This document shows positions 1 through 64,000 of a stretch of 64,000 nt of DNA, in pieces. Numbering within the stretch: the first letter of the stretch is position 1; each line of letters starts with the position of its first letter. Under the pieces are notes generated by a model that was given only the letters and a program-made list of their open reading frames with translations, ran no database searches and was not told the DNA's origin. Both the position numbers and the translations under genes were made by a program. The stretch is from Ruania alba (GTDB lineage Bacteria > Actinomycetota > Actinomycetes > Actinomycetales > Beutenbergiaceae): contig NZ_FNTX01000001.1 in the NCBI RefSeq assembly GCF_900105765.1, forward strand, positions 1,894,387 to 1,958,386, read 5' to 3'.

Positions 1-2
1 AG

Positions 3-644
3 GCCGTCCGCCTCGGAGCCCCGGATGCCGCGTCCATCCAACTCGACATCGCCTCGGAGGAAGCCAACATCGCGCTGGCCGAGCTGTGCGCCTCACGCTT
101 CGGTGGCGTGGACGTCCTGGTCAACAACGCCGCAGCGCGGGTCTGGGGACCGGTGACCGAAGCGACCGTCGACTCGTGGCGATGGATCACGGAGGTCAAC
201 CTCATCGGCGTGGGGCTGACGTGCAAGCACATCATCCCGCTGATGGCGGGGCGTGCGGGTTCGGTCGTCAGCGTCTCCTCCGCCAACGGCATCACCGGCC
301 GGGCGGGAATGGCTCAGTACGACGCCACCAAGGCCGGAGTACTGGCACTCACCCGCTCGATGGCGTGCGACCACGCCGACGCCGGGGTCCGGGTCAACGC
401 CATCCTCCCCGGGCCCACGTTGACGGACTTCCACAAGAATCGCGCCGCCGAGGCCGGCAAGGAGATCGACCTTGCCGTGATGACCCCGCACGAAGGCGGC
501 CCCGGTATCCAACGCCGTCAGGGGCGTCCAGAGGAGATTGGCCACGCGATCGCCTTCCTGGCCAGCGACCACGCGTCCTACATCACGGGCGCCTGCCTGG
601 CCGTGGATGGCGGTCTGACCGCGCTCTCCGGACGTCTCGGGTGA
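3..644 (+). CDS. SDR-family oxidoreductase, 5' end outside window
   Basis: This is the C-terminal part of a short-chain dehydrogenase/reductase, an NAD(P)-dependent alcohol or sugar dehydrogenase. The reading frame is open from the first bases, so the N-terminal TGxxxGxG cofactor motif lies outside the window. The NNAA motif that follows strand beta-4 is visible, as is the Ser/YxxxK catalytic set in the stretch reading SVSSANG ... YDATK, and the usual C-terminal GACLAVDGG near the end. It ends 37 bases before the Gfo/Idh gene on the same strand, so the two probably form one operon for oxidation of a polyol or sugar derivative. The substrate cannot be read from the sequence. Confidence 0.93.
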   Translation, partial: AVRLGAPDAASIQLDIASEEANIALAELCASRFGGVDVLVNNAAARVWGPVTEATVDSWRWITEVNLIGVGLTCKHIIPLMAGRAGSVVSVSSANGITGRAGMAQYDATKAGVLALTRSMACDHADAGVRVNAILPGPTLTDFHKNRAAEAGKEIDLAVMTPHEGGPGIQRRQGRPEEIGHAIAFLASDHASYITGACLAVDGGLTALSGRLG

Positions 645-681
645 GCCGGACGGGAACAGTCAGCACACAGGAGGAACAATC

Positions 682-1773
682 ATGACGGTGAATGTGGCCC
701 TGGTGGGGCTCGGATTCGGGGCCGAGTTCGTGCCCATCTACCAGGCGCATCCGGACGCCGAGCTCGTGGCGATCTGCCAGCGCGATCGCGGCAACCTCGA
801 TGCGACCGGAGAGCGCTTCGCTCTCGAGCGGCGGTACACCTCCTACGAGGAACTGCTCACCGATCCGGACGTCGATGCGGTGCACATCAACACGCCCATC
901 CCGCTGCACGCCGACCAGAGCGTGGCGGCTCTGGAAGCCGGGAAGCACGTGGCGTGCACTGTACCGATGGCTACCTCCATCGAGGACTGTGCACGCATCG
1001 TTGCTGCGGCCCGGGCCAGCGGCCGGACCTACATGATGATGGAGACGGTCGTGTACTCGCGGGAGTTCCTGCATGTGAAGCATCTGCTGGAGAGCGGTCA
1101 GCTCGGGCGACTGCAGTTCCTGCGGGGCGCCCATCACCAGGACATGACCGGGTGGCCGGACTACTGGGAGGGCCTACCACCGATGCATTACGCGACCCAC
1201 GCGGTCTCTCCGCTGCTGGCCCTGGCCGGGAAGCGGGCCGAGACGGTCTCCTGTGTGGGCTCGGGGGCGATACCGGAGCATCTGCAGGGCCGGTACGGGT
1301 CACCGTTCGCGGTGGAATCCGCGCACATCACGTTGGCCGGCAGCGACCTGACGGCGGAGGTGTCGCGGTCACTGTTCTCCACCGCGCGCGAATATGTGGA
1401 GAGCTTCGACGTCTACGGCTCGCAGACCTCCTTCGAGTGGGCACAGACCGAGGGCGGTCAGCCGGTCCTCTTCCACGGGGAGAACGCCGAACGCATCACG
1501 GTGCCCGACTATGCTCACCTGCTGCCGCAGGAGATCCAGTCGTTCACCACCCGTGGTGTCTACGACGCCGAGAACGGTCACCTCTCCTTCGCCCAGGGAG
1601 GCGGGCATGGGGGCTCTCACCCGCACCTCGCTCACGAGTTCGTGCGCAGCATCGTCGAAGGTCGGGCCCCGTCGGTCGACGTCGACACTGCGGCGAACTG
1701 GACCAGCGTGGGCCTGCGAGCGCACGAGTCGGCGATGCAGGGCGGGCGGCCGGTCGAAGTTCCGCAGTTCTGA
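682..1773 (+). CDS. Gfo/Idh/MocA-family oxidoreductase
   Basis: This 363-residue protein has an N-terminal Rossmann fold with GLGFGAEF at about residues 9-16 and a C-terminal alpha/beta domain, as in glucose-fructose oxidoreductase, inositol dehydrogenase and MocA proteins. The start is set by AGGAGGA a few bases upstream of the ATG. The position that normally reads CEKP, with the catalytic-site lysine, reads CTVPMA (residues 92-97), so the usual lysine is absent. A GGSHPH motif sits near residue 310. A clear paralogue with the same odd motif (CAVPMA) lies at 47612-48775. Substrate is unknown; a sugar acid or cyclitol derivative is likely from the family. Confidence 0.9.
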   Translation: MTVNVALVGLGFGAEFVPIYQAHPDAELVAICQRDRGNLDATGERFALERRYTSYEELLTDPDVDAVHINTPIPLHADQSVAALEAGKHVACTVPMATSIEDCARIVAAARASGRTYMMMETVVYSREFLHVKHLLESGQLGRLQFLRGAHHQDMTGWPDYWEGLPPMHYATHAVSPLLALAGKRAETVSCVGSGAIPEHLQGRYGSPFAVESAHITLAGSDLTAEVSRSLFSTAREYVESFDVYGSQTSFEWAQTEGGQPVLFHGENAERITVPDYAHLLPQEIQSFTTRGVYDAENGHLSFAQGGGHGGSHPHLAHEFVRSIVEGRAPSVDVDTAANWTSVGLRAHESAMQGGRPVEVPQF

Positions 1774-1779
1774 CCGCCG

Positions 1780-1814
1780 GCACCCGGCGGGTGGAGAGTT
1801 CAATCGCCGGGTGC
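1780..1814 (+). terminator. candidate hairpin terminator after the Gfo/Idh gene
   Basis: A perfect 10-bp inverted repeat, GCACCCGGCG and CGCCGGGTGC, encloses a 15-base loop starting seven bases after the stop codon. Only a weak T-rich stretch follows. The position fits an end for the SDR-Gfo/Idh transcript. Confidence 0.6.
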
Positions 1815-1864
1815 TTGCTCGTTCTGCCCCCTTCAGCGAGCCTGCAAGGCTAGCGATGTAGGTG

Positions 1865-1900
1865 CCTGGCTGGTCCACCATGCATGGTGGACCAGCCAGG
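1865..1900. repeat. 36-bp perfect palindrome in a convergent intergenic region
   Basis: The first 18 bases, CCTGGCTGGTCCACCATG, are followed at once by their exact reverse complement, with no spacer. GGTG at 1861-1864 can pair further with CACC at 1904-1907 across a three-base bulge. It lies between the ends of two convergent genes (1773 and 2043), so a two-way terminator is the simplest reading. An 18-bp stem without a loop is unusual for that. No other copy was noticed in this window. Confidence 0.85.
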
Positions 1901-2042
1901 TCCCACCGAGGTGTACGAAGCCTCCCTGCTCGTGTCGGCGCATCTGATTCGGGTGCTTCACAGAGTGGCCACACAGGCGTCCGCCGACCGTCATCCATAC
2001 AGCTCAGCGCCGTAGGAGAGCGTCCGATTGACGCCGATACGA

Positions 2043-4307
2043 CTACCCCTGCGCGTCCCACGCCCGCAACGACACCACCCGGGCATGTGGGGCACCGTTC
2101 GTGCCGGTGACCACGAGCCGAAGTCCAGTGGCAGTCACAGGTGTGGCCAGCCGGTGGCGCCGGTGCCGCACCCGGTTGGCAGTGATCTCGGCGATCACCA
2201 CACGCGTCCCCGCCTCGTCGACCGCCTCGATCCGGTAGTCACGCACGAGTGTCGGCAGCACGTCGAAGGGGGTCCGATGGTGGTGGAGGTTGATGAGGTC
2301 CTCATCCAGGTCGTCGTCGAAGATCACGGCCACCTCCCCGATCGTGACGGACTGATCCCAGCGCAGCTCCAACTGTGGCTCGGGGTCGACGGTGAGTGGC
2401 TGTGAGACCCACATCTGGGGACCCGCCCACGGCCGCGCATATCCCCCGATCGCTTTGTCCGCGGAGTACGCGTGCGTCGCGGGCGTGAGCCGCAGACATG
2501 GCGCGTTCCGGCGCAGCACCTGCTTCCATGCGCGCCACTGCTCGGTGTAAGGCTCTGCCTGAGAGAGCTCGCGGTAGGTCAGCGCGACAACACCCGGGAA
2601 CGGGCCCGGTGACGTGTGCACACTGAGATGCGGGTTGGCGTGCACCACCAGGAAGGCGTTCTGCGGCGTGTCCGGATCCCAGCGCACCGGTACGTCGACC
2701 CATTGCGCCGCTCCGGCGCGGACATGTACAGATGCGCCGACGACCTTCTGGTGCGGCACGTAGTTCTGGGGTCGGCTCACCTCGTGCACATCGATCACCA
2801 GCTCGGTGTCCTGGTCTGCATCGATCAGCAGCTCGACACCTTCCAGAGCTGGATCCACGGGGACCACCACACCCAGAGCGGAGCTCAGCGCCCATCGACC
2901 GGCCGATTCGCTCCCACCGAGCGCGGTGAGGTGTGAGCTCGCCGCCGCCCGGGCGGTCACGGCGAGGTCGGCAGGGTCGTCATGCCGCACCCCCAGCACC
3001 GAGGCGTCGGCCCGCACCAGGGTGCGTCGTACGTCGTGGATGTGCTCCGTCGCAAGCTCGCGCGGGGTGCATCCGCGCCGCGTGCTCAGCGCCGCACCGA
3101 TCCCGGCCGCCTCGCCGATCACACCGCAGGTGGCCATCACTCGGGTACTGCCGAATGCCACGTGTGTGGCCGAGATGTTGCGGCCTGCCATCCACATGTT
3201 GGAGACGTTCCGCGAGTACAGCGATCGCAACGGGATGTGATAGTTCCCGTCCGGATGCCAGTGTCGCGACCCTTTCTCGGTGGCGTACATGCCCCCTGGC
3301 GGGTGCAGGTCGATCGACCACCCCCCGAAGGCCACCCGGTCCTCGAACGGTGTCTGGCCCAGCACGTCGTGCTGCGTGAGCACATGGTCACCGAGGAACC
3401 GCCGGTACTCACGCTTCCCTGGCACGGCGCCGATCCATTCGAGCGTGAGGTTGTCGGCATCGAACTTGCCGGAGTTCTTCAGGTAGTCCCAGATCCCGTA
3501 GATGGCCGCCTGCAGCTCGTCGCGGATCTCCTCGTTGTTCGCGACGACGTCACGGTCGCCGCCCCACTCGATCCACCAGTAGTCGCACCCGTTGGCTCCC
3601 TCGTGGATGTCGCGGAGAGTGGGGATGGAAGTCTCGGTGATGTCCCGAGCGAACGACGGCGGCACGTACTTCACCGGGTAGCCGACGTCCTTGACATAGA
3701 ACAAGATCGTCGAGCCCAACGTCTCGGCGTCGGCGGACTCGGGCGCCCACGATTCCTGATACTCCGCACGGGACTCCCGGCCGGTCCGGTACTGCGCACC
3801 GGCGAGGAACCCGACAATGCCGTCGCCGCTGGCATCGATGTACGTCGTCGAACGGAACTGCAGTCGCCGCTCGGACCCCATCTGCCACCCTGAGACCGAC
3901 CTGATCCGGCGATCCTCGCTCGGGCCGTCGGCATCGACCTCCCGGACGTCGGTGTTCAGGAACAGCTCGATCCCTGGTTCAGCGCGCACGGCTTCGAGCA
4001 GCACCAGGTCCCAGTAGTACGGATTGCCCTCGGGGTTGGTGAACTGGTTCTCGACGAACAGTTCGCCCATGATCCCGGTCTCGCGTGCATAATGCTGGAC
4101 CCCGTGCGCGGTGGCGCCGCACACCCAGACCCGGACCTCGCTGGAGGAGTTCCCTCCCAGCACGGGTCGGTTCTGGACCAGGGCGACCCGCATCCCTTGC
4201 CGTGCGGCGGCAAGTGCCGCACAAACCCCGGCCAGCCCGCCACCGACCACGGTGATGTCGCTGTGCACGGTTTCTAGCGGAATGAGGTCAACGTCGTGGG
4301 ACGTCAC
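2043..4307 (-). CDS. FAD-dependent oxidoreductase with C-terminal beta-rich domain
   Basis: This 754-residue protein opens with a dinucleotide-binding motif, GGGLAG at residues 22-27, followed by an acidic beta-2 end and a GGNSSSEV loop typical of the FAD_oxidored (PF12831) family. The last 300 or so residues do not belong to the flavin fold and look beta-rich. The start is a GTG three bases after the RpiR stop codon, so the gene is cotranscribed with the regulator and the ABC importer upstream. The family oxidises or reduces unknown small molecules, and pairing with a sugar-type importer suggests an imported glycoside or cyclitol as substrate. A shorter relative from the same family sits with another importer at 23587-25206. 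Confidence 0.85.
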   Translation of the reverse strand: MTSHDVDLIPLETVHSDITVVGGGLAGVCAALAAARQGMRVALVQNRPVLGGNSSSEVRVWVCGATAHGVQHYARETGIMGELFVENQFTNPEGNPYYWDLVLLEAVRAEPGIELFLNTDVREVDADGPSEDRRIRSVSGWQMGSERRLQFRSTTYIDASGDGIVGFLAGAQYRTGRESRAEYQESWAPESADAETLGSTILFYVKDVGYPVKYVPPSFARDITETSIPTLRDIHEGANGCDYWWIEWGGDRDVVANNEEIRDELQAAIYGIWDYLKNSGKFDADNLTLEWIGAVPGKREYRRFLGDHVLTQHDVLGQTPFEDRVAFGGWSIDLHPPGGMYATEKGSRHWHPDGNYHIPLRSLYSRNVSNMWMAGRNISATHVAFGSTRVMATCGVIGEAAGIGAALSTRRGCTPRELATEHIHDVRRTLVRADASVLGVRHDDPADLAVTARAAASSHLTALGGSESAGRWALSSALGVVVPVDPALEGVELLIDADQDTELVIDVHEVSRPQNYVPHQKVVGASVHVRAGAAQWVDVPVRWDPDTPQNAFLVVHANPHLSVHTSPGPFPGVVALTYRELSQAEPYTEQWRAWKQVLRRNAPCLRLTPATHAYSADKAIGGYARPWAGPQMWVSQPLTVDPEPQLELRWDQSVTIGEVAVIFDDDLDEDLINLHHHRTPFDVLPTLVRDYRIEAVDEAGTRVVIAEITANRVRHRRHRLATPVTATGLRLVVTGTNGAPHARVVSLRAWDAQG

Positions 4308-4310
4308 GTG

Positions 4311-5231
4311 TTATCGATCTCCATCAGCAGTAGGAATCTTGTCGAACAGGCTCGCTGCCAACCCGAGGCCACCTGGCACGCGTTGGGCGACGAGCACCCA
4401 GAGCAGCGAGGTCGTCAAGGTGTCGCTGGCGCGCCCGGCGAAGAAGTCGGTCCATGTCAGCCCCTCCCGGATCCCGGTGAAGATGCTGATCTCTGAGCGG
4501 TCGGCGAGTACCGAGTCCGGGTCGCCGGTGATGGCCACGGTGTGCGCGGAGTTCTGCTGCGCACGGTCACAGAAGTCGAGTCCGACCTTGTCGTTTCCGC
4601 TGCGGGAGAGAATGAGCGCCACGTCACCGGGGCCCATCATGCTGGCCAGTACCTGTGAGGTGACGGCACCGTCGTGGAACCAGACCGGCAGACCGATCCG
4701 GAGAAGCCGCATGTACAGCTCGGACACGGCCACCGAGTCCGCCCACTCGCCGTGCAGGTGGATGCGCCGAGCGGAAGCGATCCAGTCCGCGGCCTGCACC
4801 ACCAGATCGACGTCGATGGCGCCCATAGCCGTACGCGCCGCGCGCTGCTGGTTGGCAGCCAGGACCTCCAAGACGGCCTTCGGACCGTCTTCGGGCAGGA
4901 TCTCGTCACCGATGTCCCGGTGCCAGCCCGCTTCCATCTCGCGCCCGTGCTCGGTGGCGATCGCGGCGCGCATGGCGGGAAACCCGGCGAAGCCGAGATA
5001 GGCCGCCAATCGGCTCAGACTCGCGGGGGAAACATCGGCCGACCGTGCCAGACCGGTGATGGAGGACTCGCCGACCTCACCAGGATGGTCGACGATGTAC
5101 TGCGCGCTCCGGGCCATCGTCCGTTTCAGTCGCGGTAGCGCCTCTCGAAGAGCGTGCAAGGGGCTTGGCCCATAGTCGACATCCGCGACATGCTGATCGT
5201 CCGCACTCTCCGTACCCTCCCGATCTGTCAC
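4311..5231 (-). CDS. MurR/RpiR-family transcriptional regulator
   Basis: The protein has an N-terminal RpiR-type helix-turn-helix (about residues 45-80, with the sequence VSPASLSRLAAYLG) and a C-terminal SIS sugar-phosphate isomerase-like domain (about 130-270) that would sense a phosphorylated sugar. The GTG at 5231 is chosen because AAGGAGT lies just upstream; a longer in-frame ATG at 5270 has no such site. It sits inside the operon, 45 bases after the binding-protein gene and three bases before the FAD enzyme gene. It probably controls this operon; the 15-bp palindrome upstream of the first permease is a candidate operator. Confidence 0.9.
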   Translation of the reverse strand: MTDREGTESADDQHVADVDYGPSPLHALREALPRLKRTMARSAQYIVDHPGEVGESSITGLARSADVSPASLSRLAAYLGFAGFPAMRAAIATEHGREMEAGWHRDIGDEILPEDGPKAVLEVLAANQQRAARTAMGAIDVDLVVQAADWIASARRIHLHGEWADSVAVSELYMRLLRIGLPVWFHDGAVTSQVLASMMGPGDVALILSRSGNDKVGLDFCDRAQQNSAHTVAITGDPDSVLADRSEISIFTGIREGLTWTDFFAGRASDTLTTSLLWVLVAQRVPGGLGLAASLFDKIPTADGDR

Positions 5232-5276
5232 GTACCTACTCCTTCTTGCCTCGATGTTCCAGTGAGCCACACACCA

Positions 5277-6608
5277 TCAGGAGATCAATCCGTTCACCGC
5301 TTCGCCAGCCGCTCGCATGCCTTCCTCGGGCGTCTGGTTGCCGAGCAGCACTGCCTGGACACTGTCGGCAACCGCGGTCTCCATCTGCGCGTAGGCGGTG
5401 AACTCCCAGAAGGGGCTGGGTGTGGCGGTGGCCGTGATGCTCTCGGTGAAGGCGGAGAGGAACTCGTCCTCCTGCACGTCCGAACTCTCGAGCCCTTCCA
5501 TCGTCGCGGGAGGGTTGCTCGATGCTCCGAAGTAGCCGAGGATCGCCTCCGGGTCCGAGGTGAGCCACTGCGCGAACTCGGCCCCTGAGGTGGACTCCTC
5601 GCCGTCGGTCACGACGAGAATGTGTCCCCACGCCAGTGCTTGCGGGACATCGCCGTCGTCGTGCACCGGGCGCGCCAGCGGGATCATCTTCGACCGAATC
5701 TCGGCGTCCGGTGAGTTGGTCACCACGATCGCCGAGCCGATCGGCGCATCGTCGTAGTAGGCCGTGCGCCCCTGGCTGAAGAGGTTGCGCGCCGCGCTGC
5801 GCTCGATGTCAGGAGCGATGAGACCGTCGGTGTAGAGCTTCTTGTACCAGGTCATCGCCTCGATGGAGGCCTCGTCACCCACCGTGCAGCGCCCGTCCTC
5901 GACCACGGCCGATCCGAAGGTTTGCATCCAGACGATGAAGTCCTTCAGCTGGGCGACCTCGGTGGAGGCCGCGTACGGGACGATGTCGCTGCCCAGGCTC
6001 TTCACCTCCCGCAGCACCTCCTCGAACTCCGTCAGCGTGCTCGGTACGAAGTCGACGCCGGCCTGCTCCAGGAGTTCGGAGTTCCCGATCAGTCCGATCG
6101 CCGCCGTACTCCACGGGATCCCGTACTGCACACCATCGAACTGGCCCGTCCCCAAGGACGCGTCGGTGTAGCCGACGTCGCTGGTGTACGCGGACAGATC
6201 CACCAGCGTGCCAGTGGCAACCATGGGCGCCAGCCAGGCGATGTCCAGGTGAGCGACGCCGGAAAGCTCGCCGCCACGGCTCTGCAGGATCATCTGGTTC
6301 AGAGCCTCGTTGTAGGCATAGCTCGACGCGTTGATGCTGATGCCCTCGTCGGAGGCGTAGTCCGCTACCGTCTGCTCCAGCCACTCCTTCGGCGGGTCCT
6401 CAGACAATGCGAACGAGGTGAAGGTGAAGTCCTGGCCGCCCTCACCCGAGGGCTCGCCGGCCTCCCCGGGCTCCGTACCTTCGCCGTCGGAGCAGGCCGT
6501 CAGGCCCAACCCGCCAAGGCCGAGAGCACCGCCGAGGCCGAGCAGGTTCCGGCGGCTCAGCCCCGTGGCAACAGGACGGCGGTGGTTCGTGCTGGTCATG
6601 CGGTTCAT
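5277..6608 (-). CDS. ABC transporter substrate-binding lipoprotein (family 1, sugar type)
   Basis: This 443-residue periplasm-facing lipoprotein has SRRNLLGLGG at residues 18-27, which resembles a twin-arginine signal, and a lipobox LTAC with the lipidated cysteine at residue 39. The mature part has the two-lobed pattern of carbohydrate-binding proteins (SBP_bac_1). The start is ATG 6608, preceded by AAGGAG seven bases upstream; the open frame extends further 5' without a signal sequence. It lies downstream of both permease genes rather than first, which is less usual. The ligand is unknown. Confidence 0.92.
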   Translation of the reverse strand: MNRMTSTNHRRPVATGLSRRNLLGLGGALGLGGLGLTACSDGEGTEPGEAGEPSGEGGQDFTFTSFALSEDPPKEWLEQTVADYASDEGISINASSYAYNEALNQMILQSRGGELSGVAHLDIAWLAPMVATGTLVDLSAYTSDVGYTDASLGTGQFDGVQYGIPWSTAAIGLIGNSELLEQAGVDFVPSTLTEFEEVLREVKSLGSDIVPYAASTEVAQLKDFIVWMQTFGSAVVEDGRCTVGDEASIEAMTWYKKLYTDGLIAPDIERSAARNLFSQGRTAYYDDAPIGSAIVVTNSPDAEIRSKMIPLARPVHDDGDVPQALAWGHILVVTDGEESTSGAEFAQWLTSDPEAILGYFGASSNPPATMEGLESSDVQEDEFLSAFTESITATATPSPFWEFTAYAQMETAVADSVQAVLLGNQTPEEGMRAAGEAVNGLIS

Positions 6609-6669
6609 CTGCGATCTCCTTCGTGACATGCGTGGTCGCTCATCGGCGTTGATGGTGGACGGGGAGCTG

Positions 6670-7557
6670 TTATCCCTTGACGGCGCCGGCAGTAATACCG
6701 CCGACCAGGTGGCGTTGGAGCGCGACGAAGGCCACCGCCACGGGCAGCGCGACGAGGACGGAGGCGGCCATGAGCTCAGGCCAGTCGGTCGCGGCTTCAC
6801 CGATGTAGCGGTTGACCAGGGCCGGTGGGAGTGTCTGGCGCTCCGGTCCGGTCAGCGTCAGGGCGAAGATGAAGTCGTTCCAGCCACGCATGAACGCGAA
6901 CAGTCCGGATGCCACCAACCCCGGCGCAGCCAGGGGAAGCACGATCGCGTGCAGCGTGCGCCAGTTGGACGCACCGTCGATCTTGGACGCCTCGATGATG
7001 TCGTCGGGGAGGTTGTCGAAGAACCCTTTGAGCATCCACACGCACAGGGGCAAGGTGAACGTGGTGAACGAGATGATCAGGACGAAGTAGGTGTTGAGGA
7101 GCCCGAACGTCGAGAAGACCCCGTAGAGCGTCACCAGCAGCAGTGCCGAGGGCAACATCTGGCTGGACAGGACGAAGTACAGCAGGGTGCGCCGCCCGCG
7201 GTAGCGGAACTTCGAGATGGAGTAGCCCATGTACATCGAGGTCACGACGCTGAGCACGGCAGTGATCACCGAGACGATCACGGAGTTCGCCAGCCAACCG
7301 AAGATCTCCGGATCGGTGAAGACACTGCGATAGTTGTCGAAGGTGACCGACTCCGGGAAGAAGGTCACGGGGTAGCGGTACACGAGGCTGTCCGGGGTGA
7401 TCGAGGTGATCAGCAACCAGTACACGGGGGCGAAGGCGAACAGCCCGAAACCCACGACGGCGGCCCACGGCCCCAGTGGAAACCTGCGCCTTCTCGTGTG
7501 CGTACGTGCCACGGCCTGCCGGCGCGGTGCCAATGGCGTTTCGGTTCCCACGGCCAT
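6670..7557 (-). CDS. ABC transporter permease, MalG type
   Basis: This 295-residue inner-membrane subunit has about six membrane segments and the EAA loop (EASKIDGAS ... IVLP) that contacts the ATPase. The ATG at 7557 overlaps the TGA of the upstream permease as ATGA and has GAGGCG upstream, so translation is coupled. It would form the translocation pore with the product of 7557-8507. No ATP-binding subunit is encoded nearby; actinobacterial importers of this class commonly share a distant MsiK-type ATPase. Confidence 0.93.
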   Translation of the reverse strand: MAVGTETPLAPRRQAVARTHTRRRRFPLGPWAAVVGFGLFAFAPVYWLLITSITPDSLVYRYPVTFFPESVTFDNYRSVFTDPEIFGWLANSVIVSVITAVLSVVTSMYMGYSISKFRYRGRRTLLYFVLSSQMLPSALLLVTLYGVFSTFGLLNTYFVLIISFTTFTLPLCVWMLKGFFDNLPDDIIEASKIDGASNWRTLHAIVLPLAAPGLVASGLFAFMRGWNDFIFALTLTGPERQTLPPALVNRYIGEAATDWPELMAASVLVALPVAVAFVALQRHLVGGITAGAVKG

Positions 7558-8507
7558 CAGTTCGCCTCTTTGCGCTCGGAGAATCGGATGTAGAAGACCA
7601 CGAGCACCAGCAGGACGAGCATCCACAAGATCCCGATCGCGCCCGCCTGCCCGAGGTCGTAGGAGCGGAACGCCGAATCGTAGAGGGCGGTGGCCAAGGT
7701 CTGGGTGGTCTGTGCTGGCCCGCCGCCGGTCATCACGAAGATCAGATCGAAGTGCTGGAAGTTCCAGATGAACTCGAGCAGGATGATGATCCCGGCGACG
7801 CCACTGATGTGCGGCCAGGTCACGGTCCAGAACCGGCGCACCTTCCCCGCACCGTCGAGCGAGGCCGCTTCGTGCAGGTCCTCCGGAACGGTCTGCAGGG
7901 CGGCGAGGAGCATCACCATGATCCAGGGGAACGCGTTCCAGGACTTCGCCACGATCAGCGCGCCCCGGGCGGTGGCGGTGTCGAAGAGCCAGGCACGCGG
8001 CTCATCGATCAGCGACAACTGCTCGAGCAGGCCGTTGAGTGCGCCATAGCTGGCATCGAAGATCCACATCCACAGGAACGAGACGACGACGGCGGGCAGG
8101 AGCCATGGGAACAGGAAGGCGCCGCGCAGGATGCTGCGCCCGGGCAGGCGTGCGTTCAGGGCGAGGGCTACCCCCAACCCCACGACGAACGGGAGGACCG
8201 TCGCGCCGACGGTGAAGATCCCGGTCTGCCACAACAGCCGGAGGAAGTCGTCTCCAAGTGCGGCCTGGATGTTGGCCAGGCCGACGAACTCCCTGCCTGG
8301 GTAGAGCAGACTCTCACTGAAGAAGGCTGAGCTCAGCGAGCGCACCAGCGGGTACAGCACCACGGCGAGCAGCATCGCCACACCGGGCAGGATCAACAGC
8401 CACGCGAACCGCAGATCGCTGATCCGGCGAGCGGACCGCTGAGGCTCGTGGGCAGTCGATCCGGATGCGTCTCGCCGCTGCGGTCGCACCTTGTTCGTCA
8501 TGGTCAT
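7557..8507 (-). CDS. ABC transporter permease, MalF type
   Basis: This 316-residue permease is the first main gene of the operon that runs down to 2043. It has a basic N-terminal tail, six or so membrane segments and an EAA loop (EAASLDGAG). The ATG at 8507 (or the one two codons later) lacks a good ribosome binding site of its own. Instead a strong AAGGAG precedes a ten-codon reading frame (8504-8536) whose stop overlaps this start, so the gene may depend on translational coupling. Confidence 0.92.
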   Translation of the reverse strand: MTMTNKVRPQRRDASGSTAHEPQRSARRISDLRFAWLLILPGVAMLLAVVLYPLVRSLSSAFFSESLLYPGREFVGLANIQAALGDDFLRLLWQTGIFTVGATVLPFVVGLGVALALNARLPGRSILRGAFLFPWLLPAVVVSFLWMWIFDASYGALNGLLEQLSLIDEPRAWLFDTATARGALIVAKSWNAFPWIMVMLLAALQTVPEDLHEAASLDGAGKVRRFWTVTWPHISGVAGIIILLEFIWNFQHFDLIFVMTGGGPAQTTQTLATALYDSAFRSYDLGQAGAIGILWMLVLLVLVVFYIRFSERKEAN

Positions 8508-8536
8508 GATCCATGCCCCGGGCGGGCCCGCTCCAT
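8504..8536 (-). other. possible ten-codon leader ORF coupled to the permease start
   Basis: AAGGAGATCGCT precedes an ATG at 8536 that opens a ten-residue frame, MERARPGHGS. Its TGA overlaps the permease ATG as ATGA. The spacing is ideal, while the permease start itself has no Shine-Dalgarno match. It could be a real leader peptide, or a sign that a frame difference hides the true N terminus. Confidence 0.45.
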
Positions 8537-8567
8537 AGCGATCTCCTTCGATCCGACGGCGTTTCGG

Positions 8568-8582
8568 AAGCGATTATCGCTT
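8568..8582. promoter_or_regulatory. 15-bp palindrome, candidate RpiR operator
   Basis: AAGCGATTATCGCTT is a perfect odd-length palindrome, 60 bases upstream of the permease start. It overlaps a possible minus-strand -10 (GATAAT or TAATCG), with TTGTAC at 8599-8594 as a possible -35. RpiR is the only regulator in this operon, so it is the likely ligand; this is inference. Confidence 0.5.
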
Positions 8583-8708
8583 TAGTGATCTCAGTACAAC
8601 CAGACCGAGAATCTTCTTCGTTCTCGCGACCTGAGAATGCCCGCGTCCACCCGATCCAGACCGCACACCCCGAAGGCGGCTCGGTGACGGCGGGGCTACG
8701 GTACGGCT

Positions 8709-9161
8709 ATGGCGTCCAGCATCTACGCAGCCATGGGCGGCGCCTATGCCGTCCGATCCCTCGCGCAGGCGTGGCACCGCCGGTGCCTGGCCGACCCGAT
8801 CCTCGCCCACGCCTTCCATGCCGGTGTCCATCCCGAGCACACCGACCGGCTCGCCGCCTACTGGGCCGAACAGCTGGGCGGCCCTGCCGAGTACACCGCT
8901 CATCTGGGCACCTACGCCGAGGTGATCGCCAAGCATTCGGGAAACGGCCCGCATGAGCAGATGGATGGCCGTGCGGTGGCCGCATTCACCCTGGCGCTCG
9001 ACGATGCCGCGATCCCGAACGATCCGGACCTGCGGTTCCAGCTCATCGCGTGGTTCACCTGGGCCACCGCGATGCTGAACCATCGTTGGTCCGACCCGGA
9101 GGACATCCCCGCGGATCTCTCGCTGCCGCACTGGGGCTGGGAGGGCACTCAGGGCTGGTAG
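8709..9161 (+). CDS. truncated haemoglobin, group II (trHbO-like)
   Basis: This 150-residue protein matches the 2-on-2 globin fold of group II: SIYAAMGG at the N terminus, AYWAEQLGGP at the E helix region, and a KHSG motif near residue 78 that supplies the proximal haem histidine. Proteins of this group bind O2 and NO and are linked to oxidative or nitrosative protection. The gene starts 201 bases from the divergent permease operon and appears monocistronic. No haem or NO-responsive genes are nearby. Confidence 0.88.
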   Translation: MASSIYAAMGGAYAVRSLAQAWHRRCLADPILAHAFHAGVHPEHTDRLAAYWAEQLGGPAEYTAHLGTYAEVIAKHSGNGPHEQMDGRAVAAFTLALDDAAIPNDPDLRFQLIAWFTWATAMLNHRWSDPEDIPADLSLPHWGWEGTQGW

Positions 9162-9212
9162 GTCAGCCGCAGTGAACACGTGGCGGCAGGGGAACTCTCG
9201 TCAGTCCTTACC

Positions 9213-9806
9213 TCACCCGCGCCGGCAGGTGAGCAGGAAGCCGGGCAGGCGCAGATCTGCCCCCTGCCAGTGGGCACGTACCTCGATAGTGCCGACGGCG
9301 CAGCTCACCCAGTGCGGGGAAAGGAACCATTCGCGCAGGCTCGCCTCGGTCAGGTCCCACCCCTCGTCCGCCTCGGCAGAGACGGCGAGGACTGCCACGA
9401 GGGCACCAGGGCCGCAGATCTCGGCGAGCTGGGTGACGTAGGCATCCCGCTCCTGCTCATCGAGCACGTGCAGCAGTCCGCAGTCGATCACGGTCCTGGG
9501 TCGAACGCCCAGATCGGTCAGGTGCAATGCGTCACCGACCTGGAAGTCGACGTCGACTCCCCGTGTGGTCGCCTTGGCTGTGGCGTGCTCGATCGCCGGT
9601 GCGGAGCCGTCCACGCCGATCACCTGGTGGCCACGACCGGCGAGAAGCAGTGCCAGCTCCCCGGTGCCACACCCGACGTCCAGCACGGGATCGTCGATCG
9701 GCGTGCGATCGAGGAATGCCACAAGGGCCGGTTGCGCCTCGCCGATATCCCAGGGTGGCGGCGTCGGCGCGGCATACTCCGCGTCCCAGTCGTGTTCGTG
9801 GGCCAT
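9213..9806 (-). CDS. class I SAM-dependent methyltransferase
   Basis: This 197-residue protein carries the SAM-binding motif VLDVGCGTG at about residues 41-49 and an acidic beta-2 end (VIGVDGS). The N-terminal PPWDIGEAQPAL resembles the opening of thiopurine/tellurite-type methyltransferases, which detoxify small molecules. It converges with the haemoglobin gene and its start is 77 bases from the divergent open frame of a second methyltransferase. The acceptor is unknown. Confidence 0.88.
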   Translation of the reverse strand: MAHEHDWDAEYAAPTPPPWDIGEAQPALVAFLDRTPIDDPVLDVGCGTGELALLLAGRGHQVIGVDGSAPAIEHATAKATTRGVDVDFQVGDALHLTDLGVRPRTVIDCGLLHVLDEQERDAYVTQLAEICGPGALVAVLAVSAEADEGWDLTEASLREWFLSPHWVSCAVGTIEVRAHWQGADLRLPGFLLTCRRG

Positions 9807-9904
9807 TCGCCCACCCTTTCACCCGGTCATGACACTCGCCAGGGCGCTCCCCCGGAAGGATCACACGCACTGCGGCAGGCTGAGTGTCAGGGACACTGGT
9901 GCTC

Positions 9905-10510
9905 ATGGTGGAGAAGAGCCTCTGGGCACAGAAGGTCGAGCAGGACCCGCAGCACTCGCACTGGTATGTCCAGCGCTTCAAGAACATGGCCGCCGAGGGT
10001 GCCGACCTGCACGGCGAGGCTCGGATGATCGATGCGATGCTGCCGCGCGGGGCGCGGGTGCTCGATGCCGGCTGCGGACCGGGCCGTCTGGGCGGTGAGC
10101 TCGCGCGCCGCGGGCACACCGTCGTCGGCGTGGACGTCGACCCGGTGCTGATCGATGCCGCCCAGGCCGAGTTCGGCGACTGCACCTGGCTGTTGCAGGA
10201 CCTCGCCGAGCTGGACCTGGCTGGGGCGGGCGTGCGTGAGCCGTTCGATGTCGTGGTCGCCGCGGGGAATGTGATGGCTTTCCTCGCGCCGAGCACCAGG
10301 CGGGCCGTGGTGGCCAACCTCGCTGGTGCGCTCGCGCCGGAGGGTCGACTCGTGGTGGGGTTCGGCGCGGGCCGGGGCTATGCGGTCGAGGAGTTCGTCG
10401 CCGACGCCCACTCAGCCGGGCTCACCGAGGACGTCCGGCTCGCCACCTGGGACCTGCGACCCTGGACCCCCGACGCCGGCTTCCTGGTCGCGATCCTGCG
10501 CACCGCATAA
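9905..10510 (+). CDS. class I SAM-dependent methyltransferase
   Basis: This protein of 201 residues has VLDAGCGPG at about residues 52-60 and VVGVDVDP for the ribose-binding acid. ATG 9905 is preferred as start; an in-frame GTG at 9884 would add seven residues, and neither has a strong ribosome binding site. It lies divergent from the methyltransferase at 9213-9806 and ends 17 bases from the end of the convergent MFS gene. It does not closely resemble its neighbour beyond the fold. The substrate is unknown. Confidence 0.87.
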   Translation: MVEKSLWAQKVEQDPQHSHWYVQRFKNMAAEGADLHGEARMIDAMLPRGARVLDAGCGPGRLGGELARRGHTVVGVDVDPVLIDAAQAEFGDCTWLLQDLAELDLAGAGVREPFDVVVAAGNVMAFLAPSTRRAVVANLAGALAPEGRLVVGFGAGRGYAVEEFVADAHSAGLTEDVRLATWDLRPWTPDAGFLVAILRTA

Positions 10511-10527
10511 CGCGGCAATACCCCGAT

Positions 10528-11661
10528 TCAACCGTTCCCGGGCCGCACCGACCGGGTCAGTACCACCGCCGCCACCACCGCACTGAACGCTCCACCGAGG
10601 ACCAGCACGAGCGTGATCGGCAGACCCGCCATCAACCCGGCTGCCACCACGGGACCGAGCACCTGGCCCGTCCGGGCACAGCTTTGCCACCAGCCGAACC
10701 ATGCCCCCTCGGCGACCGCGCCGATCCGGGCCGCAAGCACGGGGTTGAGGATTCCGTAGAAGACTCCCGCACCCACCAGTGCGGCCACGGCGAGCGACCC
10801 GGGCAGCACCCCGGCACCGACCAGGAAGAACGCGCCCGCTCCCCAGCCGGCCACGGCGAGCACGGCGAAACTCCCCCGGGTGCGCCATCGACCGGTCGCG
10901 AAGGTCGCCAGCGTCGCCAGGGCTGACTGCACCGCGAGTGCCCAGCCTCGCCAGGTCAGGTCCACCCCGTTCGCGTCGAGCAGCAACGGCGTGAGCAGCA
11001 GCAACCAGCCGAACACCAGCACGTTCAGCAGCACGGTCATCACCAGGATGCCGAGCACCTCCCGAGGTGGCCCACGTCGGGAGGTGCGGGACGCCGTCGG
11101 CGGCTGCCCGCCCTGACCACCGGCAGGCAGCACCCGCCAGACCACCAGGGCCGCAGGCAGGGCGAGACCGTAGAAAGCGAACGGGGCGGCGGTGCTGTAC
11201 CCGCCGAGGGTGGAGCCGATCAACGGCAGCACCACCATCATGGTGCTCACGACGGCGGCGTTGTAGCCAATCGCGCGGACCCGCCACCGGGGCGAGACCG
11301 ACCGGGCGATCTGGAACGACAGGGCGACCAGCCCGCCTCCGCCGATGCCCTGCAGTACCCGCAACAGCACGGCCGCCGGGAACGTCGTCACGAGCGCGAG
11401 AGCCACACCGGCTGCACCGAACATCAGCAGGCACAGGGCCAACGCGAGGCGGCGCCCACGCGCCCGTGCCAGCCGCGCGGCGAGCACCCCGGTGACGATC
11501 CCCGGCAGCATCACCGCGGTCTGGAAGTAGGCCATCAGGTCGACGCTCACCCCGTACCGGACCGCGAGCTCGGGCAGTACGGGGGCGAGGAGGGAGACGC
11601 TGGAGACACCGAGCGCTGTAGCGCCGAAAGCCACCGTCATGGTGGTGCCGTCGCGCGTCAC
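10528..11661 (-). CDS. MFS transporter, drug-efflux-like
   Basis: About 377 residues with 12 hydrophobic segments and the motif-A region reading LARARGRR between segments 2 and 3, as in proton-driven multidrug exporters (DHA1/DHA2 group). The chosen start is GTG 11661, with GAGGGGG just upstream; an in-frame GTG at 11688 is possible. It is 64 bases from the end of the convergently numbered TAXI gene on the same strand, so weak read-through from that operon is conceivable. The substrate is unknown. Confidence 0.87.
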   Translation of the reverse strand: MTRDGTTMTVAFGATALGVSSVSLLAPVLPELAVRYGVSVDLMAYFQTAVMLPGIVTGVLAARLARARGRRLALALCLLMFGAAGVALALVTTFPAAVLLRVLQGIGGGGLVALSFQIARSVSPRWRVRAIGYNAAVVSTMMVVLPLIGSTLGGYSTAAPFAFYGLALPAALVVWRVLPAGGQGGQPPTASRTSRRGPPREVLGILVMTVLLNVLVFGWLLLLTPLLLDANGVDLTWRGWALAVQSALATLATFATGRWRTRGSFAVLAVAGWGAGAFFLVGAGVLPGSLAVAALVGAGVFYGILNPVLAARIGAVAEGAWFGWWQSCARTGQVLGPVVAAGLMAGLPITLVLVLGGAFSAVVAAVVLTRSVRPGNG

Positions 11662-11725
11662 GTTCCCCCTCGGACAAGCCCCGGCCACGCGTGCACGCGA
11701 CCCGGGGCGGTTCAGGTACAGGAGA

Positions 11726-12760
11726 TCATTCCATCAGGCCGGCGTCCTGGTAGTACTGCTCGGCGCCCGGGTGCAGGTCCACCCCGCCGGTGTTCTCCGC
11801 GGTCCAAGCCGTCGCGGGGTCGAACCCGGCCATGCTGGCGTTCGCCTCGCGCAGGGAGTCGGCCGAGTCGATCACGGCTTCGGTGATGGCGTAGGCGACG
11901 TCGTCGGGCATGTCGGCTGAAGCAATCAGGGTGGTGGTGAAGCCGAGGAGCTGGACGTCCTCGTCCTGTCCGGTGAACGTACCGCCGGGCAGGGTGGCCG
12001 CCTGCAGCCCGAGCGGTTCGAGCGCTGCAACGGCGTCGTCGTCGATGTCGAGGATGCGGATGTCGGAGGTCTCGGCGAGCTCGGTGATGTTGGGGTGCCC
12101 GGCGGTGATCGCTTGGATCCACAGGTCGGCATTCCCGTCGCGGAGGGCGTTGGTGGCCACGTCGGTGCTGGTCGGCTCGAAGCTGCCACCCCAGGATGTG
12201 ACGTCGTCCACGCTGGTGCCGTATGCCTGGAGCACCAGCTGGGTGCCGGCGTCCCCGAGCGAGCCGCGCGGCTGGCTGACCAGGTCGGCGCCGATCTGCT
12301 CGTCCACCACCTGCCGCAGCGAGTCCACGCCGGACCCGGCCGGGGTGATGGGACCGAAGTAGTACTGGTCGAGCCCGCCGACGAGTACCCGGAGGTTGTC
12401 GAAGGCCTCCCCCTCGAAGGGGGTGCCCTCGGTACCGTTGACGGCCCAAGAAGTGACGGCGCTGAAGGAGGTGGCCAGGTCCGCCTCGCCGGTGGCCACC
12501 AGTTCGGGGTTGCCGATGGATCCGGCGTAGGTGAGAACCTCCACCACGGAGTTGTCCTCGAGCGCCGGTTCGATCGCCTGCCCCATGCTGACGGCATAGC
12601 TGTACCAGGCCGAGCCCTGGTCGAGGGAGGCGAAGGACAGATCGACCGGCCCCTCACCACCGGAACCACCACCGGAGTCGTCGGCGCATGCCGCGAGGGT
12701 GAGAGACACCGTCGCCAGCAGGGCTAGCGCGGTGGCGGAACGTGTCTGCGTGCGGGTCAT
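11726..12760 (-). CDS. TAXI-family TRAP transporter solute receptor
   Basis: This 344-residue lipoprotein has lipobox LAAC with the cysteine at residue 25, followed by a TAXI-type (NMT1_3) binding domain beginning with LSFASLDQGSAWYSYA. It captures a carboxylate-type ligand for the fused permease encoded at 16573-18570. AGGAG lies just upstream of ATG 12760, and that ATG overlaps the TGA of the cupin gene. It is unusual that receptor and permease stand at opposite ends of a seven-gene operon. Confidence 0.92.
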   Translation of the reverse strand: MTRTQTRSATALALLATVSLTLAACADDSGGGSGGEGPVDLSFASLDQGSAWYSYAVSMGQAIEPALEDNSVVEVLTYAGSIGNPELVATGEADLATSFSAVTSWAVNGTEGTPFEGEAFDNLRVLVGGLDQYYFGPITPAGSGVDSLRQVVDEQIGADLVSQPRGSLGDAGTQLVLQAYGTSVDDVTSWGGSFEPTSTDVATNALRDGNADLWIQAITAGHPNITELAETSDIRILDIDDDAVAALEPLGLQAATLPGGTFTGQDEDVQLLGFTTTLIASADMPDDVAYAITEAVIDSADSLREANASMAGFDPATAWTAENTGGVDLHPGAEQYYQDAGLME

Positions 12761-13131
12761 CGTGAACTCCTGTCGTCGGGGGTGGAGGGTGCCTCGTAGC
12801 GGACCTCGAAGGTCAGGCACCCCTCCTCGGTCGCCCAGGGACCGTGCTCCATCCCGGGCGGGCGGCAGGCGAACATGCCTGCCGTGAAGGTTTCGCCGAG
12901 GCGCAGGTCGGTCATCGAGCCTTCGAGGATGTAGACCTCTTCCCAGAAGTCGTGGGTGAGCGTGCCGTTCGGCGTGGTGTCAGTGCCGGGAGCGAACCGC
13001 AGCAGGCGGGTCACCACGCCGGGTCGTCCGGTGCCGGTGAGGATGCGTTCGGTGAGCTCGGGCACCTTGCCTTCGCAGGGGGTCCAGGCGACGGCGTCCG
13101 TCGGGGAGAATTCGATCTCATCCTTGGGCAT
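12757..13131 (-). CDS. cupin-domain protein
   Basis: A 124-residue single-domain cupin. The metal-site motif 1 is represented by H60 followed by E64/E65 and G71, and motif 2 by PPGMEHGPW with H96. Such small cupins act as dioxygenases, isomerases or ligand sensors. It overlaps the DUF2848 gene by 14 bases and the TAXI gene by four, which places it firmly in the catabolic operon. It may act on the same ring or amide compound as its neighbours. Confidence 0.87.
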   Translation of the reverse strand: MPKDEIEFSPTDAVAWTPCEGKVPELTERILTGTGRPGVVTRLLRFAPGTDTTPNGTLTHDFWEEVYILEGSMTDLRLGETFTAGMFACRPPGMEHGPWATEEGCLTFEVRYEAPSTPDDRSSR

Positions 13132-13798
13132 GGGCTGCTCCTTCCGGGGCGGTGACGGCGGTGCGATAGGTGAGGCCGAGGCTCGCCTCGGGCGTACGCA
13201 GGGCGAGCTCCCAGTGCGTCCCGTACTGGAAGTCGCCGGTGAGCAGGGGGACCGTCCCGCCGAAGAGGACGAGGTCCTCCCCGCCGTCCAGACCCTCGCG
13301 TTGCTGCAGCAGGCGGAGGGTCTCGGTGAGCGGTCGGAGCGCCGCGGCCGACCCGCTCTGGTAGGCGACGCCGTCGACAGTGGTGGTCAGCTGGATGGAG
13401 TCCCAGGCGGACTCCAGTTGGCCGAGCTCGACCGGCAGTGCCGTGGCACTGAGCGGTTTGGGGCAGCGCTGCTTGGACTCGGCGATGGAGATCGCCTCGT
13501 GCTCGCGGTCGGTGTGGTCTGAGCCGACCGTGAGGTAGTACCTCCCGGCGAGCCGGATCAGTACCGGCTCCACCTCGCCCGACGTCTGCGTGCCGGTGAC
13601 GGCGGTGGTCTCACCGAAGCTCAGCGTGCCGCTCGGCATCGGGTAGAACTCGGGCACGTTCTCCGGCGGCGCCACCCCGATGCGGGCCAGCTCGTCGATG
13701 TGGTGGCGCACAGCGGCCTCGTTGCGGCCGGTGTAGCCGGCCACCACTACTCGCACCGTGGGTGCGTTCAGCGTGGCCGGGTCGAGCTCGATCGTCAT
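13118..13798 (-). CDS. DUF2848-domain protein
   Basis: This 226-residue protein matches my recollection of the DUF2848 family, whose members are found with amidases and transporters and whose reaction is not established. Start ATG 13798 is preceded by AAGGAG; the open frame reaches much further 5' but overlaps the amidase gene out of frame. Visible features are VVAGYTGRN near the N terminus and GGTVPLLTG with GTHWEL near the C terminus. The latter recalls fumarylacetoacetase-like folds, so a hydrolase or decarboxylase role is possible. Confidence 0.8.
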   Translation of the reverse strand: MTIELDPATLNAPTVRVVVAGYTGRNEAAVRHHIDELARIGVAPPENVPEFYPMPSGTLSFGETTAVTGTQTSGEVEPVLIRLAGRYYLTVGSDHTDREHEAISIAESKQRCPKPLSATALPVELGQLESAWDSIQLTTTVDGVAYQSGSAAALRPLTETLRLLQQREGLDGGEDLVLFGGTVPLLTGDFQYGTHWELALRTPEASLGLTYRTAVTAPEGAAHAQG

Positions 13799-13836
13799 CA
13801 CAGTCTCCTTCATCACAGGGTCGGTCGTGGCCCTCG

Positions 13837-14724
13837 TCACAGGGCGGCGTAGTTGGGCAGCCGGTCGGCGAGCACGGGGAACTCGTGCCGGACGTCGGCG
13901 ACGTGACTGGGCGTTATCTCGCACACCGCCACCTGCTCGGCTTCGTCGAGCTCTAGCAACACCTCTCCCCACGGGTCGACCACGCGGCTGTGCCCACCGA
14001 GCTGGGTGCCGGCCTGGGTACCGGCGGCGTTGCAAGCGATCACGAAGAGCTGGTGCTCGACGGCCCGCACACTGGTGAACAGTTGCCAGTGCCGCAGTCG
14101 GGCGTGCGGCCAGGCAGCGGGCACGATCGCGGCGGTGGCGCCGAGGTCGGAGATCCGCTGCCACAGCCCCGGGAAGCGCAGGTCGTAGCAGGTGGTGGCG
14201 GCCGTGCGTCCGACGGGACTGTCGGTCACGCTCACCGAGGTGCCGGGCTCGAGCAGCTGCGCCTCCGCGGACTGGTAGCCGAACACGTGAATCTTGGAGT
14301 AGCTGGCTGCGATCTGACCGGCCGGGTCGAGCAGCACGGTGGTATTGCGTAGCAGCCCACCGTCACCCTCCTCGATCACGCTGCCGGCATGCACATAGGT
14401 CTCCCGCTGCCGGGCGATCTCGGCGAGACCGGTGATCGTCGGGCCGTCGAGCAGCTCGGCACGGTCGCGATAGTGGTCGAAGGCGAAGTAGCCGGGCGCC
14501 CACAGCTCGGGAAGCACGATGAGGTCGCAGTCGGGCAGGTCGGCGATCATGTCGTGGACCCGCTCGCGGCGGGCCTCGGGGCTCTCCTCGTCCGGACTGG
14601 CGATCTGCACCAGCCCGATGCGGGTGGTGGATGTCATCCGAGTGGTCTGGTCTGTGCCCTGCGGTGCCTCACTCCGGCACACCTCATCCTTCGCCGTGCC
14701 TCCGTGGGGGCTCCTCGCGCTCAT
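13837..14724 (-). CDS. carbon-nitrogen hydrolase (nitrilase superfamily)
   Basis: The Glu-Lys-Cys triad of the superfamily is complete: E73 in LPELWAPGYF, K144 in YSKIHVFGY and C179 in TTCYDLRFPGLW. The closest named group by these motifs is the Nit2/omega-amidase branch, which hydrolyses amides of small acids. The ATG at 14724 overlaps the GntR stop as ATGA with GGAGGC upstream; a second ATG at 14637 would remove 29 poorly conserved residues and is also plausible. In the operon it could release ammonia and a carboxylate from the ring-cleavage or hydroxylation product. Confidence 0.9.
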   Translation of the reverse strand: MSARSPHGGTAKDEVCRSEAPQGTDQTTRMTSTTRIGLVQIASPDEESPEARRERVHDMIADLPDCDLIVLPELWAPGYFAFDHYRDRAELLDGPTITGLAEIARQRETYVHAGSVIEEGDGGLLRNTTVLLDPAGQIAASYSKIHVFGYQSAEAQLLEPGTSVSVTDSPVGRTAATTCYDLRFPGLWQRISDLGATAAIVPAAWPHARLRHWQLFTSVRAVEHQLFVIACNAAGTQAGTQLGGHSRVVDPWGEVLLELDEAEQVAVCEITPSHVADVRHEFPVLADRLPNYAAL

Positions 14725-15338
14725 CCGAGCATCGCCTCCAACGTGTTCTGCAAGTGATCATCCGTTGCCCCACGTGCCCCGATGGCGTCACCGGTGCGTA
14801 GCTGATCGACGATCTGACGGTGTTCCTCCACCACCCGGGCCGCCCGGTCCTCGGTGCTGCTGACGGCGTAGACGCCCATCCGCAGCTGGCGGTCGCGGAG
14901 CTCGCCATAGAACTGATCGATCACGGCGTTGCCCGCGGCAGCCACGATGCGGGAGTGGAACTCCCGGTCGAGCTCGATGAACTGCACCGGGGCGGACCAC
15001 AGCCCGGCCTGGCGTTCCAGCAGCTCGTCGAGCTCGTCCAGGGGCACCGGCTTGGCGCCGGTGAGCAGCGTGTCCACGGCCCAGGTCTCGATCATGCTGC
15101 GGGCCTGCATCACCGCCCGGATCTCCGAGTCCGGCAGCGGCGGGACGTAGGCGCCTCGGTGCGGGATGCGCTCGAGCAGGCCCTCGGACTGCAACCGCAT
15201 GAATGCTTCCCGTACGGGGGTGCGGGATGCGCCGGCCTCCTTGGCGATCTCCGCCTCGTTGAGGAAGGTCCCCTGGTCCCGTGGCAGCGATGCGATGTAG
15301 GACTTGACCCATTGGTAGGTCTCAGTGCGGACGTCCAT
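14721..15338 (-). CDS. GntR-family regulator, FCD (FadR) subfamily
   Basis: This 205-residue protein has an N-terminal winged helix with the hallmark EAGASRTPVREAFMRLQSEG and a C-terminal all-helical FCD domain that binds carboxylic acids, often through a metal. Start ATG 15338 has GGGGAG five bases upstream. It lies in the middle of the TRAP operon. The 12-bp palindrome GTTGTATACAAC upstream of the first gene matches the usual operator form of this subfamily, so negative autoregulation with the imported acid as inducer is likely. Confidence 0.92.
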   Translation of the reverse strand: MDVRTETYQWVKSYIASLPRDQGTFLNEAEIAKEAGASRTPVREAFMRLQSEGLLERIPHRGAYVPPLPDSEIRAVMQARSMIETWAVDTLLTGAKPVPLDELDELLERQAGLWSAPVQFIELDREFHSRIVAAAGNAVIDQFYGELRDRQLRMGVYAVSSTEDRAARVVEEHRQIVDQLRTGDAIGARGATDDHLQNTLEAMLG

Positions 15339-15386
15339 GGCACTCCCCTTCTGACGGTGCACCCTCGGTGCGTGGCTGGCCGGGCA

Positions 15387-16571
15387 TCATCGCGCCCGGG
15401 CGATCTCGGCCACCATGCAGGTGTGCCGGACGTGCTCGCGGTGGCGCACCGGGTCGGCGGCGATCTCACGCAGTTCGGCAAACTGCTGCTGCCGCGCGGT
15501 CTCGTCACGCTCGCGGATGCGGCGCCAGTTCTTGTCCGTCTCTACCGCCACATAGGCCCGGCTCACCTCGCGGCGCCGCTGGTCGTAGACGTCCAGGTCG
15601 GCCTCCTCCAGGGTGCCGTCGAGCCGGTCGGCGAGCAGGGACGCCAGCAGGTACGCATCGTGGATGCCGCTGTTCATCCCCAGCCCACCGAGCGGGTTGT
15701 TGATGTGCGCGGCGTCTCCGGCGAGGAACACGCGCCCCTCCCGGTAGGTGCCTGCCACCCGTTGGTGCACCCGGTAGACGGTGGTGTGCAGGATCGGCCA
15801 GCCGCCGGGACGCTCCCCGATCGTGGCCATCAGCCGCTGCACGTTCTCCGGAGCGACAGCGTCGGTCTCGGTCTGCCCCTCCCGCACGGGGAACATCGCT
15901 CGCCAGTGGTCCGGGGTGCGCAGCAGCACCAGCCACTCGGCCGGGTCGGAGATGTAATTGACGTAGGAGATGTCCGGCATCCACGCCTGGATGTCTTCCC
16001 TGGTGGAGATCACCACGTACCGCTCGGGGTAGGTTTCCCCCTCGAAGCTGATCCCGAGCGAGGTACGCACGGCACTGCTGGCGCCGTCGGCCCCGATCAG
16101 GTAGTCCGCTGCCAGGGTGGAGCCGTCCTCCAGCACGGCACGAACGCCGTCGGGGGCGTTGTCCACGGAGGCGACGCGGGCGCCGAAGGTGACCTGCACG
16201 TTCGGCATGTCGGCGACCTTCGCCAGAATGATCCGGGTGAGCTTGGACTGCTCGCACTGCACCCGGAACGGGAACCGAGTGTCCTCGGCAAGGGTGTCCA
16301 GCCGGAACTCGGCCACCAGACCTTCACTGCGGTCTCGGTGCTGGAAGGTGGGCACGTCCAGGCCCTCGGCGCGCAGTTCTTCGGCGAGACCGAGCTCGTC
16401 GAGCATCTCCAGCGTGGGCGGGTGGAAGGTGGAGGCGCGGGACTCGCTGCTGAGCTCCTCCCCCGCTTCGAGCACATGCACCCGCACGCCGCGGTTCGCC
16501 AGCATGAGGGCCGCCGTCATACCCACGGGCCCTGCGCCGGCGATGACGACCTGGGCGTCATTGTCTGCCAC
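15387..16571 (-). CDS. FAD-dependent aromatic hydroxylase (monooxygenase)
   Basis: This 394-residue group A flavoprotein monooxygenase shows the three family motifs: GAGPVG at the N terminus (residues 12-17), the DG motif in LIGADGASSAVR near residue 160, and the GD motif in FLAGDAAHINNP near residue 285. Enzymes of this type hydroxylate aromatic rings using NAD(P)H and O2. It starts one base after the TRAP permease stop, so the two are coupled. This supports an aromatic or N-heteroaromatic acid as the operon's substrate. Confidence 0.9.
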   Translation of the reverse strand: MADNDAQVVIAGAGPVGMTAALMLANRGVRVHVLEAGEELSSESRASTFHPPTLEMLDELGLAEELRAEGLDVPTFQHRDRSEGLVAEFRLDTLAEDTRFPFRVQCEQSKLTRIILAKVADMPNVQVTFGARVASVDNAPDGVRAVLEDGSTLAADYLIGADGASSAVRTSLGISFEGETYPERYVVISTREDIQAWMPDISYVNYISDPAEWLVLLRTPDHWRAMFPVREGQTETDAVAPENVQRLMATIGERPGGWPILHTTVYRVHQRVAGTYREGRVFLAGDAAHINNPLGGLGMNSGIHDAYLLASLLADRLDGTLEEADLDVYDQRRREVSRAYVAVETDKNWRRIRERDETARQQQFAELREIAADPVRHREHVRHTCMVAEIARAR

Positions 16572-16572
16572 G

Positions 16573-18570
16573 TCAGTTCTCCTTCCCGTTCGAGACCTGC
16601 TCGAACGCGTTCTGTTGGTCGGGGGTTGGGGAGAGTTCCGGCTCGACGGCGTCCCCCGGGTTCCGCGTGGCGCTCGCCCTGGTGAGCACGACCGCGACGA
16701 CCAAGCCGGCCGCAGCGATCGCGCTGGCGATCTCCCCGGGGTAGATGAGGGCGATGGCCAGGACGAAGAACACGGCGCGCTGCCAGCCGGAAAGGATGCG
16801 GCTCTGGTAGCCGATCACCGCCGCTGCCAGGGCGTACACGCCGAGCGCAGCGGTCGTGGCGAACCAGACGGCGCGCCAGGGTCCGTCCTGCAGCAGTAGC
16901 GCCGGGGAGAGCGCGAATGCGAACGGGATGAGGTACGCCGCCAGGCTGATGCGGAACGCGGTGAGCCCGGTCTGGTGCAGGGGACTGCCTGCGATCCCCG
17001 CGGCGGCGAACGCGGCGAGCGCCACCGGTGGGGTGATCATCGACATGCACGCGAAGTAGAAGACGAACAGGTGCGCCGCGATCGGCGGCAGGCCCAGCTC
17101 GATCAGCGGGGGCGTGAGCAGCACGGCGGCCATGATGTAGGCCGAGGTGGTGGGCATCCCCAGGCCGAGCACGATGGAGCCGATCATCGTGATGATCAGG
17201 GCGAGCACGAGGTAACCGCCGGAGAGCAACAGCACCAGCTCGGTGAATCGCAAGCCAAGGTTCGTCTGCACGATGACGCCGACGATGATGCCGGCCACTG
17301 CGGTGGGCAGGGCCACGTTGACTGCTCGTTGGGCACCGATCTGGAGGGCCTTGAGGATCGCTGCGGGAGTGAACCAGGTGGCGCGACGCAGGAAGCTGAT
17401 CACCACCACGGCGGCGATCGCCAGGAACGCCGAGGACATCAGCGACCGCCCGGAGAGGATGAGCGCCACCAGCAGGATCAGCGGTAGGAGCAGGTGGATG
17501 CGGCGGACCACCTCGGCCATGGGGGTGCGTTCGTCGGCGCTGATCGGGCGCAGGTCTTCGCGCTGTGCTTCCTTGTGCACCATGAAGTAGCCGGCCACGA
17601 AGTACAGCACGGCCGGGATGAGTGCGGCGAGGGCGACGGCCCGGTAGTCCCAGCCGAGCATCTGGGCCATGATGAACGCGCCTGCTCCCATCACCGGGGG
17701 CAGCACCTGCCCGCCGGTGGAGGCGAGCGCCTCGACGGCGGCAGCGAACTTGGCCTTGTATCCGGTGCGTTTCATCAGCGGGATGGTGAACACTCCGGTG
17801 CCGACCACGTTGGCCACGGCGGAGCCGTTGATGGAGCCCATCAGGGCCGAGCCGAGCATGGCTGCCTTCGCGGGGCCGCCGCGGGCGCGTCCGGTGACCG
17901 CGAGGGCGAGATCGATGAAGAGTTTGCCGCCGCCGGAGACCTCGAGGAAGGCGGCGAACAGGATGAAGTAGAAGACGTAGTCGGCCGAGACTCCGACGGG
18001 CACACCGAACAGGCCCTGCGGGGAGAGCATCTGCAGGTCGACGAAGCGTTCGAAGTCCAGTCCGCGGTGGCGGAGCACTCCGGCGAGCTGGTCACCCCAG
18101 AGCTGATAGGCAAGGAAGATCAGGGCCACGATCGACAAGCTCGGCCCGACGACGCGGCGGCAGGCCTCCAGCACCACGATCAGCAGCGCGATCGCGACGA
18201 TCTGATCGCCGGCGGTGACCTCGTCGATGAAAGTCACGCGTTCGGAGATGCGCTGGGAGTTGAGGACGTAATAGGCGCCAATGGCCAGGGAAGCGAGGGT
18301 GAGGACGATGTCGCTCGCAGTGGCCCATCGGGGCGCCCGGCGACCGGACGGGGTCTCTCCCTCGTCGGAGTGATCGCTCACCCGGCGGCGGTAGGAGCGG
18401 CGGAAGGGATGGATCGCGAACACCAATGCCATCCCGATGGCCACGTGCACGGGCCGGAACACCATCGCGTGCGGGGCTCCGGCCGCGGCGGCGTAGAGCT
18501 GAAACACCGACCACGCGATGGCGAGCACGGCAACCGGGCGCAGGAACTGCCGATAGCCGTCGGTGACCAT
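16573..18570 (-). CDS. TRAP transporter fused permease (4TM-12TM type)
   Basis: About 665 residues with many hydrophobic segments combine the small (DctQ-like) and large (DctM-like) TRAP subunits in one chain, the form that works with TAXI receptors. Start ATG 18570 is preceded by GAGGAGG; the open frame continues upstream but without a signal. It drives Na+- or H+-coupled uptake of the acid caught by the receptor at 11726-12760. It is the first gene of the operon and carries the palindromic operator 38 bases upstream. Confidence 0.93.
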   Translation of the reverse strand: MVTDGYRQFLRPVAVLAIAWSVFQLYAAAAGAPHAMVFRPVHVAIGMALVFAIHPFRRSYRRRVSDHSDEGETPSGRRAPRWATASDIVLTLASLAIGAYYVLNSQRISERVTFIDEVTAGDQIVAIALLIVVLEACRRVVGPSLSIVALIFLAYQLWGDQLAGVLRHRGLDFERFVDLQMLSPQGLFGVPVGVSADYVFYFILFAAFLEVSGGGKLFIDLALAVTGRARGGPAKAAMLGSALMGSINGSAVANVVGTGVFTIPLMKRTGYKAKFAAAVEALASTGGQVLPPVMGAGAFIMAQMLGWDYRAVALAALIPAVLYFVAGYFMVHKEAQREDLRPISADERTPMAEVVRRIHLLLPLILLVALILSGRSLMSSAFLAIAAVVVISFLRRATWFTPAAILKALQIGAQRAVNVALPTAVAGIIVGVIVQTNLGLRFTELVLLLSGGYLVLALIITMIGSIVLGLGMPTTSAYIMAAVLLTPPLIELGLPPIAAHLFVFYFACMSMITPPVALAAFAAAGIAGSPLHQTGLTAFRISLAAYLIPFAFALSPALLLQDGPWRAVWFATTAALGVYALAAAVIGYQSRILSGWQRAVFFVLAIALIYPGEIASAIAAAGLVVAVVLTRASATRNPGDAVEPELSPTPDQQNAFEQVSNGKEN

Positions 18571-18607
18571 CACGCCTCCTCGTTGGTGGAAACAACGTCG
18601 TATCCAG

Positions 18608-18619
18608 GTTGTATACAAC
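18608..18619. promoter_or_regulatory. candidate GntR/FCD operator GTTGTATACAAC
   Basis: A perfect 12-bp palindrome 38 bases upstream of the TRAP permease start. Its core, TTGTATACAA, has the TnGTnnnACnA pattern known for FadR-subfamily regulators. The only such regulator in the window is in the operon this site precedes. Confidence 0.7.
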
Positions 18620-18692
18620 GAGTATTTCGGGCGTGTGTCGGGTATGTCAAGACTGGTGTCGAGCTGCGGTCCCGCCCGCCTACCCTGGGTCG

Positions 18693-19523
18693 ATGAGACG
18701 GCGGCTGGGCGTGCTGGTGCTTGTCGCTGCCGTGCTCGCCGCGTGCAGCGCGTCACCGGAGCCCCCGACGGCGGAGGTCACCTCCCGGATCGAGTACGGT
18801 TCCGCGCCGGAACAGTTCGGCGACCTGGGGGTGCCCGGTGGCATCCCTGGCGGGCAGAGCCGGCCGGTGGTGGTGCTCATCCACGGCGGCTTTTGGCAGG
18901 CCGGTTCCGGACTCGGTTTCATGGAGCCATTGGCCGAGGATCTGGTCGAGCGGGGGTATGTCACCTGGAACGTCGAGTACCGCAAGGTCGGTGAACCAGG
19001 CGGCGGGTATCCGGGCACGCTCGAGGACGTCGACGCCGCGATCGAGCACCTGGCCGCGCTGGCCGACGCACATCCGATCGACCTGGATCAGGTGGTCGTC
19101 GTGGGACACTCGGCCGGCGGGCACCTGAGCCTGTGGGCCGGTACCCGGGAGGATACCGAGGTGGAGCCGGTGCTGGTGGTCGGGCAGGCGCCGGTGCCGG
19201 ACTTGGTCACCGCGGCTGAGTCCGGGATGGGCGGCAGCGCCGTTACGGACTTCGTGGGCGGCACGCCCGACGACGTCCCGGCCGCCTACGCGGCCGCCTC
19301 CCCTGCCGAACGCTTGCCCGGGACGGTGCCTCAGCTGGTTGTCCAAGGGGGCGCCGATCCGGTGATCCTCGAGCCGTACGTGGCTGGTTATGTCGAGCGC
19401 GCACGCGAGGCGGGGGCAGGCATCGAGTACGTCGTGGATGACGAAGCCGACCATGGCACGCCGATCGATCCGGGGAGCGACCTGTGGGAGGCGGTCGTGG
19501 AGCGGTTGCCGGCGCCGGGCTGA
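18693..19523 (+). CDS. secreted lipoprotein alpha/beta hydrolase (esterase)
   Basis: This 276-residue protein has a lipoprotein signal with lipobox LAAC (cysteine 18). The hydrolase core shows the oxyanion motif HGGFW (64-68), the nucleophile elbow GHSAGG with S140, and a catalytic histidine in DEADHGTP near the C terminus. This pattern fits the BD-FAE/kynurenine-formamidase-like esterases. The gene is divergent from the TRAP operon, and its start region overlaps the operator zone, so shared control is possible. Start ATG 18693 is chosen because it opens the signal peptide. Confidence 0.87.
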   Translation: MRRRLGVLVLVAAVLAACSASPEPPTAEVTSRIEYGSAPEQFGDLGVPGGIPGGQSRPVVVLIHGGFWQAGSGLGFMEPLAEDLVERGYVTWNVEYRKVGEPGGGYPGTLEDVDAAIEHLAALADAHPIDLDQVVVVGHSAGGHLSLWAGTREDTEVEPVLVVGQAPVPDLVTAAESGMGGSAVTDFVGGTPDDVPAAYAAASPAERLPGTVPQLVVQGGADPVILEPYVAGYVERAREAGAGIEYVVDDEADHGTPIDPGSDLWEAVVERLPAPG

Positions 19524-19645
19524 CGCCAAGCGGCCCATCCCGTGCAGGGAGCTCACTCCCCACCCCAGACCCCGAACCTGGAAGCCCTGCTCGGAGCAGC
19601 GGAATTCGGTCGAAGGATCACGGCCCTGCGTGGCACCCTCACGAG

Positions 19646-20305
19646 ATGCTCCTCACACTGACTGGATCCAGTTGCTCGGGCAAGTCCACTCTCGCGTTCG
19701 GTGTGGCCGACCGGCTGCGGCAGGTTGCCGTGCACGACTTCGATGAGGTCGGTGTACCGGAGCACCCTGATCACCACTGGCGCCATCGCATGACCGAGTG
19801 GTGGGTGTGTCGGGCGCTGGAGTATCAAGACCGAGGGATCGACCTCCTGCTGGCCGGGCAGTCCCCACTCGGCGAGATCCTGGCCGCCCCATCAGCTCCG
19901 CTACTGGACGGGATCGCGGTGTCTCTGGTCGATGTCGGTGACGAGTCGCGACGAGACAGGCTCACAAAGCGTGACCCCGGTCAGTGGAACGCGTCGGCCA
20001 TCGACGCCTTCTCCGGCTGGGCCGCCTGGCACCGCCGACACGCTATGGATCCTCGCTACCAGCCTGACGTCATCATCGACGGCAGCTGGCCGCGCATGGC
20101 CTGGCACCGCTGGACAGGGTGGTCCGCTGAGGACCCCCGTTGGTGCACCCATTTGCTCGACACCACCGACCGACCCGTCGCGCAATCTGTGCAGCACGTC
20201 GAGTTCTGGGTGACCGAACAACGTGACGCGCAACGATCGGGGGAACTTGCTTTGGCCTCCGGGTGGTCAGATCAGGCCTCTAGCCATGAAGACCAAGACT
20301 CCTGA
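19646..20305 (+). CDS. P-loop NTPase / kinase-like protein
   Basis: This 219-residue protein begins almost directly with a Walker A motif, GSSCSGKST at residues 7-15, and contains RRDRLTKRD, which resembles the arginine lid of small-molecule kinases. The rest is not diagnostic. ATG 19646 is taken as the start because the motif follows at the usual distance. The downstream end lies 91 bases from a convergent permease gene. The substrate is unknown. Confidence 0.75.
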   Translation: MLLTLTGSSCSGKSTLAFGVADRLRQVAVHDFDEVGVPEHPDHHWRHRMTEWWVCRALEYQDRGIDLLLAGQSPLGEILAAPSAPLLDGIAVSLVDVGDESRRDRLTKRDPGQWNASAIDAFSGWAAWHRRHAMDPRYQPDVIIDGSWPRMAWHRWTGWSAEDPRWCTHLLDTTDRPVAQSVQHVEFWVTEQRDAQRSGELALASGWSDQASSHEDQDS

Positions 20306-20396
20306 ATCACGTCGTCACCGGCCCGGTCGCCTGGTCTCCACGCTAGGAGTCGGGGCCCGGGCCCTGCTTCTCGATTCCTGACCGGACGACGAGACG

Positions 20397-21287
20397 CTAC
20401 TTGACCGCACCGGCGGTCAGACCGGCGATCACTTGTCGCTGCAGGATGAGGAACAGACCGATCGGGACGAGCATCACCAGCACCGCGCCCGCCAGCGCCC
20501 CAGTGATGTTGAATCCGAACTGACTCTTGAAGCCGGCGAGGGCGAGTTGGACGTTGTGGTTGTCTGCCGAGACGGTCAGGAGGTTCGCGAAGTAGAACTC
20601 ATTCCAGATCTTGACGAACGCGACCACGCAGACCGTGGCGATGGCGGGCCGTGACAGTGGCACGACGATCCGGCGCACGATCGTGAAATAGCCGGCGCCG
20701 TCCATGACCGCGGCCTCTTCGATCTCGCCCGGCAGCGAGAGCAGGAACGATCGCAGCACGATGAATGTGAACGGGAACTCGAGCGCGGCGTAGAAGATAA
20801 CCAGGCCGAGGCGGGAGTCGAACAGCTCCAGGGAGCGGACCACGAAGAACAGCGGCGTTGCCAGGCCGACCAGCGGAATCGCCAGGGCGAGCGAGAACGT
20901 CGCGACCAGCGCGTTGCGACCTCGGAACGCATAGCGGGCCAACGGGTAGGCAGCCAGGAAGGCCGCGACGAGCGCGCCAGTAGTGCCACCGACGGCGTAC
21001 AGGACCGAATTGCCGATGTAGGCGTGCAGGTGGATTTCGGTGAACGCATCGGCGAAGCCCTGCAGCGTCCACGGTGAGGGCCACAATCCGGAGCCGGAGT
21101 TGATCTGAATGGCCGTCTTGAACGCGGAGGACATCACCCACACGGTGGGCGTCAGCGAGACGGCGGTGACCGCTGCCAGGAAGGCGTAGACAGCGATGCT
21201 CGCCCACCTCGACCGACCGGGTCGCGTGGGCCTGGTTGGCATGGTCGAGGTCGTACCGGCCGCAGGCCGCTGGGTGATCGTCGTCAT
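20397..21287 (-). CDS. ABC transporter permease, MalG type
   Basis: A 296-residue membrane subunit with about six segments and the EAA loop EEAAVMDGAGYF. The ATG at 21287 overlaps the TGA of the partner permease as ATGA. It is the last gene of the importer operon that starts with the FAD oxidoreductase at 25206. No ATPase gene accompanies it. Confidence 0.93.
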   Translation of the reverse strand: MTTITQRPAAGTTSTMPTRPTRPGRSRWASIAVYAFLAAVTAVSLTPTVWVMSSAFKTAIQINSGSGLWPSPWTLQGFADAFTEIHLHAYIGNSVLYAVGGTTGALVAAFLAAYPLARYAFRGRNALVATFSLALAIPLVGLATPLFFVVRSLELFDSRLGLVIFYAALEFPFTFIVLRSFLLSLPGEIEEAAVMDGAGYFTIVRRIVVPLSRPAIATVCVVAFVKIWNEFYFANLLTVSADNHNVQLALAGFKSQFGFNITGALAGAVLVMLVPIGLFLILQRQVIAGLTAGAVK

Positions 21288-22207
21288 CGGTCTCGCTCCC
21301 CGATTCTGAACGCGCGGCGTACCGCGACGATGAGTGCGCCGCCGAGCAGCAGAATGACCAGCCCGACGGCGTTGGCGTGACCCCACTCTCCGTTCAGGTA
21401 GGCACGGTAGGCATACAGCGCCAGCGTGGCAGTGGTGTCGTCGGGACCACCGGCGGTCAGGATGAAGACAAGGTCGAACATCCCGATGTCGGCGAGGAGC
21501 CGGACGAGGACGCAGGTGCCGATGGCGTTGCGAAGCAGTGGCAGCGTGATGCGGGTCTCGCGCTGCCAGCCGGTTGCGCCGTCGACCTCGGCAGCCTCGT
21601 AGAGCTCGGCCGGGATCGAAGCGATCTCGGCCATGGTCACGACGATGACGAAGCCGAGGATGAACACGAAGGTGCCGGCGATCGCCCAGCGTGCCGTGCC
21701 GGTCTCGTAGAGCCAGTCGCGCTGCGGCAGCCCGAGCGGAACGAGCAGGTTGTTCAACAGGCCGAAGCGTGGGTTGTAGAACATCGAGAAGATCAGCGCG
21801 TAGGCGGCACCGGAGATGACGAACGGGATGAACAGCACGGTGCGAAAGGCCCTCCAGCCGGGCACCTTCGTCGCGAGCACGATGCCGACGGCAACGCCGA
21901 GCGGCACTTGCACCACCACTGACGCCGCCAGGTAGAACAGCGTGTTGCCGACGACCTTCACGAACACGGGGTCGCCGGCGAGCCGGGCGAAGTTGTCGAA
22001 GCCGACGAACGCCAGCTGCGCGCCGGACCAGTCGGTGAACGCCGTGCCGACGAGCACCACGAGCGGGACGGCGAAGAAGACGCAGAACAGGACGACCGCG
22101 GGCAGGAGCGAGAGGAGGATCGGGCCACGCATGCCGCGTGGAACCCGGGGCCCGGCCGCGCGCGTGGGCTGCCTGGTGCGCGGCCGGGCTAGGGACGGTG
22201 ACACCAT
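21284..22207 (-). CDS. ABC transporter permease, MalF type
   Basis: A 307-residue permease with six or so membrane segments and the EAA loop YEAAEVDGATG. Its ATG overlaps the stop codon of the binding-protein gene, so binding protein and both permeases are translationally coupled. It pairs with the product of 20397-21287. Confidence 0.93.
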   Translation of the reverse strand: MVSPSLARPRTRQPTRAAGPRVPRGMRGPILLSLLPAVVLFCVFFAVPLVVLVGTAFTDWSGAQLAFVGFDNFARLAGDPVFVKVVGNTLFYLAASVVVQVPLGVAVGIVLATKVPGWRAFRTVLFIPFVISGAAYALIFSMFYNPRFGLLNNLLVPLGLPQRDWLYETGTARWAIAGTFVFILGFVIVVTMAEIASIPAELYEAAEVDGATGWQRETRITLPLLRNAIGTCVLVRLLADIGMFDLVFILTAGGPDDTTATLALYAYRAYLNGEWGHANAVGLVILLLGGALIVAVRRAFRIGERDR

Positions 22208-23529
22208 CAGGAACCCGCCGAGGCGTCTGCGGACAATCGGGAGAGGAACGTGCCGGTGTCCATCTCACCGTTGACATATGCGGGCCACAGGTTCTTCCAC
22301 GCGGGCCCGAAACCGGCTGGTCCGAACACCCGCACATGCGGGTAGGAGAACTCGGCTTCGGCCGCTGCGAGGACCAGACCGGCTGAGAGCGGCTCCAGGT
22401 CGGCGGACTCCAGGTCGGCGTCCGGGACGACGACGGCAGGGTTGGCCCCGGTCTCGACAGCCTGTGTGAGGGCCTCCTCGGGGGAGGTCACGAAGCGCAT
22501 GAACGCCATCACCGCCTCCTGGCTCGGGTCGTCGGTGGCGCCGGAGACCCAGCCGGCACCGGAGACGACGATGATTCCCTGGCCGTCGTCCCATCCCGGC
22601 GAGACGGCGTAGCCGGTGCGCTCGTACAGGCCCTCGGCGGCGGCCTCGGTCTGCAGGTTGGTCTTCACGAACCAGGGCCCGTTCGGCACAGTGGCCGCAT
22701 CGCCTGAGAGGTAGGCCGCGGCGGCATTGGAGAAGTCACCACTGAAGGCGTCGGAGTTCACATAGCCGTCGACATGCCACTGGCGCAGACGCTCCGTGGC
22801 GGCCACGACCACCTCGTTGCTGCTCCAGTCGCCGCCAGCGATCTCAGCGGTGAGGAAGTCCACTCCTCCGGGTTGTGTGCCGATGAGGTTGGTCCAGGTC
22901 AGCATCGTGGCCCAATCACCGTCGAGCGCCAACGCGAGCTCGCCCTGTTCGGCGAGGGCCGCAGCGCCTTCCTCGAAGGCGTCCCAGGTGGTCGGGAACT
23001 CGTCGAAACCGACCGAGCCCCACAACTCGGTGTTCCAGTAGGTGCCGATCGGGTCCCGCTGTTGCGGGATCGCCCAGACCTGACCGTCATCACCGGTCAG
23101 CGCGTCGAGCGAGCCCGGCTGGAACGACTCTGCCCACGCGGTATCGGCGTCGAGGTTGCCGGTGAAGTCGTGCAGCTCGCCTGTCTCGGACAGTGCAGCG
23201 ATCTCCGCGGAGTTGAGCTGGAAGATGTCCGGGAGGTCATCAGCCAGGGCAAGGCGCTGGTAGTACTGCAGTCGGTCCTCGCTGGAGCCTGCGTTGGCGT
23301 TGTTGAGCATCTCGATGCGGTACTGACCGGCGAACTGCTCGTTGAACCGGGTCGCCGCCTCGAAGTTGTACTGCAGGAACGGGTCGGTGGGTGATTCCTG
23401 GCAGGTGGCACAGGTGACCACGATTTCGTCGCCCTGTTCCTCTGCCGATCCGCCTGCGCAGGCGGACAGGGTGAGTGCGGCGGACACCAGGATCGCCCCT
23501 GCGGTGGTTCGACGTGCACGTGCGGACAT
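22207..23529 (-). CDS. ABC transporter substrate-binding lipoprotein (family 1)
   Basis: This 440-residue protein has a signal peptide with lipobox LSAC and a mature region of the sugar-binding family. Start ATG 23529 is set by AAGGAGACGAAC upstream. Unusually the mature N terminus carries two cysteines in CATCQ, which could form a disulfide. The gene lies between the FAD oxidoreductase and the two permeases. Its ligand is unknown, but it is probably the substrate of the flavoenzyme encoded just upstream. Confidence 0.92.
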   Translation of the reverse strand: MSARARRTTAGAILVSAALTLSACAGGSAEEQGDEIVVTCATCQESPTDPFLQYNFEAATRFNEQFAGQYRIEMLNNANAGSSEDRLQYYQRLALADDLPDIFQLNSAEIAALSETGELHDFTGNLDADTAWAESFQPGSLDALTGDDGQVWAIPQQRDPIGTYWNTELWGSVGFDEFPTTWDAFEEGAAALAEQGELALALDGDWATMLTWTNLIGTQPGGVDFLTAEIAGGDWSSNEVVVAATERLRQWHVDGYVNSDAFSGDFSNAAAAYLSGDAATVPNGPWFVKTNLQTEAAAEGLYERTGYAVSPGWDDGQGIIVVSGAGWVSGATDDPSQEAVMAFMRFVTSPEEALTQAVETGANPAVVVPDADLESADLEPLSAGLVLAAAEAEFSYPHVRVFGPAGFGPAWKNLWPAYVNGEMDTGTFLSRLSADASAGS

Positions 23530-23586
23530 GTTCGTCTCCTTCGACGGTTCGAACGGGTGTGTCTGTGATTGATGCACGGCCCACGT

Positions 23587-25206
23587 TCAGTAGCCGGCGA
23601 TGCGTGGCCACGCGAGTTCCACCCCGGATGCGGTGAGCTCGGACTGGAAGTCGGCGAGCAGGTCGTCCTTGGCGCGAACCTGGGAAGGTGTGCAGCCGCG
23701 CCCTTCGCAGAACGCAATGAGGTGGGCGTCCACCTCACCGATGTTCCACTCCACCAGCGGCATGCGATAGGCACCGTTGGTGATGTGCGTGGTGCCGATG
23801 TTCTTGGCCGCCGGGAGCAGGTTGCGCACCCGCACGGGCAGCAGCCCGCCGAGCGGGACCTGGAACGGGAGGCATGGGATGTCGATGTAGGGGTCTCCAC
23901 CAGTGGAGGGGTGCAGGTCGATGCGGTACATGCCGATGCCGATCGAGTCGCGGTGCTCGGCGGCGCCGTGGTTACCACGCACCTCAAGAGCGATCTCCTG
24001 CTCAGTGATGGTGTGTTCGGCAACGATTCGCCGCGACTCGCGGATGTAAGGCGCGAGCGCTAGTCCGTCGGGGCTATCACCGAGCAGGTCACCGCGGAGT
24101 TTCAGGCCGGGCCATCCCGTGCCACCGTCCGGACGGGGCGCGTCGGTCTGCAACCAGTACAGGAAGGACAACGAGAGGTGGCGCGCTCGCTCGGCGTGCC
24201 GTGCGCCGTCGGGACCTTCGATGACTGGGCCCTCCCAGTAGTCCACCTGCGGCCAGTTCACGAGCGTGATGTCTGAGGGATAGGCGCCTGGCTGGAAGTT
24301 CTGCCGAGCCGCGATACGGCGGAACGTCCACAGATTCTTGTCCATGCTCCCGACCCGCTCGTCGGCATAGTCGGGACGGATTGCGGTGTGGTCGCCGTCA
24401 GGATTCGGCTCGAAGAAGTGCTGGACGGGAGTGAGCAGCTTGGGGTGCGGCGCTTCGAACGACAGTTGACTTCCGGGCCAGTGTTCGATTCGCGCATCCG
24501 CGAAGTGCTGGTACAGCGCCGGCTTGTCGATTCGGTGGTCCTCGCCCGGCCGGTGGTCGACCGCGAAGCAGACACTGACCGGTTGCATGTTGAGCGGGGC
24601 CGCCGCAGATGGGGCATGCGGTTCCCCGGTCGTCTCAGCCGATTCGGCGCCGGTCACATACTCGACCCCGGCCAGTGGCAGCAGATCTCCGGTCTCGGTG
24701 GCATCGACCACCCAGTCGGCTGCGACGGTCACGAGGTCACCGGTCGGCAGGTGTTCGAGCGTGACCGCCTGGATCGCGTCCTGGTCGACCTCGGCGGAGA
24801 CCGGTGCGTGCTCGAGCCGCACCTCCACCCGGCCGGAAGCCCGGTGGGGTGCCAGCAGCGCCTCGAGTACAGCGAGCGTCACCCGAGGTTCGTGGCAGAG
24901 GTCGGAGACCTTGGCGGCGCCGGGGTTCAGGGAGCGGTCCGCGCGAGCGGTATCGGTCAGCGGATAGTGGCGCCGGTAGTAGTCCCGGATATCGGCGCGT
25001 AACTGCCGATAGGTGGCGGTGCAGCCGAACTGCTCGATCCATCGATGCTCGTCCGGTGGCACTGCCTGGGAGGTCAGCACGCCACCGATCCAGCGGGTCG
25101 GTTCCGACAGAACGACATGGAGGCCGCGCCGAGCGGCGGTCAGCGCAGCGGCAACTCCGCCGACCCCGCCACCGACGACCAGCACCTTCGCGTGGATGTT
25201 CTTCAT
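23587..25206 (-). CDS. FAD-dependent oxidoreductase (FAD_oxidored family)
   Basis: This 539-residue flavoprotein has GGGVGG near residue 12, a GGVLTSQ loop and a WVVDATETGDLLPLAG segment typical of the PF12831 family. ATG 25206 is the chosen start; the site upstream is weak. It opens the operon with the binding protein and permeases and is only 34 bases from the divergent AraC gene. It resembles the N-terminal flavin part of the protein at 2043-4307 but lacks the long C-terminal extension. Substrate unknown. Confidence 0.88.
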   Translation of the reverse strand: MKNIHAKVLVVGGGVGGVAAALTAARRGLHVVLSEPTRWIGGVLTSQAVPPDEHRWIEQFGCTATYRQLRADIRDYYRRHYPLTDTARADRSLNPGAAKVSDLCHEPRVTLAVLEALLAPHRASGRVEVRLEHAPVSAEVDQDAIQAVTLEHLPTGDLVTVAADWVVDATETGDLLPLAGVEYVTGAESAETTGEPHAPSAAAPLNMQPVSVCFAVDHRPGEDHRIDKPALYQHFADARIEHWPGSQLSFEAPHPKLLTPVQHFFEPNPDGDHTAIRPDYADERVGSMDKNLWTFRRIAARQNFQPGAYPSDITLVNWPQVDYWEGPVIEGPDGARHAERARHLSLSFLYWLQTDAPRPDGGTGWPGLKLRGDLLGDSPDGLALAPYIRESRRIVAEHTITEQEIALEVRGNHGAAEHRDSIGIGMYRIDLHPSTGGDPYIDIPCLPFQVPLGGLLPVRVRNLLPAAKNIGTTHITNGAYRMPLVEWNIGEVDAHLIAFCEGRGCTPSQVRAKDDLLADFQSELTASGVELAWPRIAGY

Positions 25207-25240
25207 GCCGTCATCTTTGCGCCCGTGGTTACATTCCGGT

Positions 25241-26110
25241 ATGGCCACACCACACCCGTCTGTGTCCAGGATTGACCTGGAGGCACGCCGACTGCGCCTT
25301 GTTGACTGCGTCGCGCGCACCGTGGAGCACGAACCGGGCACCACTGTCGGCCCGCGCACCCAGACCGAGATTCAGATGCTCCTCATCCACGCAGGCGCCA
25401 TGTTCGTGACCGTCGACGATCGCGAGCCGTACGTCGTCCCTGCCGGCCAGATGTGCATCTTGTTGCCCGGGCATGCCGACGTTGTCGCCTTCGCCGACGA
25501 CGCACTCACGCGTCAGACACTGGTCCGCGGCACCCCCGTGGACCTCACTGATGGCATGCGTGAATGGCTGGAGTCCGTCCGGCCGACCCGTCGGCTCTCT
25601 GCCGCCCTGACCTACATCTCACGCGAGGCCGTCGCCAGCGAGCAGACCAGACTCACAGCGCACGGTGCACTCGTCGACGCGCTGGCGACAGCACTGCTGT
25701 GGCGATTCGTCGCCGAGTTCGAGAACTTCCCCGCCGCACTGCCGGAGCCGATCGAGGCGGCGCGCCTTTTCATCCACGACAATCTCGGCCGGCCCATCAC
25801 CCTCGCCGACATCGCGGGATCCGCACACGTCACCGGCCCGTACCTCATCCGGCTGTTCCGAGAGCACATGGGGACCACGCCCACGAAGTACCTGTGGGAC
25901 CGCCGGGTCACGCTCGGTGTCGAGCTACTCACCAGCAGCGGACTACCGGTCACCAGGGTCGCGGAGCGGGCCGGGTTCGCTTCCAGCTTCCACTTCGCCC
26001 GCAAGATCAAGCAGGCCACGGGGCAGACTCCTACCCAGCTCCGCACGAGTGCGTGGTCCGGTCGCCACGGGGCCTCCGACGCGGCACGTTCACCGACCCG
26101 AGCTGAGTAA
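25241..26110 (+). CDS. AraC-family transcriptional regulator
   Basis: A 289-residue protein with an N-terminal cupin-like sensing domain (PAGQMCILLPGH region) and a C-terminal double helix-turn-helix (about residues 175-275), including ITLADIAGSAHVTGPYLIRL and the conserved FASSFHFARKIKQATGQTP. It is divergent from the FAD-importer operon, which it probably activates in response to the imported sugar. Only 34 bases separate the two start codons, so at least one promoter must lie inside the opposite gene, or one start is misplaced. Confidence 0.9.
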   Translation: MATPHPSVSRIDLEARRLRLVDCVARTVEHEPGTTVGPRTQTEIQMLLIHAGAMFVTVDDREPYVVPAGQMCILLPGHADVVAFADDALTRQTLVRGTPVDLTDGMREWLESVRPTRRLSAALTYISREAVASEQTRLTAHGALVDALATALLWRFVAEFENFPAALPEPIEAARLFIHDNLGRPITLADIAGSAHVTGPYLIRLFREHMGTTPTKYLWDRRVTLGVELLTSSGLPVTRVAERAGFASSFHFARKIKQATGQTPTQLRTSAWSGRHGASDAARSPTRAE

Positions 26111-26164
26111 GTCCGGCCAGCGCGTTCCGTGGCGCTCCGGAAACGACAACGACGAAGACCGCCC

Positions 26165-26193
26165 TTGACCACGAGAACCCTTCGACCTAGTGT
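26165..26193 (+). promoter_or_regulatory. sigma-70-type promoter of the LacI gene
   Basis: TTGACC at 26165-26170 is followed after 17 bases by TAGTGT at 26188-26193. The -10 overlaps the start of the LacI-type operators downstream. Confidence 0.65.
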
Positions 26194-26222
26194 GTAACCG
26201 GTTCCATATGTAACCAGTTACA
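26193..26222. promoter_or_regulatory. two tandem LacI-type operators
   Basis: TGTAACCGGTTCCA (26193-26206) and TGTAACCAGTTACA (26209-26222) are two 14-bp operator-like palindromes with centres 16 bases apart; the second has perfect six-base arms. The outer halves also form a larger inverted repeat (26191-26203 with 26212-26224, 12 of 13 matches). They cover the expected transcription start of the LacI gene, so autorepression is likely. Confidence 0.75.
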
Positions 26223-26242
26223 CATGGTCGAAGGAGATCGCA

Positions 26243-27241
26243 TTGGTCACCGCGTATGACGTCGCGACACTCGCTGGGGTCTCGATCGGCACCGTGTCGC
26301 GATATCTCACGGGCAACGGCTATGTGGGCGAGACGAGTCGGACGAAGATCGCGGCCGCCGTCGCCGAACTCGGATACGTGCACAACCGGACTGCGGCAAG
26401 CCTCAAGACGAGGAAGACGGGACTCATCGGCTTCGTCGTCTCCGATCTGCGCAACCCCTTCACCGCCGAGGTGGCAGCGGCGATCAATCACTATGCGCGG
26501 ACACACGGCTACGGGGTCGTCCTGTCGGACTCGATGGCCGACCCCACCGTCGCGATCGAGGCAATCGACCTCCTGCGCAGCCACGACGTCGACGGAATCA
26601 TCATCACGCCACCAGAGAGTCCGGAACTGGAGGCGGCAATCCTGGCAGCGATCCGCCACGTCCCGATCGTCGGAATTGGACTGCGCACCGAGCCGATGTC
26701 GATCGACCTCGTGACGGTTGATACCTACACCGGATCGCGCACGGCGGTCGACTACCTGGCCGGTCTGGGGCACCGGGACATCGCGTTCATCGGCAGCGCG
26801 ACCATGGCAAGCGGGCGCTACCGAGGCTACGAAGATTCTCTGATCGAGCACGGTATCCCGGTACGCGAGTCACTGGTCGAGGTCGGTCCGTTGAACCGCG
26901 ACTTCGGCTTCGATGCGATGACGGCGCTCCTTGACCAGCATCCTCGACCTACCGCGATCTTCGCCGTCAACGACGCGACCGCTCTCGGAGTGGTGCAGGC
27001 AGCTCACCGACACCACCTGCGGGTGCCCGATGACCTCTCGGTTGTCGGATACGACGACGTCGACCTCGCGGCGCACTCCACTCCCCCGCTGACAACGGTC
27101 GCCCAGCCGATCCGGCGTCTCGGCGAGGAGGCAGTGCGACTGATGCTCGACCGACTCTCCGGCACCGCTGACGACACCCCTACCGAGGTGCGGCTCGACA
27201 GCGAGCTCATCATCCGCGAGTCCTGCGCACCGCTGGCGTAG
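26243..27241 (+). CDS. LacI-family transcriptional regulator
   Basis: This 332-residue regulator has the LacI helix-turn-helix and hinge at the N terminus (YDVATLAGVSIGTVSRYL, about 5-22) and a periplasmic-binding-protein-like sensing domain with the ending VVGYDDVDLA ... PLTTVAQP. The start is a TTG, supported by AAGGAGATCGCA upstream. It stands at the head of an operon with an ADP-ribosylglycohydrolase-fold protein and an ABC importer and probably represses it through the two palindromes upstream. Confidence 0.93.
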   Translation: MVTAYDVATLAGVSIGTVSRYLTGNGYVGETSRTKIAAAVAELGYVHNRTAASLKTRKTGLIGFVVSDLRNPFTAEVAAAINHYARTHGYGVVLSDSMADPTVAIEAIDLLRSHDVDGIIITPPESPELEAAILAAIRHVPIVGIGLRTEPMSIDLVTVDTYTGSRTAVDYLAGLGHRDIAFIGSATMASGRYRGYEDSLIEHGIPVRESLVEVGPLNRDFGFDAMTALLDQHPRPTAIFAVNDATALGVVQAAHRHHLRVPDDLSVVGYDDVDLAAHSTPPLTTVAQPIRRLGEEAVRLMLDRLSGTADDTPTEVRLDSELIIRESCAPLA

Positions 27242-27259
27242 CGAGGCATCTGCGCATTG

Positions 27260-27284
27260 ACCGCACACCGCACACCGCACACCG
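27260..27284 (+). repeat. short period-7 repeat (ACCGCAC, 3.6 copies)
   Basis: ACCGCAC repeats three full times plus four bases in the 65-base gap between the LacI and ADP-ribosylglycohydrolase genes, ahead of the AAGGA ribosome binding site. It may be a slippage tract with no function. Confidence 0.8.
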
Positions 27285-27306
27285 ACGACGAGAACGAAGG
27301 ACACGA

Positions 27307-29289
27307 ATGACGCACGACCAGAGCACGCTCACCGTTGACCTCAACAGCGAGGACTACCGCGACCGAGTCTTTGGCTGTTGGCAGGGGAAGAACGCCGGCG
27401 GCACCCTCGGTACGCCGCTCGAGGTCGCCTGGGGTCAGGAGGAGCCCTTCGATGTCTGGTGGTACCCGGAGCTGCAGGAAGGTGGACTGCCCAACGACGA
27501 CTTCGAGATGCAGCTCGTCTGGCTGAAAGCACTCGAAGAGATCGGCCCCGGCCTGACAGCGCGGGACCTCTCGCGCTACTGGCTCGACCACATCGGCTAC
27601 AACTTCGACGAGTACGGCCTCTCGAAGCTCAACTTGCGCCTCGGACTCGAGCCGCCGGTCAGCGGCCGGTACAACAACTGGTTCATCGACTGCATGGGCT
27701 CCCCCATCAGGTCTGAGATCTGGGCATGCGTAGCACCGGGTGCCCCGCGCGTGGCCGCGCTGCTGGCCTATCAGGACGCCATTTGCGACCACGCCGGAGG
27801 CGAGGGGGTCGACGGCGAACTCTTCAACGCGGCTCTGGAGTCGGCAGCGTTCGTCGTGCAGGACCCGCGGCTGTTGATCGACATCGCACTGTCCTACGTA
27901 TCCAAGGAGAGTCAGGTGAGGGTCGCGGTCGACGCGGCGGTCGACGCTCGAGATGCCGGTCTCACGTGGCAGGAGGCGCGCAAGGCGGTGCTGGCAGCGA
28001 CCCCGCATTACAACGCGCAGTACGCCCCGATCAACACCGGCTTCCAAGTCATCGGACTGCTCTACGGGGCCGACTTCGGCGAAGGCATCTGCATCACGGT
28101 CAACTGCGGCTACGACACCGACTCCTCGGGTGCCGCGATCGGCAGCTACCTCGGCATCCTGCATGGCGCGAGCCGGCTGCCGCAGAAGTGGGTGGAGCCG
28201 CTCGGCAACGGCATCTCCACCAACGAGGACTGGGGCGGGGTGCGCCACCTCGGCGGCAGCGACAACCCTGTCCCGGCCGATCTGGACGATCTGGTCGCTC
28301 GGATCCGGAAGGTCAGCGGCCCGGTGCTTCGTCACCACGGGATCCTCGGTGACTCCGCAGCCTTCTCCACGACCCTTGAGGATCTGTACGCCGACGACAC
28401 CATCAAGGCGTTGCACGCAACGAGCCCGATGCAGGTGCCGTTCGGAGGCGACGACCTCGAGGTCACGATCGACTATGGGCGTACGCCGGCGATCGCACCC
28501 GGCGCCGCCCGGGAGATCCGTGCGCGGTTGCGCAACCGGCGTCGCGACCCGGTCCAGGTGACGGCGGCATTGCGGGCGCCCGAGTCCTGGCCTGCCCTGG
28601 AGGACCAGCGGGTCACCGTGGAGCCAGGTGCGAGCATCGACCTGAACTGGCAGGTCCCGGCGCTCACGATGGAGCAGATCGCACCCTCGAACCGGCTCTC
28701 GCTCGAGCTGACGCCGAAGGGCTATCCCCTCCCATCGACGGTCCCGGTCGTCCTGGTCGGAACGACAGCCGCACGCCTCACGGGCGTGTACCCGATCGAG
28801 GGCAGCGACGTGAGGTCCTGGCTCGACACAGTGTTCGAGCCCGAGGAGGCTACGGCCGAGGCCACCACTGCTGCCGGGCGTCCCGGCACCTGGCGAGAGA
28901 TCCACTCCGAGGGGCACGGGCAGAGCATCGCTGATGCCTTCAGGAGTGGACCAGGCGTGGTGTATCTGCAGGCCTTCCTGCACGTGCCCACGGCCCGGTC
29001 GGGCTGGCTCGTCGTCGACCCCAGCACTCCGATCCGGTACTGGCTCAACGGTGTCGAGACGGGCCGCAACGACGAGTTCCGGCTGATCCGTCCCAATCAG
29101 AAGTCGGCCGACGGGATCGGTGCCGCGGTGGAGCTTCGCGAGGGTTGGAACGAGGTGCTGATCAAGATCGCGCACGACGGCCAACACCCGCCGGCCGAAC
29201 TCCATCTCGCAGTCTCGGGGCCGGGACGAATTCACAACTACCAGTTCGATATCGACAGGACCAGTTTCCCGTGGGCAACCAGTCACTGA
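27307..29289 (+). CDS. ADP-ribosylglycohydrolase-fold enzyme with C-terminal beta domain
   Basis: This 660-residue protein has the DraG fold (PF03747) in its first 330 or so residues. The first metal-site motif is NDD at 63-65 and the second is YDTDSSGAAIGSYLG near 266. The remaining half contains beta-rich regions including YWLNGVETGRNDEF, which recalls carbohydrate-binding modules or PA14-like folds. The gene lies between a LacI regulator and a sugar-type importer, so hydrolysis of an N- or O-glycosidic bond in an imported ribosyl-type compound is more likely than protein de-ADP-ribosylation; this is inference. AAGGA precedes ATG 27307. Confidence 0.87.
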   Translation: MTHDQSTLTVDLNSEDYRDRVFGCWQGKNAGGTLGTPLEVAWGQEEPFDVWWYPELQEGGLPNDDFEMQLVWLKALEEIGPGLTARDLSRYWLDHIGYNFDEYGLSKLNLRLGLEPPVSGRYNNWFIDCMGSPIRSEIWACVAPGAPRVAALLAYQDAICDHAGGEGVDGELFNAALESAAFVVQDPRLLIDIALSYVSKESQVRVAVDAAVDARDAGLTWQEARKAVLAATPHYNAQYAPINTGFQVIGLLYGADFGEGICITVNCGYDTDSSGAAIGSYLGILHGASRLPQKWVEPLGNGISTNEDWGGVRHLGGSDNPVPADLDDLVARIRKVSGPVLRHHGILGDSAAFSTTLEDLYADDTIKALHATSPMQVPFGGDDLEVTIDYGRTPAIAPGAAREIRARLRNRRRDPVQVTAALRAPESWPALEDQRVTVEPGASIDLNWQVPALTMEQIAPSNRLSLELTPKGYPLPSTVPVVLVGTTAARLTGVYPIEGSDVRSWLDTVFEPEEATAEATTAAGRPGTWREIHSEGHGQSIADAFRSGPGVVYLQAFLHVPTARSGWLVVDPSTPIRYWLNGVETGRNDEFRLIRPNQKSADGIGAAVELREGWNEVLIKIAHDGQHPPAELHLAVSGPGRIHNYQFDIDRTSFPWATSH

Positions 29290-29332
29290 CCCTGGTGCGC
29301 CGCCCACGGCGCATCTGTTGAAAGGAGCAATC

Positions 29333-30664
29333 ATGCATCACCACCCACGCCGCAAGGGTGCGGCACTGCTCGCGGCTGGAGCCGCCGCCACGCTCCTGCT
29401 CTCTGCCTGCGGCGGTAGCGGTGACGACACCGTGGAGGACGGCGGCGACGTCACTCTCACGTTCTGGTCGTGGAACCCCAGCGACGAGACCGTGGGGCCG
29501 TACATCGACGCATTCGAGGCCGAGCACGACAACATCACCATCGACCACCGCTTCATCCAGTACTCCGACTACGTCAACACCACCCAGCTGGCCCTCCAGT
29601 CGGGCTCTGGCCCCGACGTCTTCGGCCTGCAGGTGGGCGCGCTGACCAATCAGTTCGCGCCACTCGCCGAGGACCTCACGCCGTATATCGAGGAGGAACT
29701 GGGCTCAGACTGGAGCGAACAACTCACCTCTGCCGATCAGCTGCGAGCAGACGAGAAGCAGGTGGCGCTGCCGTGGATGGTCACCGGCGGCGGCCTGGTC
29801 TGGGCGAACCAGACGCTCATCGACGAACTGGGTCTGACCGTGCCGACGACGTTCGACGAACTCACCGCGTTCTGCGGTGACATTCGGGCCGAAGGACTGA
29901 CGTGCATGGCGCACGGCGGCCGGGATGCCTGGCAGAACATCGACGTCTACCAAGCAATCATCAACCAGATCGCACCCGGTGAGTTCTATACGGCCCTCGC
30001 CGGTGAGAGTGACTTCACCTCCGAACCCTTCGTCGAAGCCTTCGAGGTGTGGCAGTCGCTCTTCACCGAGGGAATCTTCGACGAAGGCGCACTCGGTCTC
30101 ACCGCGTACCCGGACGCCAACGATGCCTTCAAGCAGGGTGAGGCAGCTTTGATCGCGTTCGGTACCTGGCAGAACGCGGACACCACCACCGCTCGGATGG
30201 AGAGTTACGCGGAGACGTACGGTTCGGACTTCGACACCGAGACCGTCTTCATGCCCTACTTCTTCCCGGAGATGGTGCCAGGAGGCGAGACGGGCACGCT
30301 GTTCGGTGGGCCGGACGTGGGCTTCGCGGTGTCGTCCGCGAGCGATGTCACGGAGGAAGCCGCATCCTTCGTCACCTGGTTGACGGCGGGCACGAGCAGC
30401 CAGGAACTCATGGCCGCCACTGTGCAACAGCCTGCCCTGGCGAGCGTGCCGCTTGACGTATCCGACGTCATGACTGCGGAGCAGGAAGCCGCGCTCGAGG
30501 CGCAAGCCCCCGCTCTCGAGAACATGGTCGGTCAGCGCGAGATCGACGATGCTGACGTCCGCACGGCACTGGGCGATGCCTTGTCCGCTGTTGCCTCCGA
30601 CCAGCAGACGCCGCAGGATGCCGTGGCCGCTGTCCAGGCTGCCATCGACACCTCCGGCCAGTAG
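29333..30664 (+). CDS. ABC transporter substrate-binding lipoprotein (family 1)
   Basis: This 443-residue sugar-binding-type lipoprotein has lipobox LSAC with cysteine 26. ATG 29333 is preceded by AAAGGAG; a TTG 15 bases further upstream is in frame but would overlap that site. It follows the ADP-ribosylglycohydrolase gene by 43 bases and precedes two permeases. A stem-loop separates it from the first permease gene and may set its expression above theirs. Confidence 0.93.
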   Translation: MHHHPRRKGAALLAAGAAATLLLSACGGSGDDTVEDGGDVTLTFWSWNPSDETVGPYIDAFEAEHDNITIDHRFIQYSDYVNTTQLALQSGSGPDVFGLQVGALTNQFAPLAEDLTPYIEEELGSDWSEQLTSADQLRADEKQVALPWMVTGGGLVWANQTLIDELGLTVPTTFDELTAFCGDIRAEGLTCMAHGGRDAWQNIDVYQAIINQIAPGEFYTALAGESDFTSEPFVEAFEVWQSLFTEGIFDEGALGLTAYPDANDAFKQGEAALIAFGTWQNADTTTARMESYAETYGSDFDTETVFMPYFFPEMVPGGETGTLFGGPDVGFAVSSASDVTEEAASFVTWLTAGTSSQELMAATVQQPALASVPLDVSDVMTAEQEAALEAQAPALENMVGQREIDDADVRTALGDALSAVASDQQTPQDAVAAVQAAIDTSGQ

Positions 30665-30674
30665 CCCACCTATT

Positions 30675-30707
30675 CCGGGGGCGATGCCGTGACCAGCCTC
30701 GCCCCGG
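30675..30707 (+). terminator. intercistronic stem-loop between binding protein and permease genes
   Basis: CCGGGGGCGA at 30675-30684 pairs with TCGCCCCGG at 30699-30707 with one bulged G. It lies ten bases after the stop codon and has no T tract. It could protect the upstream message or weaken read-through. Confidence 0.5.
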
Positions 30708-30718
30708 GGAGGACAGTC

Positions 30719-31639
30719 ATGACTCTTACCGCGAAACTGCCGTCGACGGTGGGCCGTTCGGCCACGCGGTCGCGGCGGACTCGACTCGCTGGCTATCTGT
30801 ACGTGCTGCCAGCGCTCCTGTTCATCGTAGGAATCGTCTATTTCGGAGCGTTCTACAACGCCTGGATCTCGACGCTGGACTGGAACGGGATCGACCCTGA
30901 CCCCGAACCGGTTGGCGCGGGAAACTACGCCGATATCGCTGCGGACCCCACCTTCTGGACGGCGCTGTCCAACGTCGTGATCTTCGGCGTCGTGACGATC
31001 CTGGTCCAGATGGGCGTCGGCCTGCTCCTCGCGCTGGTCCTCAGCGGTCCAGTCGTGGGCCGCGGCATCTACCGAGCCATCGTGTTCATTCCCGTGGTGC
31101 TCGCACCGGCCGCCGTCTCGACGGCCTTCCGGCAGTTCTACCATCCGGACGGGAAGGTCAATGAGTTGCTCGGGATCGTCGGCCTCGACGCGCTTCAACG
31201 CGCCTGGATCGCCGACCCGGACGTCGCGCTGTTCGCACTGACCGCCGTGAACATCTTCGCCTGGACCGGCTTCAGTTTCCTGCTCTACCAAGCAGGGCTG
31301 TCGCAGATCGACACCAGCCATTTGGAGGCCGCACAACTCGATGGCGCGGGCACGGTCAGAACCGTGTGGAGTGTCGTCGTCCCGCAACTGCGCATGACCC
31401 ACGTGACGCTTGCGCTGACCGGCGTCATCGGCTCGTTGAAGATGTTCGACTTCGTCTTCCTGATCACCGGGGGCGGCCCTGGCCGCAGCACGGAGTTCCT
31501 CACCACCTACATCTACAAGGAGGCGATCGTGCAGTTCAACGTCGGCTACGGAGCAGCGCTCTCGATGGTCGTCCTCGTGATCGCACTCTTGCTCACGGTC
31601 ATCCAGATGCGCATCTATCGACTCGACCGGGAGGGCTGA
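30719..31639 (+). CDS. ABC transporter permease, MalF type
   Basis: A 306-residue permease with the EAA loop LEAAQLDGAG. ATG 30719 has GGGGAGGA upstream; an in-frame ATG-like start at 30689 lies inside the stem-loop and is less likely. It is followed by the partner permease with a one-base TGATG overlap. Confidence 0.92.
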   Translation: MTLTAKLPSTVGRSATRSRRTRLAGYLYVLPALLFIVGIVYFGAFYNAWISTLDWNGIDPDPEPVGAGNYADIAADPTFWTALSNVVIFGVVTILVQMGVGLLLALVLSGPVVGRGIYRAIVFIPVVLAPAAVSTAFRQFYHPDGKVNELLGIVGLDALQRAWIADPDVALFALTAVNIFAWTGFSFLLYQAGLSQIDTSHLEAAQLDGAGTVRTVWSVVVPQLRMTHVTLALTGVIGSLKMFDFVFLITGGGPGRSTEFLTTYIYKEAIVQFNVGYGAALSMVVLVIALLLTVIQMRIYRLDREG

Positions 31640-32430
31640 TGTTCGGACGGGTCACACTTCGCTCTCGCATCATCTATCAGGTCCTGGCGACCGTCCTCAT
31701 ACTGCCGTTCGCCCTCCCGCTGTTCTGGATCGTGACCATCAGTTTCCAGGGCCAGGGTGCGATGGCGAACTATGCGGCAGTTCTGACCGAGACGCCCTTC
31801 CTGCGCTTCATCGTCAACAGCGTGATCATCTCCGCCGGCACCGTGCTGATTGTGACCGCGTGCACTGTGCTCGCCGGTTTCGCGCTGGCCAAGCTCGATC
31901 TGCCTGGCAAGCAGTTGCTGTTCCTTTCGATCGTCGCCGGCCTGATGCTGCCGAGCATCGCGCTGACAGTGCCGATGTTCATCGTCGTCCGTGAACTGGG
32001 GTTGTTCAACAACTATGTCGCGGTCATCGGCCCACTTGCCGCTGTCATCATGCCCATGACGATCCTGCTGACCCGCAACTTCATGGCGAATGTGCCCGAT
32101 GAACTGATCGATGCCGCAAAGATCGATGGAGCGACCACATTCGTGACTCTTGTCCGCGTCGTCGTCCCCCTGTCGAAGGCGATTGTCGCTGTTGTGGTGA
32201 TCTGGTCGTTCCTGAACGCCTGGAACGAGTTCTTCCTGCCCTTGCTGTTCATGCATGAAGAGGAGATGCAGGCCATCACCCAGATCCCGACGTACTTCAC
32301 GAGCACCTACGGGTCAGATGTGCCGAAGATCTTCGCGGCCCTCACGCTGATGTGCCTACCGATCGTCGTCACGTACCTGACCTTCCAGCGGCAGTTTGAG
32401 CGCGGCCTCACCGCTGGTGCGCTGAAGTAG
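31639..32430 (+). CDS. ABC transporter permease, MalG type
   Basis: A 263-residue permease with the EAA loop IDAAKIDGATTF and the usual C-terminal GLTAGALK. Its ATG shares the last base of the upstream TGA (TGATG), so translation is coupled. It is the last gene of the LacI operon; a hairpin follows at 32442-32470. No ATPase is encoded here. Confidence 0.93.
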   Translation: MFGRVTLRSRIIYQVLATVLILPFALPLFWIVTISFQGQGAMANYAAVLTETPFLRFIVNSVIISAGTVLIVTACTVLAGFALAKLDLPGKQLLFLSIVAGLMLPSIALTVPMFIVVRELGLFNNYVAVIGPLAAVIMPMTILLTRNFMANVPDELIDAAKIDGATTFVTLVRVVVPLSKAIVAVVVIWSFLNAWNEFFLPLLFMHEEEMQAITQIPTYFTSTYGSDVPKIFAALTLMCLPIVVTYLTFQRQFERGLTAGALK

Positions 32431-32441
32431 CCATGTACCCA

Positions 32442-32470
32442 CGGGTCGATCGCGTGGCCAGAGCGACCCG
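32442..32470 (+). terminator. candidate terminator of the LacI-ABC operon
   Basis: CGGGTCG (32442-32448) and CGACCCG (32464-32470) form a perfect 7-bp stem with a 15-base loop, followed by a modestly AT-rich stretch. It begins 12 bases after the permease stop. The rest of the gap to 32652 holds no convincing gene. Confidence 0.5.
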
Positions 32471-32652
32471 GAAACTTCTTCGGGTAACGCCTGCGCCCGT
32501 TTGACGATCGGGTGATCGAGCCTTGTCAGCGATTGCTCGAGCGGCGGCAGCGTCAGCTCGAGGTCAGACTCGATGCATCGGATCGTGGGGCGTACTCCTG
32601 GCCAGCTCGTCATAGATCGGAAGGTATCGGCGACCCATGACACTGCAGCGCG

Positions 32653-32916
32653 TCAGGACTCGCGCAACCCGCCGTATCGCTCGATCTCCTCGGCACTCGC
32701 ACCCGTGAGCAGCGATACAGCCGACGCTGTGCTGCCATCGAGGTGGGTGAGCGCTTCGCGCACCCCTGCGTGGATCTCGTCGCGATGATTGTCCACGTAC
32801 TCACGCAGCGCCTGTCCGAGCACATCCTTCTTAGAAGCCCCAAGGAAGTGGGAGGCATGCGTGAGGAGGTTGTCCGTCTCCGGGTCGATCTTTACAGGTG
32901 CGAGTGCGGGAGTCAT
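32653..32916 (-). CDS. small ribbon-helix-helix-like, antitoxin-type protein
   Basis: This 87-residue protein begins with a beta-strand-like stretch (LAPVKIDPETDNLL) followed by helices (GASKKDVLGQALREYVDNHRDEI), the pattern of ribbon-helix-helix antitoxins and small repressors. AGGAG precedes the ATG, and a good promoter lies at 32941-32969. No toxin gene is evident on either side: downstream on the same strand only a 24-codon frame follows. It could be an orphan antitoxin or a small regulator. Function uncertain. Confidence 0.72.
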   Translation of the reverse strand: MTPALAPVKIDPETDNLLTHASHFLGASKKDVLGQALREYVDNHRDEIHAGVREALTHLDGSTASAVSLLTGASAEEIERYGGLRES

Positions 32917-32940
32917 GAGGTTCTCCTAGGTCGAGTCGCG

Positions 32941-32969
32941 ACCATATGTCGCATGAGAGCTACCGTCAA
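32941..32969 (-). promoter_or_regulatory. promoter of the ribbon-helix-helix gene
   Basis: On the minus strand TTGACG (32969-32964) is followed after 17 bases by TATGGT (32946-32941), 24 bases from the start codon. This is close to the sigma-70 consensus. Confidence 0.7.
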
Positions 32970-32974
32970 CCCTG

Positions 32975-32990
32975 CGGTACCAAGGTACCG
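32975..32990. promoter_or_regulatory. inverted repeat just upstream of the -35, possible operator
   Basis: CGGTACC and GGTACCG, separated by two A bases, form a 16-bp inverted repeat five bases upstream of the -35 of the ribbon-helix-helix gene. Small regulators of that fold usually bind their own promoter, so this is a candidate site. Confidence 0.45.
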
Positions 32991-33005
32991 TTGCTAGCCG
33001 ATCCC

Positions 33006-34007
33006 TCACCCTCGCGTCGACCCCCGCACCACCAACCGATGCGAAACCAGGTATTCCCGCACCGCTCCCCCCGGCTCCCCGATCCGCCCGATCAGCGCGT
33101 TCACCGCCGTCTCGGCAATTTCACCGTGATCGGCCGCCACGGTCGTCAGCGGCGGGAATGAGAACGACGCCTCGGTGATGTCGTCGAACCCCACCAGGGC
33201 CATGTCCCCTGGCACGTCGACGTCGTGCTCGTGCAACCGCCGCAGCGCTCCCATGGCGAGCATGTCGTTGAAGCAGATCACCGCATCCGGCCGTTCGGCC
33301 GAGTCGACCAGGTTCGCCATCGCCTCGTAGCCATCCTCGGCGTCGTAGCGCTCCACGTACTGGTGATGCCCGGCTGCCACGCCGTCGGCCTCCGCCAACG
33401 CCGCCCGCACCCCCTCCTCGCGCAGGTGCGCGGTCCTTGCGTAGTCCGCCCGCCGTAGCCCGATCGCAGCGATCCGCCGGTGCCCGTCAGCGATCAGCTT
33501 CTTCGTCGCCTCATACGCCGCCGCGCGGTCGTCGATATACACGTGATCCAGGTGATCTCCGGCGATCCGCTCCCCCACCAGCACCAGCGGGAACTCCGAC
33601 TCGCGATGCTCGATGTCCTCGGCCCGCAGCGCCTCGGGGTGGAAGATCGCGCCGTCGAACATCGCACCGCGCGGCCCGAGCTGGATCAGCCGTCGCTCGC
33701 GCTCGATGTCCCCATGCGTCTGGTCCACGGCCACCGTGTAACCGCGGGCGGTCGCCGCCTGCACCACTTCGGCCGCCAGCCGCGCGAAGTGCGACTGCGC
33801 CAGGTCCGGCACCACGAACCCGAGCAGCCCGATCTTGCCCGTACGCAGGCTCTTCGCCAGTTGATTCGGCCGGTAGTCCAGCGCCGCCAGCGCCGCCTCC
33901 ACCCGCGCCCGGGTCTCCCCCGCCACATACGGCTGATCGTTGACGACGTTACTCACCGTGCGTGGTGAGACTCCGGCCAGCTGCGCCACATCTTTGAGAG
34001 TTGCCAT
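33006..34007 (-). CDS. LacI-family transcriptional regulator
   Basis: This 333-residue regulator opens with MATLKDVAQLAGVSPRTVSN, a textbook LacI helix-turn-helix, and continues into a sugar-sensing domain ending LVGFDDITEASFSFPPLTTV. ATG 34007 has AAGGGG upstream; the frame stays open further 5' across the divergent gene, which is not coding. It is divergent from an ABC importer and glycosidase operon and probably represses it through the two operators between them. Confidence 0.93.
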   Translation of the reverse strand: MATLKDVAQLAGVSPRTVSNVVNDQPYVAGETRARVEAALAALDYRPNQLAKSLRTGKIGLLGFVVPDLAQSHFARLAAEVVQAATARGYTVAVDQTHGDIERERRLIQLGPRGAMFDGAIFHPEALRAEDIEHRESEFPLVLVGERIAGDHLDHVYIDDRAAAYEATKKLIADGHRRIAAIGLRRADYARTAHLREEGVRAALAEADGVAAGHHQYVERYDAEDGYEAMANLVDSAERPDAVICFNDMLAMGALRRLHEHDVDVPGDMALVGFDDITEASFSFPPLTTVAADHGEIAETAVNALIGRIGEPGGAVREYLVSHRLVVRGSTRG

Positions 34008-34024
34008 GGAATCCCCTTTCCTTC

Positions 34025-34084
34025 TTGCATCGTTGCACGAACGCTTCCAGTTGGCTACAGTGACACTGTCTTTCAACGTTGCAA
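34025..34084. promoter_or_regulatory. paired LacI operators and promoter between divergent genes
   Basis: TTGCATCGTTGCAC (34025-34038) and TTTCAACGTTGCAA (34071-34084) match the palindrome TTGCAACGTTGCAA at 12 and 13 of 14 positions; their centres are 46 bases apart. A plus-strand promoter, TTGCAC (34033-34038), 17 bases, TACAGT (34056-34061), overlaps the first operator, and the second lies just past the expected start of transcription. The layout fits repression, possibly with looping. Confidence 0.75.
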
Positions 34085-34100
34085 GAGCACTGGAGGCACC

Positions 34101-35393
34101 ATGAGACTCACCCGACGTACCGGCACCGCTGCCGCTGCCGCGCTCGCTCTGGCGGCCGGCCTGGCCGCCTGCAGCGACGGCGGTTCTACCGATGACGGCG
34201 GCCCCGTCACCTTGACCATGTGGCACGGCCTCACCGGCCCGGACGGCCCCGCCTTCCAGGAAGTGGTCGACGCCTACAACGACTCGCAGGACGAGGTCAC
34301 CATCGAGGCCGAGGCCCTCCCCTGGGACTCCCTCTATCAGCAGTTCCTCACCGCAGCCACCTCCGACGACGGACCGGACCTGGTCGCGATGAGCGCCTCC
34401 CGGCTCCCCCAGTACGCCGAACGCGGCGTGCTCGGCTCCACCGACGAGTTCTACGCCGACGACACCTACATGGACACCTCCGTCCTCGCCGAGGGCGCCG
34501 TGCAGGCCTCCGTCTACGACGGCGTCAACTACGGAGTACCCCTGAACCTCGGCCCGGTCCTGATGTACTGGAACAAGGCCCTGTTCGACGAAGCCGGGCT
34601 CGACCCCGAGGCTCCGCCCACCACATGGGCCGAGTTCGAGGAGATGATCCCGGACCTGACCGTGGACGAGGACGGCGACGGCACCCCCGAGCAGTACCCG
34701 CTCGCCATGGGCGATCACTCCACGGTCCCGGTGTTCCCGAGCTTCCTGTGGAACGGCGGTGGCGGTGTGGTCTCCGACGACGGCACGACCTCCCTGCTGG
34801 GCGACCCGGCCACCGTGGCCGCCGCCGAGCGCTGGGTGGATCTCATCCGCGAGGAGCAGATCACCCCGGTGGGCATGTCCGGCGCCGATTCGGACCAGTT
34901 GTTCCAGGCCGAGCTCGCCGCGATCACCATCAACGGACCGTGGATGACGGCCGGCCTGACCGAGGCCGGACTGGACTACGACGTCACGGTGCCGATGGCG
35001 GGCCCGGAGGGTCAGTCGATCCTCGGTGACGTGGTCTCCATGACCATCGCGCAGCGCCTCACCGACGCTGAGAAGGACGCCGCCTTCACGTTCTTCGCCT
35101 TCTGGGAGTCGGTGGAGAGCCAGGCCACCTGGGCCAACGGCTCCGGCTTTCCCGCCATCCGCACCGACATGCCGGAGGGTGCTGTGACCAACGAATGGGC
35201 CGCCGTCTTCGGTGCACCGGAGGTGCTGGACAACGTGCGCCCCTACCTGACGGGCGTGCCCGGCTCGGGTGAGATCAACGAGGACATCTTCACCCCGGCG
35301 CTGCAGTCGGCGTTGAACGGCACCGGTGAGGTGGCCGATCTCTTCCCCGCCGCGGGTGAGGAGATCCAGGCCATCCTCGACGACGGCTCCTGA
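34101..35393 (+). CDS. ABC transporter substrate-binding lipoprotein (family 1)
   Basis: This 430-residue binding protein has lipobox LAAC with cysteine 24 and the sugar-binding family core (LTMWHGLTGPDGPAF at the mature N terminus). GGAGG lies seven bases before ATG 34101. It heads an operon with two permeases and a family-1 glycosidase, so its ligand is probably an oligosaccharide or beta-glycoside. A strong stem-loop follows the stop codon. Confidence 0.93.
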   Translation: MRLTRRTGTAAAAALALAAGLAACSDGGSTDDGGPVTLTMWHGLTGPDGPAFQEVVDAYNDSQDEVTIEAEALPWDSLYQQFLTAATSDDGPDLVAMSASRLPQYAERGVLGSTDEFYADDTYMDTSVLAEGAVQASVYDGVNYGVPLNLGPVLMYWNKALFDEAGLDPEAPPTTWAEFEEMIPDLTVDEDGDGTPEQYPLAMGDHSTVPVFPSFLWNGGGGVVSDDGTTSLLGDPATVAAAERWVDLIREEQITPVGMSGADSDQLFQAELAAITINGPWMTAGLTEAGLDYDVTVPMAGPEGQSILGDVVSMTIAQRLTDAEKDAAFTFFAFWESVESQATWANGSGFPAIRTDMPEGAVTNEWAAVFGAPEVLDNVRPYLTGVPGSGEINEDIFTPALQSALNGTGEVADLFPAAGEEIQAILDDGS

Positions 35394-35405
35394 CCATCCG
35401 CTCCC

Positions 35406-35444
35406 GGGTGGGCCCTGCCTCGTTTGGCAAACACGGGCCCACCC
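35406..35444 (+). terminator. strong intercistronic stem-loop after the binding-protein gene
   Basis: GGGTGGGCCC (35406-35415) pairs perfectly with GGGCCCACCC (35435-35444). The 19-base loop contains a second small hairpin, GTTTG with CAAAC. It sits between binding-protein and permease genes, where partial termination or 3'-end protection would give excess binding protein. Confidence 0.7.
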
Positions 35445-35463
35445 ACCGACCACGGGATGACCT

Positions 35464-36354
35464 ATGAGAATCGGTCGCACGGTTGCCGGCAGGCAGGCGC
35501 GGGCGGCGTGGATGTTCCTCGCCCCCGGGCTGGTGCTGCTGACCCTGTTCACGGCGTGGCCGCTGCTGCGCACGGCTTATCTGTCCTTCACCGAGTACAG
35601 CCTGCTCACGCCCCCGGAGTGGGTGGGGCTGGCGAACTACCGTGAGCTCCTGGGCGACGACCAGGTCACGAACGCCTTCCAGAACACGGTGATCTACGCC
35701 GTCGTGGTGACTCCGGTGACCATCGCCCTGGCGCTGGGCCTGGCCATGGCGCTGAACGCGAAGTTCTTCGGGCGTGGGCTGGTGCGCACGGCGGTGTTCG
35801 TGCCCTTCGTGGTCTCGCTCGCCGTCGTCTCGATCGCGTTCCGGTTCCTGCTGGACCCGAACTACGGGCTGGTCACGCACTGGCTGGACGGGGTCGGTCT
35901 GGCTCCCACGCAGGGAGCCCTGGCCCAACCGGGTACGGCGATGGCCGCCGTCATGGCCGTGGGTGTGTGGAAGAACGTGGGCTTCTACATGGTGATGTTC
36001 CTGGCGGGCCTGCAGTCCATCCCCCGCGACCTCTACGAGGCCGCCCAGCTCGACGGCGCAAGTCGCCTGCAGAAGTTCCGTGCGGTGACCATGCCCTTGC
36101 TGAGCAACCAGACGATGTTGGTGAGCATCCTGGCCGCGATCGCCAGTTTCCAGGTGTTCGACCAGATCAAGGTGATGACCAACGGTGGGCCGGCGATGAG
36201 CACCGAGACGCTGGTGGTGATGGTCAACCGGGTGGGGATCAACAACCTGGAGTTCGGGTACGGCTCGGCGGTGTCGGTGGTGCTTCTGCTGCTGATCCTG
36301 GTGCTGTCGATGGCGCAGTACTTCTACTTCGGACGTAAGCAGGTGAGGTACTGA
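35464..36354 (+). CDS. ABC transporter permease, MalF type
   Basis: A 296-residue permease with about six membrane segments and the EAA loop YEAAQLDGAS. ATG 35464 follows the stem-loop by 19 bases; the ribosome binding site is weak. It overlaps the next permease by one base (TGATG). Confidence 0.92.
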   Translation: MRIGRTVAGRQARAAWMFLAPGLVLLTLFTAWPLLRTAYLSFTEYSLLTPPEWVGLANYRELLGDDQVTNAFQNTVIYAVVVTPVTIALALGLAMALNAKFFGRGLVRTAVFVPFVVSLAVVSIAFRFLLDPNYGLVTHWLDGVGLAPTQGALAQPGTAMAAVMAVGVWKNVGFYMVMFLAGLQSIPRDLYEAAQLDGASRLQKFRAVTMPLLSNQTMLVSILAAIASFQVFDQIKVMTNGGPAMSTETLVVMVNRVGINNLEFGYGSAVSVVLLLLILVLSMAQYFYFGRKQVRY

Positions 36355-37190
36355 TGCACACCACATCCCCCGCGCTGCGCCGCGCGTGGACTGTCGCGCT
36401 GACCGTGGCCATGCTCGCGATCGGGCTGGCGATGATCTTCCCGATCGTGTGGTCGATCCTGACGGCGTTCAAACCGAACGCCGAAGCAGCGTCGGCCTCC
36501 CCGATGTTGTTACCGCAGACGTGGACGCTGGAGAACTTCTCCGAGATCTGGTCGGCGATCCCGTTCGCGCAGCTGTACGGGAACACGATCATCTTCGCCG
36601 GCTCGGTGATGGTGCTCTCCCTGGCCTTCGACACGATGGCCGGGTATGCGCTGGCGCGGTTCGACTTCCGCGGCAAGACGGCGGCGTTCATCGCCATCAT
36701 CGTGATGCTGATGATCCCCTACCAAGCGGTGATCATCCCGCTGTATGACCTGGTGCACTCCCTCGGGCTGGGTCAGACCGTGGCCGGGATGATCGTGCCC
36801 CGCTCGGCGAATGCGTTCGGGGTGTTCTTCATGCGCCAGTTCTTCCTTGCCCTGCCGAAGAACCTGGAGGAGGCGGCGCGGATCGATGGGGCGAGTGAGT
36901 GGCGGATCTTCACCCGGGTGATGCTGCCGCTGACCACACCGGCGCTGCTGACGTTGGGGTTGTTCCACTTCCAGTTCAACTGGAACGACCTGCTGTGGCC
37001 GCTGGTGATGTCGAACTCGATTGACGGCGCGACGTTGCCGGCCGGGCTGGCGCTGTTCGCCGGGCAGCACGTGGTCGAGTACGGGCTGCTGATGGCCGGC
37101 TCGGTGCTGGCGCTGATCCCCCTGATCCTGTTCTTCCTCCTCATTCAACGCACGTTCGTCACCGGTATCGCCACCACCGGCATCAAGTAA
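36354..37190 (+). CDS. ABC transporter permease, MalG type
   Basis: A 278-residue permease with the EAA loop EEAARIDGAS and a C-terminal FVTGIATTGIK. Its start shares a base with the upstream stop codon. It is followed after 32 bases by the glycosidase gene on the same strand, so import and cleavage of the sugar are probably coexpressed. No ATPase is encoded here. Confidence 0.93.
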   Translation: MHTTSPALRRAWTVALTVAMLAIGLAMIFPIVWSILTAFKPNAEAASASPMLLPQTWTLENFSEIWSAIPFAQLYGNTIIFAGSVMVLSLAFDTMAGYALARFDFRGKTAAFIAIIVMLMIPYQAVIIPLYDLVHSLGLGQTVAGMIVPRSANAFGVFFMRQFFLALPKNLEEAARIDGASEWRIFTRVMLPLTTPALLTLGLFHFQFNWNDLLWPLVMSNSIDGATLPAGLALFAGQHVVEYGLLMAGSVLALIPLILFFLLIQRTFVTGIATTGIK

Positions 37191-37222
37191 CGCACGAGAC
37201 CAGTTAGGACTGTTTGCAGCTC

Positions 37223-38446
37223 ATGACGCACTTCTTCTCCCCGGACCGGATCGCGATGGGTGTCGGTATCGAGGACACGTTCATCCCGCAGGAGCGGGTG
37301 GGCCATCGCAAGCTGGACGAGTACGAGCTCACCCAGCATTACCAGTACTGGCGTGAGGACCTGAACCTGGCGAGGGAGGCCGGGGCGGAGTTCATCCGGT
37401 GGGGCATCCCGTGGTTCCAGGTGGAGCCTCGCCCGGGGGAGTTCGACTTCTCATGGATCGACGAGGTGGCCGCCCACATGCAGGAGATCGGGCTGCACTG
37501 CGTGGTGGACCTGCTGCACTACGGGACACCGCTGTGGCTGGACAACTCGTTCATCAATGCCAAGTACCCGGAGTACTTCGCCCGGTATGCCGGGGCGGTG
37601 GCCGAGCGTTACCGGGGCGTGTTCACGTCGTTCACGCCGGCGAACGAGCCGTTGGTGAACGCCCAGTGGTGCGGCCGCGACGGCGGCTGGCCCCCGTACC
37701 TGACCGGTGAGGACGGGTTCGTCAAGGTCGTGACGGCGGTGGCTGAGGGGATGTCGCGGGCTCAGGAGGCTATCCATGCGGTGGCACCGGAGGCGGAGAT
37801 CGTGTTCGTGGACGCGGGGTTCCGGTATGCCGGTGACCACTTCCCGGGGCACTCGCGCGAGCACCTGGAGGAGTGGCGGTTCATCGCGACGGATCTGGTG
37901 CTTGGCCGGGTGGATGAGGAGCACTCGCTGTTCGGACACCTGCGTGAGCATGGGGTGACGGACGAGAAACTGGCCTGGTTCCGGGAGAACGCGAAGACCC
38001 CGGACGTGATGGGCGTGAACTACTACCCCGGGTTCACGACGCTGTCCTTCGACTCGGACGGTGCCGAGGTGCCCGGCGAAGGCGGGGTCGAGGGGCTCGT
38101 GGAGCTGGTGCGGGCCTACCACGAGCGCTACGGGTTCCCGATCGCGATCACCGAGACCTCACGGAACGAATCACCCGAGGCGAAGATCCAGTGGCTGCAG
38201 CAGTCGTTGGCGGCGTTGGAGGAGCTGCGTGCCGACGGCGTCCTGATCACCGGGTACACGTGGTTCCCGTTCTTCTCGTTGATCGACTGGCTGTACCGGT
38301 ACGACACCGACAGCGCCGACAACCACTGGAACCACCTGGGGTTGCTGGAGTTGAGGAGGACGGCGGGGGGCGTGTTGGAGCGGGTGCCGAACGCGGCGCT
38401 GGGAGCATTCAGCGACGTGGCCAACAGGGCTGCACATACGGTATGA
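37223..38446 (+). CDS. glycoside hydrolase family 1-like beta-glycosidase
   Basis: This 407-residue cytoplasmic protein is a (beta/alpha)8 barrel with the clan A acid/base motif NEP (E142, in TPANEP) and a nucleophile in ITETS (E311), consistent with retaining family-1 beta-glycosidases. It is shorter than typical family-1 enzymes and may be a divergent member. ATG 37223 is used; an in-frame TTG at 37214 lies closer to a weak AGGA. It would cleave the sugar imported by the preceding transporter. It is the last gene before base composition changes. Confidence 0.85.
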   Translation: MTHFFSPDRIAMGVGIEDTFIPQERVGHRKLDEYELTQHYQYWREDLNLAREAGAEFIRWGIPWFQVEPRPGEFDFSWIDEVAAHMQEIGLHCVVDLLHYGTPLWLDNSFINAKYPEYFARYAGAVAERYRGVFTSFTPANEPLVNAQWCGRDGGWPPYLTGEDGFVKVVTAVAEGMSRAQEAIHAVAPEAEIVFVDAGFRYAGDHFPGHSREHLEEWRFIATDLVLGRVDEEHSLFGHLREHGVTDEKLAWFRENAKTPDVMGVNYYPGFTTLSFDSDGAEVPGEGGVEGLVELVRAYHERYGFPIAITETSRNESPEAKIQWLQQSLAALEELRADGVLITGYTWFPFFSLIDWLYRYDTDSADNHWNHLGLLELRRTAGGVLERVPNAALGAFSDVANRAAHTV

Positions 38447-38629
38447 AAACAAGGGATCTGCACGCCTTAAACCGGCCACCAGCGGCGCCCCGAACGCAAT
38501 TGGCCTGTAGTAGAGTTCGCCATATACGTAACCGATCAGTCCGCAAATACTATCCAGATCAGCGCCGCACGAGCACGACGCTCTCGATGAAGTCGCCCAA
38601 AGACCCAGCAACTCAGCAGCAGTTCGCAG

Positions 38630-39496
38630 TCACCAAGACTCCGAGTCGGCAATCACTCGACGCTCGCTCTCGACGCGCAATATTAGATCCGAGATACTCT
38701 CAACTAGGTCTGAATGCTCGTTCTCGGGAGAGTACCGTAGTAGCTTCAAATTCATATTCTTGCGAATACTGTCATCGAGGTGCGGCGAAACTTCCGAACG
38801 AGGACTAGTCATATAGTGGGGCGGACTATTCGGATGCGAATGATGATAGTTTTCCAGGAATAGTCGAAGGTCGGGATCATTCAGGCTCGTACCGACGAAC
38901 AGAAATGTATGAGTCAATATCAACGAACCCATCAACTCCATGAAGCGAGCATGCTCAGATCGAAGGCGGGCATATTCACTCCGAGTGAAGACCATTCTAC
39001 TCGGCTCGGACACTGATCCATGCATCTTGAGAACGAATCGATAGCTCCTGCGCAAGAAGAGAGGAAGATCCGCATCATAGTATTGCTTCACCACGGTTGT
39101 ACCATTGGTCTCAGCTGAAACAAAGTTGTCGTACACAGCGTCGAAATTAGGGGTTAGAACGATGGGAAGATCAAGCTCGTGAAGTCGTCTGTGCAAACGA
39201 CTCGGGCGAAACTTTGGTGCAACGAACTCCTGCTTCAGCAACTCTGGCCATGACTCATCTAGAGACGCTTTAAGCAGCTCGCACGCACCGAGGAGGTCTC
39301 CCAAATCTATCAATTGCTTCACAGTGTCTGACGGAACCCGCTTTCCGAGACGACGCCTTGCACGCAATAGGAACTCCTCCCACTGCGGCGGCCTCCTATC
39401 ATCTTCTGACGCAGCAGATGCCGAGACTCCGGCGCCCAAGTAAAGTACAGCTCGTCGCCGAGCAATATCGCCCACCAGCTCATCGGGCCACTTCAT
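38630..39496 (-). CDS. SIR2-domain protein, candidate NAD-consuming effector
   Basis: This 288-residue protein is a SIR2-like (SIR2_2 type) domain: GAGVS at 21-25, the TPNFD segment with N117, KMHGS with H159 as the likely catalytic histidine, and VGTSLNDPD at 201-209. It has no membrane segment and no zinc-finger cysteines of true deacetylases. In known phage-defence systems (Thoeris ThsA, DSR, SIR2-HerA, SIR2-Argonaute) such domains deplete NAD+. Its ATG overlaps the stop of the ParA gene as ATGA, so the two are made together. GC is clearly lower than in the flanking clusters, a sign of transfer. Confidence 0.87.
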   Translation of the reverse strand: MKWPDELVGDIARRRAVLYLGAGVSASAASEDDRRPPQWEEFLLRARRRLGKRVPSDTVKQLIDLGDLLGACELLKASLDESWPELLKQEFVAPKFRPSRLHRRLHELDLPIVLTPNFDAVYDNFVSAETNGTTVVKQYYDADLPLFLRRSYRFVLKMHGSVSEPSRMVFTRSEYARLRSEHARFMELMGSLILTHTFLFVGTSLNDPDLRLFLENYHHSHPNSPPHYMTSPRSEVSPHLDDSIRKNMNLKLLRYSPENEHSDLVESISDLILRVESERRVIADSESW

Positions 39497-40488
39497 CGCG
39501 AACCTTCAAGATTCGAAAGCAACTTCGTCGAAATCTTGCCAATAATCTGATCGAACTCGCGGACTTTACTGAAATGGGCTCCAACAACTCCATCGCTGCC
39601 AGAAAGCTCGAATATGGGCTTCCGGCTAGACTGGCTCAAAGGAACCAAGGAATGAAGGGTCGGAATCGACCCAAGATGGAGATCTTCATCCGCCATATCT
39701 GGCATTGACTCGTCGAGCAGATTCTCTTTGATAACCTCTGGAACACGGCGCATGATCCGCTCGAAAGCCTTAACCGGACGCGGCTGCCCATCGGAATCAC
39801 GCTTGAATGTATACTGCTGGGTAACATATCCTCCAAAAGACAAGCGCCACCGCGGATCCCCCACTTCGAGCTCCTCTTTCGGATCGACAATTGCATCCAG
39901 GCCTCGTTGATATCGCAGCTTCCAAGTTCGAAGCGATTTCGATATATTCTCAATCGCCTTGAGACTAAAAATGTCCAGGGACATCGGCGTGATGAAGTAG
40001 TCGCAACTCAATAATACGGCACGGTTGATTGAACCAAGCGAAGGACCCATGTCGAAGAATACGAAATCATACTCCTCGCACAGCTCGAGCAGGTGCGAGA
40101 ATAGGAGTGTGGTTCGGAGTCCACGTACATCTCCCGCGGTTCCCTGTACCCAGTCTGTTGCGAGAAGATCCTCCGTCAATCCAAGTTCTGGATCGCCGAC
40201 CAGCAGATCAATTCCAAAGTTGGAACTCCGTTCAGGTCGAAGAACCTTCGAAAATCCCTTCCCACGAGAAAGTGGCTGAACGACGCTGTACACCGTGAAC
40301 TTGCCGCGGCTATAGAAGGCCTCTACTGTCTCATCATCGAATAGACTCTGCGTCGCGTTGCACTGCGGATCGGCGTCGATCACTAGCACCTTCTTATTGT
40401 GCCTCGACGCTAGGTGCGCCGCCAGATTACAAAGAAGAGTGGTCTTACCCACGCCCCCCTTATTGTTGAACACTGCAATTGACTTCAA
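39493..40488 (-). CDS. ParA/MinD-type P-loop ATPase paired with SIR2 protein
   Basis: This 331-residue protein starts with MKSIAVFNNKGGVGKTT, the deviant Walker A of ParA (residues 10-17), followed by DADPQ at 38-42 and a Walker B region with D146 in FFDMGPS. The start is a TTG at 40488 with GGAGG six bases upstream; a longer TTG start at 40527 lacks a site. There is no ParB gene or centromere-like repeat near, so plasmid partition is unlikely. The C-terminal 110 residues (from about 220) are not recognisable and may sense or bind the partner. It is coupled to the SIR2 gene. Confidence 0.88.
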   Translation of the reverse strand: MKSIAVFNNKGGVGKTTLLCNLAAHLASRHNKKVLVIDADPQCNATQSLFDDETVEAFYSRGKFTVYSVVQPLSRGKGFSKVLRPERSSNFGIDLLVGDPELGLTEDLLATDWVQGTAGDVRGLRTTLLFSHLLELCEEYDFVFFDMGPSLGSINRAVLLSCDYFITPMSLDIFSLKAIENISKSLRTWKLRYQRGLDAIVDPKEELEVGDPRWRLSFGGYVTQQYTFKRDSDGQPRPVKAFERIMRRVPEVIKENLLDESMPDMADEDLHLGSIPTLHSLVPLSQSSRKPIFELSGSDGVVGAHFSKVREFDQIIGKISTKLLSNLEGSR

Positions 40489-40654
40489 TTTTTGCCTCCA
40501 CTGGCTCGGTTCGTGCCGTGCGTACAAACCCTTACTGGCTCGACGCAGTTACGTTTGAAACTGCGAGCATCGCTATTCAACGAATTCGCGCGCGCTGCGG
40601 ACCGCCGACTTGTATATAGGAACCAAAACACATATCTCAGCAATTTCATTGCCA

Positions 40655-43600
40655 TCATGATTGATTCACTAGCCGCAAGGGCGGTAGCGATCCCACGAGG
40701 TGCACAGTCTCAACGGACACTGCTGTCACCTGGGCAATCAAGTCCAAGATATAGCGTGGGTTGCCTACCTCGCGGGCCCAATCGTTCGGGTCATTGACGA
40801 TGCCGGAGGACTTGTCGGTACGTATCTGGTAGCGGTCGAGGATCCAGTCGAGGGCGGTGCGCGTGCCGAGGACGTACTGGTGCGCATCCTCGGGTATCCC
40901 GGTGACCGTGATCGTCGGGGAGTAGACGATCACGGAGCGGTCCTTGTTCCGAACCGAGCCCGCATAGGTCAGCTTCCGCACTCGGTAGGCGTCAAAGGCT
41001 TCCTCGGTCGTTTCACCGGCGAGGCACGCAGGTTCGCCGGTGACCGTCAGCGGATACGGCTCGGCTGACGCATAGTTGATGTGGAGGTCGAGCAGGCGCT
41101 GGCCTGCGTCGGCGAAGGGAGCGAAATCGTCGGCTGCGATGCGTGGGATGTGTGGGAGGGAGCGTTTGAGGTCTGCGGCGAATCGTTCGCGGTAGTCGGT
41201 CGAGTGCAGCAGGCCGTAGACGAAGGCGAAGATCTCGTCCTTGGTGACGTCGTTGCCGTACCAGCGTCGGTAGGTCGCGAGCGTGACATCGGTGATGTTG
41301 TCGATCCGCCGGTAACCGTCGATGACGTCGGCATCCAGTTCTAGCGTTCCGTCGTCGACTCGTTCGTACGTGTATCGAGCGAAGAACTGGCTCGGCCCCG
41401 AGCCCCAGAATGAAAGATCAGGGACCGTGCCGACAGCGAGGGTGCTGAACTGCTTATCAGACCCAGGCGCCACCACTACGAAGCCGTAGTTGGGGTGGTT
41501 CGGCGTCGGGAACATCGACGGCATGCGATAGACCATGTCGTTGAGTTCGGCGTCGAACCACGCTGCTTGCTTGGTGAAGGGCCGGTAGAGACCGACGTAC
41601 TGTCGCTCGGGTCGCACCTCGTAGCGGCGTCCGCGTGCCAGTTGTGTGCGATCGGCACGGTTCCAGCTGAACCGGGTGGGGTCGTTGTTGATGAAGTCGC
41701 CGACGTGCTTCTTAGGGTCGGCAATGCGGTGCTCGTCTACGAACTGCTCGAACCGGTCGACCTCGGTGTTGTAGAAGTCGACCATGCGGGAGACGTTGGC
41801 GGTGAGCTTCTCGGTCGAGGCGTTGTAGACCCAGGCGTCGCGGCCACTCGATAGACCTCGCGAGTAGGTGGCGAAGATCGGGGTTCCGGTGCGGTCGCCG
41901 AGGGGTTGGTAGGTGTCGAAGGCGTCGGTGCGTTGGTTGATCCAGTCTCCGGCGTCGTTGGGGGTGATGTCCTGCCAGTCGAGCTGCTCGATCGTGGACT
42001 TGGCGACTGTGTCGAGTTTCTGTTCGCGGGTGAGGTAGTCGCCAACGTCGCGATAGCGGATTGTCGCCTTGCCCGCGGTGTTGGTGGGGTCTTTGACGAG
42101 GAAGGTCACGGCGACGGTGTTCCGGGATCCGGAGCCGAAGATCTTGCCGCCTTCCTTGCGGGACTGTTCGCCGCTGGTGCGTTGGTTGCCGCGCAGGTTG
42201 TAGACATAGATGTCGGTGCACTCCTCGGCGAGGGTCTGACGCAGGCCGTCGGCGGTGTTGGCGTCGATGAAGCCGCCGTTGGTGACGAACCCGATGACAC
42301 CGGCGTCGCCGATGCGGGTCAGGGCCCAGCGGATGGCGCGCACGTAGGAGTCGTAGAGGGAGTTCTTGTTCGTCGCTCGCGACCGGGCGGCGAAGGTCTC
42401 CTCGATGGCGCGGTCGAGGCTGGGGTATTTGAGGTTGGCGTTGTTGTCGTTGCCGGAGGTCTGCCCTTTGGAGTAGGGCGGGTTGCCGACGATGACGCGG
42501 ATGTCGAGGCGGCGTTGGGCGCTGACGCGGTCGTTGTTGGTGGTGAAGACGGCTTGGTCGTCGAGTTCGTCGTCCTCGGTCATCTGGAAGGTGTCGGTGA
42601 GGACGATCCCGCCGAACGGCTCCCCCGGCACAACGGGCGCAGTCTCCGCCGTCGGCTCATTCTCGTTGCCGGCGTGGTCGCGGCGGGCCTGATGGTAGGT
42701 GGTCTCGATGTTGATGGCGGCGATGTAGTAGGCGAGCAGCATGATCTCGTTGGCGTGCAGCTCGCCGACGTACTTGCGCGCCAGGTCATGCGGGGAGATC
42801 AGCCCCGAGCCGATCAACCGGGTCAGGAAGGTGCCAGTGCCGGTGAACGGGTCCAGCACGTGCACGCCCTCATCGGTCAGACCCTTGCCGAAGTGCGCCC
42901 TGGACAGGTGGTCAACGGAGCGGAGAATGAAGTCGACCACTTCGACCGGGGTGTAGACGATGCCGAGGGCGTCGGCGGCCTTGGGGAAGGCGAGGGAGAA
43001 GAACCGCTCGTACAGGTCGGCGATGATGCGCTGCTTGCCCTGCGCGTTGTCGATGCCCGCCGCCCGGGCCCGCACGGACTCATAGAACCCTTCCAGGGAT
43101 TCGGTCTCGGACTCCAGCTGGGCGCCCTCGAGGGTCTCCAGCATCGTCTGCATCACCCGCGAGACGGGGTTGTTGGCCGCGAAGTCGTAGTCGGTGAACA
43201 GAGCGTCGAAGACCGGTTTGGTGATCAGGTGCTGAGAGAGCATCTGTACCGCGTCCTCGCGGCTGATGCCCTCGTTCAGGTTGTGGCGAAGCGCGGTGTG
43301 GAACTCGGCGAACTCCTCGGCCGCGTGGCCGGTGGCAATGATGTCCAGCAACCGGGTGCGATGGCGTTCGGCGATGTCGGCGACGTCCTTGGCCCAGTCC
43401 TCCCAGTACCGGCGCGAGCCGACCTTGCGCACGATCTTCGCGTACAACGCATCCTGGTACTCGCCCAACGAGGCCAGGTCGAACACGCCCTGGGCGCCCC
43501 GATCGGGAGAGGCGGAGTCGCCCTCGAGGTCCTCGTCGTCGCCGCCGACGCCGATGATCTGGATCCGGTCATCGCGGCCGGTGTTCAGGTCGATCTTGTT

Positions 43601-45511
43601 GATCATCGACTCGAACCGTTCATCGTGAGCGCGCAGGGCCTGCAGCACCTCCCAGACGACCCGGTAGCGGTCGTTGTCGGCCAGCGCTTCCTCCGGGCTG
43701 ACCCCTGCCGGGATCCCGATCGGCAGGATGATGTAGCCGTACCGCTTGCCCGGGGCGCGGCGCATCACCCGCCCCACCGACTGCACCACGTCCACCTCGG
43801 ACTTGCGCGGGTTGAGGAACATCACCGCATCCAGCGCCGGCACGTCCACCCCCTCCGACAGGCACCGGGCATTGGACAGCACCCGGGCCTCGTCCTCACC
43901 GGCCGGCTCCTTCAGCCAATCCAGCGCGGCCGTGCGCTGCATGATGTTCATCGAACCGTCCACGTGCCGGACCCCGGCCGACAGCGGATCCCGGTCACCG
44001 TCATCGCCCACTCCGGACAGGCGCGCGTAGTCCGAGGTCACCGACGCGAACAGTTCACTGAACGCCCGGGAAGACTTGATGTCGCGGGCGAACGCGACCG
44101 CCCGGCGCATCGGCTCCGGATCCGAGGCGAAGTCGCCGTCGGTGTTGCCACGCTTGTCCAGCCCGTTCCAGCACCCCACGATCCGCGCCGCATCATCCAG
44201 GTTCAACTCACCGTGCGCGGAGAAATCCCCCTGGAACGTGCGCGAGACCGCACCCTCATCGACCGCGAGGACAAGCACCCGGTAATCGGTCAACAGATTC
44301 AGCTCCACCGCCTCCCCGAACCCAAGCCGATGGAACTCCGGCCCGAACAGATCCTCGTCATCCATCGAGGCCAGCACCACCTGCTCCTGACCGGCCTTCG
44401 TCTTGGACGCATCACCGTAGATGCGGGGAGTGGCGGTCATGTACAGGCGCTTGGCCGCGCGGATGTAGTCGGCGTTGTGCACCCGGACGAACGCCGACTC
44501 CTCCTGCCCTGCCAGCGTCGCGCCCGTGGTGCGATGCGCCTCGTCGCAGATCACCAGATCGAACTCCCCCAACCCCTGCTGCTGGGCCTGATGGACCACA
44601 TCGATCGACTGATACGTCGCCAACACAACCGTCAGCCGGCCCGACTCCCGATCCGGATCACTCGCAGCCGCTGCCAGCTTCACGGGGTCCGTGGTGGCTG
44701 GGATCGGAAGGTCCACCACCGATACGTCCTCACCCGCCCGTGCGCCGCCTCGGCCGACCTTGCCATCCGAGCACACCGCGAACGTGCGCAACGACTCCGC
44801 CGCCTCCATCGACCACTCCGTCAACGTCTGCGACAACAACGCGATCGAGGGCACCAAGAACAACACCCGCCCACCCAGGGGCACCTGGTCCTCGGCAATC
44901 TTCAAAGCGGTGAACGTCTTGCCCGTCCCGCAAGCCATCACCAGCTTGCCCCGGCCACTGGCCGTGAAACCGTCCCGCACCTCCTCCAGCGCCTTGCGCT
45001 GGTGCGGGCGCAGCTGCTTGCGCTCCTTCTGCTCCAACAACTCCGGGGTCTCGAAGGAGAACTGCTCCCAGTCGATCGAGGACTCGATGAAGTCGCTCAA
45101 CCCCATCCGCGAGACCGGCTTGGTCTGCTCGTGGATTGCCGCCTCCGCGTTCGGCCCCCACTCCAGCGCCGTCGAGACCACGATCCGCCGCGCGAACGGG
45201 TCCTTACCCGACTCCGAGAGGAACGAGTCGATGTGCGCCTTCGTCAACCTGGTCTGCGGGTCGTAAAATTTGCACTGGATCGCCACCAGCTCATCGCTCT
45301 CGCGCTCACGCGCCACCAGATCGATCCCCGCGTCCCGGCGTCCACCGTTGCCCGGCCACTCAGTCCACAGCCACACGTCCGCGAACCGGTCCGCCCACGA
45401 GACGTCCGCACGAAGGAACGCCTGCGTCAGCCGCTCGAACCTCGCGCCCTTGTCGGCCTCGGACGTCGAGGCGTAGTACAACTTGTCGAGGAGATCAGCA
45501 ACGGTCTTCAC
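40655..45511 (-). CDS. type ISP restriction-modification enzyme (single polypeptide)
   Basis: A 1618-residue protein with four parts in order. An Mrr-like nuclease (about 1-110) has D near 62 in DAGID and IQCK near 79. A superfamily 2 helicase/translocase (about 180-620) has CGTGKT near 194, DEAH near 322, TATPRIYG and QSVGRVMRR. An N6-adenine methyltransferase (about 840-1180) has DPFTGTGTF near 887 and NPPY near 1009. The C-terminal target-recognition region extends to the end. This is the LlaGI/LlaBIII architecture, which cuts DNA after translocation. The GTG at 45511 has AGGAT upstream and begins the conserved VKTVADLLDKL; an ATG at 45550 is possible. The gene is GC-rich, unlike its neighbours on both sides. 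Confidence 0.92.
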   Translation of the reverse strand: MKTVADLLDKLYYASTSEADKGARFERLTQAFLRADVSWADRFADVWLWTEWPGNGGRRDAGIDLVARERESDELVAIQCKFYDPQTRLTKAHIDSFLSESGKDPFARRIVVSTALEWGPNAEAAIHEQTKPVSRMGLSDFIESSIDWEQFSFETPELLEQKERKQLRPHQRKALEEVRDGFTASGRGKLVMACGTGKTFTALKIAEDQVPLGGRVLFLVPSIALLSQTLTEWSMEAAESLRTFAVCSDGKVGRGGARAGEDVSVVDLPIPATTDPVKLAAAASDPDRESGRLTVVLATYQSIDVVHQAQQQGLGEFDLVICDEAHRTTGATLAGQEESAFVRVHNADYIRAAKRLYMTATPRIYGDASKTKAGQEQVVLASMDDEDLFGPEFHRLGFGEAVELNLLTDYRVLVLAVDEGAVSRTFQGDFSAHGELNLDDAARIVGCWNGLDKRGNTDGDFASDPEPMRRAVAFARDIKSSRAFSELFASVTSDYARLSGVGDDGDRDPLSAGVRHVDGSMNIMQRTAALDWLKEPAGEDEARVLSNARCLSEGVDVPALDAVMFLNPRKSEVDVVQSVGRVMRRAPGKRYGYIILPIGIPAGVSPEEALADNDRYRVVWEVLQALRAHDERFESMINKIDLNTGRDDRIQIIGVGGDDEDLEGDSASPDRGAQGVFDLASLGEYQDALYAKIVRKVGSRRYWEDWAKDVADIAERHRTRLLDIIATGHAAEEFAEFHTALRHNLNEGISREDAVQMLSQHLITKPVFDALFTDYDFAANNPVSRVMQTMLETLEGAQLESETESLEGFYESVRARAAGIDNAQGKQRIIADLYERFFSLAFPKAADALGIVYTPVEVVDFILRSVDHLSRAHFGKGLTDEGVHVLDPFTGTGTFLTRLIGSGLISPHDLARKYVGELHANEIMLLAYYIAAINIETTYHQARRDHAGNENEPTAETAPVVPGEPFGGIVLTDTFQMTEDDELDDQAVFTTNNDRVSAQRRLDIRVIVGNPPYSKGQTSGNDNNANLKYPSLDRAIEETFAARSRATNKNSLYDSYVRAIRWALTRIGDAGVIGFVTNGGFIDANTADGLRQTLAEECTDIYVYNLRGNQRTSGEQSRKEGGKIFGSGSRNTVAVTFLVKDPTNTAGKATIRYRDVGDYLTREQKLDTVAKSTIEQLDWQDITPNDAGDWINQRTDAFDTYQPLGDRTGTPIFATYSRGLSSGRDAWVYNASTEKLTANVSRMVDFYNTEVDRFEQFVDEHRIADPKKHVGDFINNDPTRFSWNRADRTQLARGRRYEVRPERQYVGLYRPFTKQAAWFDAELNDMVYRMPSMFPTPNHPNYGFVVVAPGSDKQFSTLAVGTVPDLSFWGSGPSQFFARYTYERVDDGTLELDADVIDGYRRIDNITDVTLATYRRWYGNDVTKDEIFAFVYGLLHSTDYRERFAADLKRSLPHIPRIAADDFAPFADAGQRLLDLHINYASAEPYPLTVTGEPACLAGETTEEAFDAYRVRKLTYAGSVRNKDRSVIVYSPTITVTGIPEDAHQYVLGTRTALDWILDRYQIRTDKSSGIVNDPNDWAREVGNPRYILDLIAQVTAVSVETVHLVGSLPPLRLVNQS

Positions 45512-45834
45512 AGGGCCATCCTGCCGTATAGGTCGCGGTACAGTGGTCATCTTTCGAACTTGTGCACCGCTGGCCACGATCCGACCCGAGATGGCCCCGA
45601 CTCAATGGGTCTCGCGACTGAACGCGACGCACGCCGACTCGCCACTTCCTTACTTCTTGGCGCGGGCGAGGCGTCGAACGGCGCCGTGCAGCACCCGTAT
45701 CCGAAGCAGGCCATGCACGTCGCTTGCGATCCTCGCTACTCAAAGGGCATTGAGATGATCACCCAAAGAACCGCCCAGCCATCTGCCATACTAAACCCAA
45801 GTCCAGCCGATCCTGCCACTGTTCCGGAGCATAG
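45512..45834. other. divergent intergenic region, no gene seen
   Basis: This 323-base stretch separates the divergent restriction enzyme and membrane-protein genes and must hold both promoters. I see no convincing -35/-10 pair, no RNA gene and no repeat in it. Confidence 0.5.
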
Positions 45835-47157
45835 ATGCCTGAAAATGATGACCTGTGGGAGCGTCTCAACTACCGCCCTGCGGCAGTCCCGCATTCCTCC
45901 GGATCCGACGAAGCGACCCAGGAGCAGGATGCCGCGGCAAAAAAGCGGCGCCGGCGTCGACAGTTTCGACTCCTGAAAATTGTGTCGGTCCTGGTATGGC
46001 TATATTCACTAGCGCGCATTTTTGTGGGAGATATTGATACATGGATCGCTGAGCGAACCGCCCCAGGCTACGCATGGATCCTGGATTATCGGTTCTTTAT
46101 CGCACTTGGGGTGACTAGCTTAGCCCTAATGATGTTTCGCAGGAAACATTTCTGGATCCCGCTCTACGTGACACTTTTCCCATTGATAGTTATATTTTGG
46201 ATCATACCTTCCGCGATCTATAAACGGCGCAGCATGTCGCTAGCCATTGGTGCAGTACACGCCATCACGGCGCTCGGTCGCACATTCAGGGCAAACTTCA
46301 CCCTGTTCACGGTATGCGCATTTTCAACTCTCGCAGTGACGTTGCCTGCGCCTCCATGGGTTGGATGGTCAGCGATCATTGCAGTCTTTACTGTTTGGAT
46401 GATCACACTTTACCGAGTGGTTTGCTATGCGTTCTCGCCCGGCAGCTTTGTTCAAACCCAGCGTTCGCTCATACAGAGAGTGCTGGATAGCGGCGTCGTT
46501 TGGCGCGTGGTGCAGTTCCCTAGCGAGGCTCGCGAGAACCGCGGCGAGGTTTTCACCGTTAGCGAGAGTCAGAGGATCGTTCAAGCTGCCGGATTCGGGT
46601 TCATTTCCTATCGAGTAGCGCACTACTGGGCAACGAAGCTGGATCGATACAGAAAAAGCGCCGCTTCCATCGCTTTCAGCGCTATCGCGATGGTCGGAGC
46701 AGCATTTCTTGGCGTCTACTTGTTCACCCTAATCAACCTTGCCGTGTGGTCGATCGACACCCAACAGTTTCAAGTCACCGGAGATCCAAACTTTCTTACG
46801 TTTGTGCGGTATTCGATCGCATCCATGTACGGGAGCGAGATTGCAGCCATCACCCCGAACGGCTCGATAGCAGCGGCCGCCAACATACTCGCCTGGGCCT
46901 CCGCAGGGCTAATCCTTGCGATGGTGATCGTATCGGTGGTCTTCGGGTATCGAAGCACTCGGGTCGACGAAGGAGCGTCGACCGAGATCGCAAAGCTACG
47001 CGACTCAACTAGGCACTTCGGCGGGCGACTTTCGGTGGAGTACCAGGTATCAATGGACGAGTTGGCAGATCGACTCAGATCTCTTGGATTCGATCTTCTC
47101 GGACTACTTGCTTACCTCTCTTCAATGGACGAAGACTGGTCAGAAAACGAGCCGTGA
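45835..47157 (+). CDS. multi-pass membrane protein with channel-like C-terminal half
   Basis: This 440-residue protein of unknown family has a charged N terminus (basic run KKRRRRRQ at 36-43) and hydrophobic segments near 45-65, 82-100, 105-128, 153-172 and 177-199. A cytoplasmic stretch follows (200-275), then a segment near 277-303, a short re-entrant-like stretch near 322-342 (YSIASMYGSEIAAITP) and a last segment at 345-371. The final part looks like a two-helix ion channel with pore loop, but the TVGYG filter is absent. GGAG precedes the ATG. Codon use is AT-rich like the ParA-SIR2 pair. It may be a membrane effector; that is inference. Confidence 0.75.
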   Translation: MPENDDLWERLNYRPAAVPHSSGSDEATQEQDAAAKKRRRRRQFRLLKIVSVLVWLYSLARIFVGDIDTWIAERTAPGYAWILDYRFFIALGVTSLALMMFRRKHFWIPLYVTLFPLIVIFWIIPSAIYKRRSMSLAIGAVHAITALGRTFRANFTLFTVCAFSTLAVTLPAPPWVGWSAIIAVFTVWMITLYRVVCYAFSPGSFVQTQRSLIQRVLDSGVVWRVVQFPSEARENRGEVFTVSESQRIVQAAGFGFISYRVAHYWATKLDRYRKSAASIAFSAIAMVGAAFLGVYLFTLINLAVWSIDTQQFQVTGDPNFLTFVRYSIASMYGSEIAAITPNGSIAAAANILAWASAGLILAMVIVSVVFGYRSTRVDEGASTEIAKLRDSTRHFGGRLSVEYQVSMDELADRLRSLGFDLLGLLAYLSSMDEDWSENEP

Positions 47158-47340
47158 TCTGCCCCGCCTGTTACACCGGACGCTTCGGCAGTATATCGAA
47201 ACTCTACATATCGGCCAGATCCCCTCGATGCCATCCCCGATGCTCTCCTAATTCTCGTGCCCAAAGGGACTCTACGGCAATGAAACCGTTGGACACTCTC
47301 CGCGATCTATGGCGCTCGACCTTCGTCGTGATCTGATGCC

Positions 47341-47598
47341 AAGACGCGGCATCGCTACGTCCAGGAACGTCCCGTCATCAAGCACAACAGTTCCTGCGCC
47401 GTCGGCTTCGGCAGAGCCGACGCGGTCGATGATCTCTTGGGCGCGCGCGCTTTCAGCCTCTGTTGGCCGAAAGGAATCCCAGATCACCGGCAACTGAGCC
47501 GGGTGGATGGCTGACCGCCCCAAAGATCCGAGCGCTTTGCCTGCTGCACAGCTGCGCGCCAGGCCTTCCACGTCCTTCACGTCGGCCCAGACGCTCAT
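47341..47598 (-). pseudogene. 3' remnant of a HpcH/HpaI (CitE-like) lyase gene
   Basis: The frame from an ATG at 47598 reads MSVWADVKD ... GRSAIHPAQLP ... DGAGTVVLDDGTFLD. By eye it matches residues of the C-terminal third of the intact CitE-like protein at 57999-58826 at most positions. Similarity stops near 47341 and the frame runs out at 47272 in unrelated sequence. About 190 N-terminal residues, including the barrel with the DLEDAV motif, are missing. It lies between the AT-rich islet and the Gfo/Idh gene, so it may mark a rearrangement end point. Confidence 0.85.
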
Positions 47599-47611
47599 GG
47601 TGCCACGGGTA

Positions 47612-48775
47612 TCAGCGGCCGGACCTGCCCCGGTACTGAGGAACCACCACCCGCTCGCCGTCGTTCATGGCAGATTCATGGGCGCAGATCCCAGGGGCAG
47701 TCCACTCGGCCGCTGTCACCGGCCCGACGGTCGGCACACACCCCTCCACGACAGCGGAGATGAACTCGTGGACGAGATGCGGGTGGGAGCCGCCGTGTTC
47801 GGCTGACTTCCACACCGGAGCGTCCCCGTTCGCGGGCAGGACCTCATAGGTGTCCACAAAGCGGCGCAACGGCTCGGGGAGCAACTCGGTGCCATCATCG
47901 ACGGCTAGCTCCACAGTGGTGGAGCGTCGCCCTCGGAGCCCGGTATCCGCTTGGTTGGGGTCCAGGTCCTGGAGTTCGTACACCAGGGGTGTCGTCTTCT
48001 CCACGGGCGGCCACTCCACCGACGCCTTGCTGCCATAGACGCTGAAGCCCTCGATGTACGGGCGTGCGACCTTGAAGAACGACATGGTCACCTCCGGAAC
48101 AAGGTCGTGGCCATCGAGCCGGAACAGTCCGACCTCCGTCGGGTACGGGTTCTGTGACGTCCCCGTCTGGTCCTCATCCAGTCGGCCACTCCCGTACGCC
48201 ACGACATCCTTAACACTGGTGCCCGTGAGCCGCAGCGCCGGCGAGAGTGCATGGGTGATGTACTGCATCGGCGGGAAGCCCAGCCAGTAGGGCGGGTATC
48301 CGTCGAGGTTCTGGATGTGCACGCCCTTGTACAAGGTCAGGTCCCCGAGGCTGCCGTCCTGCAGCAGGTTCTGCACGGCGCGAAACTCCCGCGCGAACGT
48401 CGAGGTCTCCATCATCATGTACTGCTTGCCACTCGCGGCCTGAGCCTCGATGATCTCGTCGATATCGGCCAGGTCGGTCGCCATCGGCACCGCACACGCG
48501 ACGTGTTTGCCGGCACGCAGCGCGGCCAGCGTGTAGTTGGCGTGAAACGACACCGGCGCCAGGATGTGGACGGCGTCCCAGGTCGAGTCGGCCAGCATGT
48601 CCTCGTAGCTGGTGTAGCGACTCTCGACGCCGTACATCTCCCCCACGCGGGCAAGCCGCTCCGTGGACACGTCCACCAGGGCGATCCGCCCGACCGAGGG
48701 ATGGGCCTGATAGATCGGCACGAAGGCCTCTCCGAAACCGAGGCCGACCACAGCAATATTGATGGCAGCGCTCAT
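47612..48775 (-). CDS. Gfo/Idh/MocA-family oxidoreductase
   Basis: This 387-residue Rossmann oxidoreductase has GLGFGEAF at 11-18 and the GGSHPH motif near residue 340. The usual CEKP is replaced by CAVPMA (94-99), as in the paralogue at 682-1773, with which it also shares FVPIYQAHP and RYTSYE. It overlaps the EthD-like gene by four bases (ATGA). It is the last gene of the importer operon that starts at 54223. Substrate unknown. Confidence 0.9.
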   Translation of the reverse strand: MSAAINIAVVGLGFGEAFVPIYQAHPSVGRIALVDVSTERLARVGEMYGVESRYTSYEDMLADSTWDAVHILAPVSFHANYTLAALRAGKHVACAVPMATDLADIDEIIEAQAASGKQYMMMETSTFAREFRAVQNLLQDGSLGDLTLYKGVHIQNLDGYPPYWLGFPPMQYITHALSPALRLTGTSVKDVVAYGSGRLDEDQTGTSQNPYPTEVGLFRLDGHDLVPEVTMSFFKVARPYIEGFSVYGSKASVEWPPVEKTTPLVYELQDLDPNQADTGLRGRRSTTVELAVDDGTELLPEPLRRFVDTYEVLPANGDAPVWKSAEHGGSHPHLVHEFISAVVEGCVPTVGPVTAAEWTAPGICAHESAMNDGERVVVPQYRGRSGR

Positions 48776-49086
48776 GACAGGTCGATCTCCCTTTCCTCAC
48801 CGAAGACGAACGTGGCACCGCCGGTGGCGAAGTTCGCCACGTCCGCCGCGGCGGCCTGCCCCTCAGGTGAGGCCAGTACCTCGTCGAGCTTTTCCTTCGT
48901 CTCGGCGTACAGATCGGCGATGAGGTAGACGCCTGCCATCTCACCGTCCTGGCGGTCTGGCTTGGTCAAGGTCCAGCGCACCAGCCCAGGCATTCGCTGC
49001 GCGAGCGGGATGTGAACCTTCTCGTAGTAGGAGTCGAACTCCTCGGGATTCTCAGGATGCCCGTACAGAACACTGACGCGGTACAT
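48772..49086 (-). CDS. EthD-domain protein
   Basis: A 104-residue protein beginning MYRVSVLYGHPENPEEFDSYY with HIPLAQRMPGL, the ferredoxin-like dimeric alpha-beta-barrel of the EthD family. Members act as small monooxygenases, decarboxylases or accessory proteins in degradation pathways. ATG 49086 has GAGGAG upstream. It lies 31 bases downstream of the PEP-hydrolase-like gene and overlaps the Gfo/Idh gene. Confidence 0.87.
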   Translation of the reverse strand: MYRVSVLYGHPENPEEFDSYYEKVHIPLAQRMPGLVRWTLTKPDRQDGEMAGVYLIADLYAETKEKLDEVLASPEGQAAAADVANFATGGATFVFGEEREIDLS

Positions 49087-49117
49087 GGATGGCTCTCCTC
49101 TTTGACGATCGGCGGGC

Positions 49118-49951
49118 TTAGGACGGGAGGGTGATGTCGGAGTAGGACCGCATGTGGTCGACCATCGCGACCTCCGTCGGCAGGCGCTCCATGCTTGAGG
49201 CACCGAGGAATCCGTGCACACCGCGCGTTCGAGAGATGACATGCCGCGCTTCCTCCGGACCAGCGATGGGGCCGCCGTGGCACAGCACGATCGCTTCCGA
49301 GCGAATGCTGGAGATCACCCGCTGGAGTTCGGCCACCTGGTCGGTGGCATCATCGAGGGTCATCGCCGTCTGCGCACCGATCATGCCGGAGGTGGTCAGG
49401 CCCATGTGCGGCACCAGGATGTCAGCCCCGGCCTCGGTCATGGCCGTTGCTTCCTCCTCGTCGGAGACGTACGCCATGGTCAACAGGTCGCGCTCACGTG
49501 CCGCGCGGATGAGGTCGACTTCCTTGTCGAAACCCAGGCCTGTCTCTTCCAGGTTCGCGCGGATGATCCCGTCGAAGAGGCACACCGTCGGATAGTTCTG
49601 AACACCACTGAAGCCCGCATTGACGACGTCGTCCAGGAACCGGGGAATGATCCGGAACGGGTCCGTCCCGCACACGCCCGCAAAGACCGGCATTCGGTTC
49701 ACGACAGGCAGGACTTCCTTGGCCATATCCATCACGATCGCATTGGCGTCGCCATAGGGCATGAGTCCCGCCATGGAGCTCCGCCCGGCCATCCGGTAGC
49801 GGCCGGAGTTGTAGATGACGATCAGGTCGAGCCCTGCAGCCTCGGCACACTTGGCCGAGAGCCCGGTGCCAGCACCGCCGCCGATGACTGGCTGTCCGGC
49901 GCGAATCTTGTCGTGGAGGCGCGAGAGGATCTCGGTACGGGTTTCAGACAT
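49118..49951 (-). CDS. PEP hydrolase-like TIM-barrel protein
   Basis: This 277-residue protein matches the PEP-hydrolase-like TIM-barrel family (PF09370): GGGAGTGLSAKCAEAAG at the N terminus, DLIVIYNSGRYRMAG, and LCHGGPIAGPEEA near 230. The family belongs to the phosphoenolpyruvate mutase/aldolase-like barrels and its physiological reaction is unclear. It overlaps the Tm-1-like gene by eight bases. The two families are often fused or adjacent, so they probably act together on the same intermediate. Confidence 0.88.
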   Translation of the reverse strand: MSETRTEILSRLHDKIRAGQPVIGGGAGTGLSAKCAEAAGLDLIVIYNSGRYRMAGRSSMAGLMPYGDANAIVMDMAKEVLPVVNRMPVFAGVCGTDPFRIIPRFLDDVVNAGFSGVQNYPTVCLFDGIIRANLEETGLGFDKEVDLIRAARERDLLTMAYVSDEEEATAMTEAGADILVPHMGLTTSGMIGAQTAMTLDDATDQVAELQRVISSIRSEAIVLCHGGPIAGPEEARHVISRTRGVHGFLGASSMERLPTEVAMVDHMRSYSDITLPS

Positions 49952-51218
49952 GGTGTCCCTTCTTCAGGTGGTCCACGACGAGGGTGGAGATGGTGTCGGC
50001 AACGATCGGGTCGTTGATGTCGGTATCATGCGTGGTGACGTGAACGTCCGGGTTGAGGTCCGCGCGCAGACTCTCGATCAGGGCGGCGTCGGCCGCGGGG
50101 TGATGGAACGGAGCGCCCGCCACCGAGATCATCGAGACCCCCCGGGTAGGAATCACGACGGCGCAGGGTCCCTCGGCGTCGTTCAGTCGCCGTGCCAGCA
50201 ACGCACCCAGCTGTGCGCACTCCTCCTCGTTGGTGCGCATCAGTGTCACGTCAGGGTTGTGTTCGTAGAACAGCCGCCCTTCCAGGTGCGCGGGCACGCT
50301 CGCGCGGGCCCCGAAGTTGACCATGTCCAGCGCGCCCAGGCTCACCACCTGCGGCACACCTGCCGCACCGGCCGCCGTCAGACGATCCGGACCCGCGGAG
50401 CACACGCCACCGAAGAGTTCGTCAGCCAACTCGGTGGTGGTCATGTCGGCAACTGCTTGGACCTGCCCCCGGCGCACGAGCGCCTCGAGCGCACGCCCAC
50501 CAGCACCGTTGGCATGGAAGCTCAAGGGATCTGCGTGAGCCTGCAGGTGCTGTGCCAGCTGCGAAGCACACGCTGTGGTGACTCCGAACATCGAGATCGC
50601 CACGACCGGCGCTTCATCAGCCGATCGGGCATCGCTCGCCCCACCGAACCACTCCGACGCCATGCCCACCACCGCACCGACCGCATTGCGCAGAACGGGT
50701 CGGGTGATGCGATTCAGCCCGTTGATGTCGACGATGGAATTCATCATCGTCAGGTCAGTCGAGCCGACGTACGGGCGCGTATCGCCAGAGGCCATCGTGG
50801 AGACCAACACCTTGGGCAGTCCCACGGGGAGCGCTTCGCTCACCCGGGCCATGATGTACGCGGCATTGGATCCACCGACGGCCAACACTCCCCCGACCGC
50901 CCCCTTGCCCACCAGGTCAGCCACCACTTCGGCTGCGCCGCCGGCCATGACGCGCATTCCAGCGCCCCGCTCGCCCGCCTGTTGCAGGTGCTCGATCGAG
51001 GCGCCTTGACTCTCCGCGACCGCCTCGCGAGAGACGTCCGCAGCGAGCGTCGGATCACCGAGTACTCCGACGTCGATCAGCACGGCGATGTGACCGAGCT
51101 CCTCGATCTCGTCCTTGAGGAATGCGTACTCCTCGCCTTTGGTGTCGAGGGCGCCGATCAATGCGATGCGCATCGTGGCGGACTCCCCCGTCTCGACTGG
51201 CTCATTCTCGGGACTCAT
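49944..51218 (-). CDS. Tm-1-like ATP-binding protein (UPF0261)
   Basis: This 424-residue protein carries the UPF0261/Tm-1-like domain, starting MRIALIGALDTKGEEYAFLKD and including a glycine-rich VGGSNAAYI segment. The family is named after the tomato Tm-1 virus-resistance protein; bacterial members have no settled function and occur with PEP-hydrolase-like barrels. ATG 51218 overlaps the permease stop as ATGA with GGAG seven bases upstream. An internal ATG at 51173 right before the conserved start is an alternative. Confidence 0.87.
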   Translation of the reverse strand: MSPENEPVETGESATMRIALIGALDTKGEEYAFLKDEIEELGHIAVLIDVGVLGDPTLAADVSREAVAESQGASIEHLQQAGERGAGMRVMAGGAAEVVADLVGKGAVGGVLAVGGSNAAYIMARVSEALPVGLPKVLVSTMASGDTRPYVGSTDLTMMNSIVDINGLNRITRPVLRNAVGAVVGMASEWFGGASDARSADEAPVVAISMFGVTTACASQLAQHLQAHADPLSFHANGAGGRALEALVRRGQVQAVADMTTTELADELFGGVCSAGPDRLTAAGAAGVPQVVSLGALDMVNFGARASVPAHLEGRLFYEHNPDVTLMRTNEEECAQLGALLARRLNDAEGPCAVVIPTRGVSMISVAGAPFHHPAADAALIESLRADLNPDVHVTTHDTDINDPIVADTISTLVVDHLKKGHHV

Positions 51219-52036
51219 TTGACCGCTCCTACGGATAGACCTTCGACCAGGTATCGCTTGGCGATGAGAAAGACCACCAGCAACGGCAGGGACGTCAACA
51301 GGGCCAGGCCCATCATCTGGTTCCAGTTGATGCCGTACATCGACACCTGTTGAGCAAGCAGACCGCTGACTGGCATGGAACTCGGGTCGAGCAACGTGGT
51401 CGCGTAGATGAACTCCCCCCACGTGATGATGAACAGCAACGACGCGACAGTCGCGATCCCGTTCGGAAGGAGCGGGATGACGATGGACCGGAACGAGCGG
51501 AACTGACTGGCGCCGTCGATCTGCGCCGCCTCGTACAGCTCCGTGGGGATGGCGAGTACGAAAGGGCGCAGCAGCAGGATCGCGAACGGCAGGAACAGCG
51601 CCGTATCGGCGAGCACGAGGCCGGCGATCTCATTGACCAGGCCCCAGTTGGCGAGGATGCCGTAGATGGGGATCACCGCCATCGGCTGCGGCACCATCTG
51701 CAAGACCAGGAACGCACCGAGCGCGATCGCCCCGACCGTGACCCAGGTTGCCGAGACTCTCCGAGCCAGCGCATACGCAGCCGGGACAGCAAGCGCCAGC
51801 ACGACCACGGTCACAATGCTGGAGACGATCAGCGAGATGACGATCGAATCAGCCGCCGCCGACAGGATGCCCTGGAGCGCATCCAAGGTGGGCGTGAAGA
51901 TGACGCTGTTGGGCGCCTGCAGCACCTGGCTGTTGCTCTTGAACGTCGTCAGGATGATCCACAGCAGCGGGACGATGTACAAGACACCCAGGACCAGCGT
52001 GAATCCCACGGGCAGGACGCTTCGCATGGATCGCAT
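51215..52036 (-). CDS. ABC transporter permease, MalG type
   Basis: A 273-residue permease with about six membrane segments, the EAA loop YEAAQIDGASQF and C-terminal GLSVGAVK. Its ATG overlaps the upstream stop as TGATG. It is coupled downstream to the Tm-1-like gene, tying import to the catabolic proteins. No ATPase is encoded here. Confidence 0.92.
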   Translation of the reverse strand: MRSMRSVLPVGFTLVLGVLYIVPLLWIILTTFKSNSQVLQAPNSVIFTPTLDALQGILSAAADSIVISLIVSSIVTVVVLALAVPAAYALARRVSATWVTVGAIALGAFLVLQMVPQPMAVIPIYGILANWGLVNEIAGLVLADTALFLPFAILLLRPFVLAIPTELYEAAQIDGASQFRSFRSIVIPLLPNGIATVASLLFIITWGEFIYATTLLDPSSMPVSGLLAQQVSMYGINWNQMMGLALLTSLPLLVVFLIAKRYLVEGLSVGAVK

Positions 52037-52968
52037 CACTGCTGCTCCTCCCTGCGCACACTGAGGATGTAGGGAATCGCCAGCACCGCGATGATCAGCA
52101 TGGCCAACGCCGCGATTGCGCTCCCGACGCCGAAGTCATAGGTGGTGAACGCCGTCGTGTAAGCAAAGAACGGCAACGTGTTCGTCACGGTGCCCGGGCC
52201 GCCGCTCGTCATCACGAACACGAAATCGAAGCTCCGGAAGGAGTGCAGGATCGTCAGGATCAACAGCACCCCGAACGTGGGCCGCAACAGCGGCACAATC
52301 ACGCTCACCGTGGTCCGGACCGGTCCGGCGCCGTCGATGGCTGCCGCCTCGAGCACCTCCGGTGAGATGCCCAGCAGACCACCGCGGATCACCAGGATGG
52401 CGAACGGCAGCGCCGCCCAGGCGGTGACCATCGTGACCGATCCGAGCGCCACTTGCGGCGAGCTCAGCCAGTTGACCGGTCCGAGCCCGACCAGCCCCAA
52501 CGCCGCGTTCGCGACGCCGTCACCGGAGAGCATGAATTTCCACACCGAGCCCGAGACCAGCGGTGGCAGTGCCCACACGAACACCATCAGTGCCAGCACA
52601 CCGGAGGCGAGCCTGCCCCGGCGTGCCAGCACCATCGCACCCAAGTAGCCCACGACCAGGTTGGAGAAGATCAGACCAACGGTGAGCAACGCCGTCGCGC
52701 GCACGGACTCCCAGAACAGCGGATCACCCAGGACGTTGCGGAAATTCTCCAGACCCAGGAACTCCCACTGGCTGATCAGGTCGGTGGGGCCCACCGAGCT
52801 CAGGGCCATCCGCACCATCTCGACCAGTGGATAGACCGAGAGTGCCGCAGCGACCAGGACCGCCGGCAGCAGGTACAGCGCCGGTGAGGCGGGCGCCAGT
52901 GCCTTGCGCGTGCCGAGGCGGTCAGGCCGCTGGCGCGCAGGCGCCTCGGCGGTAGCAGTTCGTACCAT
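52036..52968 (-). CDS. ABC transporter permease, MalF type
   Basis: A 310-residue permease with the EAA loop LEAAAIDGAG. ATG 52968 lies two bases after the binding-protein stop; an in-frame TTG at 52977 would overlap that gene. It pairs with the product of 51215-52036. Confidence 0.92.
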   Translation of the reverse strand: MVRTATAEAPARQRPDRLGTRKALAPASPALYLLPAVLVAAALSVYPLVEMVRMALSSVGPTDLISQWEFLGLENFRNVLGDPLFWESVRATALLTVGLIFSNLVVGYLGAMVLARRGRLASGVLALMVFVWALPPLVSGSVWKFMLSGDGVANAALGLVGLGPVNWLSSPQVALGSVTMVTAWAALPFAILVIRGGLLGISPEVLEAAAIDGAGPVRTTVSVIVPLLRPTFGVLLILTILHSFRSFDFVFVMTSGGPGTVTNTLPFFAYTTAFTTYDFGVGSAIAALAMLIIAVLAIPYILSVRREEQQ

Positions 52969-52970
52969 CG

Positions 52971-54223
52971 TCAGCAACCGCCGCCGCCCGCCTCACGGGC
53001 CTCCTCGATGCCAGTGACGGCCATCGCAGCGGCTTCGCTCGCCGGCGCCTGACCCGAGATCACTGCGCTGGTCGCCTGGCCGAACTGCAACTGCATCTCC
53101 CCGGTCTGCTCGTTGGCCGGCCACACACCAGTCTCGGCGGCAGCCTCCACGAACGGGATCACGAGTTCGTTCTCAGACAGGTCGAGGTTCTCGGCGACGT
53201 CCGCACGCATCGGGATCTGACCGGAGTTCTCGTAGTTGATCTCCGAGCCTTCATCGGACATGAACGCGGTCTTGATGTACTCCCAGGCCAAGTCGGGATT
53301 CGAGGCGTACTCGCCGATGGCGATGCCCTCTCCACCGGGGAACACGTGGCTGCCTTCTGAACCGGCGGGGTATCGGGTCGTACCGACCTCGAAACTCGCA
53401 TCGGGCACGTTTCCGAGCTGCCAGTTGCCGTTGATCGCGAAGGCATAGTTGCCGGTCATGAACGGCTGCCAGGCGTCAGTCTGGTCCCAGGTGGCCGCAT
53501 CCTGGGGAATGATGCCGCTCTCCGCCCACGACTGCAGTCGGGAGAAGGCGGACTCCGTGGCCTCCTCGGAGATGTTGCAGTAGTTGACTCCTTCCCCGAG
53601 AAGCTGCGGGAAAGTGACCCACGCGGAGCCGACGTCTGGCGCACCGGAGAGGGCGAGCGGCGTGTAGCGGCCATCCTCCAGGACGGTATGCAGAGCAGCG
53701 TCGAATTCCTCGATCGTGGTGGGCGGCTCGATGCCGATCTCTGCGAGTGCGTCCGCGTTGTAGTAGAGCCCGAGCAGGTTGGTGTAGGACATCACGTTGT
53801 AGATGCCACCTTCGTACTCCCAGGTGGCGTTGTCCGGGAACTGGTCCGCGTGCTCGTACTCGGACCAGTAAGAGCTCATGTCGTAGAGCACTCCGGAACC
53901 CGCCAACGTGGGGAAATCGACCACAACGTTGTCGAAGACCACGTCAGGGCCTTCCTGCGTCGTCGCCGTCGACAACAGCCGCTGCACCACCTGGTCGCCA
54001 GGCAACGTCACACTTTCGAGCGTGACGTCTGGATGCGCCGCCTCGAACAACGCGTTCTGCTCCTCCAGCGCAGCGATCTGACCGGGTGAGGTGAAGTAGC
54101 TCCACACCGTCAGGGTCTCGCCGTCGGCGTCGCTGCTACCGCCGTCCCCGTTCCCCCGCACGCTGCGAGGAGCAGCACCCCGGCTACTACGCCCGTGCTG
54201 ATCACTCTGCGACGTCGCGTCAT
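52971..54223 (-). CDS. ABC transporter substrate-binding lipoprotein, frameshifted after the lipobox
   Basis: The mature binding protein (family 1, sugar type) is open from about 54161 down to 52971 but has no signal peptide in that frame. In another frame ATG 54223, with AAAGGAG upstream, opens a perfect lipoprotein signal ending LLLAAC, with the cysteine codon at 54160-54158. The two frames meet at a run of five C on the plus strand (54153-54157); one more base would join them as Cys-Gly-Gly-Asn-Gly. So the gene is either frameshifted in this genome, slips at the run, or contains a sequencing error. The downstream coding region is otherwise intact. Confidence 0.85.
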
Positions 54224-54270
54224 CAGGTCACTCTCCTTTGGGTGAACATCTCCGATTTACGTTGATAGCC

Positions 54271-54299
54271 AACATAATGCTGTCGATCATCGCCGTCAA
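54271..54299 (-). promoter_or_regulatory. promoter of the binding-protein/importer operon
   Basis: On the minus strand TTGACG (54299-54294) is followed after 17 bases by TATGTT (54276-54271). The direct repeat GATCATCG at 54285-54292 and 54316-54323 flanks the -35 region and could bind the divergent ROK regulator. Confidence 0.65.
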
Positions 54300-54373
54300 T
54301 AGGTATTGTTACGCTGATCATCGAGGTTGGGTACAGTCGTCTCCAGCGCGACAGGTTCTAAGGAGAGGTGCCG

Positions 54374-55609
54374 GTGGGGCAGGTATCACTGCAGGTCAGC
54401 GGGTTCACCGGCGCAGCTGGCAATGTGCCTGTACGCGTGGCACGTGCTGGTGAGGTACTCCGCCTCATTCGGTCTGGGAAGGCGACCACGACGACGCAGC
54501 TCGCCGAGGTGATGTCCCTCGCCCGGTCGACCGTCAGCGAACGGATCGATCTGCTCGTACGCAACGGGCTACTCGTGCCTGACGGCGAAGTGACGCTCGG
54601 CCGTGGCCGTCCACCCGTGCGATACGCCTTCAACGCACAAGCTGGGTACGTCCTTGCCGTTCAGCTGGGGATGTCCGGTGCACGCATTGCGCTGACCGAC
54701 CTCACAGCGCGCGTCCTCACGAGCCGCACCGTTGACGTCGACCTCAGCCTCGGACCGCAACGGGTCTTCGACACCGTCATCGAAGAGCTGGACGACGATC
54801 TGCGCGCCGTAGGTTCAACGCGCGAGCAGCTCCGCGGCGTCGGGCTGGGCGTACCGGGACGCACCGAACTCAGTTCCATCCGTTCGCGGGGGGAGCACCA
54901 GGTGCGGCCATGGAGCGATTTCGACGTCGCTGGCCACATCAAGAGCGCCCTGCACGTTCCCGTCTACGTTGACCAGGACGTCAACCTGTTGGCCCTGTCT
55001 GAGCACCGCTCGTCCTGGCCAAGCACGCAGGTCTTCGTGTGCGTCAAGGTCGGCACCACGATCGGATGCGGCATCGTGCTCAACGACGAGGTCTTCCGCG
55101 GCGGAGCAGGCCTCTCAGGCGAGATCGCTCACACACCGGTCCAAGGCAGCACGCATCAGTGCGATTGCGGCAATATCGGTTGCCTGAACGCCACCGCGAG
55201 CGGTGCAGCGTTGGTGGCCCAGTTGCGGGGCCAAGACGGCTCCTCCAGCCTCTCGACCCGCGACGTTGCGCAGCGGGCGGCTGCCGGTGACGTTGCTGCG
55301 ATTCATGCCATCCGGCAGGCCGGGCGGCACGTCGGCGAAGTACTTGCCGGAGTGGTGAATCTGCTCAACCCCGAGGTGCTGGCGGTGTGGGGTTATCTGG
55401 ACGATGCCGGCGAGTACCTGCTGACGGGCGTTCGTGAGGCGATCTATTCCGGCGCTCTGCCCGCCGCCAGTGAATCCCTCGTCATCACGCGCGCCACCCT
55501 GGGTAACGACGCCGGAGTTCAGGGTGCCGCTACGGCCGTGATCGAGCAGATCATGAAGCCAGCGGCGATCGACGGTTGGATCCATCAGGCGGAGACCCTC
55601 ACCCAGTGA
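54374..55609 (+). CDS. ROK-family transcriptional regulator
   Basis: This 411-residue protein has an N-terminal winged helix (about 25-75, with STVSERIDLLVRNGLL), a sugar-kinase-like ROK domain with the glycine-rich GVGLGVPG, and the zinc-binding cysteine cluster CDCGNIGCL. Such regulators sense sugars and usually repress. GTG 54374 is preferred as start because AAGGAG lies eight bases upstream; a GTG at 54368 is too close to it. It is divergent from the importer operon, its likely target. Confidence 0.9.
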   Translation: MGQVSLQVSGFTGAAGNVPVRVARAGEVLRLIRSGKATTTTQLAEVMSLARSTVSERIDLLVRNGLLVPDGEVTLGRGRPPVRYAFNAQAGYVLAVQLGMSGARIALTDLTARVLTSRTVDVDLSLGPQRVFDTVIEELDDDLRAVGSTREQLRGVGLGVPGRTELSSIRSRGEHQVRPWSDFDVAGHIKSALHVPVYVDQDVNLLALSEHRSSWPSTQVFVCVKVGTTIGCGIVLNDEVFRGGAGLSGEIAHTPVQGSTHQCDCGNIGCLNATASGAALVAQLRGQDGSSSLSTRDVAQRAAAGDVAAIHAIRQAGRHVGEVLAGVVNLLNPEVLAVWGYLDDAGEYLLTGVREAIYSGALPAASESLVITRATLGNDAGVQGAATAVIEQIMKPAAIDGWIHQAETLTQ

Positions 55610-55631
55610 AACGACGCCTCTCCAGTTGGCC

Positions 55632-56831
55632 ATGACAGGCAACCGCCGCTGGCGCCTCTGGCAGCGTCCGTGGGCTCCCGTCGCGACTGCCCTGACCGTG
55701 ATTGCGTGGGGAGGGAACCAGTTCACTCCCCTCCTCCTGTACTACCGCGAGGCATCAAGTCTCTCCCTCGTCGCCGTCAACGCGATCCTCAGTGTCTATG
55801 TCCTGGGTCTCACGCCGGCGCTGCTGCTCAGCGGGCGGGCGACGGATCGCTTCGGACCGCGAAGGGTGTTGGTCGCTGCGGCCGCGACTGCCGTGACAGG
55901 CTCGGTCTTGATGGCGCTGGGGGCGATTGACCCGTGGTTCCTCCTGGTAGGGCGCTTCGTGACCGGACTGTCCGTGGGGGCAGGGATGGCTTCGGCCACG
56001 AGTTGGATCGCGGAGATCTCCCGGGACCCGTTCGCCCCAGCAACAGGCACCCGAGCCGGCGCCAGGCGCACGACTCTCGCGCTCACCATCGGCTTCGGTG
56101 TCGGGCCCGCGGTCACCGCAGCGTGCGTGCAGTGGGGACCTTCCCCGCAGGTTCTGCCCTACCTGCTGCACGTCGCCGTCACCGTGCTCGGCCTGGTTGT
56201 GCTGCGTGCCGCGCCCCATCCCTCGCAGTCAGTACGCCCGGCCCGGCAGGCGGGGCGCGCGCCGGTCGCCATCGACCGATCCCGCTTCATGCGGGTCGTC
56301 GCGCCCTCCGCTCCCTGGATCTTCGGCGCCAACGGCATTTCGTTCGCCGTCGTGCCGGTCGTGGTAGCCGAGGCGGTCGAACCGTACTCCTTGGCCTACT
56401 CCACGCTGCTCGTCGCCCTCACTTTCGCGGCCGGCGGTGCCGTGCAACCGCTCGCTCGGCGGGTCGACGATCCGGTGCGCGGGTACGCCACCCTGATTGC
56501 ACTGGGGATGGTTGCCGGCGGTACTGCGGTTGCTGCTACGGCGGGGATGGCCAGCAGCCCGGCGCTCGGAATCGCTGCGGCGGTGATGCTGGGCTCGAGT
56601 TACGGCCTGAATCTCGTCTCCGGCCTGCAGGAGGTCGATCGCATCGCACCCGCCTCGCACCGGGGCCTCATCATCGGCATCTTCTACACGCTGAGCTACT
56701 CGGGCTTCCTACTGCCCGCCGCGTTGGCCGCGCTGGCTCAGTGGTTCAGCTATCCGCTGATGCTCGGCGCGCTGGTGCTGCTGGCGATGGGATGTCTGGC
56801 TGCGGTCGCACTGTCGGCTCGCAGACGCTGA
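55632..56831 (+). CDS. MFS transporter
   Basis: About 399 residues with some 12 hydrophobic segments and the motif-A stretch GRATDRFGPRR after segment 2, characteristic of the major facilitator superfamily. It begins 22 bases after the ROK gene on the same strand and is probably cotranscribed with it. ATG 55632 is used; a TTG six bases upstream is possible. It may export an analogue or intermediate of the sugar sensed by the regulator; no substrate is evident. Confidence 0.87.
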   Translation: MTGNRRWRLWQRPWAPVATALTVIAWGGNQFTPLLLYYREASSLSLVAVNAILSVYVLGLTPALLLSGRATDRFGPRRVLVAAAATAVTGSVLMALGAIDPWFLLVGRFVTGLSVGAGMASATSWIAEISRDPFAPATGTRAGARRTTLALTIGFGVGPAVTAACVQWGPSPQVLPYLLHVAVTVLGLVVLRAAPHPSQSVRPARQAGRAPVAIDRSRFMRVVAPSAPWIFGANGISFAVVPVVVAEAVEPYSLAYSTLLVALTFAAGGAVQPLARRVDDPVRGYATLIALGMVAGGTAVAATAGMASSPALGIAAAVMLGSSYGLNLVSGLQEVDRIAPASHRGLIIGIFYTLSYSGFLLPAALAALAQWFSYPLMLGALVLLAMGCLAAVALSARRR

Positions 56832-56881
56832 CTGCGGCATGGAGCATGGGGGCCTGGGGCATGAGGAACGTTCGGCTCCTT

Positions 56882-56919
56882 ACTATTGCTGCCACTCCAG
56901 ACTATTGCTGCCACTCCAG
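56882..56919. repeat. two perfect 19-bp tandem copies (ACTATTGCTGCCACTCCAG)
   Basis: The 19-bp unit occurs twice without spacing between the MFS gene and the nucleotidyltransferase gene. It lies upstream of the promoter of the latter. It may be a recent duplication or an operator array. Confidence 0.9.
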
Positions 56920-56927
56920 GCACCGTC

Positions 56928-56967
56928 ATGATTGGTGAGCCGATCACATGATTGGCATGCCGATCAC
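56928..56967. repeat. two 20-bp tandem copies beginning ATGATTGG
   Basis: The unit at 56928-56947 is repeated at 56948-56967 with 17 of 20 matches, both ending CCGATCAC. The second copy covers the -35 of the nucleotidyltransferase promoter. The protein's winged-helix domain could bind here. Confidence 0.85.
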
Positions 56968-56980
56968 GACGCGTTAGAAT
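56952..56980 (+). promoter_or_regulatory. promoter of the MNT-HEPN pair, predicts leaderless mRNA
   Basis: TTGGCA (56952-56957), 17 bases, TAGAAT (56975-56980). The start codon begins at 56987, seven bases after the -10, which is where transcription should start. No ribosome binding site fits in between. Confidence 0.75.
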
Positions 56981-56986
56981 AGCGGC

Positions 56987-57583
56987 ATGCACTTCGGTTC
57001 CCCGTTCGGCGGGGTCATCATCGGTGCCCGAGGAGCGGTGCTCGAGGTTCTTCTTCGAACCTCCGAGCCTCTCACCGGGCGCCAGATCCATGCCTTGGTC
57101 AGTGACGATGTCGGTCTCTGGTCCGTGCAGGAGGCGCTCAAGGCGCTCACCGAGCTAGGCATCGTCGAGACTCATACCGCCGGTCGGGCTGGCCTTCACA
57201 CAATCAACGAGGACCACGTAGCAGTCGCTCCGCTACGCGCACTCGTGGACCCGATTGCGGCTCTAGTCTCCACACTTGAGCAGATGCTTAATCCCGGAAC
57301 GCAGACCGCGTTGCTTTTCGGCTCTCTCGCCCGAGGCGAGGGGCGAATCGACAGTGACATCGATTTGGCAGTGATCTCCGCGTCACACTGGGACCGCCGC
57401 GTCGATCTCCAGGACGCCGTCCGCACCCGGCTCGGGAACGAGTGCGACGTGGTCGTGTTCACCCAAGACGAGTTCCAGGAACGCGCCGCACAGGCCGAGC
57501 CGGTCGTCACCGACATTCTGCGGGACGGGGTCGCGCTCATCGGGAACAAGCCGAGGATCTCGCGCCTGGCGGAGACACGATGA
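56987..57583 (+). CDS. nucleotidyltransferase (MNT, MntA-like) with N-terminal winged helix
   Basis: This 198-residue protein has a winged-helix-like N-terminal part (15-70) and a minimal nucleotidyltransferase domain: GSLARGEGRIDSDIDL, with G112-S113 and D124/D126, and a third acidic residue near 164 in CDVVVF. In MntA-HepT systems such proteins neutralise the HEPN partner by adding AMP to it. Here the added DNA-binding domain suggests it also controls its own promoter. The gene appears leaderless and overlaps the HEPN-like gene as ATGA. Confidence 0.88.
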   Translation: MHFGSPFGGVIIGARGAVLEVLLRTSEPLTGRQIHALVSDDVGLWSVQEALKALTELGIVETHTAGRAGLHTINEDHVAVAPLRALVDPIAALVSTLEQMLNPGTQTALLFGSLARGEGRIDSDIDLAVISASHWDRRVDLQDAVRTRLGNECDVVVFTQDEFQERAAQAEPVVTDILRDGVALIGNKPRISRLAETR

Positions 57584-57981
57584 CGACAGCCGAGCAGCGC
57601 AATCATGCACGCGCCTATCTCAAGAAGGCCGAGCAGTACCTGGCGTCGGCCCAAGACAACCGCGACCTGGAGCGTCACACCCCCGCCGCCGGAGACGCGA
57701 TCCACGCAGGGATCAGCGCGAAGGATGCCATCGTGACGGCGCTCACGGGATCGACCGGCAAGCGGCGCGACCACACGCTGGCTGCGAAGGAACTCGGCCG
57801 CGCCCTCGCGCATCGGCCCGAGGCAGCCACAGCCGAGCGGGCGCTCCGCGAACTGATCGCTGGCAAAGCAGATGTCGAGTACGGAATTGCCTTGATCGAC
57901 GCATCGAAAGCCGAGCCCCTGGTACGCCGAGCGCAGTCCCTCGTCGACCTGGCGATCTCTGTTGTGCGGCTAGGACGATGA
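57580..57981 (+). CDS. HEPN-like helical protein, partner of the nucleotidyltransferase
   Basis: A 133-residue all-helical protein whose start overlaps the nucleotidyltransferase stop, the layout of MNT-HEPN toxin-antitoxin pairs. The expected HEPN R-x(4-6)-H RNase motif is not clear: KRRDH (61-65) has a shorter spacing and R28/H33 lies early in the chain. It may be an inactive or divergent HEPN. By context it is the toxin or a substrate-binding partner. Convergent with the CitE-like gene 17 bases on. Confidence 0.78.
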   Translation: MTTAEQRNHARAYLKKAEQYLASAQDNRDLERHTPAAGDAIHAGISAKDAIVTALTGSTGKRRDHTLAAKELGRALAHRPEAATAERALRELIAGKADVEYGIALIDASKAEPLVRRAQSLVDLAISVVRLGR

Positions 57982-57998
57982 GGGGGCGGGGTTGAGCT

Positions 57999-58826
57999 TC
58001 ATGCGACCTGACCCCGACCTACGCGCACGGTCCGCCGAGCGCCGCGCACCATCGCGGCGTCCAAGAATGTCCCATCGTCCAGCACGACGGTCCCAGCGCC
58101 ATCGGTTTCGGCGGAGCCGACGCGGTCGATGATCTCCTGGGCGCGGGCGAGTTCGGCCTCGGTAGGCCGGAAGGCGTCCCGGATCACCGGAAGCTGTGCC
58201 GGGTGAATCGCCGATCGCCCCGCGAATCCCAGCGCCTTGCCCGCCGCGCAACTGCGGGCAAGTCCGTCCATGTCCTTCACGTCGGCCCACACGCTCATCT
58301 GTGGGGCCGGTAGGCGCGCGGCCGCGGCAGCGACGACGAGCCGGGAGCGGACCCAGGCCAGCCCCGGCTCCCCCGCCTCGCCGGCCGCGAGGCCGAGTTC
58401 GGCGCGCAGGTCGGCTTCGCCGAGGGTCACTGATGCCACGTCGGCTCTGGCGATGTCGAAGGCCCGCTCGACGCCGATGGCCGTCTCGATCAGGGCATGC
58501 ACGTCGCGACCAGGCAGGGCATCCTGCACGGCAGCGACGTCGTCGGGGCCGTTGACCTTCGGCAGGCGAACGCCGATGTCTGCCTTCAACTCCCCCACCG
58601 CGGCGAGGTCGTCCTTGTGCCAGGCCGAGCCACGGGCGTTTACCCGCACCTGGACCGGCACGGGCAGTTCACCACCGAGTGCCTCGGCCAGAGACTCCCG
58701 CGCGAGCTGCTTGTGCGAGGGCGCGACCGCGTCCTCGAGGTCGACGATCACGCAGTCGGCGCCGGATTTGAGGGCCTTGGCCACGCGGTCGGGCCGATCG
58801 CCGGGGACGTAGAGCGAGGTCAGCAT
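57999..58826 (-). CDS. HpcH/HpaI (CitE-like) aldolase/lyase
   Basis: This 275-residue protein is a CitE-type TIM barrel: SLYVPGDRPDR at the N terminus, VDLEDAVAPSHK with the metal-site acids near 29-32, IETAIGV near 120 and GEADL near 137. Such enzymes cleave or hydrolyse malyl-CoA-like thioesters. It overlaps the CoA-transferase gene by seven bases, so CoA activation followed by C-C cleavage is a likely two-step sequence. A decayed 3' copy lies at 47341-47598. Confidence 0.9.
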   Translation of the reverse strand: MLTSLYVPGDRPDRVAKALKSGADCVIVDLEDAVAPSHKQLARESLAEALGGELPVPVQVRVNARGSAWHKDDLAAVGELKADIGVRLPKVNGPDDVAAVQDALPGRDVHALIETAIGVERAFDIARADVASVTLGEADLRAELGLAAGEAGEPGLAWVRSRLVVAAAAARLPAPQMSVWADVKDMDGLARSCAAGKALGFAGRSAIHPAQLPVIRDAFRPTEAELARAQEIIDRVGSAETDGAGTVVLDDGTFLDAAMVRGARRTVRVGRGQVA

Positions 58827-60007
58827 GCGCCGTCCTCCCGCATGGTGGCGACCTCTTGCTCGGAGAAGCCCAGCTCCCCCAGCAGCGCGTCGGTGTCCGC
58901 CCCCGGCGCGCGGCCGGTCCAGGCGATCCGCGAGTCAGCGCCCGACATCCGGAACAACGGGCCCTGCATCTTCATCTCCCCGAGGACCGGGTCCTCGATC
59001 CCGTGGATGGTGCCGAGTTCCTGGAAGTGCGGGTCGGCCATAATGTCACCGGCGTCGTAGATCGGCGCCACCGCGGCGTGCACTCGTTCGAACTCGGCCA
59101 CCACCTGATCGCGGGAGCGCTCGGCGATCCACGCGCCCACTGCCTCGTCCAGCTCATCGGCGTGCTGGGCACGCCCGGCACCGGTGGCAAACCAAGTTTC
59201 CCGCGTCAGCTCGGGCCGGCCGACCAGCTCCATCACCCGCTCGGCGATCGACTGCGCGCTCGTGCTGACCGCCACCCATTTCGCATCCGCCGTCAGGTAC
59301 GCATTCCGTGGCGCGTTGTTCGCCGACCGGTTCCCGGTCCGCGGCTGCACCGTGCCCAGTTGGTCCCACCGCGTGATCTGCGGACCCAGCATCGCCAGAA
59401 TCGGCTCGATGATCGCGATGTCCATCTCCTGCCCCGTACCGACACGGGATCGATGGTGCAGTGCGGTCATCACCGCATAGGCCGTGGTCAGCGAGGCGAT
59501 TCCGTCCGCAAGTCCGAATGGCGGCAGCGTCGGCGGCCCGTCGGGCTCACCTGTCATCGCCGCGAACCCACTCATCGCCTCCGCGAGGGTGCCGAAGCCC
59601 GGGCGCGACCGATACGGGCCCTTCTGCCCGAAACCCGTGACGCGCGCAAGCACGAGCCCGGGGTTCTTCGCCGACAGCTGCTCATACCCCAGCCCCCACT
59701 TCTCCAGGGTGCCGGGGCGGAAGTTCTCGATCACCACGTCCGCCCGCTCGGCCAGGCGCAGGAACGCCTCCACCCCGCCAGCGGTGTGCAGGTCGAGCGT
59801 GACGGTCTCCTTGTTCCGCCCCAGGGTCTTCCACCACAGGTTTTCCCCGTCCTTGGCCGGGCCGTGCCCGCGCGAAGGGTCCGGGCGCTGCGGGTGCTCC
59901 ACCTTGATGACCCGGGCGCCCATGTCGCCCAGGTGCATCGCCGCCATCGGGCCGGCGAACAAGGTGGAGGCATCCACCACCAGCAGGTCATCGAGCGGAG
60001 TAGTCAT
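58820..60007 (-). CDS. class III (CaiB/BaiF) CoA-transferase
   Basis: This 395-residue protein shows the family III CoA-transferase pattern: VVDASTLFAGPMA near the N terminus, VIENFRPGTLEKWGLGYE near 92-109, and the catalytic aspartate D168 in FGLADGIAS, the position equivalent to Asp169 of formyl-CoA transferase. It transfers CoA between carboxylic acids. Its ATG overlaps the stop of the barrel-SUMF1 gene as ATGA, and its end overlaps the CitE-like gene. Confidence 0.92.
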   Translation of the reverse strand: MTTPLDDLLVVDASTLFAGPMAAMHLGDMGARVIKVEHPQRPDPSRGHGPAKDGENLWWKTLGRNKETVTLDLHTAGGVEAFLRLAERADVVIENFRPGTLEKWGLGYEQLSAKNPGLVLARVTGFGQKGPYRSRPGFGTLAEAMSGFAAMTGEPDGPPTLPPFGLADGIASLTTAYAVMTALHHRSRVGTGQEMDIAIIEPILAMLGPQITRWDQLGTVQPRTGNRSANNAPRNAYLTADAKWVAVSTSAQSIAERVMELVGRPELTRETWFATGAGRAQHADELDEAVGAWIAERSRDQVVAEFERVHAAVAPIYDAGDIMADPHFQELGTIHGIEDPVLGEMKMQGPLFRMSGADSRIAWTGRAPGADTDALLGELGFSEQEVATMREDGAC

Positions 60008-61977
60008 CGGTTCTCACCGTCCCAGCAGATCCTGAAGCCGATCGAGGGCGAGGCATCCACGCCCAGACCGGGCAGCAGGAACTTCAGCGCGAACTCCGGG
60101 GCCTGCACTCCCCCGTCGACGTACCAGTCCGAGCCCTCACTGAGGTGATCTGCGCCGCCCTTGAGCATCACGAACCGGCTCCGCCCATCCGAGTGCTCCG
60201 ACTCGGTCCAGTTCCACACCACGGGCGTGCGGCGCTCGAACCCGCGCTGGGTGGCGGCGAGCTGCCACTCGTCCTCGGTGGGCAACCGGCCACCCACCCA
60301 GGCGGCGAACTGCCGGGCGCGGGCGAAAGTCACCCCGGTCGCCGGGCGATCAGCAACCGCATCGACGTCGGAGTCCGGTGCCTCACCGATGGTCGCGAGG
60401 AACTGGGCGTACTCGGCCGCCGAGACCTCCCGCGCGGCCACGCGGACGCCGTCGGCAATCTGCGCTACGCGCTCGAGGGTGCGCTGGTCGTGCAGGCGTG
60501 GCGGGAGGGGCTTCCACTCCTCCACGTACGGGGCGCCGTCGTACATGCCGGTCTCGCGCTGGCGGTGCCGGACGGTGAGCACATGCTCACCGGCGGGAAC
60601 CTCGACCACCTCGGCACGCAACGCGTCCGCGGTGGCGCGCTCCGCCGTCGGGCCGGTCCAGGCAGGTGCCGTGAGCCGGACAGAGCGGCGGTGCGGGAAC
60701 GAGGCGTCGCGCACGGGCGACTCGAGGCGAAGGTCGGCGACCTCGTTAGGGAGGTCTGCGCCGTCGGCGATCTGCACCAACACTGCCACGCCCTGGGCGG
60801 GCACCACTACCTCGGCCTCCCCGTGCTGGAGCGGGCCGTCGAAAGTGACCCACGTGCCGGGACCGGCCTGGTAGGTGACGTCCTCGTCGCAGGTGTTGAC
60901 CAGCGTGTAGAGGGTGACGCCGTCGAGCTCGAAGGTCGAGGCGAACACGGGTGGCTCGCACACCGCCAGCGGAGTCCACTCGCCGTCGGTGAGCCAGCGG
61001 TGCATGGCGCGCTGCACGGGCAGCATCCGGCGCAGCGTGGCGGCGTCGCGCTCGTTCCAGCCGACCCAGACGCCGAACACGACCTCCCAGACCATCACGC
61101 CGACGCCGTTCAGCCAGGCCGAGCGCAGCTCGGCGGCATGGTCGCGGTTCCAGCGGCGGATGTGGTGCTGCATGTGCCGGCGCTCGAACCACCGCGCCCG
61201 CAGCACCCCGGGGATCTCGGAATCGGCGAACCACTGCGCCCAGGAGAGGGCGTGATCGGCGACCCGCTCGGTCACCAGCTTCGACTCCCCCTCCAGGCCG
61301 ATGCCGGGGCGCGCCGCCTCCATCGCGGCGACGAACTCCGGGTCGGCCTTCTTCAGGGTGTCGAGGAAGACGCCGTCGGCGTTCAGGTGGCGGACGACGG
61401 TGGCGAGATCCTCGGCGTCGGTGTTTCCGGTGCGGCGGGTGCCAGTGTCCCACGGGTTGTAGTCGACGAACACCGCGACCCCGTGCTCGTGCAGGGTGGC
61501 GGCGGCCTCGGCCAGGCCGGGGACGTCGTAGAAGTCCCACTGGTTGCGCTCGTCGATGCCGATGATCGGGTAGGCGTGCCAGAGCACGACGCCGTCGAGC
61601 CCGCCGAAGCGTTCCTGGGCGTCGGCGAGGAAGCCTTCCGGGGTGAAGACCTGGGCGTCGAAGTCGAAGAACAGCTCGTCCCACAGCCAGGTCTGCGCCA
61701 CCGTGAAGCAGCGGTTCGCCCACTGGGCTTCCGGGGCGTCGTAGCGGGTGGGCGTGCCGTAGCGGGCGAGGGCGCCGTCGCGCCATGCGTGGAGCTGCTT
61801 GCGCCAGACGTCCAGGGTGGCCTGGTCGGGCGGGTCAGCCTGGGTGCCGGGGGCGGCGAGGATCTTTGCCTCGTCCAGCGCCTCGGCGGTCTCGCCGCTC
61901 GTGAGGTCGCCGGTCCGCGGCACCTCGGTGGGCAGGTCGAGGGGGCGTGGGACGAGGGGGTCGAAGCCGCCGCTCAT
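60004..61977 (-). CDS. glycosidase-like barrel protein fused to a SUMF1 (formylglycine-enzyme-like) domain
   Basis: This 657-residue protein has no name I can give. Residues 90-380 look like a TIM-barrel hydrolase (LWHAYPIIGIDERNQWDFYD, VFVDYNPWDTGTRRTGN, ADGVFLDTLKK), followed by a beta-sandwich. The last 150 residues carry the SUMF1/FGE-sulfatase signature (VSAAEYAQFLATIG, PATGVTFARARQFAAWVGGRLPTEDEW in outline, GFRIC at the end), without the paired cysteines of copper-dependent enzymes except the last one. SUMF1-like domains can also bind ligands. It overlaps both neighbours as ATGA. Confidence 0.8.
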   Translation of the reverse strand: MSGGFDPLVPRPLDLPTEVPRTGDLTSGETAEALDEAKILAAPGTQADPPDQATLDVWRKQLHAWRDGALARYGTPTRYDAPEAQWANRCFTVAQTWLWDELFFDFDAQVFTPEGFLADAQERFGGLDGVVLWHAYPIIGIDERNQWDFYDVPGLAEAAATLHEHGVAVFVDYNPWDTGTRRTGNTDAEDLATVVRHLNADGVFLDTLKKADPEFVAAMEAARPGIGLEGESKLVTERVADHALSWAQWFADSEIPGVLRARWFERRHMQHHIRRWNRDHAAELRSAWLNGVGVMVWEVVFGVWVGWNERDAATLRRMLPVQRAMHRWLTDGEWTPLAVCEPPVFASTFELDGVTLYTLVNTCDEDVTYQAGPGTWVTFDGPLQHGEAEVVVPAQGVAVLVQIADGADLPNEVADLRLESPVRDASFPHRRSVRLTAPAWTGPTAERATADALRAEVVEVPAGEHVLTVRHRQRETGMYDGAPYVEEWKPLPPRLHDQRTLERVAQIADGVRVAAREVSAAEYAQFLATIGEAPDSDVDAVADRPATGVTFARARQFAAWVGGRLPTEDEWQLAATQRGFERRTPVVWNWTESEHSDGRSRFVMLKGGADHLSEGSDWYVDGGVQAPEFALKFLLPGLGVDASPSIGFRICWDGENR

Positions 61978-63368
61978 GAGGTCATCATCCGATCAGACAC
62001 TGTGTGGGTGCGGGCAGCGAGCTCATCCAGCTCGTGAGTCTGCGGGCCAGGCAGGGACGTGTGCAGCCGGCCGTGCAGCGGGTCGGTCCACCTGGGGTCG
62101 AGACCGGACTTGCCGGTGAGGGCACCGAGGACGGAGCCGACGGTGGCGCCGGCGGAGTCGGTGTCCCACCCGGCGGCCACGGCGAGGGTGATGCCGCGGG
62201 TGTGGTCGCCGTTCGACGCAGCCACGGCCATCGCGATCAGGGCAGCGTTGTTCAGCGTGTGCACCCAGTGCAGGTGGCCGTACTGCTCATACAGCGCGTC
62301 GAGTGCTTCCTCGTCGTCGATGCGGCCCTCGCGCAGGCCCTCCCCTGCCGCACGGCCGGAGCGAACGGCCTCGAGCAGTCGGGAGGCCGGGGGCAGCACC
62401 GACTCGGCGGCGTCGAGCACCTCGTCCACCGAGCTCGCTACCAGGGAGGCCGAGCACAGGGCGGCGGCCCACATGGCGCCGTAGATGCCGTTGCGGGTGT
62501 GGCTCAGGCGGGCGTCCACCCAGGCGAGCCGGGCGGCGGCGTACACGTCGCCGGGGTGGGCCCAGCCGTACACGTCGGCGCGGATGAGGGCGCCGATCCA
62601 CTCGCGGAACGGGTTCAGGTGGGTGGCCGTCTCGCAGGCACCGGTCTCGGTGATCGCGCGGGCGTCGAGGAGGTTGCGGTAGGCGGCCCGCTCGGCGGTG
62701 AAGACGCGCCCGCCGGGCAGGTTCGCCAGCCAGGACTGCGCCACATCGGTGGTGGTCAGGTGCGAGCCGTGGGTCTCCAGCAGGTCCAGCGCCAGCAGCG
62801 GGAAGTTGAGGTCGTCGTCCTCAGGCATGCCGTTGATGTTCTCGACCAGCGAGGTGGGCGCCGAACGGCGGTTCCACGGCCACCGGGCGGCCACATCCTC
62901 CGGCAGACCCTCCGCCGTGAAGTACCCCTGCAGCGGCCAGTTCCCGGTGGCGCGGGCGATCTCCTCGATGCCCTGCCGCGGGATCTTCTCCACCGGCTTG
63001 CCAAGCAGGCAGCCGACCGAGCGTCCCCACCAGGCGCCGGCGACCCGGTCCAGGTCCGCCGCCACCGGCTCGCCCGGTGCGGCGGGGGTGGCGGGGATCT
63101 GCGCCGCGATGTCGGCCCAGTCATCCGGCTCGGCCGGGTCGGTGGTGTCGAGCTCGGCCAGCTGGGCGAGCACCTGGCGGGCGATCAGCCGCAGCTGCGG
63201 GTCGGCAGCCTGGGCGCTCGCTCCGGAGCGCTCGGGCTGCACCGATCCCCCGGCGGCCTCCCACCGGCGGGCCACCGAATCGAGCGCCGCAGAGTCGGCG
63301 CCCTGTTCGGCCAGCGCCACCAACTCGTGGGCGACAAGGTCCTCGGGCTGGGCCCAGGTGAGTCTCAC
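61974..63368 (-). CDS. ADP-ribosylglycohydrolase-fold protein
   Basis: A 464-residue DraG-fold protein with a roughly 100-residue N-terminal helical extension. The metal-site motifs are EDDDLNF near 184-190 and GWDTDSAGATVGSVLGA near 415; the Mg-binding acids appear to be present. It overlaps the next gene of the same family and the barrel-SUMF1 gene by four bases each. In this setting, next to CoA and lyase genes, hydrolysis of a small glycoside or ribosyl compound is more likely than protein de-ADP-ribosylation. Confidence 0.88.
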   Translation of the reverse strand: MRLTWAQPEDLVAHELVALAEQGADSAALDSVARRWEAAGGSVQPERSGASAQAADPQLRLIARQVLAQLAELDTTDPAEPDDWADIAAQIPATPAAPGEPVAADLDRVAGAWWGRSVGCLLGKPVEKIPRQGIEEIARATGNWPLQGYFTAEGLPEDVAARWPWNRRSAPTSLVENINGMPEDDDLNFPLLALDLLETHGSHLTTTDVAQSWLANLPGGRVFTAERAAYRNLLDARAITETGACETATHLNPFREWIGALIRADVYGWAHPGDVYAAARLAWVDARLSHTRNGIYGAMWAAALCSASLVASSVDEVLDAAESVLPPASRLLEAVRSGRAAGEGLREGRIDDEEALDALYEQYGHLHWVHTLNNAALIAMAVAASNGDHTRGITLAVAAGWDTDSAGATVGSVLGALTGKSGLDPRWTDPLHGRLHTSLPGPQTHELDELAARTHTVSDRMMTS

Positions 63369-64000
63369 GCAGATTCCTCCAGCATGGCGTTCAGGGCCTC
63401 GGTGCGCTGCCGGGCCCGGCGGGCGTCGTCGGCGGCGATGGCGCGCACGCTGGCGTCCATCGAGGCGATCACGGCGTCCAGGTCCAGTTTGCTCGCCGTC
63501 GTGACGTCCTGCACCCAGTCCCCCGGAATGGCATCCCGGCCGGCGAGAGCACCGCAGATGGCGCCGGCCATGGTGGCGATCGAGTCGGCGTCGCGGCCGT
63601 AGTTCACCGCATCCAAGATCGCACCACGCGCGTCGCCGTCGTGGGCAACCACAAGCCCGAGCGCGACCGGCAGCTCCTCGATCGACTTCGTGCGGGAGGG
63701 CAGGCGGGCGTCCATCGCCGGCTGCCGGTAGGTCTCGCCCACGGTGTCGTACGGGGCCACCGCGGCGCGCAGCACCCGGTTCAGCTCGCGTTCGTCGTGT
63801 GCGGCCAGTCCCCCGGCGGCCTGGAAGGCGGCGACGGCCTCGAGCACCGCGTCGATCGCGGCCCGGGTGCCGTCATGGGCAAGGCGACGAGCCTCGTCCA
63901 CGGCGCGCTCCGCCGTCGTGCCAGGAACCAGAGCGGCCGCGACAGCGGCGGCGAACACGCCGGCAGCCTCACGGCCATAGGAGACCTGGTGCGCCCCGGC
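63365..64000 (-). CDS. ADP-ribosylglycohydrolase-fold protein, 5' end outside window
   Basis: The frame is open to the window edge; the visible part (211 codons) begins AGAHQVSYGREAAGVFAA and includes NYGRDADSIATMAGAICGAL, the C-terminal metal-site motif of the DraG fold. The N-terminal motif lies outside. It overlaps the gene at 61974-63368 as ATGA. Two members of one family side by side suggest a heteromer or two steps on related bonds. Confidence 0.88.
   Translation of the reverse strand, partial: AGAHQVSYGREAAGVFAAAVAAALVPGTTAERAVDEARRLAHDGTRAAIDAVLEAVAAFQAAGGLAAHDERELNRVLRAAVAPYDTVGETYRQPAMDARLPSRTKSIEELPVALGLVVAHDGDARGAILDAVNYGRDADSIATMAGAICGALAGRDAIPGDWVQDVTTASKLDLDAVIASMDASVRAIAADDARRARQRTEALNAMLEESA

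What the first reader, a model, noticed from the sequence alone, without database searches (positions are those of the whole stretch)
38630..40488. ParA-type ATPase coupled to a SIR2 protein: candidate two-gene defence system
Seen: a ParA with deviant Walker A and D146 overlaps a SIR2-domain gene as ATGA; N117 and H159 of the SIR2 site are present; both genes are AT-rich and sit beside a type ISP enzyme. Known: SIR2 domains deplete NAD+ in Thoeris, DSR, SIR2-HerA and short Argonaute systems. Inference: the ATPase, with its unassigned C-terminal 110 residues, senses or assembles on an invader and switches on the NADase. I do not recall this exact pair as a named system, but cannot search.
Basis: partly seen in the sequence, partly recalled or inferred. 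Interest (0 to 1): 0.75.

Follow-up and report, generated by a model that had tools for sequence, protein, structure and literature searches.

The report
ParA-SIR2 two-gene phage defence candidate
Two overlapping bacterial genes, a ParA-type ATPase and a SIR2 enzyme of the kind that destroys NAD, travel together across very different bacteria and sit in anti-phage slots in some of them, so they are probably an immune system not yet named, in which the ATPase controls a suicide enzyme.

Summary
Confirmed: at 40488-38630 (minus strand) a ParA-family ATPase overlaps a SIR2_2 gene by ATGA, catalytic residues present. The pair is tightly linked. Of 58 close ParA relatives in the genome scan 57, and of 24 in the viral scan 21, are followed by this SIR2; the four others are cut by the end of the held sequence. 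A scan starting from SIR2 found ParA before 20 of 20 close relatives (19 on contigs already seen). The 57 genomic pairs span ten phyla; catalytic residues are conserved in 82 intact pairs. No PADLOC or NCBIfam system fits, and ten literature searches showed no such pair. Position argues for defence: all 12 E. coli copies lie in the P2 prophage gpA-gpQ anti-phage hotspot, and in two of four congeners the window's slot holds type I restriction genes, one also ThsB-like. A near-versus-far count of defence genes was not convincing. Beyond the finding: some sister ParAs are coupled to other effectors (RelA/SpoT-type, Schlafen-AlbA_2, HEPN, cyclase-like), others to none recognised. ParA may be a common regulator with exchangeable toxic effectors. 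Function is inferred; the structure predictions failed.

The parts
38630..39496 (-). SIR2_2 protein (288 aa), predicted NADase effector; N117, D119, H159 present
   Evidence: Pfam SIR2_2 2e-21; best PADLOC match the SIR2 part of ThsA 6.5e-22; catalytic residues invariant in 82 of 82 intact pairs
39493..40488 (-). ParA/MinD-family ATPase (331 aa, TTG start; alternative in-frame TTG at 40527), predicted sensor or regulator
   Evidence: AAA_31 1.7e-31; full-length match to PDB 3pg5 6.6e-53; K10, K15, D40, D146 conserved
39493..39496 (-). ATGA stop/start overlap, suggesting translational coupling
   Evidence: sequence; ParA stop to SIR2 start -17 to +16 nt in 84 of 84 other pairs, -4 in 40 (starts chosen by script)
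40655..45577 (-). neighbour, probably not part of the pair: type ISP restriction-modification enzyme
   Evidence: PADLOC PDLC03597 2160 bits; no gene family recurs directly beside the pair in more than about 5 of 85 loci
45835..47157 (+). neighbour of unknown family (440 aa) in the same variable slot
   Evidence: no Pfam match over its cut-off, no PADLOC or NCBIfam match
38402..47348 (.). variable chromosomal slot that holds the pair; other defence genes occupy it in two congeners
   Evidence: synteny with 4 of 4 congeners ends at 38393-38401 and resumes at 47349 in 2 of 4; type I RM and ThsB-like genes between these points in those two

Best explanation
A two-gene anti-phage system of the abortive type, not yet named as far as I could search. 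The SIR2 protein is a stand-alone NADase effector kept quiet in healthy cells. The ParA-family ATPase binds the effector or controls its assembly. ParA uses its ATP-dependent dimer (probably on DNA) as the switch: infection alters the ParA state, SIR2 is released or assembled, NAD+ is destroyed and the phage cannot finish. Shown: tight linkage seen from both genes, start/stop overlap, conserved catalytic residues in both proteins, sporadic spread over ten phyla, and position in defence hotspots. Inferred: NADase activity, binding between the two, the trigger, and which partner holds which.
For: Linkage: in the genome scan 57 of 58 loci of the clade carry SIR2 directly downstream (two of them frame-broken, one cut by its contig end) and the other is cut by its contig end; in the viral scan 21 of 24, the other 3 cut. 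From the SIR2 side: 20 of 20 close viral loci have ParA upstream, 19 of them on contigs of the first scan; plasmids 8 of 8 records. Gaps -17 to +16 nt in 84 of 84. Correlated divergence r = 0.79 against a maximum of 0.12 in 2000 permutations (the permutations ignore relatedness). E. coli: 12 of 5426 genomes, all 12 between gpA and gpQ of a P2-like prophage, the hotspot described in PMC9122126 (section 10 read). Host genus: the slot is filled with type I RM and ThsB-like genes in two congeners. The SIR2 profile is nearest ThsA, 7uxt, DSR2, FAM118B and KomC. Some sister ParAs are paired with other effector types. By analogy, in Nezha the ATPase partner is required for the SIR2 NADase (PMC11559045, passages seen).
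Against: No phage challenge or NAD measurement for any member was found. The near-versus-far PADLOC comparison around 57 genomic pairs shows no clear excess, and core genes often flank the pair. PMC9122126 reports that about a fourth of P2-like phages carry a putative plasmid partitioning system in the same hotspot, so a ParA there need not mean defence. No ParA-effector fusion was seen among ORFs of 171 loci. One contig (L229) has an intact SIR2 frame behind a frame-broken ParA, and L048 and L050 the reverse.
Confidence: 0.7

Rival explanations
1. A toxin-antitoxin or addiction module: ParA is the antitoxin that neutralises a toxic SIR2 and the pair mainly stabilises the element that carries it, with phage defence secondary or absent.
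For: Regulator-first order with overlapping genes; carriage on plasmids and prophages; some sister partners resemble growth-arrest toxins (RelA/SpoT-type, HEPN).
Against: Many copies lie among core genes; 12 of 12 E. coli copies are in the gpA-gpQ defence slot; SIR2 NADases described so far act in defence (recalled). L229 has intact SIR2 with a broken ParA, though this may be a sequencing fault.
Confidence: 0.17
2. ParA is an ordinary partition ATPase and the SIR2 gene is an unrelated or regulatory neighbour.
For: AAA_31/ParA family membership; some copies on plasmids and prophages; a putative partition system is reported in the same P2 hotspot.
Against: The host's single ParB match lies beside another ParA on contig 2; Vibrio ponticus pVPon1 carries its own separate ParA-ParB genes near the pair; the linkage to SIR2 is exclusive in the clade and old.
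Confidence: 0.04
3. SIR2 is a protein deacetylase or ADP-ribosyltransferase that modifies ParA as a housekeeping regulator.
For: SIR2-fold enzymes can deacetylate (recalled).
Against: The domain is of the SIR2_2/ThsA/DSR2 type, and the distribution is rare and sporadic (ParA profile match in 1 of 396 sampled genomes of the phylum).
Confidence: 0.05
4. The pair is an accessory of the type ISP enzyme next to it.
For: Same strand, 166 nt apart in the window; a DNA methyltransferase directly beside the pair in L034, L093, L136-L138 and L084.
Against: No gene family recurs beside the pair in more than about 5 of 85 loci; the closest relative L037 has a different upstream gene.
Confidence: 0.04

Closest known systems
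Thoeris (ThsA/ThsB)
   Same: SIR2 domain nearest to that of ThsA
   Different: lacks the C-terminal half of ThsA (288 aa against 478; SLOG domain recalled) and has no TIR partner; the partner is ParA
SIR2-HerA (Nezha)
   Same: two genes, SIR2 with a P-loop ATPase
   Different: the ATPase is ParA/MinD type (AAA_31), not HerA; no HerA match in Pfam or PADLOC
DSR1 and DSR2
   Same: related SIR2 domain
   Different: DSRs are single proteins of over 1000 aa with their own sensor part
Kongming KomC
   Same: stand-alone SIR2 of 264 aa, solved as KomC
   Different: partner genes KomA and KomB (recalled) not seen; ParA instead
ParABS partition systems
   Same: ParA ATPase family and motifs
   Different: no ParB nearby; fixed SIR2 partner; C-terminal region shared with 3pg5, while Soj matches stop near residue 190
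PDB 3pg5, uncharacterised protein
   Same: full-length relative of this ParA (profile E 1.3e-96)
   Different: its function and gene neighbours were not examined here

Membership tests
Thoeris | SIR2 plus C-terminal SLOG in ThsA, with TIR-type ThsB nearby | tested here: not met
   match covers only ThsA 12-223 of 478; the partner gene is ParA; none of the four proteins scanned is ThsB-like
SIR2-HerA (Nezha) | HerA hexameric translocase partner | tested here: not met
   P0002 matches AAA_31 and no HerA model
DSR1/DSR2 | one protein over 1000 aa, NF041819 cut-off 1400 bits | tested here: not met
   288 aa, 26.1 bits
short Argonaute-SIR2 (SPARSA) | adjacent prokaryotic Argonaute | tested here: not met
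   the upstream neighbours are ParA and type ISP
SIR2-type NADase defence effectors (general kind) | SIR2_2 fold with catalytic N and H | tested here: met
   N117 and H159 in 82 of 82 intact pairs
SIR2-type NADase defence effectors (general kind) | NAD+ hydrolysis on phage infection | not testable with these tools
   needs experiment
ParABS | adjacent ParB gene | tested here: not met
   only one ParB match in the genome, beside another ParA
ParABS | parS sites near the ParA gene | not tested
   no parS search was made
ParA/MinD ATPase family | deviant Walker A with signature lysine, catalytic Asp | tested here: met
   K10 and K15 in 81 of 82 (1 gap), D40 and D146 in 82 of 82

The most novel reading that the evidence does not exclude
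ParA-family ATPases of this branch (3pg5-like) are a general immune sensor or switch with exchangeable lethal effectors: SIR2, RelA/SpoT-type synthetase, Schlafen-AlbA_2, HEPN RNase and a class III cyclase-like protein. They may sense phage takeover of the nucleoid through their ATP-dependent DNA binding. The finding is one member of a modular class that I found named nowhere.
Probability: 0.33. Interest if true: 0.9.

Novelty: new variant of a known kind. Interest (0 to 1): 0.73.

Why it matters
SIR2 NADases are a major suicide weapon of bacterial immunity, but the known systems use other kinds of sensor. A ParA/MinD ATPase as the controller would give a partition-type molecular switch a role in immunity, might explain part of the ParA genes without ParB on phages and plasmids, and, through the sister pairs with RelA/SpoT, Schlafen and HEPN partners, would point to a modular family. 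It is directly testable in laboratory E. coli with a natural prophage copy.

Tried and rejected
Type ISP as a functional third gene: rejected, since no upstream gene family recurs in more than about 5 of 85 loci (ORFs called by a simple script). ParA as a partition protein: rejected. Defence enrichment by PADLOC (E 1e-20) among the 108 nearest ORFs of at least 200 aa (of 279 within 5 kb; 54 of 57 loci) against 108 far ORFs (of 196 beyond 5 kb; 49 loci): type II methyltransferases 4 against 1 and type II endonucleases 2 against 0, but mad3 1 against 5, and a TIR effector and a type III methyltransferase appear only in the far list. Only 25 of 44 and 25 of 28 families were shown and members overlap, so there is no clear overall excess. 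DNA search of E. coli with the L138 and L034 pairs: no match; L060 found the E. coli copies by 130 matching bases. Phage records: no SIR2 match at 1e-10. The cyclase reading of the 225 aa partner rests on motifs that I recall; Pfam (2 of 5 members) and PDB (one member, then the profile) gave nothing significant. ParA-effector fusions: none among ORFs of 171 loci. Sister ParAs of the host class: of 24 further loci (L005-L028) 5 have the Schlafen partner and 19 none of the four partner types within the 1.5 kb flanks held.

Full report
Observation. On the minus strand the window carries a type ISP enzyme (45577-40655), a ParA-family ATPase (40488-39493, TTG start) and a SIR2_2 protein (39496-38630); the last two overlap as ATGA. 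The domains are clear: AAA_31 1.7e-31, SIR2_2 2e-21. PADLOC places the SIR2 nearest ThsA, and NCBIfam gives it only a sub-threshold Dsr2 match. For the ParA, PADLOC gives two weak matches (best 1e-6) and none of the 25 NCBIfam models shown of 33 reaches its cut-off. Both genes have GC 0.51 in a 0.66 window.

Is the pair real? Profiles for ParA and SIR2 were run on all ORFs (counts checked). The result is sharp. ParAs scoring 7e-94 or better (58 genome loci, 24 viral loci) have the SIR2 directly downstream in 57 and 21 cases. The four others (L062, L117, L125, L135) are cut by the end of the contig or of the held stretch; for L135 another piece of the same contig (L237) carries the end of ParA and the SIR2. 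ParAs scoring 2e-76 or worse have none (a decayed gut fragment, L036, scores 4e-74). Two of the 57 have a frame-broken SIR2 (L048, L050) and one (L082) runs off its contig after 35 SIR2 residues. Of the first eight plasmid or phage-labelled records opened, six have the pair; four more, chosen among distant relatives, do not.

From the SIR2 side. A viral scan with the SIR2 alignment gave 23 loci; all 20 with a SIR2 score below 1e-80 have ParA just upstream (frame-broken in L229, cut in L237). The three without ParA are weak matches (7e-24 or worse) in longer ORFs. Nineteen of the 20 lie on contigs already found from the ParA side; only L229 is new. In plasmids the SIR2 is found in 8 records, all 8 also holding the ParA beside it.

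Over 84 pairs the distance from ParA stop to SIR2 start is -17 to +16 nt, -4 in 40 (starts were chosen by script). In 82 intact pairs, window included, SIR2 N117, D119, H159 and ParA D40, D146 are invariant, and K10, K15 are in 81 with one gap. Pairwise distances of the two proteins correlate at 0.79 (2000 permutations, maximum 0.12; relatedness is not controlled). The 57 genomic pairs span ten phyla by record title, several of them MAGs: Pseudomonadota 36, Bacillota 7, Actinomycetota 4, Bacteroidota 3, Planctomycetota 2 and five with 1. In a sample of the host phylum the ParA profile at 1e-70 is found only in the host, 1 of 396 genomes (only five candidates per genome were scored).

Is it defence? 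First, E. coli. 12 of 5426 complete genomes carry the pair, at least 99.8% identical to each other's reference copy, and in all 12 the match runs through replication endonuclease, the pair and portal of a P2-like prophage (two opened). PMC9122126 (section 10 read whole; passages) describes this gpA-gpQ interval as a hotspot of anti-phage systems. In other E. coli prophages features named at the same place include retron St85, TIR, DprA, GmrSD, NotI, RES and AIPR with SIR2 (25 and 60 of 1342 records listed). The main text of that paper has no 'ParA'; its supplements could not be read. It also reports a 'putative plasmid partitioning system' in about a fourth of P2-like phages at this place, which counsels caution. 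Four viral pairs (L121, L127, L128, L141) lie within 232 nt of a P2-type portal; L127 and L128 have the same layout and are probably near-copies. Integrase matches lie within 100 nt upstream in L046, L060, L122 and L124 (weak in L046, 32% identity; L122 and L124 are near-copies).

Second, the host genus. Four of four congeners match the window up to 38393-38401 and then diverge; two resume at 47349. Between these points L221 holds type I HsdM and HsdR, and L222 a ThsB-like protein (3.9e-37), type I methyltransferase and restriction proteins and an AAA defence-like protein. In L223, whose synteny did not resume, a PDC-S37/Hhe-like protein lies 10 kb further on, so it cannot be said to be in the same slot; the one protein scanned from L224 had no match.

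Third, against: the comparison of PADLOC matches among near and far ORFs was not convincing, and many pairs stand among core genes.

Sister pairs. Some of the more distant ParAs have other partners. Nineteen of the loci first classified have a Schlafen AlbA_2 + HATPase_c_4 gene just upstream (three of these proteins were scanned in Pfam), and a later check of the 24 loci L005-L028 added 5, with 19 showing none of the partner types. Twenty have a RelA/SpoT-domain gene downstream (one scanned, 8.2e-16; synthetase-like motifs conserved over 18 aligned, motif recalled). Five have a 225 aa protein with DILGF/SDSI/RGGI motifs that I recall from class III cyclases (no database support). One Burkholderia glumae plasmid has an annotated HEPN gene overlapping the ParA by one base. 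On a FastTree of 166 ParAs (85 SIR2, 20 RelA/SpoT, 19 Schlafen, 5 cyclase-like, 37 none) the four partner labels change only three times, the minimum; with 'none' counted there are 8 changes (it holds near-copies, and long branches meet near the RelA/SpoT clade). Between classes the N-terminal 60 residues stay similar (45-48% against 61% within the SIR2 class). Residues 201-331 fall to 15-17% for the RelA/SpoT and cyclase-like classes and 22-28% for Schlafen, against 37-46% within the SIR2 class; but residues 61-130 fall too (21-28% against 45%), so a partner-specific C-terminal region is possible and not shown (up to 40 rows a class). The whole chain is related to the solved, uncharacterised 3pg5.

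How it probably works. The SIR2 resembles ThsA, DSR2, KomC and human FAM118B and is most likely an NADase. The ParA is an intact deviant-Walker ATPase with no ParB nearby. I propose that the ATP-bound, possibly DNA-bound ParA holds or assembles SIR2 and that infection changes this state. A precedent for an ATPase-dependent SIR2 is Nezha, where the HerA helicase is needed for the NADase (PMC11559045, passages). No step of this has been measured for ParA-SIR2. A toxin-antitoxin version, with ParA as antitoxin, is the main rival; the two may be one thing.

Novelty. My ten literature searches (open-licence PubMed Central only) listed no paper on such a pair; I judged by titles and abstract starts, and of the two longest result lists I saw 25 of 71 and 25 of 59. 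Passages of PMC9503650, PMC9519451 and PMC11559045 treat SIR2 with HerA, or SIR2 alone, and hold no whole word 'ParA'. Subscription papers and newer defence catalogues could not be searched, so 'unnamed' is limited to these sources, PADLOC 2.0.0 and NCBIfam 20.0.

Noticed in passing
L150 7041-7715 and 19 further viral loci: ParA followed by a RelA/SpoT-domain gene (about 225 aa) in viral contigs: a parallel two-gene unit.
   Followed up: partly
L101 8688-9992, L108 8796-9989, L114 8646-10004 and 21 more loci: ParA preceded by a Schlafen AlbA_2 + HATPase_c_4 gene, in Streptomyces and other bacteria.
   Followed up: partly
L157 1617-2300, L165, L178, L180, L187: ParA followed by a 225 aa protein with cyclase-like motifs (recalled) and no significant Pfam or PDB match.
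   Followed up: partly
L227 3995-5634: Burkholderia glumae plasmid: ParA-like ATPase overlapping an annotated HEPN gene by one base.
   Followed up: no
L034 7860-8990, L136-L138 upstream, L093 8826-10004, L084 11927-13048: A DNA N6/N4 methyltransferase gene lies directly beside the ParA-SIR2 pair in several hosts.
   Followed up: partly
L222 4321-6103: ThsB-like genes, with type I restriction-modification genes nearby, in the same chromosomal slot of a congener.
   Followed up: no
window 45835-47157: 440 aa protein of no known family beside the type ISP gene in the same variable slot.
   Followed up: no
L225 2995-4068, L226 3073-4026: ParA-like genes without an obvious partner in Salmonella phage ST160 (near the repressor) and in Pf1 (near the prophage end).
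   Followed up: no
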